DNA of 64,000 bases from Clostridiales bacterium (GTDB taxonomy: Bacteria; Bacillota; Clostridia; Lachnospirales; Lachnospiraceae), in assembly GCA_021204025.1 (NCBI GenBank), contig JAJQAC010000019.1, positions 1 through 64,000 on the forward strand, in the 5' to 3' direction. Below are positions 1-64,000 of the stretch, piece by piece. Under the pieces are notes generated by a model. It made no database searches, had not been told where the DNA came from, and saw only the letters and a program-made list of their open reading frames with translations. A program made the position numbers and the translations under genes. Position 1 is the first letter of the stretch. The number at the start of each line of letters is the position of its first letter.

Positions 1-446
1 TGTATTCAAACTCTATTCTACCACAGATTCAATCGCTATGGATTTTTTAGGTGTTTAACTTCATTTTACAATCGACCTCTACTATAGGTTTATTGGTGTA
101 ATCAAAAGGCGCCTCTGCTCCGTGCAAACGTTTCCTTATTTTTATATCACAGCTGCGCAGAGAAATCTACACTTACTGTGAAAAAAGTTTTTGCGAACGC
201 AGACACAAAATCGCAGAAGCAAATTTTTGGTTCAAAATCTTAATTTCTCAATTGTCCGAGATGGCCATTAGAACGATGGGATGCATAAGAGTTGAGGATA
301 TAGTGATAAAGACTGTGTCCGAAATGAAGATGCCCCACCGTTAGCTTTGTTGCGCCTATTTTCGGATTGCCGAGGCCTGTGGTCATCTTCAATAGCAGAC
401 TCTTTTTGTGCCCCATCGTTCTTCCCTCGGACGGAAAGGACACGTC
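1..446. other. Left-edge stretch without a recognisable gene
   Basis: I see no convincing coding sequence here. A long minus-strand frame covers 240-761, but it runs antisense through the sigma-like gene and has no family resemblance or good ribosome site, so I treat it as a shadow. The DNA from 1 to about 240 is AT-rich. It probably belongs to the same accessory block as the next few features. Confidence 0.5.
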
Positions 447-1052
447 ATGAAAGAAAATCAGAGTAAAACACGGGACAAGCAGTATCAGATTCCGATGGTG
501 GTAACGGACGAGGTTATCCGTGACTTTGGAATCAAGCCGGAAGATGTCACCTGGCGGCGTATCGGAAATCGCAAGTGCAGGGTCGTTATGGTTGATGCGA
601 CCGAAGCGGAGTACAAAGCGTACATGGAGCCTATCTGGGCAGAGCAGAAACGGCAGAACCGTGAAAGCCGCTGTCTCGTACCCGGCAAGGGCGGCAAGCT
701 CATCCGCTGCCCTGAATCCAACAAGTGCGAGAAGTGCAGCCATGCATCTGAGGTATGCCATGAGATGAACCGCCCGGCATCGCTCTCATTTCTGGTGGAT
801 GAAGGAGCGGAACCGGTGGCACCCGGCTCGTTTGAGGATACGGTCATCTACGAATCGTTGCTGGAGGATTTGATTGCCATGCTCTCTGAAATCGAACCGA
901 AATACGGGGAAATTTTCAGGATGCTCTATGACGGTGCTACGCGGCAGAAGATGGCGGACAAGCTGGGCATGAAGCAGTGGACAGTATCAGACTGTATTAA
1001 AAGGATTCGTTCGATCGTTCAGCCGCTCGTAAAAGACACTTTTGACAGGTAA
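447..1052 (+). CDS. Sigma-like helix-turn-helix protein of mobile elements
   Basis: A 201-residue protein. The start at 447 is preferred over an upstream ATG at 408 because GGAAAGGA lies just before it. The middle holds a Cys-rich segment (CPESNKCEKCSHASEVC), which may bind a metal. The last 60 residues look like a sigma-70 region 4 type helix-turn-helix (IFRMLYDGATRQKMADKLGM, then WTVSDCIKRIR). Proteins with this layout are common cargo of Firmicutes integrative elements, often near serine recombinases. No recombinase is in view, so the element may lie to the left or be degraded. A strong terminator follows. The family assignment is from recognition of layout, not from a search. Confidence 0.65.
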   Translation: MKENQSKTRDKQYQIPMVVTDEVIRDFGIKPEDVTWRRIGNRKCRVVMVDATEAEYKAYMEPIWAEQKRQNRESRCLVPGKGGKLIRCPESNKCEKCSHASEVCHEMNRPASLSFLVDEGAEPVAPGSFEDTVIYESLLEDLIAMLSEIEPKYGEIFRMLYDGATRQKMADKLGMKQWTVSDCIKRIRSIVQPLVKDTFDR

Positions 1053-1083
1053 TCCTAACCCCATAATTTCATAGGCATAAGCA

Positions 1084-1116
1084 GCAAAAGCGCCAGAAAT
1101 ATCTGGTGCTTTTGTT
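1084..1116 (+). terminator. Rho-independent terminator after the sigma-like gene
   Basis: AAAAGCGCCAGA pairs with TCTGGTGCTTTT across a 5-base loop, with one G-U pair, followed by a T-rich tail. It lies about 30 bases after the stop codon at 1052. Confidence 0.8.
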
Positions 1117-1124
1117 ATGTTCTC

Positions 1125-1190
1125 AAACGATAGCATTTACACTTTAACGATAGACCTACTCTGAAACGATAGCTTTTTTATCGTTACAGA
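1125..1190. repeat. Iteron-like array of AACGATAG repeats
   Basis: AACGATAG occurs at 1126-1133, 1146-1153 and 1165-1172, a spacing of 20 and 19 bases (about two helical turns). An inverted TATCGTT follows at 1179-1185. The third copy and the inverted one also form a near-perfect stem (ACTCTGAAACGATA against TATCGTTACAGAGT). Regular spacing on one face of the helix suggests cooperative protein binding, as at a replication, recombination or operator site. Confidence 0.55.
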
Positions 1191-1236
1191 GTGTCATGAG
1201 AAAATCGTGCAACTTGCGCTTTAGAGTATGCTTTTA

Positions 1237-1779
1237 TCAGGCTGCCGAAGCCCCGAAAATGAAGGAACCGCCCAGAAACGGCGGTTTTACGGCGCCTTTA
1301 TTATCGTGTTTTTGTATCAATCTGATTATGGTTTTGTCCAGATACGATGCCGAGGCCAGCTTTTTCTGAAACTCCCGCAGTCTGCGCTCCTTTGTCTTTG
1401 CCACCGGCACAGCGCAGATCTCCGCAAATTCCTTTTTCAAATCGTCCAGGAACAGCGGGTCGATGACCTTGTGAATATTCTCGATTGAAGTGTAGTGCAT
1501 CCCACCGGAGCGCCGTGTCTCCGGGTTCAAGGTGCTTTCAAACACAGCGCCGAAGATGGTGGGGCTGATCTCTGACCAGTCGAAGCCGGTGCTGGCTTTG
1601 TTCAGCAGCAGTTCTCTGATCTCGTCTGTGAAAGGCGGTATCTCGATGTCCTCATCGGAGAACAGACCGCCGTTGACGTAGGGAAACGCCGCCAAGAAAT
1701 CCATATCGAATATGACCTGGTTGGATATATCCCGCTGGATGAACTGATGAAAGAGGTTCAGGCATGATCGTAAAATCAT
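1237..1779 (-). pseudogene. Remnant of a DNA methyltransferase (type IIG / YeeA-like)
   Basis: The frame carries the family's conserved run with FPYVNGGLF, FDWSEISPTIFGAVFE and RRSGGMHYTS, then NIHKVIDPLFLDDL. In intact enzymes this is followed by the SAM-binding PACGSGNF motif. Here the text changes right after SASYLD to unrelated residues and stops, so the catalytic half is missing. The N-terminal part is also lost, the frame opening within a perfect hairpin at 1755-1788. It is therefore an internal fragment of a restriction-modification or defence methylase of about 900-1200 residues, and almost certainly non-functional. Confidence 0.8.
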
Positions 1780-1788
1780 GCCTGAACC
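1755..1788. repeat. Perfect 14-bp inverted repeat at the methylase break point
   Basis: GGTTCAGGCATGAT (1755-1768) is mirrored exactly by ATCATGCCTGAACC (1775-1788) around a 6-base loop. No T-run follows on the plus strand. It sits where homology to the methyltransferase ends, so it may be a recombination scar or a mobile-element end. Confidence 0.6.
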
Positions 1789-1841
1789 ATTAAACCGGAA
1801 AACTGTTTTATGGACACCCCCATAAATATGGAATTCAGGAA

Positions 1842-3134
1842 CTAAAAGAACTCCCTGCCATAAAGCCTGACCAGGTGGATGGAAAAATGCAGTTGTATGA
1901 TTTCATCCAGCTTGTCCAGCTTTAAGCCGGTGAGTTCTTTTATTTTTTTGATGCGGTAAAAAAGCGTACTTCTCTGCATATGCAGAATCTTTGCGGCCTG
2001 GTCGATCTCATCGCGGTAATGCAGATAGATTTCCAGTGTGTCAAAGAGATCCATGTGATTGATGTCGTCATATTCGAGAATCTTGCGGATCGCAGGATGC
2101 AGACATTCCCTGACTCCAAAATGCATCTCCAGAAGATAGGCCATCAGGTTGTCACACATATCCGAAAAAAGAGTCAGCGTCTGATGATAGTGAATACCGG
2201 CGAGAAAGACGGTTTGTGTAAGTTCATAATTATGCTGGGTATCGAAAAGATTCTGATAGGATGGCCCAATGGCAGCATACAGCGAATAGCTGTTCAGAAA
2301 ATCCGTAAAAGCAGCAGATTGTTCGATGGCCAGCAGCTGATAGATCGATTCCGACAGAAAAACGATCAGACTGTTCTGGTAGAGGACACAGGCAGATAAG
2401 GGGATCCATTGTTTTAAAACAGAGATAACCGGCTCAAAATGGCGTACAGAAGGCTCTGTCCCGCGTGAACGGATGATCAGCAGAGAATAGGGTGGGTCAG
2501 CGATCCAATCCAGATGAGAAAGCCGGTCATTTAACCGGTCTTTTTCAATGAAGTTGCCGTCCAGAAGATCGATCAGAAGGTAATTGGGGCCGATGACCGG
2601 AAAGGTTGAATAAGGATTGTTAAGCCGGAGCGGCACAGACAGGATCTGACAGATCTGTTTGACCAGGCGCATATCATCCGCGGAGAAAGCCCCAGTCTCT
2701 GAAAAGACAAGGAAGAGATAAACCTCGGATGTCTGTACCTGAATGGAGGCAGCCAGAAAAGCAGGAACCGAATCCATATCTACCGAACGACAGATATATT
2801 TTCTTTCATATAGGCGGGAAAAGATATAATGCGAGCGCAGTTTTTCGACATAGGCTTCTCCGAGATAGGGGATGCCGCGGACATTTCCCAGGTAATTGAC
2901 CGTTGAGGAAGGGGTTTGTGCGGCGGACATGGATACAGCCGGGGACATATCGATGACTCGAAAGCCAGTGTCAATGACCATGCATGGGCGATGGAGATGT
3001 TTTTCACACAGACAGAGGAGATCATTCAGAGAATCATTGGCAAAAACTCCCTGCATCAGGTCAGTCAGGTTTGACAGAGAATTACTCGGATGGTTGCTTT
3101 TTATCATTTTTTCCATAATTAATAATTCTTTCAT
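1842..3134 (-). CDS. PucR/CdaR-type transcriptional regulator
   Basis: A 430-residue protein with a sensor-like N-terminal half and a C-terminal PucR-type helix-turn-helix. The signature is at the end: a region with LEIYLHYRDEIDQAAKILHM, then QRSTLFYRIKKIKELTGLKL. Such regulators answer to small metabolites, and family members control purine, sugar-acid or aromatic compound genes. It is divergent from the molybdenum enzyme operon starting at 3375, so the likely job is to control that operon in response to its substrate. A second in-frame ATG at 3116 could be used instead; neither start has a strong ribosome site. Confidence 0.75.
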   Translation of the reverse strand: MKELLIMEKMIKSNHPSNSLSNLTDLMQGVFANDSLNDLLCLCEKHLHRPCMVIDTGFRVIDMSPAVSMSAAQTPSSTVNYLGNVRGIPYLGEAYVEKLRSHYIFSRLYERKYICRSVDMDSVPAFLAASIQVQTSEVYLFLVFSETGAFSADDMRLVKQICQILSVPLRLNNPYSTFPVIGPNYLLIDLLDGNFIEKDRLNDRLSHLDWIADPPYSLLIIRSRGTEPSVRHFEPVISVLKQWIPLSACVLYQNSLIVFLSESIYQLLAIEQSAAFTDFLNSYSLYAAIGPSYQNLFDTQHNYELTQTVFLAGIHYHQTLTLFSDMCDNLMAYLLEMHFGVRECLHPAIRKILEYDDINHMDLFDTLEIYLHYRDEIDQAAKILHMQRSTLFYRIKKIKELTGLKLDKLDEIIQLHFSIHLVRLYGREFF

Positions 3135-3273
3135 TTCATGAGATCTTTCTTGTTGAAACAGAGAGCTGACAGTTGTTTTCCGAATTTTAAATGCCCTTTC
3201 TATCCGGGAAGAGATTTGCCATAAATGGGGTGCGGGCGGCAGCTGTGCGCATGATTAGATTGTAGAATAATTC

Positions 3274-3290
3274 TTATTGAGAGTCAATAA
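3274..3290. promoter_or_regulatory. Candidate operator between the regulator and Mo operon
   Basis: TTATTGA and TCAATAA form a 7-bp inverted repeat with a 3-base spacer, about 85 bases before the Mo-enzyme start. It lies in the 240-base divergent region and is a plausible PucR-type or other dimer site. No proof of binding can be read from sequence. Confidence 0.35.
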
Positions 3291-3374
3291 AGAAATTTTG
3301 CACCGGAGTTCATAGGAAACGGCACGTTTTTTGTGTAAAATGAAAAAAACGGATAGAGAAAGGAGCGCTCACAC

Positions 3375-6047
3375 GTGAATACTGGAAATTTACAGCAGGC
3401 GATCGACATCTCGATTGACCTGACAAAAGAAGCATCCGCGGCTGTTTTGAAACCGGGGCAGAAACCGGCGGCGCAGGAAAGCGGTTCCATTAAAAAAATT
3501 CATACAGCCTGCCGTGCATGCATTTCCAACTGCGGGGTGATTGCCACGGTCAAAGACGGGCGGGTAATTAACCTGGAGGGAGATCCAGAAGACCCGATGA
3601 GTAAAGGTCATATGTGCGCAAAGGGGCTGACCGGTCTGCAGGCATTGTATAACCCGAACCGCAATAAATACCCGATGATCCGCGTCGGAGAACGGGGAGA
3701 AAATAAATGGAAACGCCTGTCCTGGGACGAGGCGCTGACGATTATCGCTAAGAAGCTGATCGAGGCAAAAAGGGACTATGGAGCGGAGAGCGTGCTGTGT
3801 TCGACCGGTGGCGGCGGCAATCCGGAGTTCTGGAGCATTGCGCGTTTCTGTAATATTTTTGGAACTCCGAACTGGTTTGAGCCGGGCTGCGCCCAGTGTT
3901 ATCTCCCGCGTATGCTGATTTACACCCTGATGTACGGGGGAGCGGATGCAAGTATTGCGGATTCTAACGCAAAAGAGATCTATTATCCGGACAGTACCGA
4001 GATGAAATCACTGACTTTGTGGGGAGCAGATCCGTCTTATTCCAGCCCGGCGATGGGAGGCGCGGCGGTCAACGATCTACGCGCGCATGGCGTTAAGACG
4101 ATTGTGATCGATCCCCGTATGACGCCGGACGCGGCAAAGGCGGATGTCTGGCTGCCGATCCGTCCGGGTACGGATGTGGCATTGCTGATGGCATGGCTGC
4201 GTTATATCATTGAGACAAAAGCCTATAAAGAGGATTTTGTCCTGCGATGGACGAATCTTCCCTACCTGGTCAATACAGAGACAAAGCTCTTCTGGAGGGC
4301 GAAAGAGGGAGCCGGACCGGGACATCCGGATACCTTTATGGTGTGGGATAAAAAGACGGGTCGGCCGCAGCCGCTGGAATATCCATGGAATGAAGACTAT
4401 GAGGTAGATCTGGAAGGTACTTATGAGGTTGACGGCGTCGTCTATAAGACCGGTTTCACACTGTTAAAGGAGAGAGTGGCGGATTATACGATCGAGAAAG
4501 CGGCCAGGATCTGTAAGCTGGATCCTGAGATGATTCTTAAAAGTGTGAGGACTTATCTGGATAATCAGCCGGGAGGCATCTGCATCGGTGTGGCGACGGA
4601 TCAGTCGCCCAATTCGACACAGGCTCCGATGGCTTCCTGCGCGATCGATATTCTGATGGGTAATGTCGAGAGCCCGGGCGCATTGATGCAGCGATTCCGG
4701 GATTCGGGAGTATTTAACGTAGGGTACTGCGTCCCGCCGGCTCCGTCAAAGCTGCCGGATTCCCAGCTGGTAAAGCGTCTGGGAGGAAATGAGTATAAAG
4801 GACTTCATATGTGGATGGCCGCGCATGCACCGACGATTCTGCATGCGCTGGAAACGGGAGAACCTTATCCGATCCGCGTATGGCTGGAGCGCTCCGGCAA
4901 TAAGCTGGTGAACGTAGCAGACGCTTCCCGGTGGGCCAAGGCAAGCAAAAACGTGCCCTTTATCGTACATATGTATATGTATCCAACGTCATTTTCCTGC
5001 TATGCGGATATGCTGCTTCCATCGGAAGAGTGGCTGGAGACGGATATGTTCCAGGAGACCTGTCACAAGCTGATCGCGCGTCAGGCAGTTACTCATCTGT
5101 GGGAAACCGTCGACGAGACGATGATCTGGTCGCTGATAGCGAAAAAATGTGCGGAACTGGGTGACGAAGAATGCAAAAAGTCTCTTGACGCGGAATATAT
5201 GGGAGATGATCTGCCCTACTGGGATTCGACCATCGAGCTTCTTGATAAGTGCCTGATTAAGAAAGATCTGACATTTGAGGAGCTGAAAAAGCATTCTCCG
5301 ATGCCGTATATTTCAGAGGAAGAGTATCGCAGCTACTATGTATATAAGGAAATCAATCCTGCGACAGGACTTCCGGGAGGCTTTGCGACCGGTTCGGGGA
5401 AGTGCGAAGTCTATATGGAGAATCTGATTACTCTGAGCCGTACCGGCAAGCCGTTCGCACATGGTGTGCTGCCGCCGGCTTCGCATGATTATGACCCGCT
5501 GCCGTTTTATATCGAGCCGGAGGAGAGTCCGATGGATGCCGAAGGGCTGGCAAAGGATTTTCCGCTTGTTATGACAAATGGCCGTCTGCCGTTCTTCCAT
5601 CACGGAACGCTGCGCAATACGCCCTGGACAAGAGAGATGTGTCCTGCGCCGGAGGTCTGGATCCACCCGAAGGACGCTGAAAAATACGGAATTATCGACG
5701 ACGAATGGGTATGGGTGGAATCAAAGCGCGGGAAAGTAAGAGGGATCGCGTCTATCACAAGTGGTATTGGAGAAGGCACGGTTTATATGGAGCGTTATTG
5801 GGCACCGGAGAATCTGAATACACCAACGCACGGCTGGCAGGAGATGGGAGTCAGTGTACTGGCGCGGGCGGATGCTCCTTATAATGAGGTCGTCGGTACC
5901 TACACACTGCGCGGATATCTGGTAAAGGTTTACCCGGCTCCGGAAGGAGCGCCGGAGGGAGTCTGGCTGGAACCGAAACAATTTAAAGCATGGCTGCCCA
6001 ATCCGACCGATCCGACGCCGGATATGACCAAGGAGGTGAAGGCATGA
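3375..6047 (+). CDS. Soluble molybdopterin oxidoreductase, acetylene hydratase/dehydroxylase-like
   Basis: An 890-residue catalytic subunit of the DMSO reductase superfamily, GTG start with AAAGGAG in front. An N-terminal 4Fe-4S site is formed by C46, C49, C53 and C81. The likely molybdenum ligand is one of the cysteines in EPGCAQC (172 or 175). The central text and the insertion near residues 310-370 resemble the branch that includes acetylene hydratase and the gut catechol dehydroxylases, an assignment from memory of the family. There is no twin-arginine signal, so it should be cytoplasmic. The stop overlaps the next start (ATGA), and the operon supplies a 4Fe-4S subunit, a TorD domain and AsrAB-like electron carriers. 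The substrate is unknown; a reductive step on an organic compound is the best guess. Confidence 0.85.
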   Translation: MNTGNLQQAIDISIDLTKEASAAVLKPGQKPAAQESGSIKKIHTACRACISNCGVIATVKDGRVINLEGDPEDPMSKGHMCAKGLTGLQALYNPNRNKYPMIRVGERGENKWKRLSWDEALTIIAKKLIEAKRDYGAESVLCSTGGGGNPEFWSIARFCNIFGTPNWFEPGCAQCYLPRMLIYTLMYGGADASIADSNAKEIYYPDSTEMKSLTLWGADPSYSSPAMGGAAVNDLRAHGVKTIVIDPRMTPDAAKADVWLPIRPGTDVALLMAWLRYIIETKAYKEDFVLRWTNLPYLVNTETKLFWRAKEGAGPGHPDTFMVWDKKTGRPQPLEYPWNEDYEVDLEGTYEVDGVVYKTGFTLLKERVADYTIEKAARICKLDPEMILKSVRTYLDNQPGGICIGVATDQSPNSTQAPMASCAIDILMGNVESPGALMQRFRDSGVFNVGYCVPPAPSKLPDSQLVKRLGGNEYKGLHMWMAAHAPTILHALETGEPYPIRVWLERSGNKLVNVADASRWAKASKNVPFIVHMYMYPTSFSCYADMLLPSEEWLETDMFQETCHKLIARQAVTHLWETVDETMIWSLIAKKCAELGDEECKKSLDAEYMGDDLPYWDSTIELLDKCLIKKDLTFEELKKHSPMPYISEEEYRSYYVYKEINPATGLPGGFATGSGKCEVYMENLITLSRTGKPFAHGVLPPASHDYDPLPFYIEPEESPMDAEGLAKDFPLVMTNGRLPFFHHGTLRNTPWTREMCPAPEVWIHPKDAEKYGIIDDEWVWVESKRGKVRGIASITSGIGEGTVYMERYWAPENLNTPTHGWQEMGVSVLARADAPYNEVVGTYTLRGYLVKVYPAPEGAPEGVWLEPKQFKAWLPNPTDPTPDMTKEVKA

Positions 6048-6667
6048 AGAAAATCACGTTTGTAATCGAGCTGGATCGATGTATCGGCTGTAAAGGCTGC
6101 CAGGCGTCCTGTAAGATGGCCAACGGAGTTGCGCTCGGCAACTGCCGCAATCCGGTTAAGACAGTAGGACCGCACGGTACTTATCCGGATATTCAGATGT
6201 ATTTTATGCCGGCAATGTGTCAGCAGTGTGAGAATCCTTCCTGTGTTGCTGTCTGTCCGACCGGAGCCTGTTATGTAAATGATGAGGATGGAGTCATTCT
6301 GATTGATGAAAATCTGTGTATCGGCTGCAGAAGCTGTGAAGAGGCGTGTCCTTATGATTGCTGTTCCCTGAATCAGGAACGGTTGATCATGGATAAATGT
6401 AATATCTGTCTTTCACGCAGGGCGGAGGGAGAGATGCCGGCGTGTGTGAAAAACTGTTCCGGTTCCTGTCTGCATGTCGGAGATATCAATGATCCGGAGA
6501 GTGAAGTCAGCAGGCTGCTGAAAGAGGCAGGAGAGGAAAATATTTATACTCTGCGTGATTTTGGAAATCATCCATCTATTTGTTATATTCTGAAAAATGA
6601 AAAATGGATGGATCTGCTTCCGCAGGAATGCCGGGATACCAAGCGGGGAAAGGGGTGCAGATCATGA
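6044..6667 (+). CDS. 4Fe-4S electron transfer subunit (DmsB/PcrB-like)
   Basis: A 207-residue ferredoxin-type subunit. Start at 6044 follows AGGAGG and overlaps the preceding stop by four bases. Cysteine groups appear in the usual DmsB order: CIGCKGCQASC near residue 12, CQQCENPSCVAVCPTGAC, CIGCRSCEEACPYDCC, and CNICLSRR with a final Cys pair, enough for up to four clusters. It should pass electrons from the AsrA-like protein to the Mo subunit, and the four-gene overlap pattern supports a fixed complex. There is no membrane anchor gene in the operon. Confidence 0.88.
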   Translation: MKKITFVIELDRCIGCKGCQASCKMANGVALGNCRNPVKTVGPHGTYPDIQMYFMPAMCQQCENPSCVAVCPTGACYVNDEDGVILIDENLCIGCRSCEEACPYDCCSLNQERLIMDKCNICLSRRAEGEMPACVKNCSGSCLHVGDINDPESEVSRLLKEAGEENIYTLRDFGNHPSICYILKNEKWMDLLPQECRDTKRGKGCRS

Positions 6668-8319
6668 CTGAGATGATGAAAAAACGTCAGAACTTTTATG
6701 AGTTCTTATCGCTTGTTTTTGAAAAAGAAATTACAGCATCCTTCCTTGAACAGATTCGCAGGATGAATATCCCGGATGAAGCCGGAAATAGACAGATGAA
6801 TGACGGATATGCGGATCTGAAACGTTTTCTTGCCGCGCCGATCGCGGATCCGGTGGAAGAACTGGCGGTGGATTACGCAAAGGTTTTTCTGGGAGCCGGT
6901 GAGGCAGATTCTAAGGCAGCGTATCCCTATGAATCGGTTTATACCAGTCCCGAAGGAATGGTGATGCAGCAGGCCTGGACGGAGGTCTGCGCACTGTACG
7001 CGGCAAAGGGACTTACACTGGAGACAACGCAGGCGGATCTGAAGGAAGATCATGTGGCGATTGAACTTAAGTTTATGGCATTCCTGTGTGAGCATGACGT
7101 AGAGGAACAGAAAGCATTTCTGGAGAAGCATCTTTTGAACTGGATCCCGGCATTTGCTAAGAGAGTTAAGGACTGCTCACGACAGAAGTTTTATCCTGCT
7201 GCTGCGGAATTGCTGTGCGGGTTTCTGGAGATGGACCTGGAGTTTTTAAAGGAATGGGAGCAGTCGCATACAGGCGAACATTCAACGTTCAGCTATGTGG
7301 TAAGCAGAGAAGAGATGAACCAGATTCTGTCTGCCCTGAAAAAGAGATACAAGGTCTGTGCTCCGGCATTTGTCAAAAGCCGGGGAGGTATCGGTGATAA
7401 GGTTCGCTACCGTGAGATCAGTTCCGTGGAGGAGATCGTTACGGATCGCCCGTCGGATTTTTCCGCAAAGGAAATGTACTATCCGGTTATGCAGACGATG
7501 ATTTACTTTTCGGATACCGAGTGCAGAGAGAGCACGCTGGCAGATGAGAGGGAGATGCTGCTTTTGCTGCATCCGTGTGATATCAATGCGATGAAGCGAC
7601 TGGATACGATTTTTCTTGAAAACGGCGGCCAGGCAGACAGCTATTATAAGCGTCTGCGGGAGAAGGTTCGTGTGGTATTGCTGCAGTGCGCGGGGAGTTA
7701 TGAAAATTGTTTTTGCGTCTCGATGGGAACCAATATTGCCGGGGATTATGAATTTGCGGTTCATATCCGGGAGACCGGCGTCGATATTCAGGTAAAGGAT
7801 CCGGCTTTTGCACATTATTTTTCCGGAGGAGCTCTGAGCGATTATGAGCCGGAGTTTGTAAGCCGCAATGAAAAAACTGTAAAACTGCCTGAGATTCATG
7901 GAGTAGAAGAATTAAAACTCGCCAGCGAGCTGCCTTTCTGGGATCAGTACGATGATGAGTGTATCGGATGTGGCGGCTGCAACACTGTGTGCCCGACCTG
8001 TTCCTGCTTTGATACCAGAGATATCCTTTATGATGAGACCAGTCTGGACGGAGAGCGACGCAGAGTCTGGTCTTCTTGTATGCTGGATACATTTACACAG
8101 ACCGCCGGAGGCGGGCGGGCGCGTAAGACCGCAGGAGCAAACATGCGGTTTAAGACGCTGCACAAGACCTATGATTACCGGACGCGTTTCAATCGGGAGG
8201 AAAATATGTGCGTGGGCTGTGGACGCTGTGTAAAACAATGCCCGAAGAAGATTTCCTTCATTGAAACCATTAATGGATTCACCGAGGCGCTTGCCGCCGC
8301 CAAAGAGGAGGTGCATTAA
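6664..8319 (+). CDS. TorD-like chaperone fused to AsrA-like Fe-S subunit
   Basis: A 551-residue two-part protein. Residues 1-200 look like the TorD/DmsD chaperone family (VDYAKVFLGAG, YPYESVY, then EDHVAIELKFMAFLC). Residues 210-551 match anaerobic sulfite reductase subunit A, ending in two 4Fe-4S sites: CIGCGGCNTVCPTCSC near 433 and CVGCGRCVKQCP near 516. The start at 6664 overlaps the previous gene by four bases. TorD proteins help insert the cofactor into Mo enzymes, and AsrA carries electrons from AsrB. The fusion puts maturation and electron delivery for the same Mo enzyme in one chain. No siroheme subunit (AsrC) follows, so this is not a sulfite reductase operon. Confidence 0.82.
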   Translation: MTEMMKKRQNFYEFLSLVFEKEITASFLEQIRRMNIPDEAGNRQMNDGYADLKRFLAAPIADPVEELAVDYAKVFLGAGEADSKAAYPYESVYTSPEGMVMQQAWTEVCALYAAKGLTLETTQADLKEDHVAIELKFMAFLCEHDVEEQKAFLEKHLLNWIPAFAKRVKDCSRQKFYPAAAELLCGFLEMDLEFLKEWEQSHTGEHSTFSYVVSREEMNQILSALKKRYKVCAPAFVKSRGGIGDKVRYREISSVEEIVTDRPSDFSAKEMYYPVMQTMIYFSDTECRESTLADEREMLLLLHPCDINAMKRLDTIFLENGGQADSYYKRLREKVRVVLLQCAGSYENCFCVSMGTNIAGDYEFAVHIRETGVDIQVKDPAFAHYFSGGALSDYEPEFVSRNEKTVKLPEIHGVEELKLASELPFWDQYDDECIGCGGCNTVCPTCSCFDTRDILYDETSLDGERRRVWSSCMLDTFTQTAGGGRARKTAGANMRFKTLHKTYDYRTRFNREENMCVGCGRCVKQCPKKISFIETINGFTEALAAAKEEVH

Positions 8320-8320
8320 T

Positions 8321-9109
8321 ATGACCAACATTATGCTTCCGGAAGCGCATCGGATCATCCGGATCTTAAAAGAAACAGAGGCTGAGTATACATTTCGGGT
8401 GGCCTATGATGGGGAGACAAAACATGGTCAGTTTTTTCAGCTCTCGATTCCCAAGGTAGGGGAAGCTCCGATTTCGGTAAGCGGCAGGGGGGATGGTTAT
8501 GTAGAATTTACCATCCGCCGCGTTGGCCGTCTGACGGAAGGGATCTTTGGACTTTCCGAGGGGAATGTACTGTTTATGCGCGGCCCCTATGGCAATGCTT
8601 TTCCGGTGGAGCAGTTTGAGAGGAAGAATCTGGTTGTAATCTGCGGAGGTACCGGTATGGCGCCGGTAAAAACCACGCTGAATTATTTTTATGACAACCC
8701 TTCCATCTGCAAAGATGTCTATCTGATTGCAGGGTTTAAAGACATTCATTCGGTCCTTTTCACGGAAGAACTGGAAAAATTTGCAAAGAGATTTCATACG
8801 ACGTACTGTCTGGATAACACCGAGGCGGAGGGGTTCCGGAAAGGCTTTGTCACCGCTTATATCAAAGAGATCCCGTTTGATCAGATGGAGGATTATAACG
8901 TTGTGATCGTCGGTCCGCCGGCGATGATGCGTTTTTCTGCCATCGAGTGCATGAAACATGGGGTTGATGCGGGTAAAATATGGGTGTCTTTCGAACGGAA
9001 AATGTCCTGCGCGGTCGGCAAATGCGGACATTGTAAGATCAATGAGACCTATGTCTGTCTGGAAGGACCGGTATTTAATTACAGGAAAGCGCAGAATCTG
9101 TTTGACTGA
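8321..9109 (+). CDS. AsrB-like FAD/NAD(P)H oxidoreductase subunit
   Basis: A 262-residue flavoprotein of the ferredoxin-NADP reductase superfamily, close to anaerobic sulfite reductase subunit B. The start at 8321 follows GAGGAGGTG, one base after the upstream stop. The pyridine nucleotide part contains CGGTGMAPV, and the C-terminal end has the 2Fe-2S ligands CAVGKCGHC plus a later Cys. It should oxidise NAD(P)H and hand electrons to the AsrA half of the preceding protein. It is the last gene of the operon: its stop codon lies inside the promoter of the Moco gene cluster. Confidence 0.85.
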   Translation: MTNIMLPEAHRIIRILKETEAEYTFRVAYDGETKHGQFFQLSIPKVGEAPISVSGRGDGYVEFTIRRVGRLTEGIFGLSEGNVLFMRGPYGNAFPVEQFERKNLVVICGGTGMAPVKTTLNYFYDNPSICKDVYLIAGFKDIHSVLFTEELEKFAKRFHTTYCLDNTEAEGFRKGFVTAYIKEIPFDQMEDYNVVIVGPPAMMRFSAIECMKHGVDAGKIWVSFERKMSCAVGKCGHCKINETYVCLEGPVFNYRKAQNLFD

Positions 9110-9130
9110 TTATCCTGTTGTGTATATAAT
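9102..9130 (+). promoter_or_regulatory. SigA-type promoter of the Moco operon
   Basis: TTGACT (9102-9107) and TATAAT (9125-9130) are separated by exactly 17 bases. The -35 box overlaps the asrB-like stop codon. Transcription would start near 9137, just before the Moco riboswitch. Confidence 0.8.
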
Positions 9131-9152
9131 AAATTTAATTAATTAAAAAATA

Positions 9153-9284
9153 ACTCCGAAGCGGCATTTCCTAAAGTTCTCTGGTATCAGACAGCCAGGG
9201 AAATGCCGCCAGAATTCATTGATTGATTTCTCAGGGTATGGCGGGAAACGGCTGTGCCTCCCACATTTGGAAAGGAGACATTTG
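9153..9284 (+). promoter_or_regulatory. Moco riboswitch (molybdenum cofactor RNA motif)
   Basis: The leader matches the known Moco RNA motif by eye: ACTCCGAAG, a long stem GCGGCATTTCC against GGGAAATGCCGC closing a GTTCTCTGG loop region, then GCCTCCCACATTTGG followed by AAAGGAGACATTTG. The last segment places a Shine-Dalgarno sequence inside the aptamer's 3' part, so cofactor binding can hide it. This fits control of the Moco synthesis genes that follow. Confirmation would be a covariance-model hit to the Rfam MOCO_RNA_motif. Confidence 0.85.
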
Positions 9285-9347
9285 TTGAATATCGATATTC
9301 TGGTACGGGCGATGGTCGTGTATACGGTTATACCGGTATCAGGATGA
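9282..9347 (+). CDS. Possible TTG-start leader peptide under the riboswitch
   Basis: The ribosome site AAAGGAG at the end of the Moco riboswitch is followed by TTG TTG and an open frame of 21 codons ending in TGA at 9345-9347. The real mobAB start is 56 bases further on with its own site, so the riboswitch-controlled site would otherwise serve no gene. It could be a leader peptide that couples translation to the operon, or a remnant of a lost first gene. No homology is recognised. Confidence 0.3.
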   Translation: MLNIDILVRAMVVYTVIPVSG

Positions 9348-9402
9348 ACGATGTTATTATTTATGTGCTCTTTTCCCGGTATATAAGGAGAAGGGCATTT
9401 TT

Positions 9403-10599
9403 ATGTTTACAGATTGCAGCGCGGCGATTCTCTGCGGAGGGCAGAGCCGTCGTATGGGTCAGGATAAAGCGGGATTATTATGGAAAGGGGAAACCTTTCT
9501 GGAACATCTGCAAAGTGTGCTGGCGCCGATAGGAACGTTATATATCTCGCAGGGAGCGGACCGGTCGGTGGAGGGACTTCAGGGAATCCCGGTAACGGAT
9601 CGCTACGAGCACTGCGGGCCGCTGGGCGGGCTGCACGCGCTTCTGACCGAGTGCAGGACAAACCGCCTTTTTGTAACAACAGTCGATCTGCCGCTGACGG
9701 ATTGGGTAATTGCGGAGGAGATCCTCAGTTATCTGACAAAACCGATTGACGCGGTGGTGCCGGTCGCGGCGGATGGAAGGCTGCATCCTCTGTGTGCCGC
9801 ATATCGGACGTCCATTCTTCCGGTTGTGGCAGAACAGCTGGAAAGCGGCAATTATCGTATCCGGGATCTGCTTGACCGCATCCGGGTATGTTATGTGCCG
9901 GTAGAAAAACTGACCGATGGCGCAGCGAAGCTGGATAATATCAATACACCGCAGGATTATCAGCGGTTTTTGCGGGAAACAGCGTCCCGATCTGTGAAGT
10001 CATTCGCACAAGACGAGAGGGAGGCGTATTACCTGTCAGGGGAAACGGATTTTTGTCATCTGCCGGTGATTTCTGTGGTGGCATATTCCGGCAGCGGTAA
10101 GACAACTTTCCTGGAAAAACTGATCGTCGAGCTGAAATGCCGGGGGGTTCGTCTGGCAGTAATCAAGCACGACGCACATGATTTTGAGGTGGATTATCCG
10201 GGAAAGGACAGTTATCGTTTTACGCATGCAGGCGCGGATACGGTGATCCTGACTTCAGAACGAAAAGCAGTGCGGATGGATCAATATCCTGTGAGCGTGG
10301 ATGAATGGATCCGTCGGCTCCAAAAGGTAGATCTGGTTCTGACGGAAGGTTATAAACATGGTCCTTATCAGAAGATCCTGCTCTATCAGGAAGCGGCAGG
10401 CAAACCTGTGTCTATCGATCTGAAAAAAGAACAGCCGCTTTGTATTGTGAGTGACCGAAGGGAATGGCCGGATGCAGTATGTCCGGTGTTCACTCTGGAA
10501 GACGCAAAAGCGGTCGCGGGAATACTGGAAAGTATGGTGAAGTGCGGAAAACAGAAGAGAAGTCCGGCAGGTTCCGATACAGAGCTTTGCAGCGGGTGA
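9403..10599 (+). CDS. mobAB: MobA-MobB fusion, molybdenum cofactor guanylyltransferase
   Basis: A 398-residue fusion. The N-terminal half is MobA, with LCGGQSRRMGQDKAGL near residue 10 (the GTP-binding loop) and GPLGGLHALL. The C-terminal half is MobB, with the P-loop AYSGSGKTTF near residue 225. MobA joins GMP to Mo-molybdopterin to give the bis-MGD cofactor, the form used by both Mo enzymes in this window. MobB is an accessory GTP-binding protein. The start at 9403 has AAGGAG eleven bases before it. First full gene after the Moco riboswitch. Confidence 0.92.
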   Translation: MFTDCSAAILCGGQSRRMGQDKAGLLWKGETFLEHLQSVLAPIGTLYISQGADRSVEGLQGIPVTDRYEHCGPLGGLHALLTECRTNRLFVTTVDLPLTDWVIAEEILSYLTKPIDAVVPVAADGRLHPLCAAYRTSILPVVAEQLESGNYRIRDLLDRIRVCYVPVEKLTDGAAKLDNINTPQDYQRFLRETASRSVKSFAQDEREAYYLSGETDFCHLPVISVVAYSGSGKTTFLEKLIVELKCRGVRLAVIKHDAHDFEVDYPGKDSYRFTHAGADTVILTSERKAVRMDQYPVSVDEWIRRLQKVDLVLTEGYKHGPYQKILLYQEAAGKPVSIDLKKEQPLCIVSDRREWPDAVCPVFTLEDAKAVAGILESMVKCGKQKRSPAGSDTELCSG

Positions 10600-10668
10600 T
10601 GAGTGGTCTGATAATGAGCATATAACAATATCAAGATTTGGAAAATTGCAGGTACGGGGATTGAAAAG

Positions 10669-11913
10669 ATGAAAGCTGTGCATACAGATATTACAAATTC
10701 TAAGGTCACAATCGAAGAAGCTCAGAACAGGCTGACCGAGATGTCGATGGAGGTTGGAGTTCAAAAACGGAGGATATGGGATTGCCTGGGGCTTGTGCTG
10801 GCGGAGGATATTGCGGCTGTGATCACGCAGCCGCCCTTTGCCCGCTCAGCTATGGACGGATACGCGGTTCGTGCCGAGGACGTGAGCTTTGCGACACAGG
10901 AGGCGTCCGTGATCCTGCCGGTTGTGGCAGAGATTTACGCGGGTGATCAGCCGCCGCAGAAACTTCTGCCGGGCGAGGCCATGAGGATCATGACAGGAGC
11001 GCCGATCCCGGAGGGGGCGGATCTGGTCATTCCGCAGGAGATGACGGACTATGGCGGGCGGGAAGTAACGTTTTATCGGGGCAGTAAGGCAGGAGAAAAC
11101 TGCTGCCCGGCGGGTGAGGATTTCAGCAAAGGAGACATCCTCGCGCGGAAAGGGGAAGCGGTAGATGCTTACACGATAGCAGCGGCTGTCGCGGGCGGAG
11201 TGAAGATGGCAGCTGTCCGTAAGCGGATCCGCGCAGCAGTGATCACGACGGGGAATGAACTTGTTTCAATGGATGAAAAAACGGATGAAAAAAATCTTCC
11301 CATCGGAAAGATCTATAACTCCAGCCTGGCATACTTTGTGAGCCGTCTGACTGAGCTTGGCTGTGACGTGATTTCAGCGGTTACGGTTCCTGATGATACG
11401 GAAGTGATATCCGAAACAATCCGGACAGCAGCATCCGAAGCAGATCTGATCCTGACAACGGGCGGCGTGTCCGTTGGCGGAAAGGATTATTTGCCGGAGG
11501 TGATTAACGACTTGGGGGCGGAAAATATTTTCCGCGGAATCCGTATCAAACCGGGTATGCCGACGATGGCCGCACGCTATCAGAACAGCACGATTCTGTG
11601 CCTGTCCGGAAATCCCTACTCCGCGATCGCGATGTTTGAAGTCCTGTTTCCGGCGTATGAGCAGAAAGCACTGGGAAGAAACCGGATGCGTATCAGGAGA
11701 TACCAAAGTGTGACGATAAACTCGTTCACGAAAGCTAGTCCTAACCGCAGGCTTGTGCGCGGAATCCTGCAGGATGATGGTGTGTGGATTCCAAAGGATC
11801 AGAGAAACGGGCAGCTCCTGGCAGGAGTCGGAAGCAACTGTCTGGTGGACATTCCGGCAGGAAGCGGTCCGCTGACGGTTGGTGTGACTGTGGAGTTGTA
11901 TACACTTTCGTAA
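10669..11913 (+). CDS. moeA: Molybdopterin molybdenumtransferase MoeA
   Basis: A 414-residue protein with the expected MoeA order: N-terminal linker, ARSAMDGYAVRAEDV near residue 60, ITTGNELV and TTGGVSVGGKDY in the MogA-like domain, LSGNPYSAIAMF, and a C-terminal beta domain. It inserts molybdenum into adenylylated molybdopterin. The gene is 69 bases after mobAB in the same direction. The ribosome site before 10669 is weak. Confidence 0.93.
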   Translation: MKAVHTDITNSKVTIEEAQNRLTEMSMEVGVQKRRIWDCLGLVLAEDIAAVITQPPFARSAMDGYAVRAEDVSFATQEASVILPVVAEIYAGDQPPQKLLPGEAMRIMTGAPIPEGADLVIPQEMTDYGGREVTFYRGSKAGENCCPAGEDFSKGDILARKGEAVDAYTIAAAVAGGVKMAAVRKRIRAAVITTGNELVSMDEKTDEKNLPIGKIYNSSLAYFVSRLTELGCDVISAVTVPDDTEVISETIRTAASEADLILTTGGVSVGGKDYLPEVINDLGAENIFRGIRIKPGMPTMAARYQNSTILCLSGNPYSAIAMFEVLFPAYEQKALGRNRMRIRRYQSVTINSFTKASPNRRLVRGILQDDGVWIPKDQRNGQLLAGVGSNCLVDIPAGSGPLTVGVTVELYTLS

Positions 11914-11949
11914 TGTATTAAAAATTCGATTTTTAATTGTGAGACAGAT

Positions 11950-12075
11950 AAAAAGTCTCCGACGGATCGCACTGCGGCGGAAAGGAAGATGTCGCTGTCG
12001 CGTCTACGCTATGCTCCGGTCGTTGCTAAACGTGTGCCACCGGCACACAGCAACCGCCGCAGGCGGAGAATTTCG
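11950..12075. repeat. Intergenic repeat element, module A plus module B
   Basis: This gap holds AAAAAGTCTCCGACGG and TGCGGCGG, matched closely at 30579-30612. It then carries a GC-rich stretch around TTGCTAAACG that resembles the text at 33436-33486. A short hairpin (GAATTTCGC/GCGAAATTC) follows at about 12068-12088. It appears to be a member of a dispersed non-coding repeat family within an operon. Confidence 0.4.
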
Positions 12076-12126
12076 CCTTGCGAAATTCTTTGCTCTTTTA
12101 TATTTCATCAATGGAGGAAAAGGGTC

Positions 12127-13188
12127 ATGAAACTTATCAGAACCGAAGATGCGGTCGGCACTGTACTCTGCCATGACATTACACAGATCATCCGTGGCGT
12201 GACGAAAGATGCCGTTTTTCGTAAAGGACATATTGTGACGAAAGAGGATATTCCGGTACTGCTCAGTGTGGGAAAAGAGAGTCTCTATGTGTGGGAACAG
12301 GAGGAGGGAATCCTTCATGAAAATGACGCCGCCGAGATCCTCTGCGCGATGTGCCGGGACGAAGAACACATGAATCGTTCCGGAGTAAAAGAAGGAAAAA
12401 TCGAACTGACGGCGGCCTGCGACGGTCTGCTGAAGGTAAATCGTGAGGGCTTAAAGGCGGTAAACAGCTTTGGACGGATGATGATCGCCACGCGTCATGG
12501 CAATTTCACCGTGAGAAAAGGCGATAAACTTGCGGGGACGCGGATTATCCCGCTGGTAATCGAGGCAGATCAGATGGAGGCTGCCCGGCAGGCCGCGATG
12601 GAAGCCACGAAAGGAGAGCCGATTCTTAAAATCATGCCGTTCGTACATAAGAAGGTGGGCATCGTCACAACCGGAAACGAGGTTTATTCCGGACGGATTC
12701 CGGACACGTTTACGCCGGTCATCCGGGAAAAAGTAGCGGAGTTTGATACGGAAGTGATCGGACATGAGATCTGGAATGATGATGATGAAAAGGTGACCGG
12801 CGCGATCCTCCGCCTGATCGATGCGGGAGCGGATGTTGTACTTTGTACCGGAGGGATGAGCGTGGATCCGGATGATAAGACTCCGCTGGCGATTAAAAAT
12901 ACCGGGGCGGATATTGTATCCTACGGGGCGCCGGTTCTGCCGGGTGCGATGTTTTTGCTGGCCTACTATAAGGTTCATGAGGGAGATCATGAGAGAACCG
13001 TGGCGATCATGGGCCTGCCTGGCTGTGCGATGTATAGTAAACGCACGGTTTTTGACCTGATTCTGCCCAGAGTGATGGCGGATGATGTGGTGACTGCGGA
13101 TGAACTGTCGTCACTGGGGCTGGGAGGATTCTGTCTGAACTGTAAGATCTGCACGTTCCCGAACTGCGGATTTGGAAAGGGAATCTAG
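12127..13188 (+). CDS. MoeA-like molybdopterin-binding protein with Cys-rich tail
   Basis: A 353-residue protein; ATG at 12127 follows GGAGGAAAAGGG. The C-terminal half is a MogA/MoeA-type molybdopterin-binding fold ([32 protein letters not shown]). The N-terminal 150 residues differ from MoeA. The last residues carry four cysteines in [17 protein letters not shown], which could bind a metal or Fe-S cluster. Such proteins occur in clostridial Moco clusters, but their exact step is not settled. Here it lies between moeA and moaC, so a role in metal insertion, MPT handling or delivery to the Mo enzymes is likely. Confidence 0.78.
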
Positions 13189-13193
13189 GAGAT

Positions 13194-13673
13194 ATGAGTG
13201 AATTTACCCATTTTGATGCGGAGGGAAACGCTGTCATGGTGGATGTCACGGAGAAGAAAGATACCGTCCGTGAAGCACTTGCCTGCGGAAAGATCACGAT
13301 GAACCGTGAATGCTTTGAGAAAGTAAAAGCGGGAGAGATCGGCAAGGGCGACGTGCTTGGCGTGGCGAGAGTCGCCGGGATCATGGGCGCAAAGAAGACG
13401 TCGGAGCTGATCCCGCTGTGCCATCTCCTGAGACTGACAAAAGTTGAGATTGCTTTTGATCTGCTAAGCGGAGAAAACGCGGTGGAGGCCCGCTGCCTGG
13501 TAAAGACAGTCGGAAAGACCGGCGTGGAGATGGAAGCTCTGACCGGAGTGCAGATCGCGCTGCTCACGATCTATGATATGTGCAAGGCATTGGATAAGGG
13601 CATGCGGATGGACGGGATCCGTCTGTTAAAAAAATCCGGGGGCAAGAGTGGAGAGTGGGAGGCACAGCAATAA
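13194..13673 (+). CDS. moaC: Cyclic pyranopterin monophosphate synthase MoaC
   Basis: A 159-residue protein of standard length. Family text includes [28 protein letters not shown] and [20 protein letters not shown]. It turns the MoaA product into cyclic pyranopterin monophosphate. It starts five bases after the preceding stop with TAGGAG in front, clearly in the same operon. Confidence 0.95.
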
Positions 13674-13675
13674 GG

Positions 13676-14641
13676 ATGAAAGATTCTTATGGCAGAGAAA
13701 TTAACTATATGCGGATATCCATTACTGACCGCTGCAATTTACGGTGCCGCTACTGTATGCCGGAAGGGATTTCCTGTGTGCCGATGGATGATATCCTGAC
13801 TTTTGAGGAGATCGAACGTGTATGCCGGGAAGCGGTTGATCTGGGGATCACGCGGTTTAAGATAACAGGCGGGGAGTCTCTCGTGCGACTGGGCTGCGCG
13901 TCGCTGATCGGAATGATCAGAAAGCTCCCCGGTGTGCAGCAGGTTACGATGACGACCAACGGAGTGGAATTAAAAAAATATCTGCCAGAGCTGAAAGCCG
14001 CGGGTCTGGATGCGGTAAATATCAGTCTGGATACGCTGGATCCGGAGAAGTTTCCGGCGATTACCGGATGTAACCGGCTGGCGAGGGTACTGGAATCCAT
14101 CCGGGCGGCTGTGGATGCCGGACTTCCGGTTAAGATCAATACTGTCCTGCAGATGGGTATCAACGACGGAGAATGGGAGCAACTGATGCTCCTGGCAAAG
14201 GATCATCCGCTGGACGTCCGTTTTATCGAGCTGATGCCGATCGGATATGGCGCAGATGGCGGTATGGTATCCAGTGTCGATCTGATGGATCGGATCCGCA
14301 GGAAATATCCGCAGGTGCAAAATGACAAAGCGGTTCATGGAAACGGGCCGGCCGTGTACTGCCGGATCCCGGGCTGGACGGGAAGCGTTGGTTTTATCAG
14401 TGCGATCCATGGGAAATTCTGCGCGCAGTGCAACCGGCTGCGCATGACGGCGGTCGGCGAGGTCAAGCCCTGCCTTTGTTATGAACAGTCGTTTGATATG
14501 CGCAGAGCGCTGCGGTGCGGCGGGGAGACGGACGTAAGGGAAGTTCTGCTTCGCGCGATTGGAGCAAAACCGCAGATGCACTGTTTTGAAGAGAGAGAAG
14601 CCGTCACGGAGAAAAAATTGATGGCAAAGATCGGAGGATGA
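13676..14641 (+). CDS. moaA: GTP 3',8-cyclase MoaA
   Basis: A radical SAM enzyme of 321 residues. The N-terminal cluster motif is CNLRCRYC; the C-terminal second cluster uses CAQCNRLR and a later Cys in VKPCLCY; the chain ends in the GG required for activity. It starts Moco synthesis by converting GTP to 3',8-cyclo-7,8-dihydro-GTP. The start at 13676 gives the usual N-terminus; an in-frame GTG at 13655 overlapping moaC is possible. Confidence 0.95.
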   Translation: MKDSYGREINYMRISITDRCNLRCRYCMPEGISCVPMDDILTFEEIERVCREAVDLGITRFKITGGESLVRLGCASLIGMIRKLPGVQQVTMTTNGVELKKYLPELKAAGLDAVNISLDTLDPEKFPAITGCNRLARVLESIRAAVDAGLPVKINTVLQMGINDGEWEQLMLLAKDHPLDVRFIELMPIGYGADGGMVSSVDLMDRIRRKYPQVQNDKAVHGNGPAVYCRIPGWTGSVGFISAIHGKFCAQCNRLRMTAVGEVKPCLCYEQSFDMRRALRCGGETDVREVLLRAIGAKPQMHCFEEREAVTEKKLMAKIGG

Positions 14642-14642
14642 C

Positions 14643-15578
14643 ATGGGAAAGATTATCGTTATCTGCATTAGTGAGGCCAGAGGCACGCAAAAGCATGAGG
14701 TTGAGACATCAGAGATCGTGGAGGGCTGGGGCTTAAAGGATGACGCCCACGGCGGAAACTGGCACCGGCAGGTGAGTCTGCTCTCTTATGAAAAGATTGA
14801 GGAATTTCGCGCAAGGGGAGCCGATATAAAACCAGGGGCTTTTGGAGAAAATCTGATCATCGAGGGTTACGATCTGCGGTCTCTCCCTGTTGGTACGAGA
14901 TTTCGCATCGGAGACGCCGTGCTGGAGTTGACTCAGATCGGCAAGGAATGTCACAGTCATTGCCTGATTTATCAGAAAATGGGCGATTGCATCATGCCGC
15001 GGGAAGGAGTATTTACCCAGGTGGTAAAGGGCGGTCCGATCAAAAAAGGTGATAAGATAGAGATGATCCCGCCGGACAAAAACCGGCCGTTTACCGCCGC
15101 AGTGATCACGCTCAGCGATAAAGGCGCGGCAGGAGAGCGTGAGGATAAGAGCGGTCCTACGGCAGTCCGTATGCTGGAGGAAGCCGGTTATGAGGTAAAA
15201 GAAACTCTGATCCTGCCGGATGAGAGAATCCCGTTGGAAATCCAGTTAAAACGTCTGGCCGACCAGCGTCAGATCGACGTCATCATGACGACCGGAGGGA
15301 CGGGATTTTCCGTGAGAGATATTACCCCGGAGGCAACAATCGCGGTATGCGACCGCATGGCAAACGGGATCGCGGAGGCGATTCGCGCTTATTCGTTAAC
15401 GATTACCCCGCGGGCAATGCTTAGCCGTGCGGTATCGGGAATCCGCGGAAAGACGTTGATTGTCAATCTGCCGGGCAGCCCGAAAGCAGTGGAGGAAGCA
15501 TTAGAGTATATCCTGCCGAGTCTGGGGCACGGACTGGGGATCCTGCGAGGAACTGAGGGAGAGTGCGCCAGGAAATAG
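14643..15578 (+). CDS. MOSC domain fused to MogA/MoaB domain
   Basis: A 311-residue fusion. Residues 1-145 form a MOSC domain (GLKDDAHGGNWHRQVSLLS and IGKECHSHC, the latter Cys being the usual sulfur carrier). Residues 150-311 match MogA/MoaB (AVITLSDKGAAGEREDKSG, TTGGTGFSVRDITPEAT, VNLPGSPKAVEEAL). MogA-type domains adenylylate molybdopterin before MoeA inserts Mo; MOSC domains bind Moco or carry sulfur. The start is one base past the moaA stop, with GGAGG. Some clostridial clusters have this fusion. Confidence 0.9.
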   Translation: MGKIIVICISEARGTQKHEVETSEIVEGWGLKDDAHGGNWHRQVSLLSYEKIEEFRARGADIKPGAFGENLIIEGYDLRSLPVGTRFRIGDAVLELTQIGKECHSHCLIYQKMGDCIMPREGVFTQVVKGGPIKKGDKIEMIPPDKNRPFTAAVITLSDKGAAGEREDKSGPTAVRMLEEAGYEVKETLILPDERIPLEIQLKRLADQRQIDVIMTTGGTGFSVRDITPEATIAVCDRMANGIAEAIRAYSLTITPRAMLSRAVSGIRGKTLIVNLPGSPKAVEEALEYILPSLGHGLGILRGTEGECARK

Positions 15579-15691
15579 GAAAAATGCGAATCTTTTACAT
15601 ACATACGGCGTTGGGAAAGAGAGTTTACCCATTGCGGGAAGTATGCAGGAAGATAGATCACATCCCGGAAAGGGGAAAGGAGAAATTTATT

Positions 15692-16678
15692 ATGAAAAAA
15701 CAGGTATCACTGGCATTGATCGCGGCGCTCACGGCGATGAGCCTGGCAGCGTGCGGAGGTTCTTCTTCGACGGAGACGACCGCGGCGGCGACGGAAGCTG
15801 CAAAAGCAGAAACAAAGGCAGCGTCAGAAGAAGCTGAGAGTGAAGCAGAGGAGACGGAGGCAGAAACGGAAACGGAGGAAACCGAAGCTGAGGCAGAAGA
15901 GAGCGAGGCCGAGGAGGAAGCAGCAGCTGACGCCGGAGAAGAGACCGAGCTGATTGTCTTCGCGGCCGCATCTATGACGGAGACTCTGACGGAGATTGCG
16001 GATCTCTACAAGGAAGTAGCTCCTAATGTGACTCTCACCTTTAACTTTGATTCTTCGGGAACTCTGAAAACACAGATTCAGGAGGGAGCAGACTGCGATA
16101 TCTTTATCTCTGCCGGACAAAAACAGATGAATCAGCTGGATAAAGACGCCAGTGCAGAGGTCAATACCGAAGGACTTGATTTTGTTGACGGCGCTACCCG
16201 TATTGATCTGCTGGAGAATAAGGTCACCTTATGTACCCCGGAAGGTAATCCGGCAGGCATAGAGAGCTTTGATGATCTCGCGGACAAGCTGATAAATGAC
16301 GATATCCTGCTGGCGATGGGCAACAGCGATGTGCCGGTGGGACAGTATACGCAGAAGATCCTCGCGTACTACGGGCTGGATGAGGAAGAACTTGCCGCAG
16401 CGGGTAAGATTACCTATGGTACGAACGTGAAGGAAGTGACTACCCAGGTAACCGAAGCAAGCGTAGACTGCGGGGTGGTTTACTGCACAGACGCTTACAG
16501 TGCGGGACTGATTCCGGTCGACTATGCGACCGCCGAGATGTGCGGCCAGATTATCTATCCGGCGGCAGTGCTCAATGTCAGCGCTTCTCCGGATGCGGCA
16601 GCGGCATTTTTGAATTATCTGACGGAAGCGGATGCGATGGCAGTGTTTGAAAACGTTGGATTTTCGGCAGTAGAGTAA
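15692..16678 (+). CDS. modA: Molybdate-binding lipoprotein ModA
   Basis: A 328-residue lipoprotein. The signal ends in SLAAC (lipobox), followed by an unusual acidic, low-complexity linker of about 55 residues rich in Glu, Ala and Thr. The binding domain then begins (LIVFAAASMTETLTEIADLY) and runs with ModA-type segments such as TFNFDSSGTLKTQI and DCDIFISAG. It captures molybdate (or tungstate) outside the membrane and passes it to ModB. The start at 15692 has AAAGGAG. Confidence 0.92.
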   Translation: MKKQVSLALIAALTAMSLAACGGSSSTETTAAATEAAKAETKAASEEAESEAEETEAETETEETEAEAEESEAEEEAAADAGEETELIVFAAASMTETLTEIADLYKEVAPNVTLTFNFDSSGTLKTQIQEGADCDIFISAGQKQMNQLDKDASAEVNTEGLDFVDGATRIDLLENKVTLCTPEGNPAGIESFDDLADKLINDDILLAMGNSDVPVGQYTQKILAYYGLDEEELAAAGKITYGTNVKEVTTQVTEASVDCGVVYCTDAYSAGLIPVDYATAEMCGQIIYPAAVLNVSASPDAAAAFLNYLTEADAMAVFENVGFSAVE

Positions 16679-16809
16679 ATGGATCCGTCTGGATGATTGC
16701 ATTGACGGGATCGGGGGAGAAACTTTTCCCCCGCCCGGTTTGCTATGGCGCATGGAAGGAACTGCCGTTTACAGGTTCTGTAGTTTATGAAAAAAATAGG
16801 GAGGAAATC

Positions 16810-17484
16810 ATGGATCTGTACCCGCTTTGGAATTCAATGAGAATCGCGGCGATCAGCTGCGTCCTGGTTTTTTTCTGCGGTATTTTTCTCGCATATTACG
16901 CGGCGAAGCTGCCAAGTGCGGTCAAAGGCATCCTGGATGTTGTGCTGACGTTGCCGATGGTGCTTCCGCCGACGGTGTGCGGATATTTTCTGCTGCTGAT
17001 ATTTGGAGCGAGACGTCCGCTGGGCAGGTTTCTGGCCGAGTATGGCATCAAATTTACCATGACCTGGTATGGCGGGATCCTGGCGGCCGCGGTGGTCGCG
17101 TTCCCGCTTATGTACCGGACGGCGAGAGGGGCGTTTGAGAGCTTTGACGAGACGCTGGCTTATTCCGGACAGACGTTGGGACTTTCCAATACGTATATTT
17201 TCTGGAGAATCCGTATGCCGGCGTGCCGGCAGGGAATCCTGGCGGGTACGGTGCTTGCTTTTGCGCGCGCGCTGGGAGAATACGGTGCGACCAGCATGCT
17301 GATCGGTTACACACCCGGCAAGACAGCTACGATCTCGACAACGGTATATCAGCTCTGGCGTACCAATGACAATGCGGGCGCTTTCCGCTGGGTGATGATC
17401 AACGTGGCAATTTCCGCAGTAGTGCTTCTGGCTGTCAATATGCTGGAGATGAGGCAGAAGCGTGTGGTAAGGAGGAAAATATGA
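16810..17484 (+). CDS. modB: Molybdate ABC transporter permease ModB
   Basis: A 224-residue membrane protein with about five hydrophobic segments. The coupling motif is GEYGATSMLIGYTPGKT, preceded by RALGEYG, standard for ModB/CysT permeases. Early segments include LTLPMVLPPTVCGYFLLLIF. The start at 16810 follows GGGAGG. The stop overlaps the modC start in an ATGA. Confidence 0.93.
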   Translation: MDLYPLWNSMRIAAISCVLVFFCGIFLAYYAAKLPSAVKGILDVVLTLPMVLPPTVCGYFLLLIFGARRPLGRFLAEYGIKFTMTWYGGILAAAVVAFPLMYRTARGAFESFDETLAYSGQTLGLSNTYIFWRIRMPACRQGILAGTVLAFARALGEYGATSMLIGYTPGKTATISTTVYQLWRTNDNAGAFRWVMINVAISAVVLLAVNMLEMRQKRVVRRKI

Positions 17485-18524
17485 GCCTGTCCGTTTCGAT
17501 CAAAAAGAATTTCGGGAGTTTTCAGCTGGACGTCTCTTTTGAGTCAGAGGGAGTGGTGCTGGGATTTCTGGGTGCTTCGGGATGTGGAAAATCGATGACG
17601 TTGCGTTGTATCGCAGGCATCGAGAAGCCGGATGAAGGGCGCATCGTGTTAAATGGACGTGTGCTTTTTGACAGCAAAGCCCATATCAATCTCCGGCCGC
17701 AGGAGCGAAAGATCGGATACCTCTTTCAGAATTACGGTCTCTTTCCCAATATGACGCTGGAGCAGAATATCCGCTGCGGACTCTGCCGGGAGAAAGATAA
17801 GGGAAAACGGGAACAGATGCTGCGGGAGATCATCGAACGGATGGTGCTGACCGGCCTGGAGGGACACCGCCCGTCGCAGCTGTCCGGTGGACAGCAGCAG
17901 CGCACGGCTCTTGCGAGGATACTGGTCAATCAGCCGGAGATCCTGCTGCTGGATGAGCCGTTCAGCGCGCTGGACGCATATCTGAAGATGCAGCTTGAGA
18001 CTGAGATGAAAGAAATTCTGCATGAATTTGGCAGGGACGTTATTCTGGTGAGTCATAGCAGAGACGAAATCTACCGACTTTGCGGCGATGTCGCGATCAT
18101 GGACCACGGACGTCTGCTGGGGAAGGGAGATGTGAGAAAAATGTTCGCTGATCCGGGGAGCCGCCAGGGAGCGGTGCTGACCGGGTGCAAAAATATCGAG
18201 TCGGCGGTAAAAACCGGTGAGTTTGAGGTGTTTGTCCCGCACTGGGGGATGCATTTTACAACGTGCGAACCGGTCAAAGATCATCTGTGCGCGATCGGGA
18301 TCCGTGAACATGACTTCAATCCGGATGTGTCCGTAAACCGATCGGCGATCCGTCTTGTGGATGAGACCGAAGATCCCTTTGAATGGATTGAAAAGTTTCG
18401 TTATGAGGGCGGGGACGCGGATGGAGAACCGGTCTGGTGGCGGCTGGCAAAAGACGCCAGACCACAGGAATTTCCGCGGGAACTTGGCGTGGATCCGAAG
18501 AATATCATGCTGTTGTATCAGTGA
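17481..18524 (+). CDS. modC: Molybdate ABC transporter ATPase ModC
   Basis: A 347-residue ATPase. Walker A is GASGCGKS near residue 31, the signature is LSGGQQQR, and Walker B is ILLLDEPFSALDAY. The last 110 residues form a regulatory region in place of a plain Mop domain, with little obvious similarity to E. coli ModC. It drives molybdate import with ModB and ModA and ends the Moco/molybdate block. A strong terminator follows at 18605. Confidence 0.9.
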   Translation: MSLSVSIKKNFGSFQLDVSFESEGVVLGFLGASGCGKSMTLRCIAGIEKPDEGRIVLNGRVLFDSKAHINLRPQERKIGYLFQNYGLFPNMTLEQNIRCGLCREKDKGKREQMLREIIERMVLTGLEGHRPSQLSGGQQQRTALARILVNQPEILLLDEPFSALDAYLKMQLETEMKEILHEFGRDVILVSHSRDEIYRLCGDVAIMDHGRLLGKGDVRKMFADPGSRQGAVLTGCKNIESAVKTGEFEVFVPHWGMHFTTCEPVKDHLCAIGIREHDFNPDVSVNRSAIRLVDETEDPFEWIEKFRYEGGDADGEPVWWRLAKDARPQEFPRELGVDPKNIMLLYQ

Positions 18525-18540
18525 GACTGAGATAACAGAC

Positions 18541-18571
18541 ATGCGCTGCATCAGGGTACATTCCCGTTTAC
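18541..18571. repeat. Short intergenic repeat (copy 1)
   Basis: ATGCGCTGCATCAG followed by TCCCGTTTA about 10 bases later. Almost the same text occurs at 35593-35623. Both copies are intergenic and lie just past the end of a gene. Confidence 0.4.
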
Positions 18572-18604
18572 AATAAAATAAATCATCGAATAGGAATAGA
18601 ATCG

Positions 18605-18650
18605 ATAACGCCCGGATACCTGGCAGGATTTGGTATCCGGGCGTTATTTC
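18605..18650 (+). terminator. Terminator after modC
   Basis: ATAACGCCCGGATACC (18605-18620) pairs perfectly with GGTATCCGGGCGTTAT (18632-18647), followed by T-rich text. The stretch from here to 18890 is strongly AT-rich, with no gene and several short repeats such as AACGTAAAA twice. Confidence 0.88.
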
Positions 18651-18892
18651 CGTTTACCATAAAACCGAAACTTGTCTGGGAATAAAAAGTCCTCCCGGAG
18701 GGGTGCGTAGGGAAATTTTGATTGCAGGAATGATCAAAACAACATGTACTTATTAAAATAAGTTGAATAAATCAAAACATAAGAAAATTCATCAAATAAT
18801 TAAAATATTAAATTTTTACTTGGCAAAATTCATAAATTTTGAACGTAAAAATGTTGAAAACGTAAAAGTTAACGAGGAATGTCAAAAACAAC

Positions 18893-18921
18893 TTGACTTA
18901 ACAAGATATAAGTGATATAAA
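18893..18921 (+). promoter_or_regulatory. Promoter of the GntR gene
   Basis: TTGACT (18893-18898) and TATAAA (18916-18921), 17 bases apart. The start of transcription would be near 18928, which rules out the ATG at 18926 as translation start. Confidence 0.65.
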
Positions 18922-18958
18922 GTTCATGCCTTTCGGAAGGGAGATGAAAACAACTTGT

Positions 18959-19690
18959 ATGAACAGGATATCAAACCAGAAATTGTATCAGCAGGTATAT
19001 GAACAACTGCGCAATTCGATTCGCAACGGCGAATATCGAAAAGGAGATCCGCTGCCCAGTGAGAAGGAACTGATGGATGCTCTTGGTGTCAGCCGGGTGA
19101 CGGTGCGTCAGGCGCTTGGCCGTCTGGCAGATGCGGGCATCATCAAAACTCATCAGGGAAAAGGGAGCGTTGTCGCGGTTGACTGGAAAATCCTTCTGGA
19201 ATCCGATGAGATGAAAGAAGACGCCAAAAAATACTGGGATCAGTTTGAATTGTCTACCAATGCCCGCCGTGTCATCGAACCGGCCATTGCCAAACAGGCT
19301 GCGCTGATGGCAACCGAAGAGAATATTCAGTATCTGACTTATATTCATGAAAACGACAGGGAGCAGATTACCCGTTTGGGATTTCAGAGAGAAGATGATC
19401 CGGTATTTCAGTCGTTTCACAGCTGTCTGTGGGAAATATTGGGGAATCCGATGCTGAAACCAGTCTGGGATGCGATCGTCGCTCCATCTAATTATCTTCG
19501 CAGACTCCCGATTATCCCTCCGGTCGACATGGAGGCGCATCACCGGGAGGTAAAAAGACAGCACGGGGATATTCTTGAGGCTGTGCGCAGACATGATGGA
19601 GATTACGCATATTTTCATATGCTTCATCATACAGACTGGATTTATAAGACCTATAAAAATTATTATAACGAATTTTTTGATCAGGTATGA
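18959..19690 (+). CDS. GntR/FadR-family transcriptional regulator
   Basis: About 243 residues. N-terminal winged helix: YQQVYEQLRNSIRNGEYRKG, DPLPSEKELMDALGVSRVTV, then a hinge. The C-terminal FCD-type ligand domain is alpha-helical with metal-site-like residues (ARRVIEPAIAKQAAL, HHREVKRQHGDILEAV, FHMLHH). It most likely controls the C-S lyase, permease and Mo-enzyme genes that follow in the same direction. Start choice is uncertain: ATG at 18944 sits directly on the ribosome site, while 18959 has a long 15-base spacing. Confidence 0.8.
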   Translation: MNRISNQKLYQQVYEQLRNSIRNGEYRKGDPLPSEKELMDALGVSRVTVRQALGRLADAGIIKTHQGKGSVVAVDWKILLESDEMKEDAKKYWDQFELSTNARRVIEPAIAKQAALMATEENIQYLTYIHENDREQITRLGFQREDDPVFQSFHSCLWEILGNPMLKPVWDAIVAPSNYLRRLPIIPPVDMEAHHREVKRQHGDILEAVRRHDGDYAYFHMLHHTDWIYKTYKNYYNEFFDQV

Positions 19691-19795
19691 ATTATCCTAT
19701 TATTTCCTAACACTTTGAAATATTCCGGTTGTCATAACCCGGGAACGGCAGCGGGATATCGATACATTACATGTTCTATAAGAGGAGATATGCTC

Positions 19796-20974
19796 ATGAA
19801 GTACAATTTTGACGAGGTGCAGAATCGAATGGGTTCCGATTCGATCAAGTGGGAGAAGCAACTCAAGTTTGGCGCACAGTCAGGTCTGCTTCCTTTCTGG
19901 ATCGCGGATACGGATTTCGCAACTCTGCCGGAGGCCGTGGAAGCGATGAAAAAGCGTGTGGAACATCCGCTTTATGGCTATACCTTTTCCACGTCACGGA
20001 CACGGGAGACCGTGCGGAAGTGGTATGAACGGCGCCATCAGGTGAAACTTCCGCCGGATGCTTTTGTCATCGCCAATGGAGTGGTCACGGATCTGTGGTT
20101 TACCATTCGTGCGTTGACAAAGCCCGGAGATCCGATCCTGGTTCTGACTCCGGTTTACGATCCGTTTTTTGCGGTCATCCGTAATCAGGACAGAGTGGAG
20201 GTTGACTGTCCTCTGTGCTATGAAGATGGCAGATATGAGATCGATTGGGAAGCACTGGAAAATAAACTGCAGGGCGGTGTTCGCGCCATGATTTTCTGTA
20301 ATCCGCACAATCCGGTCGGTCGTGTTTGGACCGAAGAGGATGTATATCGGATCGTAGACCTGTGTAAAAAATATTCCGTATATCTGCTTTCCGATGAGGT
20401 ACATGGTGATATTGTGCTTTACGGAGGACATTATACATCCGCAGCACGATTTGCAGATCACTATGACAGCATGATTGTATACACGGCAATCAGCAAAACC
20501 TTTAATATGGCAGGACTGGAAAGCTCCTGTTGCCTGATACCCAATCAGGAAGTGAGGAAATCACTGGAAACTGCGATGAAACAGGCATGGCTGCTCATGG
20601 GAACAAGTGTGCTGACGGCTCCGGCGATCGAAGCCTGCTATACCTATGGAGATCAGTGGGTGGATGAGCTGAATGCTTATCTGACAGAGAATGCCGAGTA
20701 TGTCATTCACTATCTGCAGGAACATGCTCCGCAGATCCGGGCGGTAAAACCAGAGGGAACTTATCTGATGTGGCTGGACTGCAGTGGGATGGGTATGACG
20801 TCCGGAGAAATCGTAAAAGAACTCGCTCAGAATTATCAGCTGGCCGTGGGAGACGGAGCCGGTTACGGTGGCGGATCGGAAAACTTCCTGCGGTTTAATA
20901 TCGGCTGTCCCCGCGCAACCCTGCGGCAGGGGCTTGAAAGACTGGCAAAATTTGCGGCAGACAAAAGGAGATAA
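19796..20974 (+). CDS. PLP-dependent C-S lyase / aminotransferase (MalY/PatB-like)
   Basis: A 392-residue fold-type I PLP enzyme close to MalY/PatB. Visible family segments: PFWIADTDFATLPEAVEAM, HPLYGYTF, NPHNPVGRVW, LLSDEVHGDIVL, and the PLP lysine in AISKTFNMAGL. These enzymes cleave cystathionine or other S-substituted cysteines to pyruvate, ammonia and a thiol. The start at 19796 has AGAGGAG eight bases before. The permease gene starts five bases after its stop, so substrate import and cleavage are likely linked. Confidence 0.88.
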   Translation: MKYNFDEVQNRMGSDSIKWEKQLKFGAQSGLLPFWIADTDFATLPEAVEAMKKRVEHPLYGYTFSTSRTRETVRKWYERRHQVKLPPDAFVIANGVVTDLWFTIRALTKPGDPILVLTPVYDPFFAVIRNQDRVEVDCPLCYEDGRYEIDWEALENKLQGGVRAMIFCNPHNPVGRVWTEEDVYRIVDLCKKYSVYLLSDEVHGDIVLYGGHYTSAARFADHYDSMIVYTAISKTFNMAGLESSCCLIPNQEVRKSLETAMKQAWLLMGTSVLTAPAIEACYTYGDQWVDELNAYLTENAEYVIHYLQEHAPQIRAVKPEGTYLMWLDCSGMGMTSGEIVKELAQNYQLAVGDGAGYGGGSENFLRFNIGCPRATLRQGLERLAKFAADKRR

Positions 20975-20979
20975 GAAAA

Positions 20980-22299
20980 ATGGATAGAAAGAAACTGAAT
21001 TTTACCGATTGTATGAGTTTCTGTATCGGTCAGATCGTAGGGTCCGGTGTATTTGTTCTGACAGGTATTGTAATTGGCCTTACCGGCCACGGTACACCTT
21101 ATGGTTTTGCAGTAGCAGCCTGCATTTCACTGTTGCAGCTGATTCCCATGGCGATGCTTGCTTCCTGTATGCCGGCCAGCGGCGGAAGCTATGTGTATGC
21201 GAAACGTCTGATCGGACCGAGAGCTTCCTTTGTATACCTGATGATATTTGTCCTGAGTCAGGTCTTAATCGCTACATTCGCAAAAGGGTTTGCTGGATAT
21301 GTGGCGGTGATTTTCCCTGGAGTGAATCAGACTCTGATCGCTTCGCTTGCTCTGATTCTGGCAGTTATTGTCAATCTGATCGGACTGAAAACCTCCGCGA
21401 AGGTGCAGAACGTTATGGTTGCTTTATTGCTGCTCTCATTGTTTATCTATATTATATTCGGTCTTCCCAAGGTTGACTGGTCCATGCTTGAGTTCTCATC
21501 CGCAAATATTATGCCCAATGGCACGCTGAGCTTCCTGCGCGGCGCAACGATGCTTTCCTTTGCCTGCGGCGGTGCCAAGTTCCTTGCGGAAAATGGCGGA
21601 GAAATCGAAAATCCCGGAAAAACGATTCCGAGAGCCATGGTTCTCTCGACGATCCTGGTGGCGGTCTTTTATGCTCTGGTAGCGATCGTAGCTGCCTGTG
21701 TACTCCCACTGGAAGAAATATCCGGTAAAAATATTTCTGTTGTAGCAAAGTCCATCTTCCCAACACCGATTTATCTGTTCTTCGTAATCGGAGGTGCCTG
21801 GTTTGCGCTGCTGACAACATTAAACGGTACCCTTTCCTGGGTAACCCGTGGTTTACAGAGAGCCGCGAAGGATGGCTGGCTGCCGGTATCCTGGGCACGG
21901 GAAAATGCGGCCGGGACTCCTGTAGTAATGCTTTTCTTTTTCTTTATCGTCGGGATGGTTCCGATCCTGACCGGTATGGATACCACAGATATTTCCAATA
22001 TGGGAACCGGCTGCAGCAAGCTGTCAGACCTGCTGATGGTATATGCCTGCTTCCAGTTGCCGAGAGTATTCCCAGAGCAGTATAAAAATTCTCCATTGTA
22101 TGTGGATCCAAAGAAACTGAATATTGCCCTGGCGATCGTTTTCGTCGTACTGGCTCTGACTTCCTATGTCAGTCTTTCCAGCCTTACCGGCAGACAGTTT
22201 TTATATATCGGAATCTATATTGTCGTTGCACTTTGTGTGATGGCAGCCCGTCATAAGAGCTATCTGAAGATTGCCACGGAGCAGGAAAATAAGAAGTAA
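20980..22299 (+). CDS. APC-family amino acid permease
   Basis: A 439-residue protein with about 12 hydrophobic segments. The first is typical of the APC family (SFCIGQIVGSGVFVLTGIVI), and PASGGSYVYAKRLIGP is another hallmark. It probably imports an amino acid or a derivative used by the C-S lyase encoded just before. A clear terminator follows at 22311. Confidence 0.88.
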   Translation: MDRKKLNFTDCMSFCIGQIVGSGVFVLTGIVIGLTGHGTPYGFAVAACISLLQLIPMAMLASCMPASGGSYVYAKRLIGPRASFVYLMIFVLSQVLIATFAKGFAGYVAVIFPGVNQTLIASLALILAVIVNLIGLKTSAKVQNVMVALLLLSLFIYIIFGLPKVDWSMLEFSSANIMPNGTLSFLRGATMLSFACGGAKFLAENGGEIENPGKTIPRAMVLSTILVAVFYALVAIVAACVLPLEEISGKNISVVAKSIFPTPIYLFFVIGGAWFALLTTLNGTLSWVTRGLQRAAKDGWLPVSWARENAAGTPVVMLFFFFIVGMVPILTGMDTTDISNMGTGCSKLSDLLMVYACFQLPRVFPEQYKNSPLYVDPKKLNIALAIVFVVLALTSYVSLSSLTGRQFLYIGIYIVVALCVMAARHKSYLKIATEQENKK

Positions 22300-22310
22300 A
22301 ATTCAGGGAA

Positions 22311-22346
22311 ACAGTCATTGACCCTGACGGCCAATGACTGTTTTTG
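22311..22346 (+). terminator. Terminator inside the second Mo cluster
   Basis: ACAGTCATTG (22311-22320) pairs with CAATGACTGT (22332-22341), followed by TTTTTG. It separates the lyase-permease pair from the flavoprotein-Mo enzyme genes and could limit read-through. Confidence 0.8.
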
Positions 22347-22367
22347 CAGTAACGGAGGCTAAGCAGT

Positions 22368-23627
22368 ATGAAATATGCGATCGTGGGCTTTGGCACAGCC
22401 GGGTATCACGCGGTAAAGGTAATACGGGAGTACGACAAAACAGGGCACATCGATGTTTATGGCAACACCGGGCTTGCGCCTTATAACCCGATGCTTACCA
22501 CCTACTATGCGTTCGACAAGCTGGATTATAACGGAATGTTTCCCTTTGGAGATCTGGAGACGATCCGACAGAAGGTGGAATTTACCTATCGTCAGGAGAC
22601 AGTGCTTCGGGTACATGCAAAAGACCGTATAGTAGAAACACAACAGGGAAAAGAGTGTTATGACCGTATCCTGATTGCTACCGGAGCCCGTGCTTTTGCA
22701 CCTCCGGTAAAGGGCCTTGGACCAGAGGATGCTTTTCTGATGCGCACGGTGGAAGATGCGTCCCGGTTTCAGGAACGCCTGACAAAGAAAAATGTGAAAC
22801 ATGCGGTAGTAATCGGCGCTTCGATGGTCGGCATCAAGGTAGTGGAAGTACTGCATCAATCCGGTATTGAGACCTGGCTGCTCGATCTGGCAAAAAATAT
22901 ATTCCCCTTGGCGGCTTATCCAAATGTTGCGAAAGTGATAGAAGATCGCATCGAACGTCAGGGTGTACATCTGAAATTTGGCGTCACGATCGATCATATG
23001 GAGCAGGAGGCAGAGGCACAGTATGCGGTGCTTACTGATGGCAGCCGGGTTCCTGCGGATATTGTGGGGCTCTGCATCGGCACCAGAGCGGCGACTGAAA
23101 CGGTACAGGGAGAAGTTGAAATCAATCGCGGCATTGTGGTAAATGAAAGGATGGAGACTTCGGTTCCCGGGATATACGCCGCCGGAGACTGCTGCGAAGG
23201 TCGTAATCTTGAGAGCGGGCAGAATCAGATCATCGGTCTCTGGGCCAACGCAAACCGTCAGGGTACAGCAGCCGGAGCTTCCATGGCCGGAGGCAGCGCG
23301 AGATTTGAGGGAAATATCCTTCATAATATTACTCATTTTATGAATATGGATTTTATCGGCTTTGGCGATAATCGACTGACCGGAGAAGTAATCGAATATG
23401 GAAATCCTGATCATGGCCTTTATATCCGCCTTGTCGTGGATGACGGGAAGATTCTGGGAGCAAATATCCTGGATCAGTATCAGATCAGTGGTATCGTAAA
23501 AAATTATATGCTTCGTCTGTTTGCGGGAGAAATCTTCGTCCTGCCGGACTATCAGCGTGCCATGCTGATCAAGGCAGGATTAACCGGACCTTTTATTGAT
23601 ATGCTCGAGGAGAAGATTAATGGATAG
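22368..23627 (+). CDS. FAD/NAD(P)H-dependent oxidoreductase (disulfide reductase fold)
   Basis: A 419-residue flavoprotein. N-terminal FAD loop AIVGFGTAGYHAVK, an NAD loop AVVIGASMVGIKVVEVL near residue 145, and the second FAD motif GIYAAGDCCEG near residue 270. The redox-active CxxxxC pair of lipoamide-type enzymes is not seen, which resembles NADH oxidase or ferredoxin reductase branches. It overlaps the Mo-enzyme gene by eight bases, so it very likely feeds electrons from NAD(P)H to that enzyme. GGAGG precedes the start. Confidence 0.82.
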   Translation: MKYAIVGFGTAGYHAVKVIREYDKTGHIDVYGNTGLAPYNPMLTTYYAFDKLDYNGMFPFGDLETIRQKVEFTYRQETVLRVHAKDRIVETQQGKECYDRILIATGARAFAPPVKGLGPEDAFLMRTVEDASRFQERLTKKNVKHAVVIGASMVGIKVVEVLHQSGIETWLLDLAKNIFPLAAYPNVAKVIEDRIERQGVHLKFGVTIDHMEQEAEAQYAVLTDGSRVPADIVGLCIGTRAATETVQGEVEINRGIVVNERMETSVPGIYAAGDCCEGRNLESGQNQIIGLWANANRQGTAAGASMAGGSARFEGNILHNITHFMNMDFIGFGDNRLTGEVIEYGNPDHGLYIRLVVDDGKILGANILDQYQISGIVKNYMLRLFAGEIFVLPDYQRAMLIKAGLTGPFIDMLEEKING

Positions 23628-25770
23628 TTTAGAAGCTCTGAAAAAAGCAAAGATTGCATGTCCTGAGACAGGAATTGAGATCAAACATACGGTTTGCGCG
23701 ATCTGCAGCCCGGCTTATAACTGTGGAGTCAATGCCTACGTCAAAAACGGAAAGCTGTTAAAAGTGGAAGGAATGGACGAACACCCGCGCAATCAGGGGT
23801 TGCTCTGTACAAAAGGCCAGTCCGGCAGAGGATATGTCTGCCGGGAAGACCGGATCCTTACTCCACTGCGACGTGTCGGCGAGCGGGGAGAAGGAAAATT
23901 TGAAGTCATTTCCTGGGAAGAAGCTTATGCGGAGATTGCCGGACGTCTGAAAGCAATCCGGGAGGAGGACGGAGCGGACGCGGTCGCCTTTGTCGGAGGG
24001 TATAATAAATGGCATCGTCCGTGGCTGCGCCGTTTTGCGCATTCGTTCGGAACGATGAATTACGGAACGGAGTCCAGTACCTGCATGACAGCCGGATGGA
24101 TGGCCTGGAAGATCGCGACGGGACAATTAGCCGGTCCGGACATGGAACACTGTGATCTGCTTCTGGGCTGGGCGTTTGATCCTTCTTATTCCGGTTATCT
24201 GAAAGCACGGACTGCAGAGAGACAGAGATCCAGAGGCATGAAGGTGATCATAGTGGATCCGCGGGTTACCCCTACTGTTGAAAAAATGTGCGATCTGCAT
24301 CTGCGCCCTTATCCGGGTACGGATGGAGCCCTTGCGTTGTGTATCGGAAACATCCTGATCGAGAATGGCTGGGTGGATCAGCCTTATATTGACCGGTACG
24401 TGCATGGATTTGAGCAGTACGCGGCCTATGTAAAGCAGTTTAACAGTAGTAATATCGAGAAACTGACCGGAGTTCCCTATGAGCAGGTGCTGAAAGCTGC
24501 CCGCATGATTCATGAGAGCCGTTCCATGGCGATCAATGAGAACAGCGCTCCTATCCCGCATCATAAAAATGGTCTGCAAAATTACCGGGCGATTATGGCG
24601 CTCACGGCACTTACCGGCAATTATGACCGGGAGGGCGGAGAAAAGCCGACGTTGCATACGTTTACCCATCAGATTGCCGGGTTCACGACGAGAGAGGATG
24701 AGTTTGCGGATGGGACGGAGCCGGAGAATGATAAACCTGTGGTGGGTTCCGCCCGTTTCCCCCTCTGGTTCCATATGGAGAGGGAAATGCAGCTAGTGGA
24801 TCTGCCAAGACAGATTCTGGAGGAAACTCCTTATCCGATCCGGGCCATGTTTGCGCTGGGATTTAACTACCGCATGCTTCCGGAGGATAAGCAGGCAAAA
24901 GAAGCTCTTCGGAAACTGGATTTTTTTGTTAACGCGGATCTGTTTATGACGGATACAGCAAAACTTGCTGATATCGTGCTGCCGGTCTGCTCGTCCTATG
25001 AGCGGGGGGAGCTGATGACTTACCCGGGGCAGTACGCATGGTATACGAAACCGGCGATCGACCGTATCGGGAAGAGTAAATCAGACGCGGAAATTCTCTG
25101 CGAACTGGCGCGCAGGATGCAGCTGGGAGATCCGGAACTGGAAGCCGGCTATGAGAAAAACATTGAATTTATCATCAGTAACCTGGATCTCACGATGGAA
25201 GAACTTAAGAAAAGCGACGTTCCGCTTCATGTGCCGGGGATCCGTCCGGCAAAGCCGGGAGAACGACTGGAAAAGGGGCTTTTGACACCTACCGGGAAAT
25301 TTGAACTTTATTCGGAACTGATTGCTTCCCATCCGGAATGGGGATTGGATGCGCTGCCGACTTATTGTGATCCGCTGGACGATGCAGACCCGGAAAGCTA
25401 TCCTTATATCTTATGTTCGGGCGGGCGTTTGCCCAACGCGATTCACTCACGTCTGCACAAGGTAAAATGGCTGCGGAGCATGCGTCTGGATCCGACCGCG
25501 GATATCTCCGAAGAAGATGCGAAAGCAATGGGACTGAAGGAAGGCGATATGGTCGAGCTGTATACAGAGCGCGCTGCGATCACGGTCCGGGTGAAACCCA
25601 GCTACCGGATCAAAAAGGGTGTGATTGTCTTTTATCATGGATATTCCGAAGCGGACGTAAATGCCCTGATGTCGCAAAAACACGTAGATCCCTATTCGGG
25701 ATTTCCGGCTTATAATTCAACACGCTGCGGCATGAGAAAGAAGGATACCGATGAAAAAATACGCAATTGA
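23620..25770 (+). CDS. Second soluble molybdopterin oxidoreductase
   Basis: A 716-residue catalytic subunit of the DMSO reductase superfamily. The 4Fe-4S site uses C26, C29, C35 and C63 (CAICSPAYNC ... LCTKG). The probable Mo ligand is C155 in ESSTCMTAG. There is no Tat signal, so it is cytoplasmic. It overlaps the flavoprotein gene upstream and the 4Fe-4S gene downstream (20 bases), suggesting a three-part complex: flavoprotein, Fe-S subunit, Mo subunit. It is shorter than and clearly different from the enzyme at 3375. Substrate unknown; the neighbouring C-S lyase and permease suggest a sulfur-containing amino acid derivative. Confidence 0.85.
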   Translation: MDSLEALKKAKIACPETGIEIKHTVCAICSPAYNCGVNAYVKNGKLLKVEGMDEHPRNQGLLCTKGQSGRGYVCREDRILTPLRRVGERGEGKFEVISWEEAYAEIAGRLKAIREEDGADAVAFVGGYNKWHRPWLRRFAHSFGTMNYGTESSTCMTAGWMAWKIATGQLAGPDMEHCDLLLGWAFDPSYSGYLKARTAERQRSRGMKVIIVDPRVTPTVEKMCDLHLRPYPGTDGALALCIGNILIENGWVDQPYIDRYVHGFEQYAAYVKQFNSSNIEKLTGVPYEQVLKAARMIHESRSMAINENSAPIPHHKNGLQNYRAIMALTALTGNYDREGGEKPTLHTFTHQIAGFTTREDEFADGTEPENDKPVVGSARFPLWFHMEREMQLVDLPRQILEETPYPIRAMFALGFNYRMLPEDKQAKEALRKLDFFVNADLFMTDTAKLADIVLPVCSSYERGELMTYPGQYAWYTKPAIDRIGKSKSDAEILCELARRMQLGDPELEAGYEKNIEFIISNLDLTMEELKKSDVPLHVPGIRPAKPGERLEKGLLTPTGKFELYSELIASHPEWGLDALPTYCDPLDDADPESYPYILCSGGRLPNAIHSRLHKVKWLRSMRLDPTADISEEDAKAMGLKEGDMVELYTERAAITVRVKPSYRIKKGVIVFYHGYSEADVNALMSQKHVDPYSGFPAYNSTRCGMRKKDTDEKIRN

Positions 25771-26275
25771 TCTCGATTTAGCAAAATGCATTTCCTGTGG
25801 CGCCTGTATGGTGGCCTGCATGGATCAGAATGATTTTGTAGTAAAAGAGGGCCAGCGCCCATATCGCAATGTTTTTGATATGGAACTGTCGCGGGACGGT
25901 GTAGTTCAATACAGTCACCTTTCGCTGGCATGCATGCACTGTGATGACGCTCCCTGTATCACAGGATGTCCGAGCAATTGTCTGCGCAAGGATCCGGAGA
26001 CCTGGCTGACCGTATACGATACCAGAAACTGCATCGGATGTCATAGCTGCGCAATGGCGTGTCCTTATGGGATCCCGTCGTTTGGGGAAGATGGAAAGAT
26101 GGTGAAATGTGATGGCTGTTACGTACGTGTACATCGGGGACTGCTCCCGGCCTGTGTCAAAGTATGCCCGACAGGAGCCTTACAGCTGATTGACCGAGAT
26201 GAGACAGAGCGCGCCATCCCGGCGGAACATTCCCTGCGGATGACAAACATGGGGATGCTAAAGAGACAGGTGTGA
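25751..26275 (+). CDS. 4Fe-4S ferredoxin subunit of the second Mo enzyme
   Basis: A 174-residue protein with four cysteine groups: CISCGACMVAC, CMHCDDAPCITGCPSNC, CIGCHSCAMACPYG, and CDGCYVRV with CVKVCPTGA. This is the DmsB/HybA-type electron transfer layout. It overlaps the Mo subunit gene by 20 bases. It should link the flavoprotein to the Mo subunit. Last gene of its unit. Confidence 0.88.
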   Translation: MKKYAIDLDLAKCISCGACMVACMDQNDFVVKEGQRPYRNVFDMELSRDGVVQYSHLSLACMHCDDAPCITGCPSNCLRKDPETWLTVYDTRNCIGCHSCAMACPYGIPSFGEDGKMVKCDGCYVRVHRGLLPACVKVCPTGALQLIDRDETERAIPAEHSLRMTNMGMLKRQV

Positions 26276-26334
26276 TGGAAAAAGCAGATTAACAGAGTGC
26301 AAATTTATAATATATCAGGGTGATAGCAGATAAG

Positions 26335-26390
26335 CAGCAGGAAAGCCCGGAGATATGCTAAGGCGGTATCCGGGCTTTCCTGCTGTTCGC
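26335..26390. terminator. Bidirectional terminator between convergent genes
   Basis: AGCAGGAAAGCCCGGA (26336-26351) pairs perfectly with TCCGGGCTTTCCTGCT (26369-26384). It lies between the Fe-S gene and the convergent hydrolase gene and may serve both. Confidence 0.8.
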
Positions 26391-26435
26391 AGGATCAGGC
26401 AGGGAAATTGAAAGAGATTCCGCTTACAGAAAAAA

Positions 26436-27575
26436 TTATCTGGTGAGTACCTGTTCAAACAGCCAGTCCCTGAGTACACGGATCTTATAAGGATGGTCAA
26501 AGGAATACATATGCTCATTCCCCTCAAAGCCGTTCATATCATCAGGAAGCACGCTTCCTTTTTCCCAGCTGATAAAGTTTGCAGAATATCCCTGTGCGAT
26601 TATGTCGGTAATACTTTGTGAGATTACGTCCTCGGAGTCTTTGGCGTTGAGGACAGAGCTGCCGTAACTGACACCGTCTGCGTCGAACATATCGATCACA
26701 TTCTGCATTCCTGTGGAGGCTTTTTCATCGCCCTCTGCGGCGAAATAAAAGAATGTTTGTCCTTCTAACGGAGCCAGGATGTCGGTGCTCCATTGCCCGT
26801 CCACATACAGGCTGGCCGCAAAGAGATCCGGATAGGTTCCGTTCAGATAGAGAGCGGTCATGCAGCCCATGGACTGTCCTGTGATATAGATGCGGTTTTC
26901 ATCGATGCGGTAGGTTTCCTGTACTGAGGTCAGGAGATGGAGCAGCGCATCCACGTATTCACTGGCAGTCCCTTCTCCGACGAGGATATTTTCAGGAAAT
27001 TCCGGAGCAATGACAAACGAGGGATGTTTTTGCTGATCCTCATCTGTGACCCAGACTAGAGCGCCGTATCCCTGAGTGAGAGCAGCGGTAGTTTCTTTGC
27101 CGACGACGCTGGAATCAGTGATAAATAAGACCAGAGGATATTCCTGAGATTCGTCGTATTCGTCCGGGATAAAGAAATTGTAGGCAAAGGATTTTCCGGT
27201 TATTTCATCGGTATAATCGATCTGTTCAAATTTTTCCTGTGTTTCTGCTAAAAGAGCGTTTAAATCCTCATCCGAGCTTTTGTCGATCATGCCACCGCCA
27301 TTTCCCTGCCGGAAGCCGCCGCCGTTTTGTCTGTCAGGACCTTCGTGTCCCTGTTCGGATGATCCGTCCGGCGCGCCGGCGCCTTTATCCGGTCTGCCAT
27401 CTGCCTGCGGACCGTTTCCCGGCAGAAAATTTTCAGATAGGGATTCTTCTGTAATTTCCGTTTCCTGAATTGTCTCTGTCTGCGTTGTTTCGATTGAGTT
27501 CTGAGATGACTGACCGGAACAGCCGGCAAGGAGAACCGCGGTCAGTGAAAGAGCGATGATTTTTTTGATTTTCAT
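26436..27575 (-). CDS. Secreted lipoprotein alpha/beta hydrolase (esterase-like)
   Basis: A 379-residue lipoprotein. The signal ends in LLAGC. A Gly/Asp/Pro-rich linker spans about residues 45-95. The hydrolase domain has a nucleophile elbow ITGQSMGCMTALYLNG and a likely catalytic His in HMYSFDHPYK near the C-terminus. The layout fits PHB-depolymerase/feruloyl-esterase-like hydrolases anchored on the outer face of the membrane. The substrate is unknown. Ribosome site GGAGG precedes the start at 27575. Confidence 0.8.
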   Translation of the reverse strand: MKIKKIIALSLTAVLLAGCSGQSSQNSIETTQTETIQETEITEESLSENFLPGNGPQADGRPDKGAGAPDGSSEQGHEGPDRQNGGGFRQGNGGGMIDKSSDEDLNALLAETQEKFEQIDYTDEITGKSFAYNFFIPDEYDESQEYPLVLFITDSSVVGKETTAALTQGYGALVWVTDEDQQKHPSFVIAPEFPENILVGEGTASEYVDALLHLLTSVQETYRIDENRIYITGQSMGCMTALYLNGTYPDLFAASLYVDGQWSTDILAPLEGQTFFYFAAEGDEKASTGMQNVIDMFDADGVSYGSSVLNAKDSEDVISQSITDIIAQGYSANFISWEKGSVLPDDMNGFEGNEHMYSFDHPYKIRVLRDWLFEQVLTR

Positions 27576-27889
27576 GGTGATACCTCCTGGTTTTCTTTTT
27601 TATTGCAGGTTTGAAATCCGATTATGCGGGAATTCCCTGTCTTCATGCTTTTGAATATTTTCCTGCGTTATTTTCCTGCATTTTGATTTATAAAAATGGC
27701 ACAAACCGTAGACTTATGATATAATGAGCCTGTATGCTGTAAATAAGCGATAATCGGTTTATCCATGCGAAGTATAGCACAAAATCAGGGCAGTAAAAAA
27801 GAAATTTCTGAATTTTCACAGAATCTTCTTATTTTCATGAACAAAAATTGCTTTTTTTTCATTTTTAGTCCAGTTAAGGAGGATAATCT
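27576..27889. promoter_or_regulatory. Divergent intergenic region with a probable plus-strand promoter
   Basis: This 314-base gap separates two divergent genes for secreted proteins. A plus-strand TATAAT with an extended TATG lies at 27720-27725; its -35 box is poor (ATGGCA). The remainder is AT-rich without a recognisable gene. AAGGAGG before 27890 is the ribosome site of the next gene. Confidence 0.4.
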
Positions 27890-29020
27890 ATGAACCATAG
27901 GTATTTCAAATCAGCTATGTTGTCAGCCGTGATCTCGGCAATGTTCAGTATTTCCGCATTTGCGTCCATCGAAATCACGACCGTGGACGTGCAGGCGGTT
28001 CCGAGCAGTGAAGAAATTGTTTCCGGGAGCTGTGAACCTCCGGAGTTCTACAGTGACAGTGTGATGTATTCCATATCCGCGGAGGATGTTTCGTCATCGG
28101 ACAATGAGAATCCCAAGAAAGAGCGGACTTATGAGATCCGCCTGGATGCCAATGATGGCTATGTGTTCCCCAAGGAGACCAATGTCACGGTCAACGTGAC
28201 CGGCGTAAACAGCATCACCAAAAAAGACACAGAAGATGAATCTACTTTTATCATCCGGGTAAAAGCATATCCTTATTATCAGTGGCCGGAAGTAGAGGAC
28301 GTATCAGAGGATGAAAAGAAAATCAAATGGGACAAGGGAAATGCCTCCAAATGGGAATATGTCGTGGAGTGGGAGGATACCAGCGGCAATGAGAAGTCAA
28401 AACACGGGACGACCACAAATAATTATATTAACGTCAGTTCCTATAATAAAGAATATACCGGCAGCAACAGTAACCGCCAGGATGCGCAGGTAACCGGGTT
28501 CTCTGTCCGGGCGATTGGCAATGCGGGAAGCAATTCGAATGTCGTAGACGGAGTGTGGTCCGGCAGCGCGGATACCAGCGAGTATGAGGATAATTACAGC
28601 ACCTGGCAGGATGCGTTTGAAGATTCCGGTACTGTCAGTACACAGACATCAGGGAGTACAGCAACAGCTGCATTGCCTTCCTATGTGGTTACCGGTACCT
28701 GGATCAGTGACAGCGAGGGACGATGGAGCTTCATCGATGTCAACGGGCACCGGTATGTGGGAGAGTGGGCTGCCGTAGATAATTCGCTGTATGCGAATAC
28801 CGCAGCCGGGCAGCCGCTGTATCAGTGGTTTTTCTTTGATTCAGATGGGTATATGTTTACCGGATGGTATCAGGATGAGACCACCGGTTACTGGTATTAT
28901 CTTCAGGAAGACAGTGACGGGCAGCGGGGACGCATGGTAACCGGAAGTTATACGATTGATGGGACAACCTACAATTTCAGTGATGTGTCAGACGGGTACC
29001 GGGGGCATCTGATTCAGTGA
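27890..29020 (+). CDS. Secreted protein with choline-binding-like wall repeats
   Basis: A 376-residue exported protein. A signal peptide ends near AFAS (residue 25). The middle (about 30-230) is a Ser/Asp/Glu-rich region with a fibronectin-like feel (WEYVVEWEDTSGNEKS). The C-terminal 110 residues contain aromatic glycine repeats of the cell-wall/choline-binding type (GRWSFIDVNGHRYVGEW, FDSDGYMFTGWYQDE, GYWYYLQEDSDGQRG). Likely attached non-covalently to the cell wall. The exact function is unknown. Confidence 0.75.
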   Translation: MNHRYFKSAMLSAVISAMFSISAFASIEITTVDVQAVPSSEEIVSGSCEPPEFYSDSVMYSISAEDVSSSDNENPKKERTYEIRLDANDGYVFPKETNVTVNVTGVNSITKKDTEDESTFIIRVKAYPYYQWPEVEDVSEDEKKIKWDKGNASKWEYVVEWEDTSGNEKSKHGTTTNNYINVSSYNKEYTGSNSNRQDAQVTGFSVRAIGNAGSNSNVVDGVWSGSADTSEYEDNYSTWQDAFEDSGTVSTQTSGSTATAALPSYVVTGTWISDSEGRWSFIDVNGHRYVGEWAAVDNSLYANTAAGQPLYQWFFFDSDGYMFTGWYQDETTGYWYYLQEDSDGQRGRMVTGSYTIDGTTYNFSDVSDGYRGHLIQ

Positions 29021-29029
29021 AGATTGCTA

Positions 29030-29059
29030 TTGACAAAGAGACGTTTTTCAGCCTATAAT
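29030..29059 (+). promoter_or_regulatory. Promoter of the T-box operon
   Basis: TTGACA (29030-29035) and TATAAT (29054-29059), 18 bases apart, ten bases after the preceding gene. Transcription would start near 29066. Confidence 0.8.
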
Positions 29060-29065
29060 TGCTTT

Positions 29066-29376
29066 ATCTGTTAATAAGAGAAAAACCTGTGAGGAAGAAT
29101 AGTAACCGGCGAAGGTCAGGCCGCAGAGAGTCCCGGATGGTGGAATCGGGGCGCCAGGATCACCGGTGAATGGACTTCTGAGGGCGACTTTGAAGGGAAG
29201 GGTATATTTTCCTGGTAGAGGCCGACGGGAACCCCACCCGTTATCCATCGGGGCGCGTATGATAGTACGTGTAGTGAGCGGATGTCTTTCAAAGAGACGT
29301 CAATTTGGGTGGTACCGCAGAAGTGAAGTATATGCTTTTGTCCCATTGTATTGTGGGGCAGAGGCATTTTTTATTT
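29066..29376 (+). promoter_or_regulatory. T-box leader, tryptophan specifier
   Basis: The T-box core TGGGTGGTACCGCAG is at 29306-29320. Stem I shows AGTA on its 5' side and GAA followed by TGG at 29171-29173 on the 3' side, the normal specifier position; TGG is the Trp codon. A terminator stem (TGCTTTTGTCCCA against GTGGGGCAGAGGCA) with a T-run ends near 29376. Uncharged tRNA-Trp should allow read-through into the transporter genes. Confidence 0.9.
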
Positions 29377-29454
29377 CACAGGAAAGTGCGTCCGATGATC
29401 GCTAAAGCGATCTCGTTCCTCTGCCCGCAATCAGCAAAATGAAAAGGAGAGATC

Positions 29455-30552
29455 ATGATGAAAATGAAAATGAGTCTGAAAAAATTAATGGCAATCGGCG
29501 CAGCCTCTACACTGGCATTATCCGTAACAGCCTGTTCCTCCACATCTACTACGGCGACGACAGCGGCTGAGACGCAATCCGCTGCGGCTGAGACCACTGC
29601 TTCCGCGGAAGAAACTTCAGCAGAAGCTGTTTCCGAAGAGACATCTGATACTGCGGAATATCAGATTGCGATTGTAAAACAGCTTGATCATGCCTCGCTC
29701 GATGAGATCACAAATGCAATCGAGGCGGAACTGGATGCGATTGCGGCAGATAAGAATGTCACGATCCATTACACTACCTACTCCGGTCAGAATGACCAGA
29801 CGACATTAAAGCAGATCGGCGACCAGGCGATCGCAGACGGTGTGGATGCGGTGATTCCGGTAGCAACGCTGGCGGCGCAGGTTATGACGGTATGTGCGGA
29901 GGAGACTGAGACGCCGGTAGTATACGCCGCGATCTCGGATCCGGAGGCGGCTGATCTTACCGGTATCAGCTACGTTACCGGCACCAGCGACGCGCTGAAT
30001 ACCGGTTTCATTCTTGATATGATGACGGCGGTAGACGAGGATATCCAGTCAGTTGGCCTGCTTTATTCGTTATCCTAAGCCAATTCGGCTACGCCAATCG
30101 CGGACGCGAAGACTTATCTGGATGCGGCAGGCATCACTTATACTGAGCAGACAGCGAATACCAACGATGAAGTAATTACAGCGGTTTCCGCACTGATCGC
30201 AGACGGCGTAGACGCCATCTTTACTCCCACTGATAACGTAATCATGGCTGCAGAACTGGCGGTCTACGAGAGCCTCAAGGAGGCAGGTATCCCTCATTAC
30301 ACCGGCGCGGATTCCTTTGTGCGGAATGGTGCTTTCGCTACCTGCGGCGTGAATTATACCGATCTGGGCGCAAAGACAGCGGATCTGGCCTACAGAGCGA
30401 TTACGGAGGGCATGGAAGGAATGGATGATTATTACCTGATGGATGGCGGGATTATCACAGTGAACACTGAGACAGCCGAAGCGCTTGGTCTGGATTACTC
30501 CGTCTATTCGGATATGGGCGAACTGGTCGAGGTGATCACGACAGAGGAGTAA
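29455..30552 (+). pseudogene. trpX: trpX-like substrate-binding lipoprotein, interrupted by an in-frame stop
   Basis: ABC substrate-binding protein (TrpX/ABC_sub_bind family), signal peptide ending SVTAC. The frame stops at TAA (30076-30078) after GLLYSLS, then continues in the same frame (ANSATPIADAKTYLDAAG) to 30552. The two parts together give a full-length protein of about 365 residues. The normal residue at the break is probably Glu (GAA), so a single G-to-T change would explain it. The gene is probably inactive unless the stop is read through or is a sequencing error. The permease and ATPase genes downstream are intact. Confidence 0.85.
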
Positions 30553-30578
30553 ATCCTGTTTTATAGGAAAATACGTCC

Positions 30579-30612
30579 TGTGGAACAAAAAGTCTCCGGC
30601 GGGCGCCGATGC
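30579..30612. repeat. Intergenic repeat element, module A
   Basis: AAAAAGTCTCCGGCGG and TGCGGCG match the element at 11950-11985 closely. It lies between the binding-protein and permease genes. Confidence 0.4.
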
Positions 30613-30652
30613 GGCGTACCATTGTATAGGAATATTAATTAGGAGGTATCCC

Positions 30653-31672
30653 GTGTTTTATATTTCGCAGACAGCTCTGGAACTTGGTTTCCTCTATGCG
30701 CTGGTGCCGCTGGCGCTTTTCCTGAGTTACCGTATTCTTGATATTGCTGATATGACGACTGACGGCTGCTTTGTGCTTGGCACAGCCGTATCGATGAGCC
30801 TGGCGGCGTCGGGTCATCCCTTTCTGGCAATCCCGGCGGCCATGCTCGCCGGTGTCTGCGCCGGATTTGTGACCGCCTTTTTGCAGACGCGTCTGGGCGT
30901 TCCGTCGATCCTGGCCGGCATCGTCACCAATATGGGACTTTACACGGTCAACCTGATGGCGATGGGCTGGAGTTCGAATATCAGCCTGCTCAAGACAGCG
31001 ACAATTTTTACGATCTTTCATGCGACGGGGATCGGCGGACAGTGGTATGAGGCTCTGCTGGCCGGTTTCGTCACGATTGCGGCGGGAGTCCTCCTGGTGC
31101 TCTTTCTGGGCACGCGGCTGGGGCTTTCCATTCGCGCGACCGGCAATAATATCGATATGGTGCGGGCGTCGTCCATCAATCCCGCGTTCACCATCACAGT
31201 CGGCCTGTGTGTGTCCAACTCCTTGACGGCGCTGTCCGGCGCTATGGTCGGACAGTATCAGAATACAGCTGATATTAATGCCGGTACCGGTATCGTTGTC
31301 ATCGGGCTTGCCTGTCTGATCATCGGCGAGACAGTGCTTGGGCGGCGGTCCATGCTTCGCGGCGTCATCGCGGCCATTCTTGGTTCCGTTATCTATCGTT
31401 TCATCTACGCCTATGTCCTGTATACCAAAATTATGCCGGTACAGGCGTTAAAGCTGGTGACTGCTGTGATCGTGGCGCTGGCGATTGCCTTTCCGACCAT
31501 ACGGGCATGGGTGCAGTTCCAGAAACGCAAGATGGCTGCTCCGAGAAGGTCGATTCCCAGAACCGCGGTGTATGCAGAAGATATAGCGAAGCCACTGGAA
31601 AAGACAGAGACTGCTGACCAGGTGGCAGATGTCGCAGCAGAGATATCTCCGTCAGAAAAGGAGGCGAACTGA
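30653..31672 (+). CDS. trpY: Tryptophan ABC transporter permease (TrpY-like)
   Basis: A 339-residue permease with about eight hydrophobic segments, starting at GTG 30653 after AGGAGG. Early residues resemble the branched-chain-type permease family used by TrpXYZ (YRILDIADMTTDGCFVLG, PSILAGIVTNMGLYTVNLM). T-box control with a Trp specifier supports tryptophan (or a precursor) as substrate. The C-terminal 60 residues are hydrophilic. Confidence 0.85.
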   Translation: MFYISQTALELGFLYALVPLALFLSYRILDIADMTTDGCFVLGTAVSMSLAASGHPFLAIPAAMLAGVCAGFVTAFLQTRLGVPSILAGIVTNMGLYTVNLMAMGWSSNISLLKTATIFTIFHATGIGGQWYEALLAGFVTIAAGVLLVLFLGTRLGLSIRATGNNIDMVRASSINPAFTITVGLCVSNSLTALSGAMVGQYQNTADINAGTGIVVIGLACLIIGETVLGRRSMLRGVIAAILGSVIYRFIYAYVLYTKIMPVQALKLVTAVIVALAIAFPTIRAWVQFQKRKMAAPRRSIPRTAVYAEDIAKPLEKTETADQVADVAAEISPSEKEAN

Positions 31673-31674
31673 GT

Positions 31675-32475
31675 ATGCTTGATATTATCTCGATTTCAAA
31701 AACCTTCAATCCCGGTACGATCAATGCCAAAACCGCGGTTTCCGGTCTCTCTCTTCATCTCGACAGGGGAGATTTCGTGACGATCATTGGGTCTAATGGG
31801 GCAGGTAAATCCACGCTGTTTAACGCGATTGCCGGCGCCTTTTATGTGGATGACGGAGCGATCCTTCTGGATGGTCTGGATATTACCTTTGTCCCCGAAC
31901 ACCGCCGCAGCCGCGTGATCGGCCGGCTGTTTCAGGATCCGTTAAAGGGCACAGCTCCCGGAATGACGATCGAGGAGAATCTGGCGCTTGCTTTCCTGCG
32001 TTCGAGCGAAAACTCACATCCGTTCTCGCGGATTTCCAGAAAGGACAAGGATTTATTCCGTGAGAGGCTGTCTCTGCTTGGCATGGGACTGGAAGACCGG
32101 ATGAAACAGCCGGTAGGACTGCTCTCGGGAGGACAGCGCCAGGCGCTGACTCTGCTGATGGCGACGCTTGTCACGCCGAAGATTTTGTTATTGGATGAAC
32201 ACACCGCGGCCCTCGATCCGGCAACCGCCGACAAGGTACTCGAACTGACGCGGGAGATCGTTGCCGGAGAAGATATCACCTGTCTGATGATTACCCATAA
32301 TATGAAACAGGCGCTTGAGCTGGGCAACCGGACATTGATGATGGCCGACGGCAACATCGTCCTGGATGTGGGCGGCGAAGAACGCAGCCGCATGGGTGTA
32401 GAGGATCTGATCGCCCGCTTTAAGATCGGAGCTGGGAAAGAACTCGACAATGACCGGATCCTGCTGTCTACATGA
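31675..32475 (+). CDS. trpZ: Tryptophan ABC transporter ATPase (TrpZ-like)
   Basis: A 266-residue ATPase, with Walker A GSNGAGKST, signature LLSGGQRQALTLLMA and Walker B ILLLDEHTAALDPAT. It starts two bases after the permease stop. It should power the permease. It is the last gene of the T-box operon. Confidence 0.88.
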   Translation: MLDIISISKTFNPGTINAKTAVSGLSLHLDRGDFVTIIGSNGAGKSTLFNAIAGAFYVDDGAILLDGLDITFVPEHRRSRVIGRLFQDPLKGTAPGMTIEENLALAFLRSSENSHPFSRISRKDKDLFRERLSLLGMGLEDRMKQPVGLLSGGQRQALTLLMATLVTPKILLLDEHTAALDPATADKVLELTREIVAGEDITCLMITHNMKQALELGNRTLMMADGNIVLDVGGEERSRMGVEDLIARFKIGAGKELDNDRILLST

Positions 32476-32541
32476 CGGAATATTCTGATCTTATAAACGA
32501 GCCATGGCGCAGAGAAAAGGAACTGTGTCATGGCTCAATTA

Positions 32542-32965
32542 TCATGCGCAAGGAGAAGCAAAACTTTTTAATATCAGCATGGTGTCATGCTTCGACACTT
32601 CAATCAGGTTGTAAGGCGCATTTCTCAGCGACCAGTCAAATAACGTACCGCGGCAGACTCTGAGAATCGTAGCGGAAATTTCTTCCGCGGTATATTGATC
32701 TGAGAAAACCTTTTCGTTGATTCCTCTTTGCGCCAGATGATATAAAATTTTATTTAATTTCCGGTCGTCGGAAACATATTTTCCACTGGTATTTAAGTGA
32801 GTTTCCATGACTTTAATGAAAACTTTACTGCCGATTTCCACCGCTCCGCTTACCTGCAGATCGATAATATCCATGATGCAGATGCATACATCTTTTGACA
32901 GGTCTAAGTCATCCAGCCATCCGTCAAACTCCAGGTATTTTTCCATCAGAACCTCTTCTTTTATT
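32542..32965 (-). pseudogene. C-terminal fragment of a TetR-family regulator
   Basis: The frame reads as the ligand-binding half of a TetR regulator (KVFIKVMETHLNTSGKY, SDQYTAEEISATILRVCRGT, LFDWSLRN) but the N-terminal helix-turn-helix is absent. The frame runs on upstream into unrelated residues where the neighbouring enoate reductase fragment begins. It cannot bind DNA and is a remnant. Confidence 0.75.
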
Positions 32966-33436
32966 GATGGCGATAACGTAATCGAGGCCTGCCAGTATCT
33001 GTTAAAGGAAAAAGAGGCGGGGCAGACGAACGTCATTATCGGCGGCGAACTTACAGGCGTCGAGATCGCTTACGATCTGGTCAACCACGGAAAGAAAGTG
33101 GCGATTCTCGAAATGAAGGATACGATCCTCGAAGGAAAATTCTTATCAGAAGCCAATTCCAATATGTTAAGACAGATTATCAAAGATTACGATATCCCGG
33201 TATATACGGGCGCGTCTGTGAAACTGATCAACGAGAACGGCGTGGAATTCGAGTATCAGGGCGAGACAAGGGTTGTCGCGGCCGATACCGTGATTACAGC
33301 GACCGGTTACATCTCACAGGTGACCATTCCGGATGGTTTGAAGGATCTGCCCGGTGTGCATATCATTGGCGACGCAAATAAAGTGGGCAACTCTTTTTCG
33401 TCGTATGCAGAGCCGGGTAAGAATTTTTGCGGCTAA
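32966..33436 (+). pseudogene. C-terminal fragment of a 2-enoate reductase-like flavoprotein
   Basis: About 156 residues of the NAD(P)H-binding end of an old-yellow-enzyme/2-enoate reductase: NVIIGGELTGVEIAYDLV, GKKVAILEMKDTI, then VITATGYISQ and VHIIGDANKVGN. The N-terminal FMN barrel and Fe-S domain (about 500 residues) are missing. It abuts the TetR fragment head to head, so one deletion removed the middle of a divergent pair. Note GGELTG in place of the usual GGGLTG. Confidence 0.8.
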
Positions 33437-33486
33437 TGTCGCACTTCGGGTCTGCGCTCGGCATCGGCCGGTGCTAAACGGTTGCA
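33436..33486. repeat. Intergenic repeat element, module B
   Basis: ATGTCGC, then a GC-rich spacer and GTGCTAAACGGTTGC. The order and spacing resemble the second half of the element at 11950-12075 (TTGCTAAACGTGTGC). Confidence 0.35.
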
Positions 33487-33548
33487 TGTATGATTCAAAA
33501 AATTCCAGAAAATAAAACAAATTACAGTTCGAGCATTACCGCATTATC

Positions 33549-33594
33549 TTCCTGCAGGTTTACAATGCACTTATTTTCTGATAAAATGCAGGAA
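33549..33594 (+). promoter_or_regulatory. Promoter of the HipA-like gene flanked by an inverted repeat
   Basis: TTTACA (33559-33564) and TAAAAT (33582-33587) are 17 bases apart. TTCCTGCA (33549-33556) and TGCAGGAA (33587-33594) flank them as an 8-bp inverted repeat, a layout suited to self-repression. Confidence 0.6.
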
Positions 33595-33667
33595 AAAGGA
33601 CTTCATAGTTACGGAAATCGGTGTTTGCCCAGGTGAGAAGGGTTATGGTAAACTCAGAGGTATAGGT

Positions 33668-35440
33668 ATGATGCAATATGACTTAATGCATAAGAATGAC
33701 AGATGCGGCAGTATTCTGTATGATGAAAATACAGGAAAGATTACCGATTATCATGATGCCGGAAATGGCTTATCTCCGTTCCTGGGAAACAGTAATTTAA
33801 AAAAGATCGCAAAATGGTGGGAGATGCGTGCGATACCGGCGTCCCGCGCTTCTTTGCGGGATATCTTAAAAAATGCCGGCTGTTTTACACCGGGAAATTT
33901 CCTTGCAAAAAATCTCGCACTCAGCATATCGGATACGTACTGGATCTGTCCATTCAATGCTCATTTATCTTATGAAGATGTAAAATTAACAAATTTTGCG
34001 ATTTTTCACGACAGGAAGATCCCTTATCATAACGCCACATCCTATGATCCGAACGCATCACTGGGCGGACAGATGGAAAAATACTGGGAGATCCGTGCGG
34101 GAAATCCGATATTAGTAAAAGTCAGCAGCCGCTATTTTGGACAGCAGTCTCTGAATGAAGTGTTTGCTTCCCGTATTCATGAAAGGCAGGATAACAGTAT
34201 TCCCTATGTAAAATATTATGCGTCGATTGAGGCGGATCATTCTGTTTCATGCAAATGCAATGCTTTTACTTCGGAAAACATAGAGTTTATTTCTGCTTAT
34301 GAGATCATGGAAAGCAGTAAGATACCAAATAGCATAGCATTAAACGATGCTTATACGAATCTCTGTGCGAAACAGGGAATCGATCGAGGGATGATGCAGG
34401 ACTTTATGGATTATCAGACACTGACCGATTTCATTATCAGCAATACCGATGAACATTTTCTGAACTTCGGAGTCCTGCGAAATCCGGATTCAATGGAGTT
34501 GATCGGTCCGGCGCCCATTTTTGACTCCGGGAACAGTATGTTTTACTCGGAAGAACGCAGAATTCCATATACCAGAGCGGGAATATTGGATAGAAAGATT
34601 ACCGGTTTTTACGAAAAAGAAGAAAAACTTTTAAAACGGGTACAAAACCGCAACATTGTAAAAGCCGATCTGCTCCCATCGCCGCAGGAAGTGAAGGAGT
34701 TTTATGCGCAGGCAACGCTTCCGGAATGGAAAGCGGATATCATCAGCCGGAATTATGCAATCAAATGCGAACTTTTCCGGGAATTTCAACACGGAAAAAC
34801 GATTTCATTTTATCAGGAAACACAGGCCGAGAGAGAGATTGTCCGGAAAGAAAAGATTAAAAATCCCGTATCTCAGAAATTTATCATGGTATGCGGACTT
34901 CCGGGGACCGGTAAAACAATCCAGGCAAATGAGTTACAGGAGGCATATGTGCGGCGTGGATACCGTTCGGTCATTGCGGAACAGTTTTATGATACGGATC
35001 GCGTCATCCATGATATGGCAGATATCCTGGATCGGAGACGAGTGTTAGACGCTTTACCGGCAATACCCGGCTATAAAAAGACAGTCACAATCATTGACCT
35101 GGATGATATCCGAAAAGAATTGTATGAAAAGGTTTCTGTGCTGCTGATTCGGGACGACCTTTTGTTCCTGATTGCAGAAGCACGTGTAAAGACAGCCTTA
35201 AAAAGTGGATGCACCGTGATCTATAAGGCTGACAACCTGACAAAAGGGAGCCGGGAACGGTTCTTAAATATTGCTCATGAGGTTGGAGTCACGGACAAAG
35301 AACTCCATATCATGCATGGGAATCCAGAGTATTCAGAAACCGGCATACCACAGAAACAGTTGGCTCAGATGGCAGAAGAGTTCCGGGAAAACTATCCTTC
35401 ATTCGACGAAGGGTGGACGGATCTTGTGGAACACGACTGA
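33668..35440 (+). CDS. HipA-like kinase fused to a P-loop (AAA_33/PNK-like) domain
   Basis: A 590-residue protein. Residues 1-390 show a HipA-type kinase plan: a Lys in NPILVKVSS (K151), a catalytic loop ISNTDEHFLNFG with D261 and N266 at HipA spacing, and a DFG-like Asp in PAPIFDSGNS (D286). Residues 400-590 hold a separate P-loop fold: Walker A GLPGTGKT (410-417), TIIDLDDIRKELY near 475, and CTVIYKADNLTKGSRERFL, which resembles nucleotide/polynucleotide kinases. HipA proteins phosphorylate proteins such as glutamyl-tRNA synthetase and cause growth arrest. No HipB-like gene is adjacent. I infer a toxin, stress or phage-defence role; the real target is unknown. Confidence 0.7.
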   Translation: MMQYDLMHKNDRCGSILYDENTGKITDYHDAGNGLSPFLGNSNLKKIAKWWEMRAIPASRASLRDILKNAGCFTPGNFLAKNLALSISDTYWICPFNAHLSYEDVKLTNFAIFHDRKIPYHNATSYDPNASLGGQMEKYWEIRAGNPILVKVSSRYFGQQSLNEVFASRIHERQDNSIPYVKYYASIEADHSVSCKCNAFTSENIEFISAYEIMESSKIPNSIALNDAYTNLCAKQGIDRGMMQDFMDYQTLTDFIISNTDEHFLNFGVLRNPDSMELIGPAPIFDSGNSMFYSEERRIPYTRAGILDRKITGFYEKEEKLLKRVQNRNIVKADLLPSPQEVKEFYAQATLPEWKADIISRNYAIKCELFREFQHGKTISFYQETQAEREIVRKEKIKNPVSQKFIMVCGLPGTGKTIQANELQEAYVRRGYRSVIAEQFYDTDRVIHDMADILDRRRVLDALPAIPGYKKTVTIIDLDDIRKELYEKVSVLLIRDDLLFLIAEARVKTALKSGCTVIYKADNLTKGSRERFLNIAHEVGVTDKELHIMHGNPEYSETGIPQKQLAQMAEEFRENYPSFDEGWTDLVEHD

Positions 35441-35525
35441 GAAAAGCTATCCATTTTTATCGCCAGAACAAATATTGATCTGCATTCTGTTTATCGTATC
35501 ATTAAGTGAATCAGACCCGGTAACA

Positions 35526-35572
35526 AAAAGCTCCGATGAGCCAGAAAAACCTGACTCTCCGGAGCTTTTGTA
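35526..35572 (+). terminator. Terminator after the HipA-like gene
   Basis: AAAAGCTCCG (35526-35535) pairs with CGGAGCTTTT (35560-35569) over a 24-base loop, followed by TG. Confidence 0.7.
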
Positions 35573-35592
35573 ATCGTGTTTTATGCATGCAT

Positions 35593-35623
35593 ATGCGCTG
35601 CATCAGTGGCGTATATCCGTTTA
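35593..35623. repeat. Short intergenic repeat (copy 2)
   Basis: ATGCGCTGCATCAG then ATCCGTTTA; closely matches 18541-18571. The end overlaps the stop codon of the small minus-strand gene. Confidence 0.4.
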
Positions 35624-35752
35624 GAAACCGCGGTTTACAATGTAAGAAAACCAAAGGACGCTGTAAACGGTAATTCCGGCCACTACGACAGAAATCGCAT
35701 TACCAACAAATTCACTGTTTTCCTTCCAAAAAGTATGTATATTCTTCAACAT
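35621..35752 (-). CDS. 43-residue membrane peptide (copy 1)
   Basis: A small gene below usual ORF cut-offs. It starts at ATG 35752 with TAAGGAGG eight bases before and encodes 43 residues beginning MLKNIHTFWKENSEF, followed by one hydrophobic segment (about 17-38) and a short NRGF tail. A paralogue with the same length, the same N-terminal plan and the same kind of leader is at 54073-54204. Shared start, ribosome site, length and leader argue that it is a real gene. The function is unknown. Small membrane toxins of type I systems or regulatory peptides are options. Confidence 0.72.
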   Translation of the reverse strand: MLKNIHTFWKENSEFVGNAISVVVAGITVYSVLWFSYIVNRGF

Positions 35753-35945
35753 AATCGTTACCTCCTTAAATTATGAGTTCGATCTGCCTGACGGCAGGTT
35801 TCATGGTTTCATCGGTAAGGTGCCCTGCGGGTAAAGTGCCCTGCGGGGATTTCCAACCGACACCCATAGGATACAGCAAACGGAAAGAAAAATTCAGGTG
35901 TTATATTGAGGAAAAAGAGGGTGATATTGACTTAAAATCCATAGA
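35753..35945 (-). promoter_or_regulatory. Conserved leader of the 43-aa peptide (copy 1)
   Basis: Plus-strand ACCGACACCCATAGGATAC (35856-35874) is identical in the copy at 54308-54326, and the outer 65 bases up to ATATTGACTTA align without gaps. Read on the minus strand, GTCGGT can pair with ACCGAT downstream, and a hairpin (CTGCC-GTCA-GGCAG) lies before the ribosome site. The arrangement suggests a structured 5' RNA or a complex promoter region. Confidence 0.55.
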
Positions 35946-36020
35946 TTCTTCCAGTTTTCAAAAAATATTACGATTGAAATAAACCTGAGAAAATTTAAAA
36001 TTTTAATTAAAGAAAAGATA

Positions 36021-36044
36021 CAGGTTCTCAGAATTCAGAACCTG
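36021..36044 (+). repeat. Stem-loop before the sugar ABC operon
   Basis: CAGGTTCT and AGAACCTG with an 8-base loop. A possible promoter (TTGAAA, 16 bases, TAAAAT) lies just before it, so it would be in the 5' leader. No T-run follows. Confidence 0.4.
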
Positions 36045-36102
36045 AACGACTGGAATCAGTGGTTAGGTGAACCCGGAAGAGAGAAAAAGAAGGAGGGAAA
36101 AC

Positions 36103-37608
36103 GTGTCGGAATATGTTCTTGAATTAAAGGGTATTACTAAGATTTTCCCGGGCGTCAAGGCGCTGAACAACGTGCAGTTCCAGTTGCTGCCCGGTGAAGT
36201 TCACGCGTTGATGGGAGAGAATGGTGCCGGTAAGTCCACATTTATCAAGGTAATTACCGGCGTACATAAGGCAGAGGAAGGCGAGATATTTCTTGACGGA
36301 GAGAAGGTAGACTTCAAGGGGCCGAAGGATGCGCAGGAGGCAGGTATCGCTGCTGTTTATCAGCATCCGACTTCCTATCCGGATCTGACCGTGGCAGAAA
36401 ATATTTTTATGGGTCATGAAATCGTGAAGAACCATATGATCCAGTGGGGAGCCATGAACGCGGAGGCAAACAAACTGCTGCAGAAGCTGGACGCGGACTT
36501 TGATGCGAAAGCGGAGATGGGAACCCTGAGTGTCGCGCAGCAGCAGATGGTAGAAATCGCGAAAGCCATATCGACCAATGCCAGAATTATCATCCTGGAC
36601 GAGCCGACCGCGTCACTGACAAGAGCCGAGTCGGAAAAGCTCTATAAACTGGTTGATCAGCTGAAGGAAGATGGGGTTTCCATTATCTTCATATCCCATC
36701 GATTTGAGGATATGTACCGTCTGGCTTCGCGTGTAACAGTATTTCGTGACTCCCAGTATATCGGTACGTATCCGGTAGACGGGATTACGAATGCAGATCT
36801 GATCAAAGCAATGGTTGGACGGGAGATTACTACGATGTATCCGAAGCCAAAGGTGGAAATCGGCGATGAGGTATTGCGGATCGAACATTTCTCCATGCCC
36901 GGTTATTTTAAGGATGTCTCATTTAACGTGCGGGCAGGGGAGATCCTGGGTATGACCGGACTTGTTGGCGCGGGACGCACTGAGGTAGTGGAAGCAGTTT
37001 GTGGTATCACGCAGGTGGAGGAAGGAAAAGTTTATCTGAATAGGGAAGAGATTCATATCCGGAAACCGATTGATGCTATGAAAAAAGGAATAATCCTTCT
37101 CCCAGAGGATCGCCAGAAGGAAGGATTGATTATGAGCTGGGGACTCGGACGCAATGTTACGCTCCCCATCATGGGCAAATATGCAAAGCGGGGCCTGAAT
37201 GATAACAAAAAGGAGCGCGAAGTGTCGCGTGACCTTCTGGAGTCTGTAGATACAAAGGCGGTCGATATCTTCCAGCCGGCTAGTTCGCTTTCCGGCGGCA
37301 ATCAGCAGAAGGTTGTCGTGGCAAAGGCGCTGGGACAGGAGATGAAGGTTGTTATCATGGATGAGCCGACGAAGGGTGTCGACGTTGGCGCAAAAGCCGA
37401 GATCTATGCAATCATGGGCGATCTCGCAAAACAGGGCTATGCGATCATCCTGATTTCCTCTGAGATGCCCGAGATCCTGGGCATGGCAGATCGGATTTTT
37501 GTCATGTGCAACGGCAGAAAGACCGGAGAGCTCATGAGGGAAGAGGCGACGCAGGAGATTATTCTTGATCTTTCTATGGAAAAAGCGAGCGGAAAGGAGG
37601 CGAGGTAA
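36103..37608 (+). CDS. Sugar ABC transporter ATPase (RbsA/RhaT-like)
   Basis: About 501 residues with two ATPase halves. First Walker A GENGAGKST with LSVAQQQMVEIAKAIS; second half has LSGGNQQKVVVAKALG and VIMDEPTKGVDVGAKAEIY. The start is GTG at 36103 with AAGGAGGG before it, rather than an upstream ATG. The carbohydrate-uptake type 2 layout fits ribose, galactose, rhamnose or AI-2 importers. The nearby rhamnose genes favour L-rhamnose or a related deoxy sugar. Confidence 0.88.
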   Translation: MSEYVLELKGITKIFPGVKALNNVQFQLLPGEVHALMGENGAGKSTFIKVITGVHKAEEGEIFLDGEKVDFKGPKDAQEAGIAAVYQHPTSYPDLTVAENIFMGHEIVKNHMIQWGAMNAEANKLLQKLDADFDAKAEMGTLSVAQQQMVEIAKAISTNARIIILDEPTASLTRAESEKLYKLVDQLKEDGVSIIFISHRFEDMYRLASRVTVFRDSQYIGTYPVDGITNADLIKAMVGREITTMYPKPKVEIGDEVLRIEHFSMPGYFKDVSFNVRAGEILGMTGLVGAGRTEVVEAVCGITQVEEGKVYLNREEIHIRKPIDAMKKGIILLPEDRQKEGLIMSWGLGRNVTLPIMGKYAKRGLNDNKKEREVSRDLLESVDTKAVDIFQPASSLSGGNQQKVVVAKALGQEMKVVIMDEPTKGVDVGAKAEIYAIMGDLAKQGYAIILISSEMPEILGMADRIFVMCNGRKTGELMREEATQEIILDLSMEKASGKEAR

Positions 37609-38601
37609 ATGAAAAAGGATTCCATGTTGAAAAAGATTACAGGATCTCGTGAGGCGCTGCTTGCACTGATTCTGATCCTGCTGTTTATTGTCGTAACAGG
37701 TTTTAATTCGTCTTTCCTGACCCCGTCTTCTCTGCAGCAGCTGATTAAGAACAATGCAGTAACGATGGTAATGGCACTGGGAATGTTGTGTGTCATGCTG
37801 GTCGGTGGAATCGACATTTCGATTATGTCTACGCTGGCCTTATCTGGTATGGCGATCGGCATGCTACTGAAATACGGTCACATATCCGGCACAATTCTTC
37901 CATTTGTGATTACGATGGCGATCGGCACAGTTTGTGGGCTGGTGGTTGGACTTGTGGTTTCACGGGTGGACGTCCCGCCGATCATAGCGACGATGGGATT
38001 TATGTATATCTATCGGGCGATGGGTTATCTGATTTCCAACGGCGGCGAATGGGCGAGCGCTTCGGCACTTGGAAGTTTCAGTGACTTCGCGACGTCAAGT
38101 TTTCTCGGTATCAACTGTGTGATCTGGATCGTGATTGTGTGTTATGCGTTTTTCTTCTGGTTTATGAAGTGGACGAGAACCGGTCGTAAGATTTATGCAG
38201 TCGGCAGCAATCCGGAGGCTGCGGATGTTTCCGGTATCAACGTAAGAAATATTAAACTTCTGGCATTCACCATCATGGGGCTCCTGGCTGGCTTAGGCGG
38301 TGCGCTGCAGGTAGGAATTTATGCATCGGCTATGCCGAATATGCAAAAAGGCGGAGAAATGGACGTGATTGCAGCCTGTGTAATCGGTGGTGTCAGCATG
38401 AGTGGCGGCAGAGGAAGCGTGATCGGAACGCTGCTGGGTTCCCTGATCCTTGCAACGATTGTAAAAGCACTGCCTCTGATTGGGATTGATTCTCTGGCCC
38501 AGAATACATTCAAGGGTGTCCTGATCCTGGTCGTAGTTGTCGTCAATGTCATCCTGCAGCGTATCTCTGACAGGAACGCACTCAAAGGAAGGGAGATGTA
38601 A
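37609..38601 (+). CDS. Sugar ABC transporter permease 1 (RbsC-like)
   Basis: A 330-residue permease with about eight to ten hydrophobic segments. Family text: MALGMLCVMLVGGIDISIMS, GLVVSRVDVPPIIATMGFMY, and a loop with AVGSNPEAADVSGINVRN. It starts right after the ATPase stop. Works as a pair with the next permease. Confidence 0.88.
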   Translation: MKKDSMLKKITGSREALLALILILLFIVVTGFNSSFLTPSSLQQLIKNNAVTMVMALGMLCVMLVGGIDISIMSTLALSGMAIGMLLKYGHISGTILPFVITMAIGTVCGLVVGLVVSRVDVPPIIATMGFMYIYRAMGYLISNGGEWASASALGSFSDFATSSFLGINCVIWIVIVCYAFFFWFMKWTRTGRKIYAVGSNPEAADVSGINVRNIKLLAFTIMGLLAGLGGALQVGIYASAMPNMQKGGEMDVIAACVIGGVSMSGGRGSVIGTLLGSLILATIVKALPLIGIDSLAQNTFKGVLILVVVVVNVILQRISDRNALKGREM

Positions 38602-38603
38602 TC

Positions 38604-39611
38604 ATGGCTGGAAAATCTGGAAGAACGATCAATAATATACCGGAAAACCCGGTTCGGAAAATGATATTCAGCTGGGAAGGCATTCTCTTTCTTCTGCTGA
38701 TTGCAATCAATATTTTTTGCTCCATGTATTCGGAATTTTACAATATCAGCAGCCTGCTGCGGCAGATGCCCGTATATCTGGCGGAAGTATTTCTGATGCT
38801 CGGTATGGCTTTCATCCTGGTGATGGGCGAGATTGACATTTCAGTGGGTTCTATCGTATGCCTCTCAGCTACGCTTGCCTGCCTGTCGTCCAATGCGGGA
38901 CTTCCTTTTCCGGCAGTGTTCCTGGTTTCGCTTCTTGTGGGAACTGCCTGTGGGATCGTCAATGCTCTGATTCTGACAAATTTTCAGGAGTTGCCTCCGA
39001 TGATTGTAACGCTGTCGACACAGATCATCTTCCGAGGCTTGGCAGAGATCATACTGGGAAGCGGTGGGTCTGTGTCTGTGTCGAACACAGCCGGATTCCG
39101 GGCGATCGCAGGTAAGGTCGGCCAGGTACCATATATCCTGTTCTTGGTGCTGATTCTGGCTGTCATTTATGCAGTTGTTCTGGGAAAAAGTACTTTTGGA
39201 CGCAGTGTATATGCGATCGGGACAAACCGAACAACAGCATATTACTCGGGCATTCCGGTGCAGAAAATACGCTTCGTCATCTACACCCTGATGGGAACGT
39301 TGTGTGGGGTGTGCGCGATGTTCCTGATTTCAAACTCCTACGGCGCGAACACAACAACCGGTGAGAACTTCGAGATGGACGCGATCGCAATGGCTGTGTT
39401 CGGAGGAATCATGTCAACAGGAGGAAGGGGAAATATCGCCGGAGGTGTGATCTCCGCGATTATCATCGTCTGTCTGAGAGTCGGTCTTGGACAGAGAAAT
39501 GTAAACGCACAGGTCATCCTGCTGATTATCGGTTTGCTGTTGATCTGTACTGTTGGTCTGCCGAATCTGGTAAAAAATATGAGACAGACCCGGAAGGTTA
39601 AGAAAAACTGA
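38604..39611 (+). CDS. Sugar ABC transporter permease 2 (RbsC-like)
   Basis: A 335-residue permease homologous to the previous one (FILVMGEIDISVGSIVCLSA, AIGTNRTTAYYSGIPVQKI). Two distinct permeases in a row are typical of rhamnose and AI-2 importers. It starts two bases after the upstream stop. Confidence 0.88.
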   Translation: MAGKSGRTINNIPENPVRKMIFSWEGILFLLLIAINIFCSMYSEFYNISSLLRQMPVYLAEVFLMLGMAFILVMGEIDISVGSIVCLSATLACLSSNAGLPFPAVFLVSLLVGTACGIVNALILTNFQELPPMIVTLSTQIIFRGLAEIILGSGGSVSVSNTAGFRAIAGKVGQVPYILFLVLILAVIYAVVLGKSTFGRSVYAIGTNRTTAYYSGIPVQKIRFVIYTLMGTLCGVCAMFLISNSYGANTTTGENFEMDAIAMAVFGGIMSTGGRGNIAGGVISAIIIVCLRVGLGQRNVNAQVILLIIGLLLICTVGLPNLVKNMRQTRKVKKN

Positions 39612-39630
39612 GTATTCAACCTGCTGTAAG

Positions 39631-39652
39631 CCGTATCCGGGAAAGGGTACGG
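39631..39652 (+). repeat. Stem-loop before the binding-protein gene
   Basis: CCGTATCC and GGGTACGG pair over a 6-base loop. Such hairpins often adjust binding-protein mRNA levels relative to the permease genes. There is no T-run, so it is not a standard terminator. Confidence 0.45.
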
Positions 39653-39693
39653 ATGCAAAATACAAAAATAATACTACAAGGAGGATTTATTTT

Positions 39694-40833
39694 ATGAAGA
39701 AAAAAATCATCAGTGCGTTACTTTGCGCAGCAATGGCGACATCCCTGTTAGCGGGCTGCGGCAGTTCATCCGCAGGTTCATCCAGTACAACGACGAGCGC
39801 CGCTACGGAAGCCGCTGCATCAACGGAAACAGCAGCAAAAGCCGGTGAATCAGCGGGGAGCGCGGATACGGATTCATCTTCCGGTTCTTATGCGGGACAG
39901 AAAATTGCCCTGGTCGGTAAGTCTGCAGGAAACGCGTTCTTTGAGATCGCGGCTGCCACTTTTGTATCAACCGTCGAGTCAGAAGGAGGCACGGTAGACA
40001 TCGTATATCCGGAGGAAGCGACGGCAGATGCTCAGATTAAGGTACTCGATAATCTGATCTCTCAGGATTATGACGCGATCTGTCTGTCTGCGAATGATAC
40101 AAACGCACTGCAGGCAAAACTGGAAGAAGCCATGGATGCCGGTATCGCTGTATCCAGCTTTGACTCCGCTCCAAATGCGGACAGCCGCCAGATTTTCGTG
40201 AATCAGGCTGGCACAACCGCAGTTGCTCAGGCACTGGTAGACGCAGTTTATGATATTACCGGCGGGGAAGGTCAGTGGGCAATTTTGTCTGCTACTTCGC
40301 AGGCTTCCAACCAGAACGCCTGGATCGACGCGATGAAGGCGATCATCGCGGCAAATGATCAGTATGCGAACCTGGAACTGGTTGAGGTTGCATATGGTGA
40401 TGATGAGGCTCAGAAATCTACGGATCAGACAGAAGCGCTTCTGCAGAATTATCCGGATCTGAAAGTAATCTGTGCTCCGACAACCGTCGGTATCGCCGCT
40501 GCTGCAAAATACTTGCAGGATAACAGTGCAAGCTGCAAACTGACCGGTCTTGGCCTTCCGTCCGAAATGGAAGCCTATACCGGTGATGGTGATGACTACA
40601 GCTGCCCATATTTCTATCTGTGGGATATGGAAGGACTGGGGACGCTGAGCGCATATGCGACGATGGCCCTGGTCAGTGGGGAAATCACAGGAGCTCTTGA
40701 CGAGACCTTTACTGCCGGCGATCTTGGCGAGTATACCATCACCGCGGCGGATGACGGCGGTACGGAAATTGTCCTTGGCCTGCCGCTCGAATTTACACCT
40801 GAGAATGTCTCTGAGTATGCAAAACTGTATTGA
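39694..40833 (+). CDS. Sugar-binding lipoprotein (RhaS/LsrB-like)
   Basis: A 379-residue lipoprotein; lipobox LLAGC, then a Ser/Thr/Ala-rich linker, then a periplasmic-binding fold (KIALVGKSAGNAFFEIAAAT, SFDSAPNADSRQIFVNQAG, GEGQWAILSATSQASNQNAW). Closely related in layout to the second binding protein at 44460. It delivers sugar to the two permeases. AAGGAGG lies about eight bases before the start. Confidence 0.9.
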   Translation: MKKKIISALLCAAMATSLLAGCGSSSAGSSSTTTSAATEAAASTETAAKAGESAGSADTDSSSGSYAGQKIALVGKSAGNAFFEIAAATFVSTVESEGGTVDIVYPEEATADAQIKVLDNLISQDYDAICLSANDTNALQAKLEEAMDAGIAVSSFDSAPNADSRQIFVNQAGTTAVAQALVDAVYDITGGEGQWAILSATSQASNQNAWIDAMKAIIAANDQYANLELVEVAYGDDEAQKSTDQTEALLQNYPDLKVICAPTTVGIAAAAKYLQDNSASCKLTGLGLPSEMEAYTGDGDDYSCPYFYLWDMEGLGTLSAYATMALVSGEITGALDETFTAGDLGEYTITAADDGGTEIVLGLPLEFTPENVSEYAKLY

Positions 40834-40917
40834 TGAAATTTTGTCTTTCACTCGCCGCATCGGGCGGATGCAGCGTCAACCGCAAAATTTCCATATCCGC
40901 CTGTATGTATAGAATGC

Positions 40918-40950
40918 GGGACGGCGCTGTAAAGGCTCCGTCCCTTTCGA
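40918..40950. terminator. Terminator between convergent genes
   Basis: GGGACGG and CCGTCCC pair over a 13-base loop, followed by TTTCG. Lies between the binding protein and the convergent kinase gene. Confidence 0.65.
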
Positions 40951-40989
40951 TAAACCTGAAGTGGAAAGAGATTATTGTGCATAAGCAGA

Positions 40990-42801
40990 TCATTGACAAT
41001 GCAAAAGAGCCGGGAGACGAATCTGCGTGCTGGTTCCCTGTCCTTTTTGGCTTTCATAGGACAGACCATAGCGTTCCCCATAGAGAAGCTGCAGCCGCGC
41101 GTGTGTGTTATATACGCCAATATTGCTGCCGCTGCCTTCCGGCTGTTTGTCCCCTGAGAGAATGGAGTCGATCTGCTCTTTGCTCATGCCGACTCCGTCA
41201 TCAGAAATCAACAGGATCAGATCATCGCCCTCCGGCCATCCGGTGATCAGGATGGTGCCGGATTTTTCCGGCTTTTCCATAATACCGTGCTGAATACAGT
41301 TTTCCACGATTGGCTGGAGCGTCAGCCTGGGGATTTCGTAATCTTCCATGAAGTCCGGCACATCGATCATAAACTGGATCCGGTTTTCGTAGCGCATATT
41401 CTGGAGCTGTACATAGAGAGAGACATGTTCCAGTTCATCTTTTATGACACCGTTCATGTTCTTGCGGCTCAGGGTCAGTTTGTAGAATCTGGATAGTGCC
41501 TGTATTGCCTGTGTCACTTCCGTCCTTTTTTCCGTCTGCGCGAGCCAGTTGATCATGTCAAGTGTGTTATAAAGGAAGTGTGGATTAATCTGAGACTGCA
41601 AAGCATTGAATTCCTTCAGCTTCAGTTCTTCCGCAGTACGGATCTGTTGATCCAGTAAACGGTTAATTTCGTCAGACATATAATTATAGGTGGTCACTAG
41701 ATCACCGATCTCGTCGATGGATGGTTCGGCGTTGTCGATGCGCTCAGGTCGATCATTGTGAACATGCTGCATTTTCCGGCTCAGACTTGCAATCCGCTCA
41801 GAAATGGATCGTGAGAGGAGAACAGAGAACAGGAAAGCCAGGATAAAGAAAGCGATGTACATACCGATAAACTGGAATACGAGGGTTCTTCCTTTTTTTA
41901 CCAATCCGGCTGAGGAAAGGATCGATACCAGATGCCAGTCTGTATCGGGAATCGAATAATATCCCACGTAAATGTTGTCACTCAGATAAGCGCGGGTCGT
42001 ATAAATATTGACGCCGCCGACAAGCTCACTTAAAGTCTCATTGGACATATAGTAGGCACCGGACAGGGAAGAGTCTGAGACAGATACGACAACATCACGG
42101 TCGTTGAGGATATAGCAGGCGCTGTTATCCGTATTCATATTGTCGCTCAGAATCGAGGATAATCTGTCCTGAGAAAAATAAACCGCCAGATAAGCCTGAC
42201 CTTCGGTACCGCTGTAAAGTCTTGTGATATAGGCAAGCTGTCCACGCGTGGTATCTTCTGTGACAGACAGATAGAGGCTGGGACAGAGAAGAGAGTCAGC
42301 GCTGGTGGAACTGAAAATACCATACCAGTAAGTGCCGGTGACAGTGGAAAGAGGAGAAAAAAGCGCAGCTTCGGTATCCACGTCAATCAGAAAGGATAAC
42401 TTACCGTCAACATAGAGTTTGATGTCCGTAATGAGGTCTCCGTCTTTTTGAGCTTCCGCTTCCTCAACGAGCTGTCTGACCTGTCGGGCAAGCATGGTAT
42501 CAGAAAGGATATAACCATATTCCGGCAGAAGCCAGCCGGCAGCATGGCTTTCTTCCAGTGCGAGAGAAGCATTCCTGACCTGTGAAAGTACATTTTCGAT
42601 GGAACCTGCGGTCTGCCCGGCGAGAGACTGTTCTTCCAGAATGGTTTCGGACACGACAGAATCATATAAATGATTGTACAGGAAAAAAGACAACACAATC
42701 GTCAGAAGAAAGATCAGCAGTCCGTGGGAAATCAGTAGTTTATACAAAAGTCTGATATCGTAAAGATAATTATGCCAGATTTTTTTGAAAAAATATTTCA
42801 T
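40990..42801 (-). CDS. YesM-like sensor histidine kinase
   Basis: A 603-residue membrane kinase. The first membrane segment is near residues 23-43, then a large extracellular sensor domain (about 45-300), a second segment near 305-325, a HAMP-like linker, and the His kinase domain with QINPHFLYNTLDMINWLAQ. The ATPase end has LISDDGVGMSKEQ. Stop and start overlap with the response regulator gene by four bases. It probably senses the sugar with help of a binding protein. Confidence 0.9.
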   Translation of the reverse strand: MKYFFKKIWHNYLYDIRLLYKLLISHGLLIFLLTIVLSFFLYNHLYDSVVSETILEEQSLAGQTAGSIENVLSQVRNASLALEESHAAGWLLPEYGYILSDTMLARQVRQLVEEAEAQKDGDLITDIKLYVDGKLSFLIDVDTEAALFSPLSTVTGTYWYGIFSSTSADSLLCPSLYLSVTEDTTRGQLAYITRLYSGTEGQAYLAVYFSQDRLSSILSDNMNTDNSACYILNDRDVVVSVSDSSLSGAYYMSNETLSELVGGVNIYTTRAYLSDNIYVGYYSIPDTDWHLVSILSSAGLVKKGRTLVFQFIGMYIAFFILAFLFSVLLSRSISERIASLSRKMQHVHNDRPERIDNAEPSIDEIGDLVTTYNYMSDEINRLLDQQIRTAEELKLKEFNALQSQINPHFLYNTLDMINWLAQTEKRTEVTQAIQALSRFYKLTLSRKNMNGVIKDELEHVSLYVQLQNMRYENRIQFMIDVPDFMEDYEIPRLTLQPIVENCIQHGIMEKPEKSGTILITGWPEGDDLILLISDDGVGMSKEQIDSILSGDKQPEGSGSNIGVYNTHARLQLLYGERYGLSYESQKGQGTSTQIRLPALLHCQ

Positions 42802-44345
42802 GCCAGAAGTTTCTCCCTGTACTCTGTCGGTGATAATCCTGTCGCTTTTTTGAAACTTTTACTGAAATAACCGCCGTCGAGATAGCCGATTCGTGAAGAA
42901 ATATCAGAAACACGGATGCGCGGATCCAGAAGGAGCTGTTTTGCTTTTCCCATGCGGTATTCGGTCAGATACTGATTCAGTGTTTTACCAGTCTCAGTTT
43001 TGAAAACAGTGCAGGCATAGGCAACTGACAGACAGGCGTAATCGCTGATGCTTTTGACTGACAGACTGGCATTGGAATAATTTTTGTAAATATAATCTTT
43101 CATTAACGTGACAGGGCTGCTTTCCTGTGATGAGACAGACGTTTTTTCATTCAGAAGGGTCAGTTCAGCGATCAGCATCTCGTGCAGTTCCTTTAAAGTA
43201 TTGCAGGAGAGAATCCGATCCCAGAGTGGCTCTGAATCATCCATGCAGGAGATCATCCGGATACGATAGGCCTGTTCGATTGCGATGAAAAGTTTGAAAT
43301 AGAGATCTTTGACCGCACTGGGCAGAAGAGAATGAGATTCTCTGAGATATTCATACAGAGAAACGGCTGTCTGTTTCGCGCCTTCATTGTCCAGCCGGGA
43401 GATCAGTTCACTGAAATGAACGTATTCCTGCTCCATATATCCGGTATCGGTTGAAAATGTATTTTGTTCGGATAAGATACTATTATAATCACAGAAAAAA
43501 CTTCCCTGCATCAGTATCGCGGCCTGGTTATAAGATTCATAGACACGCTCGATTCCACGCACTGAAGATCCGACCGACAGAAAAAAGGAGCAGAGTGGGG
43601 TAATCCGTTCTTTGAGGAAATCGGCAAGTTTCATGATAAAAGTGCGATCCCGGATCGTTTCTCCATAGAGGCAGAAAACAAGGACGGAGTCATATTTCAG
43701 CGCATAGATACAACCGCAGGATTTTTTGCGGCATTTATCTTTCAGATCTGACAGAACCGGTGTCAGTTTATCGTCATCCAGACTTGCAAAAGGAGGTATG
43801 GCGGACAGCATCAGGATCGAGAAACAGGTATTGGCGTCAAAAGGCAGATACAGTTCCCGGATCAGTTCCAGAACATTTGCACGGTTTGCGCCGAGAGGTC
43901 TTGTCAGTGCCAGTGTGAGCTGAGAAGAGTTTTCCTGTTGGCGAAGATATTCGGAATATTGGTTTCGTTCCATCATTTCGTGGTAGCGGACCGCTTCTGA
44001 GACAGCTGCGATCACTTCCTGATTATTGATCGGTTTTTCCACGTAGCTGATTGCTTTCAGGCGGATTGCCGCACGCAGATAATCCTTGTCAGAGTAGCCA
44101 CTCATGAAAATAATGCTTGTATTTGGCAGAAATTTTCGTATACGTTCCGCAAAGGTAACACCGTCCATACGCGGCATACGGATATCTGTCAGAACAATTT
44201 CGGGAGAATGAATCCGTGCGAGCTCCAGTCCCTGTACGCCATCCTCCGCTTCCAGTACCTGATGGATCTTAAGGGCTTTCCAGTCGATACTGTTTAACAA
44301 TCCTTTTCTGGTGATGACCTCATCGTCGATCAGCAAGATTTTCAC
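42798..44345 (-). CDS. YesN-like response regulator with AraC DNA-binding domain
   Basis: A 515-residue regulator. Start GTG at 44345, with AAGGGAGG eight to ten bases before; an upstream frame extension is not needed. The receiver domain has ILLIDDE at the N-terminus and VLTDIRMPRMDG around D55, SYVEKP at the end. The C-terminal AraC domain reads LSVAYACTVFKTETGKTLNQ, RMGKAKQLLLDPRIRVSDIS, then IGYLDGGYFSKSFKK. It forms a pair with the kinase and is divergent from the second binding protein. Confidence 0.9.
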   Translation of the reverse strand: MKILLIDDEVITRKGLLNSIDWKALKIHQVLEAEDGVQGLELARIHSPEIVLTDIRMPRMDGVTFAERIRKFLPNTSIIFMSGYSDKDYLRAAIRLKAISYVEKPINNQEVIAAVSEAVRYHEMMERNQYSEYLRQQENSSQLTLALTRPLGANRANVLELIRELYLPFDANTCFSILMLSAIPPFASLDDDKLTPVLSDLKDKCRKKSCGCIYALKYDSVLVFCLYGETIRDRTFIMKLADFLKERITPLCSFFLSVGSSVRGIERVYESYNQAAILMQGSFFCDYNSILSEQNTFSTDTGYMEQEYVHFSELISRLDNEGAKQTAVSLYEYLRESHSLLPSAVKDLYFKLFIAIEQAYRIRMISCMDDSEPLWDRILSCNTLKELHEMLIAELTLLNEKTSVSSQESSPVTLMKDYIYKNYSNASLSVKSISDYACLSVAYACTVFKTETGKTLNQYLTEYRMGKAKQLLLDPRIRVSDISSRIGYLDGGYFSKSFKKATGLSPTEYREKLLA

Positions 44346-44459
44346 ATGATTTTCCTCCCTTTCTGGTATTATTTTAGTAAATTGGGGTATCAAAGTCAAT
44401 GAAAATTGTGCAGTTGTGAATAAATGTGAATGATGATATACTGAAAATTGGAGGAAATG

Positions 44460-45488
44460 ATGAAAAGACAAATCATAATGCTGGTTTTAGCAGCACTTTT
44501 ACTGACTGGCTGTGCTGCGCAAAGTGGACGAAATATCGTTAAGGAAGATTCTGCGGGGGTTTACGCAATGGTGATCAAGTCAGAAGGGAATACCTATAAT
44601 GATCTGATGACCCAGGGTTTTCGGGAGGTAATTGAGGGCGCTGACGGCACCTGTGTGATTGCAGGCCCCACTGAAATTACGGCGGAAGCGCAGATTGAGA
44701 TTTTACAGGAGCTGATCGAACAGGGAGTAGATTCGATTGCGGTGGCTGCCAATGACGAGGATGCGCTGAGTCCTGTGCTGCAGGATGCTATGGGGCAGGG
44801 AATCTGTGTTTCAACGGTGGATTCGGATGTGAGTAAGCAGGCGAGACAGGTATTTGTTAATCAGGCGGCCACGGAGGAAATCGCGCGGAAACTGGTAGAA
44901 GCAGTCTATGAGATGTCCGGAGGTTCTGGACAGTGGGCGATTCTTTCAGCCGGCAGCCAGGCAACAAATCAGAACACCTGGATTCGTGCGATGCGTTCGG
45001 TTATGGAAGAAGAAACCTATCAGGATCTGCGTTTGGTGGATATTGTTTACGGCAATGACGAAATTGAAACATCGAAAGAAAAAACCCTCGAACTTCTTGA
45101 AAACTATCCGGATCTGAAAGTAATCTGTGCACCTACCGTGATGGGACTGGCAGCGGTTGCGCAGGTACTGGAGGAACAGACGGATGCAGATGTAAAAGCT
45201 ACCGGTCTGGGGCTGCCGTCTTCCATGAGCGCCTATGTGAAGGGAGATGATGCGATATGTCCATATTTTTATCTTTGGAATCCCATCGATCTGGGAAGAA
45301 TGAGTGGTTACGTCTCTCTGGCTCTGAAGGAAGAAATCATCACTGGTGCAGTAGGGGAATCTTTTGAGGCCGGTGACATGGGAAATTTTGTAATCCAGGA
45401 GAATGAGTTCGGTGCTTCTGAGGTCATTGTTGCTCCCCTGATCCGGTTTGACGCTGAGAATATTTCGGAATGGCAGTATTTGTTCTGA
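44460..45488 (+). CDS. Second sugar-binding lipoprotein, possible sensor partner
   Basis: About 342 residues; lipobox LLLTGC and a very short linker, unlike the long linker of the paralogue at 39694. The binding fold is similar (VFVNQAATEEIARKLVEAVY, GSGQWAILSAGSQATNQNTW, NYPDLKVICAPT, DAICPYFYLWNPIDLG). It is divergent from the two-component genes, separated by about 114 bases. Clostridial XylFII-LytS-type systems use such a binding protein as the sensor's ligand-binding part; that is my inference here. Starts at 44457 and 44460 are both possible. Confidence 0.85.
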   Translation: MKRQIIMLVLAALLLTGCAAQSGRNIVKEDSAGVYAMVIKSEGNTYNDLMTQGFREVIEGADGTCVIAGPTEITAEAQIEILQELIEQGVDSIAVAANDEDALSPVLQDAMGQGICVSTVDSDVSKQARQVFVNQAATEEIARKLVEAVYEMSGGSGQWAILSAGSQATNQNTWIRAMRSVMEEETYQDLRLVDIVYGNDEIETSKEKTLELLENYPDLKVICAPTVMGLAAVAQVLEEQTDADVKATGLGLPSSMSAYVKGDDAICPYFYLWNPIDLGRMSGYVSLALKEEIITGAVGESFEAGDMGNFVIQENEFGASEVIVAPLIRFDAENISEWQYLF

Positions 45489-45590
45489 TATTGCTGTATA
45501 TTTTACGGAATGATTTAGCCTGCGTTTGTAAGTTTTACCGATTACATTTATGCGTTTATGAGAAATGGAGCATAAAAGTGAGATAAAAAA

Positions 45591-45646
45591 TGTCAGTGAA
45601 CTGATCAATATTTGTCATTTTTAAACAGATCTCGTACTTTTATAAT
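45591..45646 (+). promoter_or_regulatory. Operator-promoter before rhaB
   Basis: TGTCA at 45591 and again at 45613 (22 bases apart), the second within TGTCATTTTTAAA; the -10 box TATAAT is at 45641-45646. The promoter at 50757-50812 has the same elements at identical spacing. No good -35 box is visible, fitting an activator-dependent promoter. Confidence 0.75.
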
Positions 45647-45691
45647 AGGGATATCAGAACATAAACGTGATAGTAAGAGAGGTGAAATGAC

Positions 45692-47149
45692 ATGAGCAGA
45701 TATTATCTCGCTGTCGACATAGGAGCCTCTTCCGGGCGGCACATTTTAGGAAAGATGGAAAATGGCAAAATCGTTCTGGAGGAGGTCTATCGTTTTGATA
45801 ACCGACAGATACGGCACGACGGACATGACTGCTGGGATATGGAAAATCTGTGGGACGGTATTTTAAACGGTCTGAAAGTCTGCAAAGATATCGGGAAGAT
45901 CCCAGAGACGGTTGGCATCGATACCTGGGCGGTGGATTACGTTCTGCTGGATGAAAATGACCAGATCCTTGGAGACGCGGTAGCTTACCGGGATGGTCGC
46001 ACAGAGGGTATGGACCAATGGGTGGAATCCATGATTTCTCCGGAGGAACTGTATGCAAAAACCGGTATCCAGAAGCAGATCTTCAATACGATTTACCAGT
46101 TGATCGCGCAAAAACAGGAACATCCTGAGCAGTTGGAACAGGCAAAGAGTTTGCTGATGATCCCGGACTATTTTCATTATTTACTGACCGGGATAAAAAA
46201 ACAGGAGTATACCAATGCTACCAGTACCAACCTGGTAAATGCCGGTCAGAGGAGGTGGGATTATGACCTGATTGCCAGACTCGGTCTGCCGGAGAATATT
46301 TTCGGGGAACTGTCTATGCCTGGAACGATCGTCGGAGAATTTTCTACTGAGATTCAGGAGAAGGTCGGCTTTTGTGCCACGGTGGTGCTGCCGGCTACGC
46401 ATGATACCGGTTCGGCTTTTCTGGCGGTTCCTGCCAGAGATGATCATGCAGTATATCTCTCCAGTGGTACTTGGTCACTGCTGGGAGTAGAAAACGAGGA
46501 ACCGATCACCAGTGAGGAAAGCCGCGCGGAGAATTTTACCAATGAAGGCGGCGCCTGGTACCGGTACCGCTATCTGAAAAATATTATGGGTCTTTGGATG
46601 ATCCAGTCCATCCGCCGAGAACTCAACGGAGTCAATTATGTTGTCGGCAAGACCGTCCGCACCGCGGCAAAAAAGCAATGGTCATTTCCGGATCTGATTG
46701 CCGCGGCGAAAGATGCAAAAGCATTTTCTTCCGTAGTCGATGTGGATGATGCCTGTTTCCTGTCTCCGGAAAGTATGATTCAGGCAGTGAAAGACGCCTG
46801 TGCCAGAACCGGTCAGCCAGTTCCGGAGACTGTGGGAGAGATTATGCAGTGTGTTTATGTCAGTCTGACAAACCGCTATGCCGAAGCGATCCATGATCTG
46901 GAAAACCTGACTGGTAAAACCTACACCAGTATCAATGTGGTAGGAGGAGGATGCCAGGATCAATATCTGAACCAGATGACAGCCAATCGCACCGGCTTGC
47001 CTGTCTATGCGGGGCCGGTTGAGGGTACGGCCATCGGAAATCTCCTGGTACAGATGATCCAGGCAGGTGAGTTTGACAGTCTGCAGGCGGCGCGCGAAGC
47101 AGTCCACAGGAGTTTTGATATCCGGGAAATCCGGGCGAACGAAAAATGA
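45692..47149 (+). CDS. rhaB: Rhamnulokinase RhaB
   Basis: A 485-residue FGGY-family sugar kinase. N-terminal phosphate loop YYLAVDIGASSGRHILGK; VGIDTWAVDYVLLDE; PATHDTGSAFLAVPA; and GGGCQDQYLNQMTANRTGLP near the C-terminus. It phosphorylates L-rhamnulose to rhamnulose-1-phosphate. The next gene is the matching aldolase. Ribosome site AGAGAGG before 45692. Confidence 0.93.
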   Translation: MSRYYLAVDIGASSGRHILGKMENGKIVLEEVYRFDNRQIRHDGHDCWDMENLWDGILNGLKVCKDIGKIPETVGIDTWAVDYVLLDENDQILGDAVAYRDGRTEGMDQWVESMISPEELYAKTGIQKQIFNTIYQLIAQKQEHPEQLEQAKSLLMIPDYFHYLLTGIKKQEYTNATSTNLVNAGQRRWDYDLIARLGLPENIFGELSMPGTIVGEFSTEIQEKVGFCATVVLPATHDTGSAFLAVPARDDHAVYLSSGTWSLLGVENEEPITSEESRAENFTNEGGAWYRYRYLKNIMGLWMIQSIRRELNGVNYVVGKTVRTAAKKQWSFPDLIAAAKDAKAFSSVVDVDDACFLSPESMIQAVKDACARTGQPVPETVGEIMQCVYVSLTNRYAEAIHDLENLTGKTYTSINVVGGGCQDQYLNQMTANRTGLPVYAGPVEGTAIGNLLVQMIQAGEFDSLQAAREAVHRSFDIREIRANEK

Positions 47150-47168
47150 AATGAGCAGGAGGAATCAT

Positions 47169-47999
47169 ATGAGAGTTTTAGATGCTGAATTTATGAAGGG
47201 TTTTATGCGTATGGCGGACGATGGCTGGCAGCAGGGCTGGCATGAGCGCAATGGAGGCAATCTGACTTATCGGATGAAGCCGGAGGAAGTAGAAGCAGTT
47301 CGTGAAGAGTTATCATTTGACGGCGAATGGAAAGAGATTGGTACCAGTGTGCCCGGCCTGGCCGGTGAGTTTTTTGTAGCTACCGGCTCCGGAAAATACT
47401 TTCGCAATGTCATGCGTGATCCGGCTGATTCCTGTGCGATCTGCGAGATCGATGGAACAGGTGAAAAATACCGTGTGTGCTGGGGGCTGGTAAACGGAGG
47501 AAGACCTACCAGTGAATTCCCCTCTCATCTGATGAATCACGAAGTAAAAAAAGCCGCTACCAATGGTGCCTATCGCGTGATTTATCATGCACATCCGGCC
47601 AACACCATCGCGCTGACCTTTGTGCTGCCATTGACTGATGAAGTGTTTACGAGGGAGTTGTGGGAGATGGCAACGGAGTGTCCGGTGGTATTTCCAGGAG
47701 GGATCGGCGTGGTGCCGTGGATGGTTCCCGGCGGACGTGATATCGCCGTGGCGACATCAGAACTGATGAAACAGTACGATGTGGCGATCTGGGCGCATCA
47801 TGGCATGTTCTGCTCAGGTGAGGATTTTGATCTGACCTTTGGACTGATGCATACGGTAGAGAAATCCGCAGAAATTCTGGTAAAGGTGCTCTCTATGACG
47901 GGCGGCACCAAACGCCAGACCATTCAGCCGGATGATTTCCGGCATCTGGCAGTGGATTTTGGTGTGACACTTCCGGAAAAGTTCCTGTACGAGAAATAA
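47169..47999 (+). CDS. rhaD: Rhamnulose-1-phosphate aldolase RhaD
   Basis: A 276-residue class II aldolase. The substrate and metal-binding text includes HERNGGNLTYRM, IYHAHPANTIALTFVL (zinc His residues) and IWAHHGMFCSGEDFDLTFGL. Splits rhamnulose-1-phosphate to DHAP and lactaldehyde. The start at 47169 has GCAGGAGG. The in-frame upstream extension overlaps rhaB and is not needed. Confidence 0.93.
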   Translation: MRVLDAEFMKGFMRMADDGWQQGWHERNGGNLTYRMKPEEVEAVREELSFDGEWKEIGTSVPGLAGEFFVATGSGKYFRNVMRDPADSCAICEIDGTGEKYRVCWGLVNGGRPTSEFPSHLMNHEVKKAATNGAYRVIYHAHPANTIALTFVLPLTDEVFTRELWEMATECPVVFPGGIGVVPWMVPGGRDIAVATSELMKQYDVAIWAHHGMFCSGEDFDLTFGLMHTVEKSAEILVKVLSMTGGTKRQTIQPDDFRHLAVDFGVTLPEKFLYEK

Positions 48000-48005
48000 A
48001 TAAAG

Positions 48006-48035
48006 TTGTAATATCACTGTAGTTTCTGGTAAAAT
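48006..48035 (+). promoter_or_regulatory. Possible promoter of fucO
   Basis: TTGTAA (48006-48011) and TAAAAT (48030-48035), 18 bases apart, in the 85-base gap between rhaD and fucO. Confidence 0.45.
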
Positions 48036-48084
48036 AATAAAGATAAAGAAAGAATCAAAAATAAAGAAAGAGAGGAATTATACT

Positions 48085-49227
48085 ATGGTCAATCGTTTTG
48101 TACTGAACGGCATTTCTTATCACGGCAAGGGAGCCATCCAGGAGATCCCGGCCATTATCCAGAGCAAGGGTTTCCAGAAAGCCTTTATCGCTTCCGATCC
48201 GGATCTGGTGAAGTTCAATGTCACGAAAAAAATCACCGATCTGCTGGATGCGGCGGGTATGGCTTATGAGGTTTATTCGGATATCAAACCCAATCCCACG
48301 ATTGAAAACGTCCTCTCCGGCGTAGAGGCATATAAAAAATCCGGAGCAGACTATATGATTACAGTTGGCGGCGGATCGTCCATGGACACCGGGAAAGCGA
48401 TCGGTATTATCATCAATAACCCGGAATTCGCTGATGTTCGTTCTCTGGAGGGCGTAGCTCCGACAAAGAATCGTACCGTCTATACGATCGCGGTTCCGAC
48501 GACAGCGGGTACCGCAGCCGAAGCGACGATTAACTACGTGATCACGGATGTGGAGAAGAAACGCAAATTTGTTTGTGTCGATGTCAATGATATCCCGGAT
48601 ATCGCTATCGTTGATCCGGATATGATGTCTACGATGCCGAAGGGTCTGACCGCTTCTACCGGTATGGATGCTCTGACTCATGCGATTGAGGGTTATACGA
48701 CCAAGGCAGCCTGGGAACTGGCTGACTGCCTGAATCTGGAAGCGATTAAGCTGATTTCCAAAAATCTTCGTGCCGCTGTTCAGAATGAGCAGGAAGGCCG
48801 GGAAGGCATGGCTCTGGGTCAGTTTGTGACCGGTATGGCGTTTTCTAATGTCGGTCTGGGCATCGCTCATTCCATGGCTCACACGCTGGGCGCTGTATAT
48901 GACACGCCTCATGGCGTAGCATGTGCGATGATGCTGCCGATTGTTATGGAATTCAATGCCGATGCTACCGGAGATAAGTTTAAGTACATTGCGGAAGCCA
49001 TGGGCGTGGATGTTACCGGTATGGATCAGCCGGCTTATCGCAAAGCCGCGATTGATGCCGTCCGTCAGCTGTCTATCGACGTGGGTATCCCAACGAAGCT
49101 GGACAAGCTGAAAGAGGAGGATCTGGACTTCCTGGCCGAATCCGCCGCTGCGGACGCTTGTGCTCCGGGCAACCCGAAGGATGCTTCGATTGAAGACTTT
49201 AAGAATCTGTTCCGCAAACTGATGTAA
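48085..49227 (+). CDS. fucO: Lactaldehyde reductase FucO (iron-dependent)
   Basis: A 380-residue iron-containing alcohol dehydrogenase. NAD loop VGGGSSMDTGKAIG; family block PTTAGTAAEATINYVITD; metal His region GMDALTHAIEGY and HSMAHTLGAVYDTPHGVACA. It reduces lactaldehyde from the aldolase reaction to 1,2-propanediol, the usual anaerobic outlet for rhamnose and fucose. AGAGAGG precedes the start. Confidence 0.92.
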   Translation: MVNRFVLNGISYHGKGAIQEIPAIIQSKGFQKAFIASDPDLVKFNVTKKITDLLDAAGMAYEVYSDIKPNPTIENVLSGVEAYKKSGADYMITVGGGSSMDTGKAIGIIINNPEFADVRSLEGVAPTKNRTVYTIAVPTTAGTAAEATINYVITDVEKKRKFVCVDVNDIPDIAIVDPDMMSTMPKGLTASTGMDALTHAIEGYTTKAAWELADCLNLEAIKLISKNLRAAVQNEQEGREGMALGQFVTGMAFSNVGLGIAHSMAHTLGAVYDTPHGVACAMMLPIVMEFNADATGDKFKYIAEAMGVDVTGMDQPAYRKAAIDAVRQLSIDVGIPTKLDKLKEEDLDFLAESAAADACAPGNPKDASIEDFKNLFRKLM

Positions 49228-49303
49228 ATTACGGGATATATTTTCATCGCCATTCCTGTTTGATCGGAATGTTTATGCATTCAGACGGATTCCTTCTACA
49301 AAC

Positions 49304-49355
49304 CACAGACGCTCAAATCTCTGCTTTTTGCCTGGATTTGAGCGTTTGTGCTTTT
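49304..49355 (+). terminator. Terminator after fucO
   Basis: CACAGACGCTCAAATC (49304-49319) pairs with GATTTGAGCGTTTGTG (49335-49350), followed by CTTTTTC. Closely related in sequence to the terminator at 52889. Confidence 0.88.
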
Positions 49356-49434
49356 TCTGCTTTCGTGAGGAATGATGATAGTTCGTCTTGCTCGATGGCA
49401 GTTTTTTCGATGTGAGCTCTTTTCAATGATGCTG

Positions 49435-49463
49435 TTGTGGTTAAAAGAGAAAAATGATATATT
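49435..49463 (+). promoter_or_regulatory. Promoter of the AraC-family gene
   Basis: TTGTGG (49435-49440) and TATATT (49458-49463), 17 bases apart. The 372-base gap from 49228 otherwise holds the fucO terminator and a leader of about 130 bases, through which the AraC frame stays open. Confidence 0.5.
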
Positions 49464-49599
49464 AAAAATCACGAGAAACTATGGAATGACGGATGAAGAA
49501 AATGTTATCTTATTGGTGAGTCCTGTAAGAGTAAAGCTATTCGCAAAGGGCGCTGATATTTGGTTTTTTGTAGTCCATGCAAAAATCAGGAGAAATCAT

Positions 49600-50577
49600 A
49601 TGAATGCAGAGCTATTCCGGATGCTGAAGCGAATCACACCGGAAGAAAAATCGGCTTTAGACGGTCAGAAAAATGTTCAGTGGTCGATTTACACTGATCA
49701 ACCACAGCAAAACGTGATTGAGTATGAAAAGCTGATGACAGAAAACCGGTTGATTACTGCGCGTAAGCATACCCGGTTTGTTTATTTTCCACCGCACAGA
49801 CATAATTATGTGGAATTTTTTTACGTTCTGTCCGGTTCGATTACTCACAGGGTAGAAGGGAAAAAGCTGGTTGTCGGCAGCGGAGAATTGTTGTTTATGA
49901 ATCAGCACACAGAACACGAGATTCTGCCCTGTGGAGCAGACGACCTGGCTATCAACCTGATCATTATGCCCGCCTTTTTTGAAGAGGTGAGAGAGATGGT
50001 AGGGAAGGAAAATATTCTGGCGGAATTTATGGTAAATGTGCTTCAGCGGGAGGAAAGTATTGCTCAATATCTGTATTTTCCGGTTGCGGCGGATCTTTGC
50101 ATTCAGAATCTGGCGGAAAACATTGTCTATTCTATTTTATGCAGACAGCATAACGAGGAACGCGTCCTCAGTATTTCCATGGGACTGCTTTTTCTGCACT
50201 TGCTGAACGTAGCGGAACAGGTGCAGATCCCGTCAGAACATACAAACGCGAATATGCTGATCCTGGCAGTGGAACAGTATATTCATGATGAATATCGGAC
50301 AGGAACTTTGAGTGAGCTGGCTCTGCGCACCGGATATTCGGCTCCCGCACTCAGCCGGCTGATTAAAAAGCATACGGGAACCACCTTTAAGGAGCTGCAG
50401 GCAAAACGGCGTATGGAACAGGTAGTGAATCTGCTACGTGACACGGATCAGTCAATCAATGAGATCGCCGTTTCTGTGGGATATGAAAATCAAAGTTTCT
50501 TTTATAAGCGGTTTCAGCGGGAATTTGGCATGAATCCCGGGGAGGTACGGCAGAAGTTGCGCAGTCATACAGGATAA
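49600..50577 (+). CDS. AraC-family regulator of the rhamnose genes
   Basis: A 325-residue protein. A cupin-type sensor region (FPPHRHNYVEFFYVLSGSIT) is followed by a C-terminal AraC helix-turn-helix pair: LSELALRTGYSAPALSRLIK and INEIAVSVGYENQSFFYKRF. The start at 49600 follows CAGGAG; the longer frame from 49372 has no good ribosome site. By position it should activate rhaB-rhaD and the isomerase, whose promoters share one operator. Confidence 0.85.
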   Translation: MNAELFRMLKRITPEEKSALDGQKNVQWSIYTDQPQQNVIEYEKLMTENRLITARKHTRFVYFPPHRHNYVEFFYVLSGSITHRVEGKKLVVGSGELLFMNQHTEHEILPCGADDLAINLIIMPAFFEEVREMVGKENILAEFMVNVLQREESIAQYLYFPVAADLCIQNLAENIVYSILCRQHNEERVLSISMGLLFLHLLNVAEQVQIPSEHTNANMLILAVEQYIHDEYRTGTLSELALRTGYSAPALSRLIKKHTGTTFKELQAKRRMEQVVNLLRDTDQSINEIAVSVGYENQSFFYKRFQREFGMNPGEVRQKLRSHTG

Positions 50578-50658
50578 TAAACAGATGACGAATAGTGTTC
50601 CCCTGCGGAGACGGACTCTTGCATATAACACAGTTTCCGGTCGGTCATCCTTGGATGG

Positions 50659-50697
50659 AATCCATCTCAACAGTTTTTTGTGGGGATGGATTTTTGT
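50659..50697 (+). terminator. Terminator after the AraC gene
   Basis: AATCCATC pairs with GATGGATT, extended by a few further pairs, followed by a T-run (TTTTTGTG). Confidence 0.7.
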
Positions 50698-50756
50698 GTT
50701 TTTCCATAATGTTTACTGTTCTCTTATGTTATTTGAAAGGCAAATGAAACAAATAA

Positions 50757-50812
50757 TGTCAGTGAGAAAATCAAAAATTGTCATTTTTAAATAGATTACC
50801 CGATTTTATAAT
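50757..50812 (+). promoter_or_regulatory. Operator-promoter before the sugar isomerase
   Basis: TGTCA at 50757 and 50779 (22 bases apart) and TATAAT at 50807-50812. The order, spacing and most intervening bases match 45591-45646, with the long identical run TTGTCATTTTTAAA. A leader of about 165 bases lies between this promoter and the start codon. Confidence 0.75.
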
Positions 50813-50985
50813 AGAACTATAAAAAGCTAATGTAGGATCAGCCAGAAGTACAGGCATTGGAAATCTGTTTATTCCGATGATTCAATGGATGAGTTTCACT
50901 TGATTCTCTGATCAACATATGAAACGGTCCGCATCTGTTCTGATATCGGGAATATTCAACCAAATTTAATATGGAGGTTAAAATT

Positions 50986-52404
50986 ATGTTAGTAAACACA
51001 AAGGCAAGGATCGGTGTTTTTTCCATCGCGCTGGGCGCTTATCTGCCCCAGTTTCCTTCACTGGTGCCGGAATTTCAGGCGCAGTATGAAGCATTTAAAA
51101 AGACGCTCCCAGATACGGTGGAGATCGTGGACGGCGGTATGGTGACGACGAAGGAGCAGTCGCAGGCAGCCGGAGATCTCTTCCGCAGCGCGGATGTCGA
51201 TCTGGTCTTTCTGCAGCTTCTCACGTATGCGACGTCTTATAATATGCTGCCGGCAGTAAAGGATCTGGACGTGCCGGTGGTACTGGTAAATGTCCAGAAG
51301 CGGAAAGCGCTGGATTATGATCATACGGATATCGCATCCTGGCTGGGTGAGGGCTATGCCTGCGGAGCGGTAGGGGAGATGGTTGCGGATCTGGAACGCT
51401 TCGGTAAGCGTCATGCAGTGATTACCGGTGTGGTAGAAGGAGGAGACGACCAGGTACAGGCGGAGATCGAGGACTGGTGCCGGGCGGCGCAGACGCGCCG
51501 GCGTTTCCGTGATACCAATATTGCCCAGATCGGACGTCCCTATCCGGGTATGATGGATCTGTATATTGATGAGTCCAATCTTTACCGTCGGATGCATCTG
51601 TATACGAAACAGTTCGACTGGGAAAAGATGTGGGCGATTGCCGATGATGTGAAAGATGAGGAGGTCATCCGGGCAAAGGTACAGGATATTCTGGATACCT
51701 TTGATATCGAGGGCGGCGGTAGCATCGAGGAAGTCTGGGAGATGGCGAGATATGTTGTTGCCTTTGAAAAATGGGTGCAGGAGGAGAAACTGGGTCTGAT
51801 CGCTTCTCATTATGATGGTTACGCTACAGGTAAGGCCGGCGTACTGGACAGCATGCTGATTCCCGCGTTCTCTATGTTGATCAAGCAGGGAACCGCCTGT
51901 GCGGTAGAAGGTGACATGAAGGTTGCCATGGCGATGAGCATTCTCAAAACCATTTCCGGCACTGGTCAGTTGGCTGAGATGTATTCTCTGGATTTTAACG
52001 ACGACATCGCGATTATCGGTCACAGCGGGTCCGGCGACGCGGCTATTTCGGATAGAAAACCTACCATGAAGATTGTGAAAGTATTTCATGGAAAGACGGG
52101 CGGCGGTTATCTGACCCAGTTCTATCCCTATACCGGACCGGTTACCTATCTCGCGATCACGCAGGATGGCAACGGCAACTTTAAGTTTGTTGTAGCGGAG
52201 GGAGTCAATGAAGAAGGCAAGATATTATCCTTTGGCGATACGAATATGCGCACACGCTTTACCTGTGGAGCGAGAGAATTTGTCACCCGATGGAGCGAAT
52301 GTGGGCCGACTCATCATTTTGCCGCTGCGACGGGACGTCATATCGATACGATATTAAAGGTCGCGAAAATTTTTAATGTGCCGGTGGATATCGTTACCCG
52401 GTAA
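50986..52404 (+). CDS. FucI/AraA-fold sugar isomerase
   Basis: A 472-residue protein of the L-fucose/L-arabinose isomerase superfamily. Visible parts: PQFPSLVPEFQAQYEAF at the N-terminus, DLVFLQLLTYATSYNMLPAV, GGSIEEVWEMARYVVAFEKW, and CGPTHHFAAATGRHIDTILK near the end with likely metal His residues. It sits where the classical rhamnose isomerase RhaA would be expected, and shares an operator with rhaB. I infer it does the rhamnose-to-rhamnulose step or acts on a related deoxy sugar; RhaA is not in the window. Start at 50986 follows GGAGGT. Confidence 0.82.
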   Translation: MLVNTKARIGVFSIALGAYLPQFPSLVPEFQAQYEAFKKTLPDTVEIVDGGMVTTKEQSQAAGDLFRSADVDLVFLQLLTYATSYNMLPAVKDLDVPVVLVNVQKRKALDYDHTDIASWLGEGYACGAVGEMVADLERFGKRHAVITGVVEGGDDQVQAEIEDWCRAAQTRRRFRDTNIAQIGRPYPGMMDLYIDESNLYRRMHLYTKQFDWEKMWAIADDVKDEEVIRAKVQDILDTFDIEGGGSIEEVWEMARYVVAFEKWVQEEKLGLIASHYDGYATGKAGVLDSMLIPAFSMLIKQGTACAVEGDMKVAMAMSILKTISGTGQLAEMYSLDFNDDIAIIGHSGSGDAAISDRKPTMKIVKVFHGKTGGGYLTQFYPYTGPVTYLAITQDGNGNFKFVVAEGVNEEGKILSFGDTNMRTRFTCGAREFVTRWSECGPTHHFAAATGRHIDTILKVAKIFNVPVDIVTR

Positions 52405-52478
52405 TGGATATCGAAAGAACATAATTCTTTCATCAATATTAGTGCTGTCGGGTGAAGGGCGGCGGAATGGAGATCAGA

Positions 52479-52811
52479 ATGAGCGAACAAAAGACAGAAA
52501 GATATGCATGGAAGGGCCGTGTCTTACCAGGGAGACAGGCGGAATATAAACGTCGTCATGATGAGATCTGGCCGGAAATGAAACAGGTTCTCAAGGATGC
52601 CGGTATCTGTCACTACAGTATCTGGATGACCGGAGAGGAACTGTTTGGCTATTATGAATGTGAGAAGGGCATCGAATATGCTGCCAGAGTACAGGCGGAA
52701 AGCGAGGTAGTTGCCCGCTGGGATGAGTATATGAAAGATATTCTGGAAATGGAGAAAGATCCGGAGACCGGAGCTCAGCCTCTGTTGAAACAGGTATTCT
52801 GGCTGGAATGA
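52479..52811 (+). CDS. rhaM: L-rhamnose mutarotase RhaM
   Basis: A small protein of about 110 residues. Typical family text: YAWKGRVLPGRQAEYKRRHD, IWPEMKQVLKDAGICHYSIW, ELFGYYEC and RWDEYMKDILEM. It interconverts rhamnose anomers. Its presence right after the isomerase supports rhamnose as the sugar. Start 52479 is chosen for the GGAG seven bases before; 52467 is possible. Confidence 0.92.
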   Translation: MSEQKTERYAWKGRVLPGRQAEYKRRHDEIWPEMKQVLKDAGICHYSIWMTGEELFGYYECEKGIEYAARVQAESEVVARWDEYMKDILEMEKDPETGAQPLLKQVFWLE

Positions 52812-52888
52812 CGTCAGGATCGGAATGTCAGAATTACCATTGCTGTTGTACTTGAATGTAAATGAATTCAGATAAATCCTTCTGCAAA

Positions 52889-52942
52889 CCACAGACACTT
52901 AAATCTTGCTTCTGGCTTAGATTTGAGTGTTTGTGGTTTTGC
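52889..52942 (+). terminator. Terminator after rhaM
   Basis: CCACAGACACTTAAATCT pairs with AGATTTGAGTGTTTGTGG (52919-52936), followed by TTTTGC. The stem and the bases upstream (CAAACCACAGAC) closely match the terminator at 49304. Confidence 0.85.
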
Positions 52943-53089
52943 AATTCTGTGCTAATGCGTTTGCCTGGCTGTTCATGCTTTATATTTTTGGTGCACGAAC
53001 AGAAAAAATGTTGTATACTGAAATGAATATATGATCAGAGTTCTTGTTCCATAACATCCGGCTTTTTCAGGAAAGGAGGCTTGAGCCGT

Positions 53090-53806
53090 ATGCGTAATCT
53101 TATCATTGGCGATGTACACGGCTGTTTTGATGAACTGGAAGTCCTGCTTAACCGGGTAATTTTCAATCAGGAGAAAGACCGGCTCATCTTCATTGGTGAT
53201 CTGATGGACCGCGGACCGAAGTCTTATGAAGTCCTTTTTCTGGTAAAATCCCTGATGGAAAAGATGGGAGAACGTTGTATCCTTATACGAGGGAACCATG
53301 AAGAGATGTGTCTGGATCATGTCAGGTCATCGGGTGATAAAATCCAGTGGGAACACAACGGATCCAGGGAAACGATGGATTCCTTCCATGCTCATGGGGA
53401 CGACATCAGAAAATATCTGGACTGGATTGCAGATAACACGGTTTATTATTATCAGGATGAGAATTTTCAATGCGTCCATGCAGGGCTTTTCCGGGAAAAC
53501 CCGGAAGATAACGACATTGATACCCTGATCTGGGATCGGTTACCGGTCCGGACGAACTGCTACAGCGGAAAACTTACCATTGTCGGGCATACGCCCTTTG
53601 ATGTTCCTGTTTACTTAGATGGAAGCGGAGAAAGGATGGTACGGGTACTGGAAACCGGTCATCATTACAAACTGCCTGATAATGGGTTACTATGCATCGA
53701 TACAGGATGTGTGTACGGCGGCGCGCTGAGTGCGCTGGTGATTGAAAACGTCGGCTGTCGAGTATACTCGGTAAAGGCGGGAGGAAAGACGAGAAAAACA
53801 GGATAA
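53090..53806 (+). CDS. Calcineurin-like metallophosphatase (PrpE/ApaH-like)
   Basis: A 238-residue phosphatase. Metal-binding motifs are complete: GDVHGCFDEL near residue 7, GDLMDRGPKS near 38, RGNHEEM near 70, and VGHTPFDVPV near 165. Such enzymes act on phosphoproteins or dinucleoside tetraphosphates. The start at 53090 follows GAAAGGAGG by about ten bases; TTG at 53081 is too close. Single gene. Confidence 0.9.
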   Translation: MRNLIIGDVHGCFDELEVLLNRVIFNQEKDRLIFIGDLMDRGPKSYEVLFLVKSLMEKMGERCILIRGNHEEMCLDHVRSSGDKIQWEHNGSRETMDSFHAHGDDIRKYLDWIADNTVYYYQDENFQCVHAGLFRENPEDNDIDTLIWDRLPVRTNCYSGKLTIVGHTPFDVPVYLDGSGERMVRVLETGHHYKLPDNGLLCIDTGCVYGGALSALVIENVGCRVYSVKAGGKTRKTG

Positions 53807-53996
53807 AGTTCAAGGAAAGTCGTTACCATCCATGAAACAGGAGGCAGCGACTTCGGTTTTTGATTGAATTCCGGCGATACCTGCATGGTACTGAAAAGCA
53901 GCTGAAGTAGAGTGATGAAAAATACAAAGAATACTTAAATCACAGAAAGATGGAGGAATAGTCGTGGAGTACGTGGGATTTTCGACGTCTCTGCAA
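53807..53996. other. Intergenic stretch after the phosphatase
   Basis: No gene seen. A weak hairpin (AGTCG/CGACT with a long loop, then TTCGGTTTTT at about 53852-53861) may terminate the phosphatase transcript. A GGAGG at 53952 has no convincing frame after it. Confidence 0.4.
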
Positions 53997-54048
53997 AAGA
54001 AAAACAACGCCCGCTTCCGAAGAAGAAAAAGGCGTTGTTTTTCTTATC
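53997..54048. terminator. Terminator of the small membrane peptide gene (copy 2)
   Basis: AAGAAAAACAACGCC (53997-54011) and GGCGTTGTTTTTCTT (54031-54045) form a perfect 15-bp stem with A- and T-runs on the two sides, so it can work in both directions. It lies 25 bases past the stop codon of the minus-strand peptide gene. Confidence 0.82.
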
Positions 54049-54072
54049 ATTCTGCATCATCATATTTTCCAA

Positions 54073-54204
54073 TCAGAATCCATATCCCGAGAAGAAAGCT
54101 GCATACCGAATCATATATGCCGCTGCTGCAAGAGCGAACATAAGAAACACACCTGCAACATCGTAGCGATATTCCTTCCAAAAAGTATATATATTCTTCA
54201 GCAT
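54073..54204 (-). CDS. 43-residue membrane peptide (copy 2)
   Basis: Starts at ATG 54204 with AAAGGAGG before it. Encodes 43 residues beginning MLKNIYTFWKEYRYD, then a hydrophobic segment (about 16-39) ending SGYGF. Same length, same MLKNI(H/Y)TFWKE start and same final Gly-Phe as the gene at 35621-35752; the hydrophobic middle has diverged in sequence but kept its character. It has its own perfect terminator. No known family recognised. Confidence 0.75.
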   Translation of the reverse strand: MLKNIYTFWKEYRYDVAGVFLMFALAAAAYMIRYAAFFSGYGF

Positions 54205-54392
54205 AATTGTTACCTCCTTTATGATTCCTGGATCCATCGACCTTTCGACGGTTTTTGGGATTTATCGGCAGATATCCGCAAGGCACATTGCCCTGTGGGT
54301 ATTCTCAACCGACACCCATAGGATACCGGAAAATACAGGAAACTATCAGGTATGATCTTGCGGAAAAATACGGCAATATTGACTTATAAACC
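54205..54392 (-). promoter_or_regulatory. Conserved leader of the 43-aa peptide (copy 2)
   Basis: Contains the identical ACCGACACCCATAGGATAC block (54308-54326, plus strand) and the same outer 65-base stretch. On the minus strand, GTCGGT pairs with GCCGAT, a changed but still pairing partner compared with copy 1. A CAGGGCA/TGCCTTG hairpin lies inside, and CCGTCGA/TCGATGG forms a hairpin before the ribosome site. This looks like a folded RNA leader kept in both copies. Confidence 0.55.
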
Positions 54393-54393
54393 A

Positions 54394-54522
54394 GTTTTGG
54401 ACATCTGTTTTGCCATGTCTTTCCCGGATGTCTATGAGATTGGCATGTCGCATCTGGGCATGCAGATTCTGTATGTGATGTTTAACAGGTGTGGGGAGGT
54501 TTATGGTGAGCGGGTCTTCTTC
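54394..54522 (+). pseudogene. Fragment duplicated from the radical SAM gene
   Basis: About 43 codons match residues 35-77 of the radical SAM protein at 55454 (FAMSFPDVYEIGMSHLGMQI against FAMCFPDVYEIGMSHLGMQI). Both ends are missing, and the frame soon stops. It is a diverged partial copy lying about 1.1 kb before the intact gene, directly next to the peptide cassette. Confidence 0.85.
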
Positions 54523-54585
54523 CTATCAAATAATCTTCGAAAAAATGGGGAATAACATTGCGTCTTCTGATTTGCAGAGAATTTG

Positions 54586-54614
54586 ATTGACATTGCACCA
54601 AATACCATCTAAAC
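54586..54614 (+). promoter_or_regulatory. Promoter of the secreted repeat protein
   Basis: TTGACA (54586-54591) and TAAACT (54609-54614), 17 bases apart; the ribosome site GGAGGG follows at 54638. Confidence 0.6.
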
Positions 54615-54652
54615 TCGTTATTACAGACTGAAATATGGAGGGAATCATAATC

Positions 54653-55246
54653 ATGAACAGGCGGTTAAAGACTGGAATCCTGATAGCAGCAATCACGATC
54701 CTGATGGCCATGCCGGTTTTTGCCGGTCAGTGGGTACAGGATGACAATGGCTGGTGGTATGACAATGGGGACGGCACGTGGCCGTCGGAGACATGGAAGT
54801 GGATCGACGGGAACGGCGACGGGATCGCTGAGTGCTATTATTTTAATGGAAACGGCTATATGCTGAAAAATACTTCCGTCATGGGGTATTCGGTAGACGA
54901 GAATGGCGCCTATGTGATCGATGGGATTGTCCAGACCAGGAAAATCACTGAGGCAGACGGTACGATTGTGAGATATTATGCGACGGATGGACAAACCATT
55001 ATCGTTCAGTATGGAAATCCGCTTATCATCACGATTAACGGATATGGGGAAGAAGGGTGGTTTGAATATATCCATGAGGCAGAGTGGATTGACGAAGGAG
55101 TCCGGGCTAGGGCAGCGATCAACGATTCCTGTTACCGGGATTTTATCTTTCACCCGATCGGACTTACTGTGGAAACCTATGAAATCAAATATGGTTATAT
55201 GGGGTCCTATCAGGATGGGTGGTATGATCGGATGACAATTTCATGA
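54653..55246 (+). CDS. Secreted protein with wall-binding repeat
   Basis: A 197-residue exported protein. The signal peptide ends near VFAG (residue 25), directly followed by a choline-binding-type repeat (QWVQDDNGWWYDNGDGTWPS, then WKWIDGNGDGIAECYYFNGN). The C-terminal 110 residues are not recognised. It is probably wall-attached. The start at 54653 is chosen over ATG 54635 because that ATG is part of the ribosome site. Confidence 0.72.
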   Translation: MNRRLKTGILIAAITILMAMPVFAGQWVQDDNGWWYDNGDGTWPSETWKWIDGNGDGIAECYYFNGNGYMLKNTSVMGYSVDENGAYVIDGIVQTRKITEADGTIVRYYATDGQTIIVQYGNPLIITINGYGEEGWFEYIHEAEWIDEGVRARAAINDSCYRDFIFHPIGLTVETYEIKYGYMGSYQDGWYDRMTIS

Positions 55247-55342
55247 TATTGAGACGGATTTTATCAGATAAACGCCTGTATCATTACTTTGCTGAAAGAT
55301 ACCGAAACAATGGTATTTCAGTATAAAAGGAACAATTACCGC

Positions 55343-55371
55343 TTGCACGATCATGAACAAACAGATATAAT
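55343..55371 (+). promoter_or_regulatory. Promoter of the radical SAM operon
   Basis: TTGCAC (55343-55348) and TATAAT (55366-55371), exactly 17 bases apart. A short hairpin (CTGAAAGATACC/GGTATTTCAG) lies just before, probably ending the upstream gene. Confidence 0.7.
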
Positions 55372-55453
55372 GAAACACGAAATATCAGTACAAAACAGGA
55401 CTCAGGCAATTCAAAATTGATATGCAATATTAACAAAAAGTAACAGGTAATCC

Positions 55454-57322
55454 ATGAGAAAATTAGCTTTAACCGACGAAATATTATTATCTATTCAGCA
55501 GCCGGCCCGTTATCTCGGCAATGAGATGAACGCCGTATACAAGGATCCGGAAAAAGTGAATATCCGTTTTGCCATGTGCTTCCCAGACGTCTATGAAATC
55601 GGCATGTCGCATCTGGGCATGCAGATTCTGTATGCGATGTTTAATAAACGGGAAGATGTCTTCTGTGAGAGGGTTTTTTCCCCATGGACGGATCTTGATC
55701 CGATCATGCGGGAGCGAAAGATCCCTCTTTTTGCGTTGGAGTCGCAGGATCCGGTGCGTGATTTTGATTTTCTGGGTATCACCATCCAGTACGAAATGTG
55801 TTATACAAACATTCTGCAGATCCTGGATCTGAGCGGGATCCCGCTTCATGCAGATGAACGGACCGATGAGGATCCGATTGTGATTGGCGGCGGCCCCTGT
55901 ACGTACAATCCGGAACCGATCGCTCCTTTTTTTGATCTTTTTTATATTGGCGAAGGAGAGACCAGATATGATGCGCTTTTTGACCGCTATCAGGCGTTAA
56001 AAAGATGTGGCGCCTCCCGTATGGATATTGTGCGGGAGTTAGGAAAACTTCCTGGGATCTATGCGCCCGGATTTTACGACGTCAGATATAAAGAAGATGG
56101 AACGATCGCGTCTTTTACTCCCATCGATGATGGGATGCCGACGGTGATTCGCAAGGAAATGGTTCTTAATATGGACGCAGTCCCTTATATCGAGAAGCCG
56201 GTCGTACCTTATGTGCGGATTACACAGGACCGCGTAGTGCTGGAGATCATGCGAGGCTGTATCCGTGGCTGCCGTTTCTGTCAGGCGGGCATGATCTACC
56301 GGCCGCTCCGGGAGCGCAGCGCTGAAGTGCTGAAGCGCTATGCTTATGAAATTTTAAATAATACCGGCCATGATGAGATTACGCTGAGTTCCTTAAGTTC
56401 CAGTGACTATTCCCAGTTAGATGAGATTGTCACGTTTCTGATTGATGAATTTAAGGAAAAGGGGGTCAATGTCTCCCTGCCGTCTCTGCGCATCGACGCG
56501 TTCTCCCTGGACGTCATGAGCAAGATTCAGGATGTGAGGAAGAGCAGTCTGACATTTGCGCCGGAGGCCGGGAGCCAGCGCCTGCGTGACGTTATCAATA
56601 AGGGACTTACGGAGGAGGATATCCTCCATGGGGCGGCGGAAGCATTCCACGGCGGATGGAATCGCGTCAAACTTTACTTTATGCTGGGTCTTCCGACGGA
56701 GACGAAGGAAGATATGGAGGGGATCGCGCTCTTATCGGAAAAAGTAGCTGAGACCTATTACGATGAGGTTCCGAAGGAAAAACGAAACGGTAAGGTGCAG
56801 GTGGTTGCAAGTTCGTCCTTCTTTGTGCCGAAACCCTTTACACCCTTTCAGTGGGCCAGAATGTGTACCCGGGATGAGTTCCTGGAGCGCGCTTATCTGG
56901 TCAAGGATAAGTTTAAAGAGATGTTAAACCGCAAGAGCCTGAAATACAATTACCATGAGGCGGATGTGACAATCCTTGAAGGCGTACTTGCCAGAGGAGA
57001 CCGGCGTGTCGCCAAAGTCGTGGAACTGGCGTATCAGAACGGCGCGCTTTACGACGCGTGGACGGAAACCTTTCACAATGAATATTGGATGCAGGCATTT
57101 GAAGAAGCAGGTGTGGATCCGGACTTTTATACGGCGAGAGAACGCTCTGTCGACGAGATCCTTCCCTGGGACTTTATAGATTGCGGCGTGACAAAGGCAT
57201 TTTTAAAGCGCGAATGGGAGAATGCACAAAACGGCATTGTCACAGAAAACTGCCGGCAGAAATGCTCCGGCTGCGGCGCTTTGCGATATGGAGGAGGGGT
57301 CTGTTTTGAAAATAAGAATTAA
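55454..57322 (+). CDS. Radical SAM protein, TIGR03960 type
   Basis: A 622-residue protein of the family of uncharacterised radical SAM enzymes found beside a DUF2344 gene. The N-terminal part resembles a cobalamin-binding fold (CFPDVYEIGMSHLGMQILYA). The cluster motif is CIRGCRFCQAGMIYRPLRER near residue 270, followed by SLRIDAFSLDVM and SLTFAPEAGSQRLRDVINKG. A Cys-rich C-terminus (CRQKCSGCGALRYGGGVC) may bind another metal. The next genes overlap and are RNase G related, so a role in RNA or ribosome maturation is possible. The precise reaction is not known. Confidence 0.88.
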   Translation: MRKLALTDEILLSIQQPARYLGNEMNAVYKDPEKVNIRFAMCFPDVYEIGMSHLGMQILYAMFNKREDVFCERVFSPWTDLDPIMRERKIPLFALESQDPVRDFDFLGITIQYEMCYTNILQILDLSGIPLHADERTDEDPIVIGGGPCTYNPEPIAPFFDLFYIGEGETRYDALFDRYQALKRCGASRMDIVRELGKLPGIYAPGFYDVRYKEDGTIASFTPIDDGMPTVIRKEMVLNMDAVPYIEKPVVPYVRITQDRVVLEIMRGCIRGCRFCQAGMIYRPLRERSAEVLKRYAYEILNNTGHDEITLSSLSSSDYSQLDEIVTFLIDEFKEKGVNVSLPSLRIDAFSLDVMSKIQDVRKSSLTFAPEAGSQRLRDVINKGLTEEDILHGAAEAFHGGWNRVKLYFMLGLPTETKEDMEGIALLSEKVAETYYDEVPKEKRNGKVQVVASSSFFVPKPFTPFQWARMCTRDEFLERAYLVKDKFKEMLNRKSLKYNYHEADVTILEGVLARGDRRVAKVVELAYQNGALYDAWTETFHNEYWMQAFEEAGVDPDFYTARERSVDEILPWDFIDCGVTKAFLKREWENAQNGIVTENCRQKCSGCGALRYGGGVCFENKN

Positions 57323-58022
57323 ATTTACCAAACAGGGCTCCATGAAATTCATCGGTCACCTGGATATGATGCGTTACTTTCAGCGGGTGCTGCGGCGGGC
57401 GGAGGTGAATATCCGTTACAGTGAAGGGTTCAGCCCGCATCCGATCATGTCCTTTGCCGCACCGCTTGGTGTCGGACTGACGAGCAGCGGCGAATATATG
57501 GATATCGAAATCTTAAGTACCGAACCGTCCGCAGAGATGGTCCGCCGCATCAATGACGCCCTGGTGGATGAAATGCGTGTGGTCAGTTACCGCCTGCTCC
57601 CGGACGACGCGGTAAACGCGATGTCAGTTGTGGCCGCTGCCGATTATACATTGACTTTTCGTGAAGAAAAAATGCCGCAGCACTGGACAGAACTTGTGCA
57701 GAAAATCCCGGAATTTTTAAGTCAGGACGCCGTTACAGTCATGAAAAAGTCAAAAAAGGGAGAGAAGGAAGTCGATATCCTGCCGATGATTTACGAGTTT
57801 TCAGTTCTCGACGAGGGACGCCTGTGGATTAAAGCCGCGACAGGAAGCGCGGCCAACCTGAAACCGGAACAGGCAGTGAGGGCGTTTATGGACTATGCCG
57901 GTTATACGCTCCCTGACTTTGCGCTGCTTGTCAACCGTGAGGAAGTATATGCCGATGTATCTGTCGAGCCGGGGGCGCATCGCTTCTGTCCATTGGATGA
58001 ATTTGGGGAAGAGATATCATGA
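57306..58022 (+). CDS. DUF2344 / TIGR03936 radical-SAM-linked protein
   Basis: A protein of about 238 residues. Begins KIRIKFTKQGSMKFIGHLDM and has RYSEGFSPHPIMSFAAPLGV, the hallmark of the family. Start at TTG 57306 with GGAGGAGG eight bases before; ATG 57288 is an alternative. It overlaps both neighbours. The family is always near TIGR03960 enzymes and RNase E/G, and is taken as a partner of that radical SAM enzyme. Confidence 0.88.
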   Translation: MKIRIKFTKQGSMKFIGHLDMMRYFQRVLRRAEVNIRYSEGFSPHPIMSFAAPLGVGLTSSGEYMDIEILSTEPSAEMVRRINDALVDEMRVVSYRLLPDDAVNAMSVVAAADYTLTFREEKMPQHWTELVQKIPEFLSQDAVTVMKKSKKGEKEVDILPMIYEFSVLDEGRLWIKAATGSAANLKPEQAVRAFMDYAGYTLPDFALLVNREEVYADVSVEPGAHRFCPLDEFGEEIS

Positions 58023-59230
58023 ACATACCCATTCAACCAGAAAACAAACTGATCATAACCCACTGGAAAAATCAGGTTCTCACAGCCCTGATCTCGGAAA
58101 AAGCCGTTTTAGAGCTTTCTCTTGCCGATGACTCGTCAGTCCTCGGAAATATTTACATCGGGAAGGTAAAGAAAATTGTCAAAAACCTGAACTCTGCGTT
58201 TGTTGATTACGGATTAAACCAGACCGGTTATTATAGTCTGACCGATAATCCGGAGACTGCGACAGCGGATGGACAGCGGAAAGCTCTGAGGGAAGGGGAC
58301 GAAATCCTTGTACAGATTGCAAAAGAGGCGGTCAAAACCAAAGATCCGGTACTTTCTTCTAATCTGAACTTTACCGGTAAATACGCGGTACTGACGTCTG
58401 CGAACCGGATGATCGGATTCTCAACGCGGATTACCGACCGCGCATGGAAAGACAGCCTGCGTCCGAAGCTGGAGGAGATACTGGGAGACCAGGCAGGTAT
58501 GATCGTGCGTACCAATGCCTATCAGCGCGAAGAAGAGCTTTTCCGGGAAATTACCTATTTGATGAATCAGTATCAGGCAGTTCTGAGGGCAGCGCCGTAT
58601 CGTACGTGCTATAGTCTGCTTTATCACGCAGAACCGGGATATATCCGCAGCCTTAAGAGCGCCCCAAAGGACAGCCTTTCCCAGATCATCACCGATGACG
58701 CGGAGATCTTCGACAAGGTGAGGGAGTATCTTACAGCATACCAGCCGGAAGATATCGGGAGACTCCGGTTGTATCAGGATCATCAGATTGATCTGATTAA
58801 GGTTTATGCGCTGGAGGCAGCGATCCGTCAGGCTACACAGAAACGGGTATGGCTGAAATCAGGTGGTTACCTGGTGATTGAGCCGACGGAAGCCATGGTC
58901 GTTATCGACGTGAACACCGGAAAATATGCCGGCAACCAGAATCTGGCCGGTACGATCCGCAGAACCAACCGGGAAGCGGCTGAAGAAATCTGTCATCAGC
59001 TTCGCCTGCGCAATCTCTCCGGCATTATTATGATTGATTTCATCGATATGAAGGAAGAGGAAGACCGGCAGATGCTGATGCACGAGTTGAAAGCCCATGC
59101 TGCCAGGGACCAGATCAAGACGACAGTTGTAGATATGACGCCGCTGGGACTGGTTGAGATGACACGGAAAAAAGAGCGCCGGCCGCTGCATGAGCAGATT
59201 GCGCTGCTGGTTTCTGATTCATTAAAGTAA
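58019..59230 (+). CDS. rng: Ribonuclease E/G family protein
   Basis: A 403-residue RNase G-type protein. S1-like N-terminal region (GNIYIGKVKKIVKNLNSAFV), then NLNFTGKYAVLTSANRMIGF, and the catalytic Asp region MVVIDVNTGKYAGNQNL and IIMIDFIDMKEEEDRQ. It processes rRNA and mRNA. It overlaps the DUF2344 gene by four bases. The zinc-link Cys pair and long C-terminal scaffold of RNase E are absent. Confidence 0.92.
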   Translation: MNIPIQPENKLIITHWKNQVLTALISEKAVLELSLADDSSVLGNIYIGKVKKIVKNLNSAFVDYGLNQTGYYSLTDNPETATADGQRKALREGDEILVQIAKEAVKTKDPVLSSNLNFTGKYAVLTSANRMIGFSTRITDRAWKDSLRPKLEEILGDQAGMIVRTNAYQREEELFREITYLMNQYQAVLRAAPYRTCYSLLYHAEPGYIRSLKSAPKDSLSQIITDDAEIFDKVREYLTAYQPEDIGRLRLYQDHQIDLIKVYALEAAIRQATQKRVWLKSGGYLVIEPTEAMVVIDVNTGKYAGNQNLAGTIRRTNREAAEEICHQLRLRNLSGIIMIDFIDMKEEEDRQMLMHELKAHAARDQIKTTVVDMTPLGLVEMTRKKERRPLHEQIALLVSDSLK

Positions 59231-59280
59231 ACGACAAAAATCATTTGTCTATTGCTATAATTTTATGAGGAGGATGGAAC

Positions 59281-60000
59281 ATGACAAGAGTATCTCTCGA
59301 GGAGGAATTAAAAAGCAACAGCTATCCGGGTCGCGGGATTGTGATCGGACGGACGCCGGACGGAACAAAAGCAGTAGCAGCGTATTTCATTATGGGACGC
59401 AGTGAAAACAGCCGTAACCGCGTCTTTGTCACTGAAGGAGAGGGCATCCGCACACAGGCTTATGATCCGGCAAAGTTAAAGGATCCGAGTCTGATCATCT
59501 ATGCGCCGGTGCGCGTGTTTGAGAATGATACCATTGTGACCAACGGCGATCAGACAGATACGATCTATGAGGGGCTTCGCTGGCATATGACGTTTGAGCA
59601 GTCCCTGCGCAGCCGGGAGTTTGAGCCGGACGCGCCGAACTACACGCCGCGGATTTCCGGAATTATGCACATCGCCAACGGAACTTATATGTATCAGCTG
59701 TCGATCTTAAAGAGCAGCCATGGAGATCCGTCCTCCTGCAGCCGGTATACATTTTCCTTTGAAAGTCCTCTGGCCGGCGAGGGACATTTCATCCATACCT
59801 ATATGCATGACGGCGATCCGCTGCCAAGTTTTGAGGGGGAGCCAAAACTGGTAGATATTCTGGATGACATCGATACCTTTACGGATCTTGTCTGGGAAAA
59901 TCTGAACGCTGACAATAAGGTATCGCTGTTTGTGCGCTATATTGATATCGCCTCAGGAACCTATGAGACCCGGATTGTGAATAAAAACGGGGCGGAATGA
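59281..60000 (+). CDS. IMP cyclohydrolase, PurO-like
   Basis: A 239-residue protein like the archaeal-type IMP cyclohydrolase (PYPG-like loop NSYPGRGIVIGRTPDG, AAYFIMGRSENSRNRVF, ending segments with FTDLVWENL). It closes the purine ring to IMP. It is followed by a separate AICAR transformylase gene at 60249, so the two activities of PurH are split. GAGGAGG lies before 59281. Confidence 0.85.
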   Translation: MTRVSLEEELKSNSYPGRGIVIGRTPDGTKAVAAYFIMGRSENSRNRVFVTEGEGIRTQAYDPAKLKDPSLIIYAPVRVFENDTIVTNGDQTDTIYEGLRWHMTFEQSLRSREFEPDAPNYTPRISGIMHIANGTYMYQLSILKSSHGDPSSCSRYTFSFESPLAGEGHFIHTYMHDGDPLPSFEGEPKLVDILDDIDTFTDLVWENLNADNKVSLFVRYIDIASGTYETRIVNKNGAE

Positions 60001-60134
60001 TTAAGACCGGTCATTGCTAAAAGGTCCTGTGTGTCAGTGAAACAGGTTAGGGATCGACCGAAACGCTGTGTAGATGCTATTGGCACACTAACCTGCATAA
60101 CGAGTATGAGTCCAAAAACGGCTTCCTGTGCTTG

Positions 60135-60176
60135 GTTTAACGGTCGAATTTCCCTGTTTAATGGTCGATTTTCTCC
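60135..60176. repeat. Tandem 21-base repeat before the AICAR transformylase gene
   Basis: Two adjacent units, GTTTAACGGTCGAATTTCC and GTTTAATGGTCGATTTTC, each 21 bases with a few differences. A GGTCGA-related inverted piece (TCGACC) occurs near 60054. Position and period suggest an operator. The rest of the gap 60001-60236 shows an imperfect ACAGGTTAG/CTAACCTG inverted repeat. Confidence 0.5.
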
Positions 60177-60248
60177 ATAATGATAAAAAGAATCCTGTAA
60201 ATAGTGAGATATTATTGGTTTACGTCATAGAAAGGAATGGCAACAATC

Positions 60249-61427
60249 ATGAATGAAATGCAGTTAAAGTACGGATGTAACCCCAATCAGAAACCGTCCC
60301 GCATCTTTATGGCGGATGGCAAAGACCTGCCGATTCAGGCCCTTTGCGGCCGTCCCGGTTATATCAATCTGCTTGACGCGCTCAACGGCTGGCAGTTGGT
60401 GCGGGAGTTAAAAAAGGCAACCGGTCTTCCGGCGGCGACATCCTTTAAGCATGTCTCTCCGGCCGGAGCCGCGGTGGGTCTGCCGCTGTCAGAGACGCTG
60501 GCAAAGATTTACTGGGTGGACGATATGGGTGAGTTGAGCCCACTTGCGAGCGCTTACGCGAGGGCAAGAGGAGCGGACCGCATGTCCTCCTTTGGAGATT
60601 TCATCTCCCTGTCGGATCCGTGTGACGTCGCGACGGCGAAGCTGATCAAGCGGGAGGTATCGGACGGTGTGATTGCTCCAGGTTATGATCCGGAGGCACT
60701 GGAGATCCTCAAATCCAAGAAAAACGGCAATTACTGTGTGATCCAGATCGATGAGAATTACGAGCCGGAACCGATTGAGCGCAAGCAGGTCTTTGGCGTG
60801 ACCTTCGAGCAGGGAAGAAACAATCTGGATATCAACCGGGAACTTCTGTCCAATATCGTGACGGATAGCAAAGAACTGCCGGAACAGGCGCAGATCGATC
60901 TGATGATCTCCCTGATTGTCCTGAAATATACGCAGTCCAACTCAGTCTGCTACGTCAAGGATGGCCAGGCGATCGGGATCGGCGCCGGTCAGCAGTCGCG
61001 CGTACACTGCACACGGCTTGCCGGTCAGAAAGCGGACAACTGGTTCCTGCGTCAGTCTCCGCAAGTACTCGGTCTGCAGTTTAAGGAAGGCATTAAACGT
61101 GCCGACCGTGACAATGCGATTGACGTCTATATGGGCGAGGAATATATGGATGTGCTGGCGGAAGGCGAGTGGCAGAAAACCTTTGCCGTGAAGCCTCCGG
61201 TATTCACCAGAGAAGCAAAACGCGCGTGGCTCGATCAGATGACCGATGTGGCACTTGGCTCCGACGCATTTTTCCCGTTTGGCGATAATATTGAGCGCGC
61301 ACATAAGAGTGGCGTGAAATATATCGCGGAGCCGGGCGGTTCGGTGAGAGACGACAATGTGATTGCAGTATGCAACAAATACGGGATGACGATGGCCTTT
61401 ACTGGGATCCGGCTGTTCCATCATTAA
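60249..61427 (+). CDS. AICAR transformylase (stand-alone PurH C-terminal domain)
   Basis: A protein of about 392 residues. Family text: KYGCNPNQKPSRIF, ATSFKHVSPAGAAVGLPLS, SNSVCYVKDGQAIGIGAGQQ, SDAFFPFGDNIERAHKSGVK and the C-terminal AFTGIRLFHH. It transfers the formyl group from 10-formyl-THF to AICAR. Only the transformylase half of PurH is present, and the cyclohydrolase function is given by the PurO-like gene upstream. Start 60249 preferred; ATG 60237 sits on the ribosome site. Confidence 0.92.
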   Translation: MNEMQLKYGCNPNQKPSRIFMADGKDLPIQALCGRPGYINLLDALNGWQLVRELKKATGLPAATSFKHVSPAGAAVGLPLSETLAKIYWVDDMGELSPLASAYARARGADRMSSFGDFISLSDPCDVATAKLIKREVSDGVIAPGYDPEALEILKSKKNGNYCVIQIDENYEPEPIERKQVFGVTFEQGRNNLDINRELLSNIVTDSKELPEQAQIDLMISLIVLKYTQSNSVCYVKDGQAIGIGAGQQSRVHCTRLAGQKADNWFLRQSPQVLGLQFKEGIKRADRDNAIDVYMGEEYMDVLAEGEWQKTFAVKPPVFTREAKRAWLDQMTDVALGSDAFFPFGDNIERAHKSGVKYIAEPGGSVRDDNVIAVCNKYGMTMAFTGIRLFHH

Positions 61428-61468
61428 TTGCGTGATCTAACAGAAGTCAAATAAAAGTAAGAGAAGAA

Positions 61469-61496
61469 ACATGGAAAACCATCTGCGCATAGATTA
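61469..61496 (+). promoter_or_regulatory. Candidate SigK-type promoter before sigK
   Basis: AC at 61469-61470 and CATAGATTA at 61488-61496, 17 bases apart, match the SigK pattern (AC, CATAnnnTA). Transcription would start near 61503, after the 5' arm of the purH terminator stem. Confidence 0.4.
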
Positions 61497-61526
61497 TAAA
61501 TAAGTAAGTGCGCAGGTGGTTTTTTC
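61477..61526 (+). terminator. Terminator after the transformylase gene, overlapping the sigK start region
   Basis: AACCATCTGCGCA (61477-61489) pairs with TGCGCAGGTGGTT (61509-61521) with one G-U pair, then TTTTC. The 3' arm contains AGGTGG, the likely sigK ribosome site, and the T-run leads straight into the TTG start. Confidence 0.82.
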
Positions 61527-61527
61527 T

Positions 61528-62199
61528 TTGAAGACATTCCCAAAACCATTGTCAGCCGGGGAGGAAAGAGCCTGCCTGGAACGCCTGGAGGCCGGGGAAC
61601 CGGAGGCCAGAACACTTTTGATTGAGCGAAATATGCGTCTTGTCGCTCATGTGGCAAAAAAATACCAGAATTCTGATTATGATATGGAGGAATTCATCTC
61701 AGTTGGGAGCATCGGGCTGATTAAAGCGGTGAATACCTATCACAGGGATCGAGGAAGCAGGTTTGCAACTTATGCGGCGAAATGTATCGAAAACGAGATT
61801 CTGATGCTCCTTCGCAGCAATAAAAAATATTCGAGAGAAGTTTCGCTCTATGAGCCTGTCGGAGTAGATAAAGATGGGGAAGCCGTAAGTCTGGTCGATC
61901 TGATGGAAGCGGAAAACAGAGAAATGCTGGACGATATAATCCGCGATCAGGATATCCGGGAACTCTACGAGGCTTATGAGATCGGTCTTAAGAATCAGGA
62001 AAAGGCCGTGATCCGTATGAGATACGGTCTTTTTGGTGAGAAAGCGCGAACACAGCGGGAAATCGCGGCTGCACTCGGCATATCGCGTTCCTATGTGAGC
62101 CGGATTGAAAAAAGGGCGTTAAAGAAACTGAGAGAACAGTTCGGGGAAAAGGAGTCCCCGCCTTATCAGCAAAAAGAAAGAGAGGTAAGGAAAACGTAA
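61528..62199 (+). CDS. sigK: Sporulation sigma factor SigK
   Basis: About 223 residues, start TTG 61528 with AGGTGG eight bases before; GTG 61516 is also possible. Sigma-70 text: LIERNMRLVAHVAKKYQ (region 2), DMEEFISVGSIGLIKAVNTY, FATYAAKCIENEILMLLR, and region 4 TQREIAAALGISRSYVSRIE. N-terminal KTFPKPLSAGEERACLE resembles mature SigK, with no cleavable pro-sequence, as in Clostridioides difficile. Controls late mother-cell genes. Confidence 0.88.
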   Translation: MKTFPKPLSAGEERACLERLEAGEPEARTLLIERNMRLVAHVAKKYQNSDYDMEEFISVGSIGLIKAVNTYHRDRGSRFATYAAKCIENEILMLLRSNKKYSREVSLYEPVGVDKDGEAVSLVDLMEAENREMLDDIIRDQDIRELYEAYEIGLKNQEKAVIRMRYGLFGEKARTQREIAAALGISRSYVSRIEKRALKKLREQFGEKESPPYQQKEREVRKT

Positions 62200-62222
62200 C
62201 TCTGGAGATCATGTAAGATCCG

Positions 62223-62765
62223 TCAGTCCCCGCCTAACAGAGACTTCATCACAAAGGCATAGATTTTCTGGCTGTTTTTCTTCCATTGGGTACACATCGA
62301 CTCTGCCTGTTCTCTGTCAGGGACAGAGAGATTCAGATCAAACAGGATCCCTTTTCCTTCGCGCACTTCACAGTGTACAATATAATCCTGATTTGTGGAT
62401 TTATAGTAATCAGCCTGGATGCCCATCTGACTGCGAAGGTGAAAGCGGTTGTCTTTGAGATACTGATCCATATCCTGGATAATAGCGGGAGAGATATTTT
62501 TCTGGAAAAAAGTCAAAGTATCTTCTCCCTCGGGAGTAATTTCATAGTTCGTGCTGTTGTGTGTGGAACGGGAACGGATCAGGCCCGCTTCCTGCAGCTC
62601 ATTTAATGCCTGCTGAAGTGTAAAATAATTGGTATATTCGTGCTGAAGGAAAAAGTCAGTTAACTGGGCATTGCTCAAAGGAAAGTTGACTTTTTTCAGC
62701 ATATAAAGATTCATCAGTTTATACAGGGTCATCGGATCGGACAGCATATCAAAATTCTCTTCCAT
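62223..62765 (-). CDS. DUF4364 family protein
   Basis: A 180-residue protein with an N-terminal winged-helix look (NAQLTDFFLQHEYTNYFTLQ, ALNELQEAGLIRSRSTHNST), which matches the clostridial DUF4364 family, possible DNA-binding regulators. It is convergent with sigK. The C-terminal half is a mixed alpha/beta region (VHCEVREGKGILFDLNLSVP). Function unknown. Confidence 0.82.
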   Translation of the reverse strand: MEENFDMLSDPMTLYKLMNLYMLKKVNFPLSNAQLTDFFLQHEYTNYFTLQQALNELQEAGLIRSRSTHNSTNYEITPEGEDTLTFFQKNISPAIIQDMDQYLKDNRFHLRSQMGIQADYYKSTNQDYIVHCEVREGKGILFDLNLSVPDREQAESMCTQWKKNSQKIYAFVMKSLLGGD

Positions 62766-62967
62766 TCACTTTTTTTATAATCATACCAATTTAAACCTTT
62801 TAAATCAAGTGAAATTATGCTAAGATATAAACGATTATCTGCCTGCGACGATCCATGCTGGCGGGCATCGGTAAGAAAAGTAACTTCTGGATTGTCGCAC
62901 ACAGTCAAATGTCCATGCGGGCGCGTACGATTGGCCAAACGCTTCGCTGGAATGAAAAGGTGACACT

Positions 62968-64000
62968 ATGAGAGAAAAAATCAATCGGCTGGCAAGAGGG
63001 ATCGTGGACCGGGTAAAAACCGGTCTTATCGTTCGCCCGCTGTCTATGGAGGCTGCGGTTCTGGCAGGAGGAATCTCATCCGGAGAACTGTCTGTTTCCG
63101 ATGCGGATGGCGGTTATATCAAAGGACTGGTCTATTCTTCCAACGTACGGGTTAAAGTGAAAAATGATTCCTTCGGCGGCGTTCGTAACCGGATTGCTTT
63201 TGAGGTTGACAGCAGACATCTGTCCTGCGACGATGAGATAGCGGGAGAATTTTATCTGGTAACGGATGACGGAGAAACGAGGATACCATATCGTTTTGCA
63301 GTGCAGTTCAATCAGTCCGGTATGACTCTGAGGCAGTTAAAGAGCGCAAAAGATTTTGCGGACATTGTCAGAAGCGATCCGGATATGGGACTGCGTCTGT
63401 TCACGTTTGAAGATTTTGTGGAAGCTCCTTTTATGCAGGATCCTCATATCCGTATCCTTTATGACGGTTTGAAGAAAAGACCAGACCGCAGGAACAGTCT
63501 CGAAGAATTTTTAGTCACTTTAAAACAAAAGCAGCCGGTTGAACTTGTGGTGAGCGTCATGCCAAGAAAATACCGGGCAGATGCAAAGAAGCTCGAGGAT
63601 GTAGTAAAGATCCGATGCAGTACCTGGGGATATGTACATTTTGAGGTATCCGCGGATGGAGATTTCCTGAAGCTGCCAAAAACGTCGTTCAGTCAGGAAG
63701 ATTTTACAGACGGCGTATGTACCGTTTCCTACCAGATCGACCCTGCCAGGCTTCATGGCGGACATAATCTGGGATCGCTTCATATCGATACCGTGCGGGA
63801 TGCCAGAATCATTCCGATCGAAGTGAAGGGAATCTCGAACAAAGATGCAAACAGAAAAAAACCATCCTATGCGGATCTGAGCAGTTATATGGCGATGCGT
63901 CTGCAGTATGAGACGCAGGAGACAAAAGATCCTCTTCTCATGGGACAGATGAGAAAAAAACTCGATGCGATGTATGAACGTTTCCAGGATACTCTCACGA
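62968..64000 (+). CDS. DUF5717 family protein, N-terminal part (runs off the window)
   Basis: The frame is open from ATG 62968 (AAAAGGTGA before it) to the window end, giving 344 residues so far. It begins MREKINRLARGIVDRVKTGL and continues with a beta-rich region (ELSVSDADGGYIKGLVYSSN). This resembles the large DUF5717 proteins of Lachnospiraceae, which exceed 1000 residues. The C-terminus lies outside. Role unknown. The 200 bases before it hold a GC-rich segment near 62870-62950 (CCAAACGCTTCGCTGG) possibly related to the repeat family at 12027. Confidence 0.7.
   Translation, partial: MREKINRLARGIVDRVKTGLIVRPLSMEAAVLAGGISSGELSVSDADGGYIKGLVYSSNVRVKVKNDSFGGVRNRIAFEVDSRHLSCDDEIAGEFYLVTDDGETRIPYRFAVQFNQSGMTLRQLKSAKDFADIVRSDPDMGLRLFTFEDFVEAPFMQDPHIRILYDGLKKRPDRRNSLEEFLVTLKQKQPVELVVSVMPRKYRADAKKLEDVVKIRCSTWGYVHFEVSADGDFLKLPKTSFSQEDFTDGVCTVSYQIDPARLHGGHNLGSLHIDTVRDARIIPIEVKGISNKDANRKKPSYADLSSYMAMRLQYETQETKDPLLMGQMRKKLDAMYERFQDTLT

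What the first reader, a model, noticed from the sequence alone, without database searches (positions are those of the whole stretch)
35621..35945. Duplicated cassette: structured leader plus 43-aa membrane peptide (copy 1)
A 43-codon gene missed by normal ORF limits has a full ribosome site and a leader of about 190 bases shared with 54073-54392. The block ACCGACACCCATAGGATAC is identical, and the outer 65 bases align gap-free. Within the leader, GTCGGT pairs with ACCGAT here and with GCCGAT in copy 2, so the pairing is kept while bases change. The mix of conserved RNA-like leader and small one-segment membrane peptide fits a new riboregulated peptide family or a type I toxin-like system.
Basis: partly seen in the sequence, partly recalled or inferred. 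Interest (0 to 1): 0.78.

Follow-up and report, generated by a model that had tools for sequence, protein, structure and literature searches.

The report
Regulator-driven family of tiny membrane peptides
The two repeated blocks are genes for tiny membrane peptides that share one promoter design, most likely read by a single AraC-type regulator protein, and the same pairing of regulator and small protein recurs in related bacteria.

Summary
Both cassettes exist, and the genome carries two more. Fifteen intact members lie in nine genomes. The 37-43-aa peptide shows protein-level selection in all eight pairs tested and is predicted to be one hydrophobic helix.

Most of the shared "leader" is promoter: 83 columns without internal gaps, two half-sites (GTCAATAT and a degenerate copy) 21 bp apart, and a -10 box 58 bp from the first. 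RNA structure is limited to a hairpin at the inferred transcription start and, in long leaders, a second one, both with compensatory changes, although single-sequence folding keeps the first in only 9 of 15.

The likely activator is an AraC/cupin regulator whose gene lies beside or near a peptide gene in seven of nine genomes. The box occurs at 16 of 26 regulator loci (0.25 expected): seven before these peptides, nine before other small ORFs.

Neither riboregulation nor a type I toxin system is supported: six relatives have short leaders, and antisense promoters are not enriched. I favour an AraC-controlled membrane effector peptide with unknown target.

The parts
35621..35752 (-). copy 1 peptide gene, 43 aa, N-terminal core MLKNIHTFWKE then a hydrophobic helix
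   Evidence: pN below pS against L028; helix predicted on copy 2
35761..35767 (-). ribosome binding site AAGGAGG of copy 1
   Evidence: sequence
35784..35797 (-). leader hairpin 2 of copy 1 (CTGCC-GUCA-GGCAG), GNNA-type tetraloop
35810..35862 (-). leader hairpin 1 of copy 1: arms 35862-35856 and 35816-35810, enclosing two CCCGCAGGGCAC-type units; the 5' arm lies at the inferred transcription start
   Evidence: related short hairpins
35868..35873 (-). -10 box TATCCT of copy 1 (TATAAT, TATTAT, TATCAT or TATTCT in relatives)
35903..35931 (-). presumed activator half-sites of copy 1: 35931-35924 GTCAATAT and 35910-35903 CTCAATAT, 21 bp apart
   Evidence: binding not tested
35525..35569 (-). intrinsic terminator after copy 1
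54073..54204 (-). copy 2 peptide gene, 43 aa
54238..54251 (-). leader hairpin 2 of copy 2 (GAAA loop; one of five pairs not standard)
54263..54314 (-). leader hairpin 1 of copy 2: arms 54314-54308 and 54269-54263
54320..54325 (-). -10 box TATCCT of copy 2
54355..54383 (-). presumed activator half-sites of copy 2: 54383-54376 GTCAATAT and the degenerate 54362-54355, 21 bp apart
   Evidence: binding not tested

Best explanation
Each cassette is a stand-alone gene for a single-helix membrane peptide. Its promoter has no evident -35 consensus and carries two half-sites (GTCAATAT and a degenerate copy) 21 bp apart, the second reaching the -35 region, which is the layout of an AraC-type activator site (layout recalled). 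An AraC/cupin regulator, encoded beside or near one peptide copy in most of these genomes (C62 in this one), binds there when it senses its ligand, perhaps a sugar or other metabolite, and switches on all peptide copies at once. The mRNA starts with a hairpin that may protect its 5' end, followed by a strong ribosome site. The peptide inserts in the membrane through its C-terminal helix and probably adjusts a transporter or other membrane protein, in the manner of SgrT, AcrZ or MgtS. Shown here: the family, selection on the protein, the promoter layout, the covarying hairpins, and the association of regulator clade and box. Inferred: binding, activation, ligand, 5'-end protection, membrane insertion and target.
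For: Peptide: 15 intact members (A5); pN below pS in all 8 pairs compared; best 19-residue hydropathy 1.5-2.27 in 15 of 15; one helix, residues 2-40, pLDDT 85, modelled on copy 2. Promoter: 83 columns without internal gap in 15; the first half-site matches the sequence 21 bp on at 0.65 (22 promoters) or 0.68 (the 15), at most 0.40 at any other shift from 12 to 39; the -10 hexamer starts 58 bases from the G in the 15 and 57-59 in others. In the own genome the four peptide genes are the only strong sites of promoter model R1 (68.5-79.9 bits; next 14.4; 150 of 1925 candidates scored). Regulator: in 7 of 9 peptide genomes (the query genome itself and six orthologues at 59-82% identity), directly divergent from a peptide gene in five and within 1 kb in two; the same-genus genome G172, without the peptide, has only a 25% relative. 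Box plus -10 at 16 of 26 regulator loci against 0.25 expected; 4 of the 11 loci not looked at before that rule. On the regulator tree the box label needs 5 changes against a shuffled mean of 10.3, 0 of 500 as low; the unlinked regulators of G316 and G318 fall among box-bearing rows.
Against: No binding, transcript or protein data. The box could belong to another regulator that co-occurs with the AraC protein. In G316 and G318 the best regulator (37% and 35% identical to the query) is next to neither peptide nor box. Ten of 26 regulator loci show no box (one, G136, is cut by a contig end). The box label does not have a single origin on the tree (0% of 200 bootstrap trees). Minimum-energy folds of single leaders keep the core of hairpin 1 in only 9 of 15 (not c3, c4, L011, L026, L031, L034). 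The transporter-modulator role is analogy: flanking genes differ from copy to copy and name no target. The mgsA link holds in 2 of the 9 genomes found with that enzyme type.
Confidence: 0.5

Rival explanations
1. Feedback protein: the AraC regulator switches on a small protein that binds the regulator back and restrains it, as ANR proteins do with AggR-type activators. The MLKNI peptides would be membrane-anchored forms of it.
For: Regulator and small ORF are neighbours in all 16 box-bearing loci, although the small proteins range from 28 to 70 aa and differ strongly in sequence. A shared core (about FWKENSExIxxG) may link membrane and non-membrane forms: profile comparison probability 76%, E 2.3e-5, 4% identity, score 25.7 against at most 11.9 in 40 column shuffles. 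ANR members are 39-80 aa, and the gene of Aar is activated by AggR, which Aar down-regulates (PMC4038620, abstract and passages).
Against: The window genome and G299 each have four copies, three of them far from the regulator, which feedback does not need. A hydrophobic helix in 15 of 15 MLKNI members is odd for a cytosolic partner. No sequence relation to ANR was tested.
Confidence: 0.2
2. Riboregulated peptide: the structured leader itself senses something and controls translation, with the first codons (TACTTTTT) covering the ribosome site in long-leader copies.
For: Two covarying helices in the long leaders; minimum-energy folds of several long leaders pair the ribosome site with the first codons, and some do not keep hairpin 1, so alternative folds are possible.
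Against: No Rfam family at gathering score in the cassettes and none near it for copy 1. Six of 15 members have a short leader without hairpin 2; the content of hairpin 1 varies (two, one or no repeat units), and L026 and L028 lack most of it, unlike a ligand pocket.
Confidence: 0.1
3. Type I toxin-like system: a toxic membrane peptide held down by an antisense RNA.
For: Size, a single hydrophobic helix, several copies per genome and a structured 5' end resemble type I toxins (features as in PMC7667032, passages).
Against: Antisense sigma70-like sites over leader, gene and 3' side: 4 in 15 members against 7.3 expected; none inside either window cassette (the + strand sites found lie upstream). 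Activator-type promoter, strong ribosome sites; no PADLOC match; no relative found on viral contigs, plasmids or phages.
Confidence: 0.08
4. Secreted signal: the peptide is exported and read back by the AraC regulator as a quorum signal.
For: Regulator and peptide genes are neighbours in most of the peptide genomes, and at one locus the cassette changes faster than its flanks (74% against 81-90%).
Against: No exporter or processing gene recurs among the flanking genes scanned; the regulator has a cupin domain of the small-molecule-sensor type. Export signals were not tested with a dedicated program.
Confidence: 0.07

Closest known systems
ANR (AraC negative regulator) proteins, e.g. Aar of enteroaggregative E. 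coli
   Same: very small protein whose gene is under an AraC-family regulator
   Different: ANR are described from Gram-negative bacteria (PMC4038620, passages); the window peptides are hydrophobic single helices in four copies, and no effect on the regulator is known; no sequence comparison with Aar was made
SgrT, AcrZ, MgtS and similar small regulators of transporters
   Same: proteins of 28-55 aa that bind a membrane transporter and change its activity or stability (PMC10710835, passages)
   Different: no match above cut-off in Pfam or NCBIfam for the members scanned; target unknown; up to four paralogues per genome
Type I toxins (TisB, Hok, BsrG; and the related TimP)
   Same: size, one hydrophobic helix, structured 5' leader in the long-leader clade
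   Different: no antisense promoter signature above chance, an activator-type promoter
AraC/XylS-family activator sites (araI1-araI2)
   Same: two direct half-sites upstream of the -10 of a promoter with a poor -35 box; the 21-bp period is recalled for AraC
   Different: half-site sequence GTCAATAT; most targets found here are small-protein genes rather than a sugar operon

Membership tests
Type I toxin-antitoxin system | small hydrophobic protein | tested here: met
   hydropathy of 15 members and one predicted helix
Type I toxin-antitoxin system | antisense RNA gene overlapping or next to the toxin gene | tested here: inconclusive
   antisense promoter-like sites not above chance in 15 members: 4 found, 7.3 expected; a consensus scan cannot exclude an RNA
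Type I toxin-antitoxin system | toxicity on overexpression | not testable with these tools
   needs a bench test
Riboswitch or other known RNA family | match to an Rfam family | tested here: not met
   none at gathering score in the window cassettes; for the copy 1 region the best weak match is 18 bits against 37.8 needed, on the other strand
AraC/XylS-regulated promoter | two direct half-sites about two helical turns apart, next to the -35 region | tested here: met
   21-bp direct repeat (22 bp in G148 and G809) at a fixed distance from the -10
AraC/XylS-regulated promoter | regulator of the AraC family linked to or co-occurring with the site | tested here: met
   7 of 9 peptide genomes linked; 16 of 26 regulator loci with box; tree
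AraC/XylS-regulated promoter | the regulator binds and activates | not testable with these tools
   needs gel shift and reporter
ANR family | small protein activated by an AraC regulator | tested here: inconclusive
   promoter layout and linkage fit; activation not measured
ANR family | sequence similarity to Aar | not tested
   no comparison with Aar was made; Pfam and NCBIfam scans of the members scanned gave nothing above cut-off
ANR family | binds and inhibits the regulator | not testable with these tools
   needs interaction and deletion tests
Phage or plasmid module | relatives on phage, viral or plasmid records | tested here: not met
   none with profile A5 in viral contigs, none with the copy 2 peptide in plasmids or phages

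The most novel reading that the evidence does not exclude
A module scattered through this bacterial family: a clade of AraC/cupin regulators, each with its own fast-changing small protein under a fixed GTCAATAT 21-bp promoter. One branch turned the small protein into a membrane peptide and scattered up to four copies that a single regulator commands together, in two genomes alongside methylglyoxal synthase. It would be a Gram-positive system of metabolite-triggered small proteins that tune membrane transport or the regulator itself.
Probability: 0.4. Interest if true: 0.75.

Novelty: new variant of a known kind. Interest (0 to 1): 0.6.

Why it matters
Genes this short are easily missed by annotation. 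Here a regulator clade, a fixed promoter signature and a shared peptide core give a way to find a class of them by their control region instead of by their own sequence. If true, it ties a small-molecule-sensor type of regulator to membrane peptides in this bacterial family and makes two sharp tests possible: does the AraC protein bind the repeats, and what does the peptide touch.

Tried and rejected
Riboswitch or known RNA: no Rfam match at gathering score in the cassettes; weak search only for the copy 1 region. Known protein family: no match above cut-off in Pfam or NCBIfam for the members scanned, none in PADLOC, only weak PHROGs matches (E 0.019 or worse). Phage or plasmid origin: no relatives found. 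Type I antisense RNA: not enriched. mgsA as a general partner: the promoter stands before it in 2 of 9 genomes with that enzyme type and before none of the five housekeeping copies whose upstream 420 bases were scanned.

Weak promoter-model hits: L093/L135, L136, L138-L140, L101 (21.8-27.6 bits), L103, L104 and L096 (19.3, 18.7, 15.9) were read and judged chance; none of them, nor the unread L095, L105-L109, L112, L113, passes the box rule even when relaxed. L137 (23.4 bits), which I first took for chance, does pass it and is left open (see Noticed in passing). Weak peptide hits L015-L018 and L035 were set aside by their long open frames and partial matches without being read; L020 has only the N-terminal motif; weak hits L023, L025, L027 were not followed. 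L036 (G318) and L099 (G300) are decayed copies, left out of the 15. Literature: searches for AraC regulators with small membrane proteins, small peptides, small proteins or small ORFs in Lachnospiraceae, Clostridium or Firmicutes returned no papers; this covers only the held open-access library and those terms.

Selection to note: A10 in the profile comparison holds 4 of the non-membrane small proteins, chosen because they looked alike (those of G209, G107, G198, G265 and G692 were not in it). The A5 row of L032 lacks its last residue. The box rule was set after seeing the first loci; the fairer test is the 11 loci not looked at before, 4 of which have the box. Its shuffles keep single-base content only. 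For G209 and G107 the ORF picked by the script was replaced by a better-placed one read by eye. The genome sets overlap.

Full report
What is there. Copy 1 is a 43-codon gene at 35752-35621 (-) and copy 2 one at 54204-54073 (-), each with a good ribosome site and a similar upstream region. A 17-base probe from the shared block, with up to 2 mismatches, finds four places in the whole genome (3.04 Mb, 91 contigs): the two in the window, C72:99110 and C62:41810 (one hit for the reversed control). All four precede a 43-aa ORF that starts ML(K/N)NI and has FWKE at positions 8-11.

Relatives. A scan of genome contigs gave three more loci in two metagenome-assembled genomes titled 'Clostridiales bacterium'. 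A search of 299 family genomes with a four-sequence profile found no convincing member outside the own genome; four other genomes gave weak matches. Sixty genomes around G300 (G300 included) gave eight with members; a ninth match, G332, lies in a 1080-residue frame and was set aside. In all: 15 intact members in nine genomes (G000 four, G299 four, seven genomes one each), 37 to 43 aa long, plus decayed copies L036 in G318 and L099 in G300. A search of 294 genomes around G320 with the promoter model found strong hits (30 bits or more) in the same eight genomes only (which used stricter filters). No relatives were found in viral contigs (profile), phages or plasmids (copy 2 peptide).

The peptide is a real gene. 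In eight pairs of members the rate of amino-acid-changing differences per site is below that of silent ones (pN/pS: 0.01/0.14, 0.14/0.45, 0.09/0.33, 0.13/0.33, 0.07/0.33, 0.18/0.46, 0.23/0.48, 0.21/0.64). M1, N4 and F8 are invariant in the 15 and W9 nearly so; the rest is hydrophobic but free to change. The best 19-residue hydropathy is 1.5 to 2.27 in all 15, and AlphaFold2 gives one helix over residues 2-40 of copy 2 (pLDDT 85, pTM 0.46, weak at the C-terminus). The flanking genes scanned are varied. A simple rule finds a terminator after 8 of 15 (the L011 match is short and doubtful).

The conserved 'leader' is mostly promoter. From AAGTCAATAT to GGTTG, 83 columns align without an internal gap in 15 members (the L033 row starts three columns late). 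The first half-site, GTCAATAT, matches the sequence 21 bp on at 0.65 identity in 22 promoters and 0.68 in the 15, while no other shift from 12 to 39 exceeds 0.40. The second half-site is clearly degenerate in the MLKNI members and near-perfect in the mgsA and G413 promoters; in G148 and G809 the spacing is 22. A -10 hexamer (TATCCT, TATCAT, TATTAT, TATTCT or TATAAT) starts 58 bases from the G of the first half-site in the 15, 57 to 59 in the others seen. By eye there is no conserved -35 box. Two direct half-sites, the second reaching the -35 region, is the layout of AraC-family activation (recalled; AraC at araI1-araI2 recruiting RNA polymerase in PMC4760080, passages). In the own genome no other scored place comes near the four peptide promoters (68.5-79.9 bits; next 14.4; 150 of 1925 candidates scored).

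RNA structure is real but local, with mixed support from folding. In eight short-loop members (L099 included) hairpin 1 is six pairs with a 4-base loop: 45 of 48 cells paired, one pair A-U in four and G-C in three. The controls are moderate: 11 of 500 shuffles reach the covariation score, 44 the percentage paired, 407 the number of doubly changed pairs; sliding the arms drops pairing to 48% or less. In seven long leaders the arms stand farther apart and a second, GNNA-loop hairpin follows: 97.6% of cells paired and four pairs changed on both sides (one in hairpin 1, three in hairpin 2); 0 of 500 shuffles reach these or the covariation score, 13 the number of pair types. L013 shows the clearest change, CAACGGT with ACCGTTG in place of TGTCGGT with ACCGATG. 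Against this, minimum-energy folds of single leaders keep at least 3 of the 5 core pairs in 9 of 15 only (not c3, c4, L011, L026, L031, L034; c4 and L031 give them probabilities of about 0.3-0.7; L034 has a mismatch). The space inside hairpin 1 holds two, one or none of a CCCGCAGGGCAC unit. A protective 5'-terminal stem-loop (a role known from E. coli; I saw only the cited title in PMC2777011) fits this better than a ligand pocket, but it is not shown.

The regulator. In the L013 locus the divergent neighbour is an AraC-family protein with a cupin sensor domain. It or an orthologue (59-82% identity) is present in seven of nine peptide genomes and is directly divergent from a peptide gene in five (G300, G311, G312, G320, G321) and within 1 kb of one in two (G000, G299); in the own genome it lies at C62:42655-43503, with a histidine-phosphatase-family gene between. 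The same-genus genome without the peptide, G172, has only a 25% relative. Looking from the regulator side (397, 295 and 395 genomes, overlapping sets; 4, 4 and 14 with a match at the cut-offs used), the box with a correctly placed -10 is found at 16 of the 26 regulator loci examined, against 0.25 expected from single-base shuffles. Of the 11 loci not looked at before the rule was set, four have it. Without it: G316, G318, G136 (contig end), G067, G192, G177, G232, G202, G090, G179. On a tree of 30 regulators the box label needs 5 changes against a shuffled mean of 10.3 (0 of 500 as low), though not a single origin; all 16 box rows lie in one group of 21 (support 86/80), and the unlinked G316 and G318 regulators fall inside it.

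What the box controls elsewhere. Seven of the 16 loci drive MLKNI peptides. The other nine: G265 and G692, 29- and 28-aa peptides divergent from the regulator; G413, a 57-aa protein directly downstream of it; G148 and G809, 58-aa proteins; G231, 57 aa; G209, 67 aa; G198, 70 aa; G107, two similar small ORFs in tandem (those of G209 and G107 read by eye). None of these was tested for selection except by their likeness. Four of them (A10, chosen by likeness) match the MLKNI profile over 25 columns with probability 76%, E 2.3e-5, 4% identity, score 25.7 against a maximum of 11.9 in 40 column shuffles. They are not membrane-like (best hydropathy 0.78-1.03; -0.09 and 0.35 for G265 and G692). In G316 and G318 a second box drives methylglyoxal synthase, but seven other genomes with that enzyme type lack the box there.

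How it most likely works. A cupin-type AraC protein senses a small molecule, binds the repeats and activates small-protein genes; in the MLKNI branch the product is a membrane peptide made from up to four scattered copies at once. Shown: gene family, selection, promoter layout, covarying hairpins, regulator-box association. Inferred: binding, activation, ligand, membrane location, and action on a transporter or other membrane protein in the style of SgrT or AcrZ (PMC10710835, passages). The main rival is ANR-like feedback on the regulator (PMC4038620, abstract and passages); the copy number and the membrane helix speak against it for this branch, the constant pairing with the regulator speaks for it. 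A type I toxin (features from PMC7667032, passages) and a leader riboregulator are less likely for the reasons given above.

Evolution. Copy 1 and L028 are orthologous: flanks 81-90% identical, cassette 74%, with differing genes in between. Copy 4 and L011 are in broad synteny; copy 2 and L012 share one gene some kilobases away; copy 3 and L026 share only the cassette in the stretches compared. The cassette thus changes faster than its surroundings at the copy 1 locus.

Changes made on checking: peptide length corrected to 37-43 aa; unpaired cells of hairpin 1 recounted; folding evidence against hairpin 1 added; one weak hit (L137) moved from 'chance' to 'open'; antisense test set to inconclusive.

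Noticed in passing
window 9142-9293 (+) and 29080-29348 (+): A molybdenum/tungsten cofactor riboswitch (79.5 bits) and a T-box leader (107.8 bits), both above Rfam gathering scores.
   Followed up: no
window 33668-35440 (+): 590-aa protein beside copy 1 with weak HipA-like C-terminal and AAA matches, an unusual combination.
   Followed up: no
L137 (G545, C1:3062549-3062617, - strand): A weaker box (GTCAAAAT, 21 bp on GTTAAAAT, TATACT 57 bases from the G) stands before a gene with a glycosyl hydrolase 31 N-terminal domain; if real, it hints at a sugar-related regulon.
   Followed up: partly
L099 (G300, C40:32863-32943): A decayed second cassette beside tRNA-like sequences: promoter and start-site hairpin are kept, the ORF after the core is no longer membrane-like.
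   Followed up: partly
L036 (G318, C18:6173-6256): Remnant of the hydrophobic part of a peptide without promoter or start.
   Followed up: no
L100 and L102 (G318, G316): The same promoter type stands before methylglyoxal synthase in two genomes only.
   Followed up: yes
L082, divergent side of the AraC gene (G413), and L045:5485-6393 (G300): A DUF554-type membrane protein lies beside the regulator in G413 (recognised by reading only) and downstream of the peptide in G300 (Pfam match).
   Followed up: no
L152 (G107): Two similar small ORFs in tandem under one box promoter.
   Followed up: no
window 32481-45496 against L038: At the DNA level little of this 13-kb stretch besides the cassette has a counterpart at the orthologous place in G299, though flanks align at 81-90%.
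   Followed up: no
L093 (G172, C5): A run of about a dozen CTGT tetranucleotide units, apparently inside a coding region.
   Followed up: no
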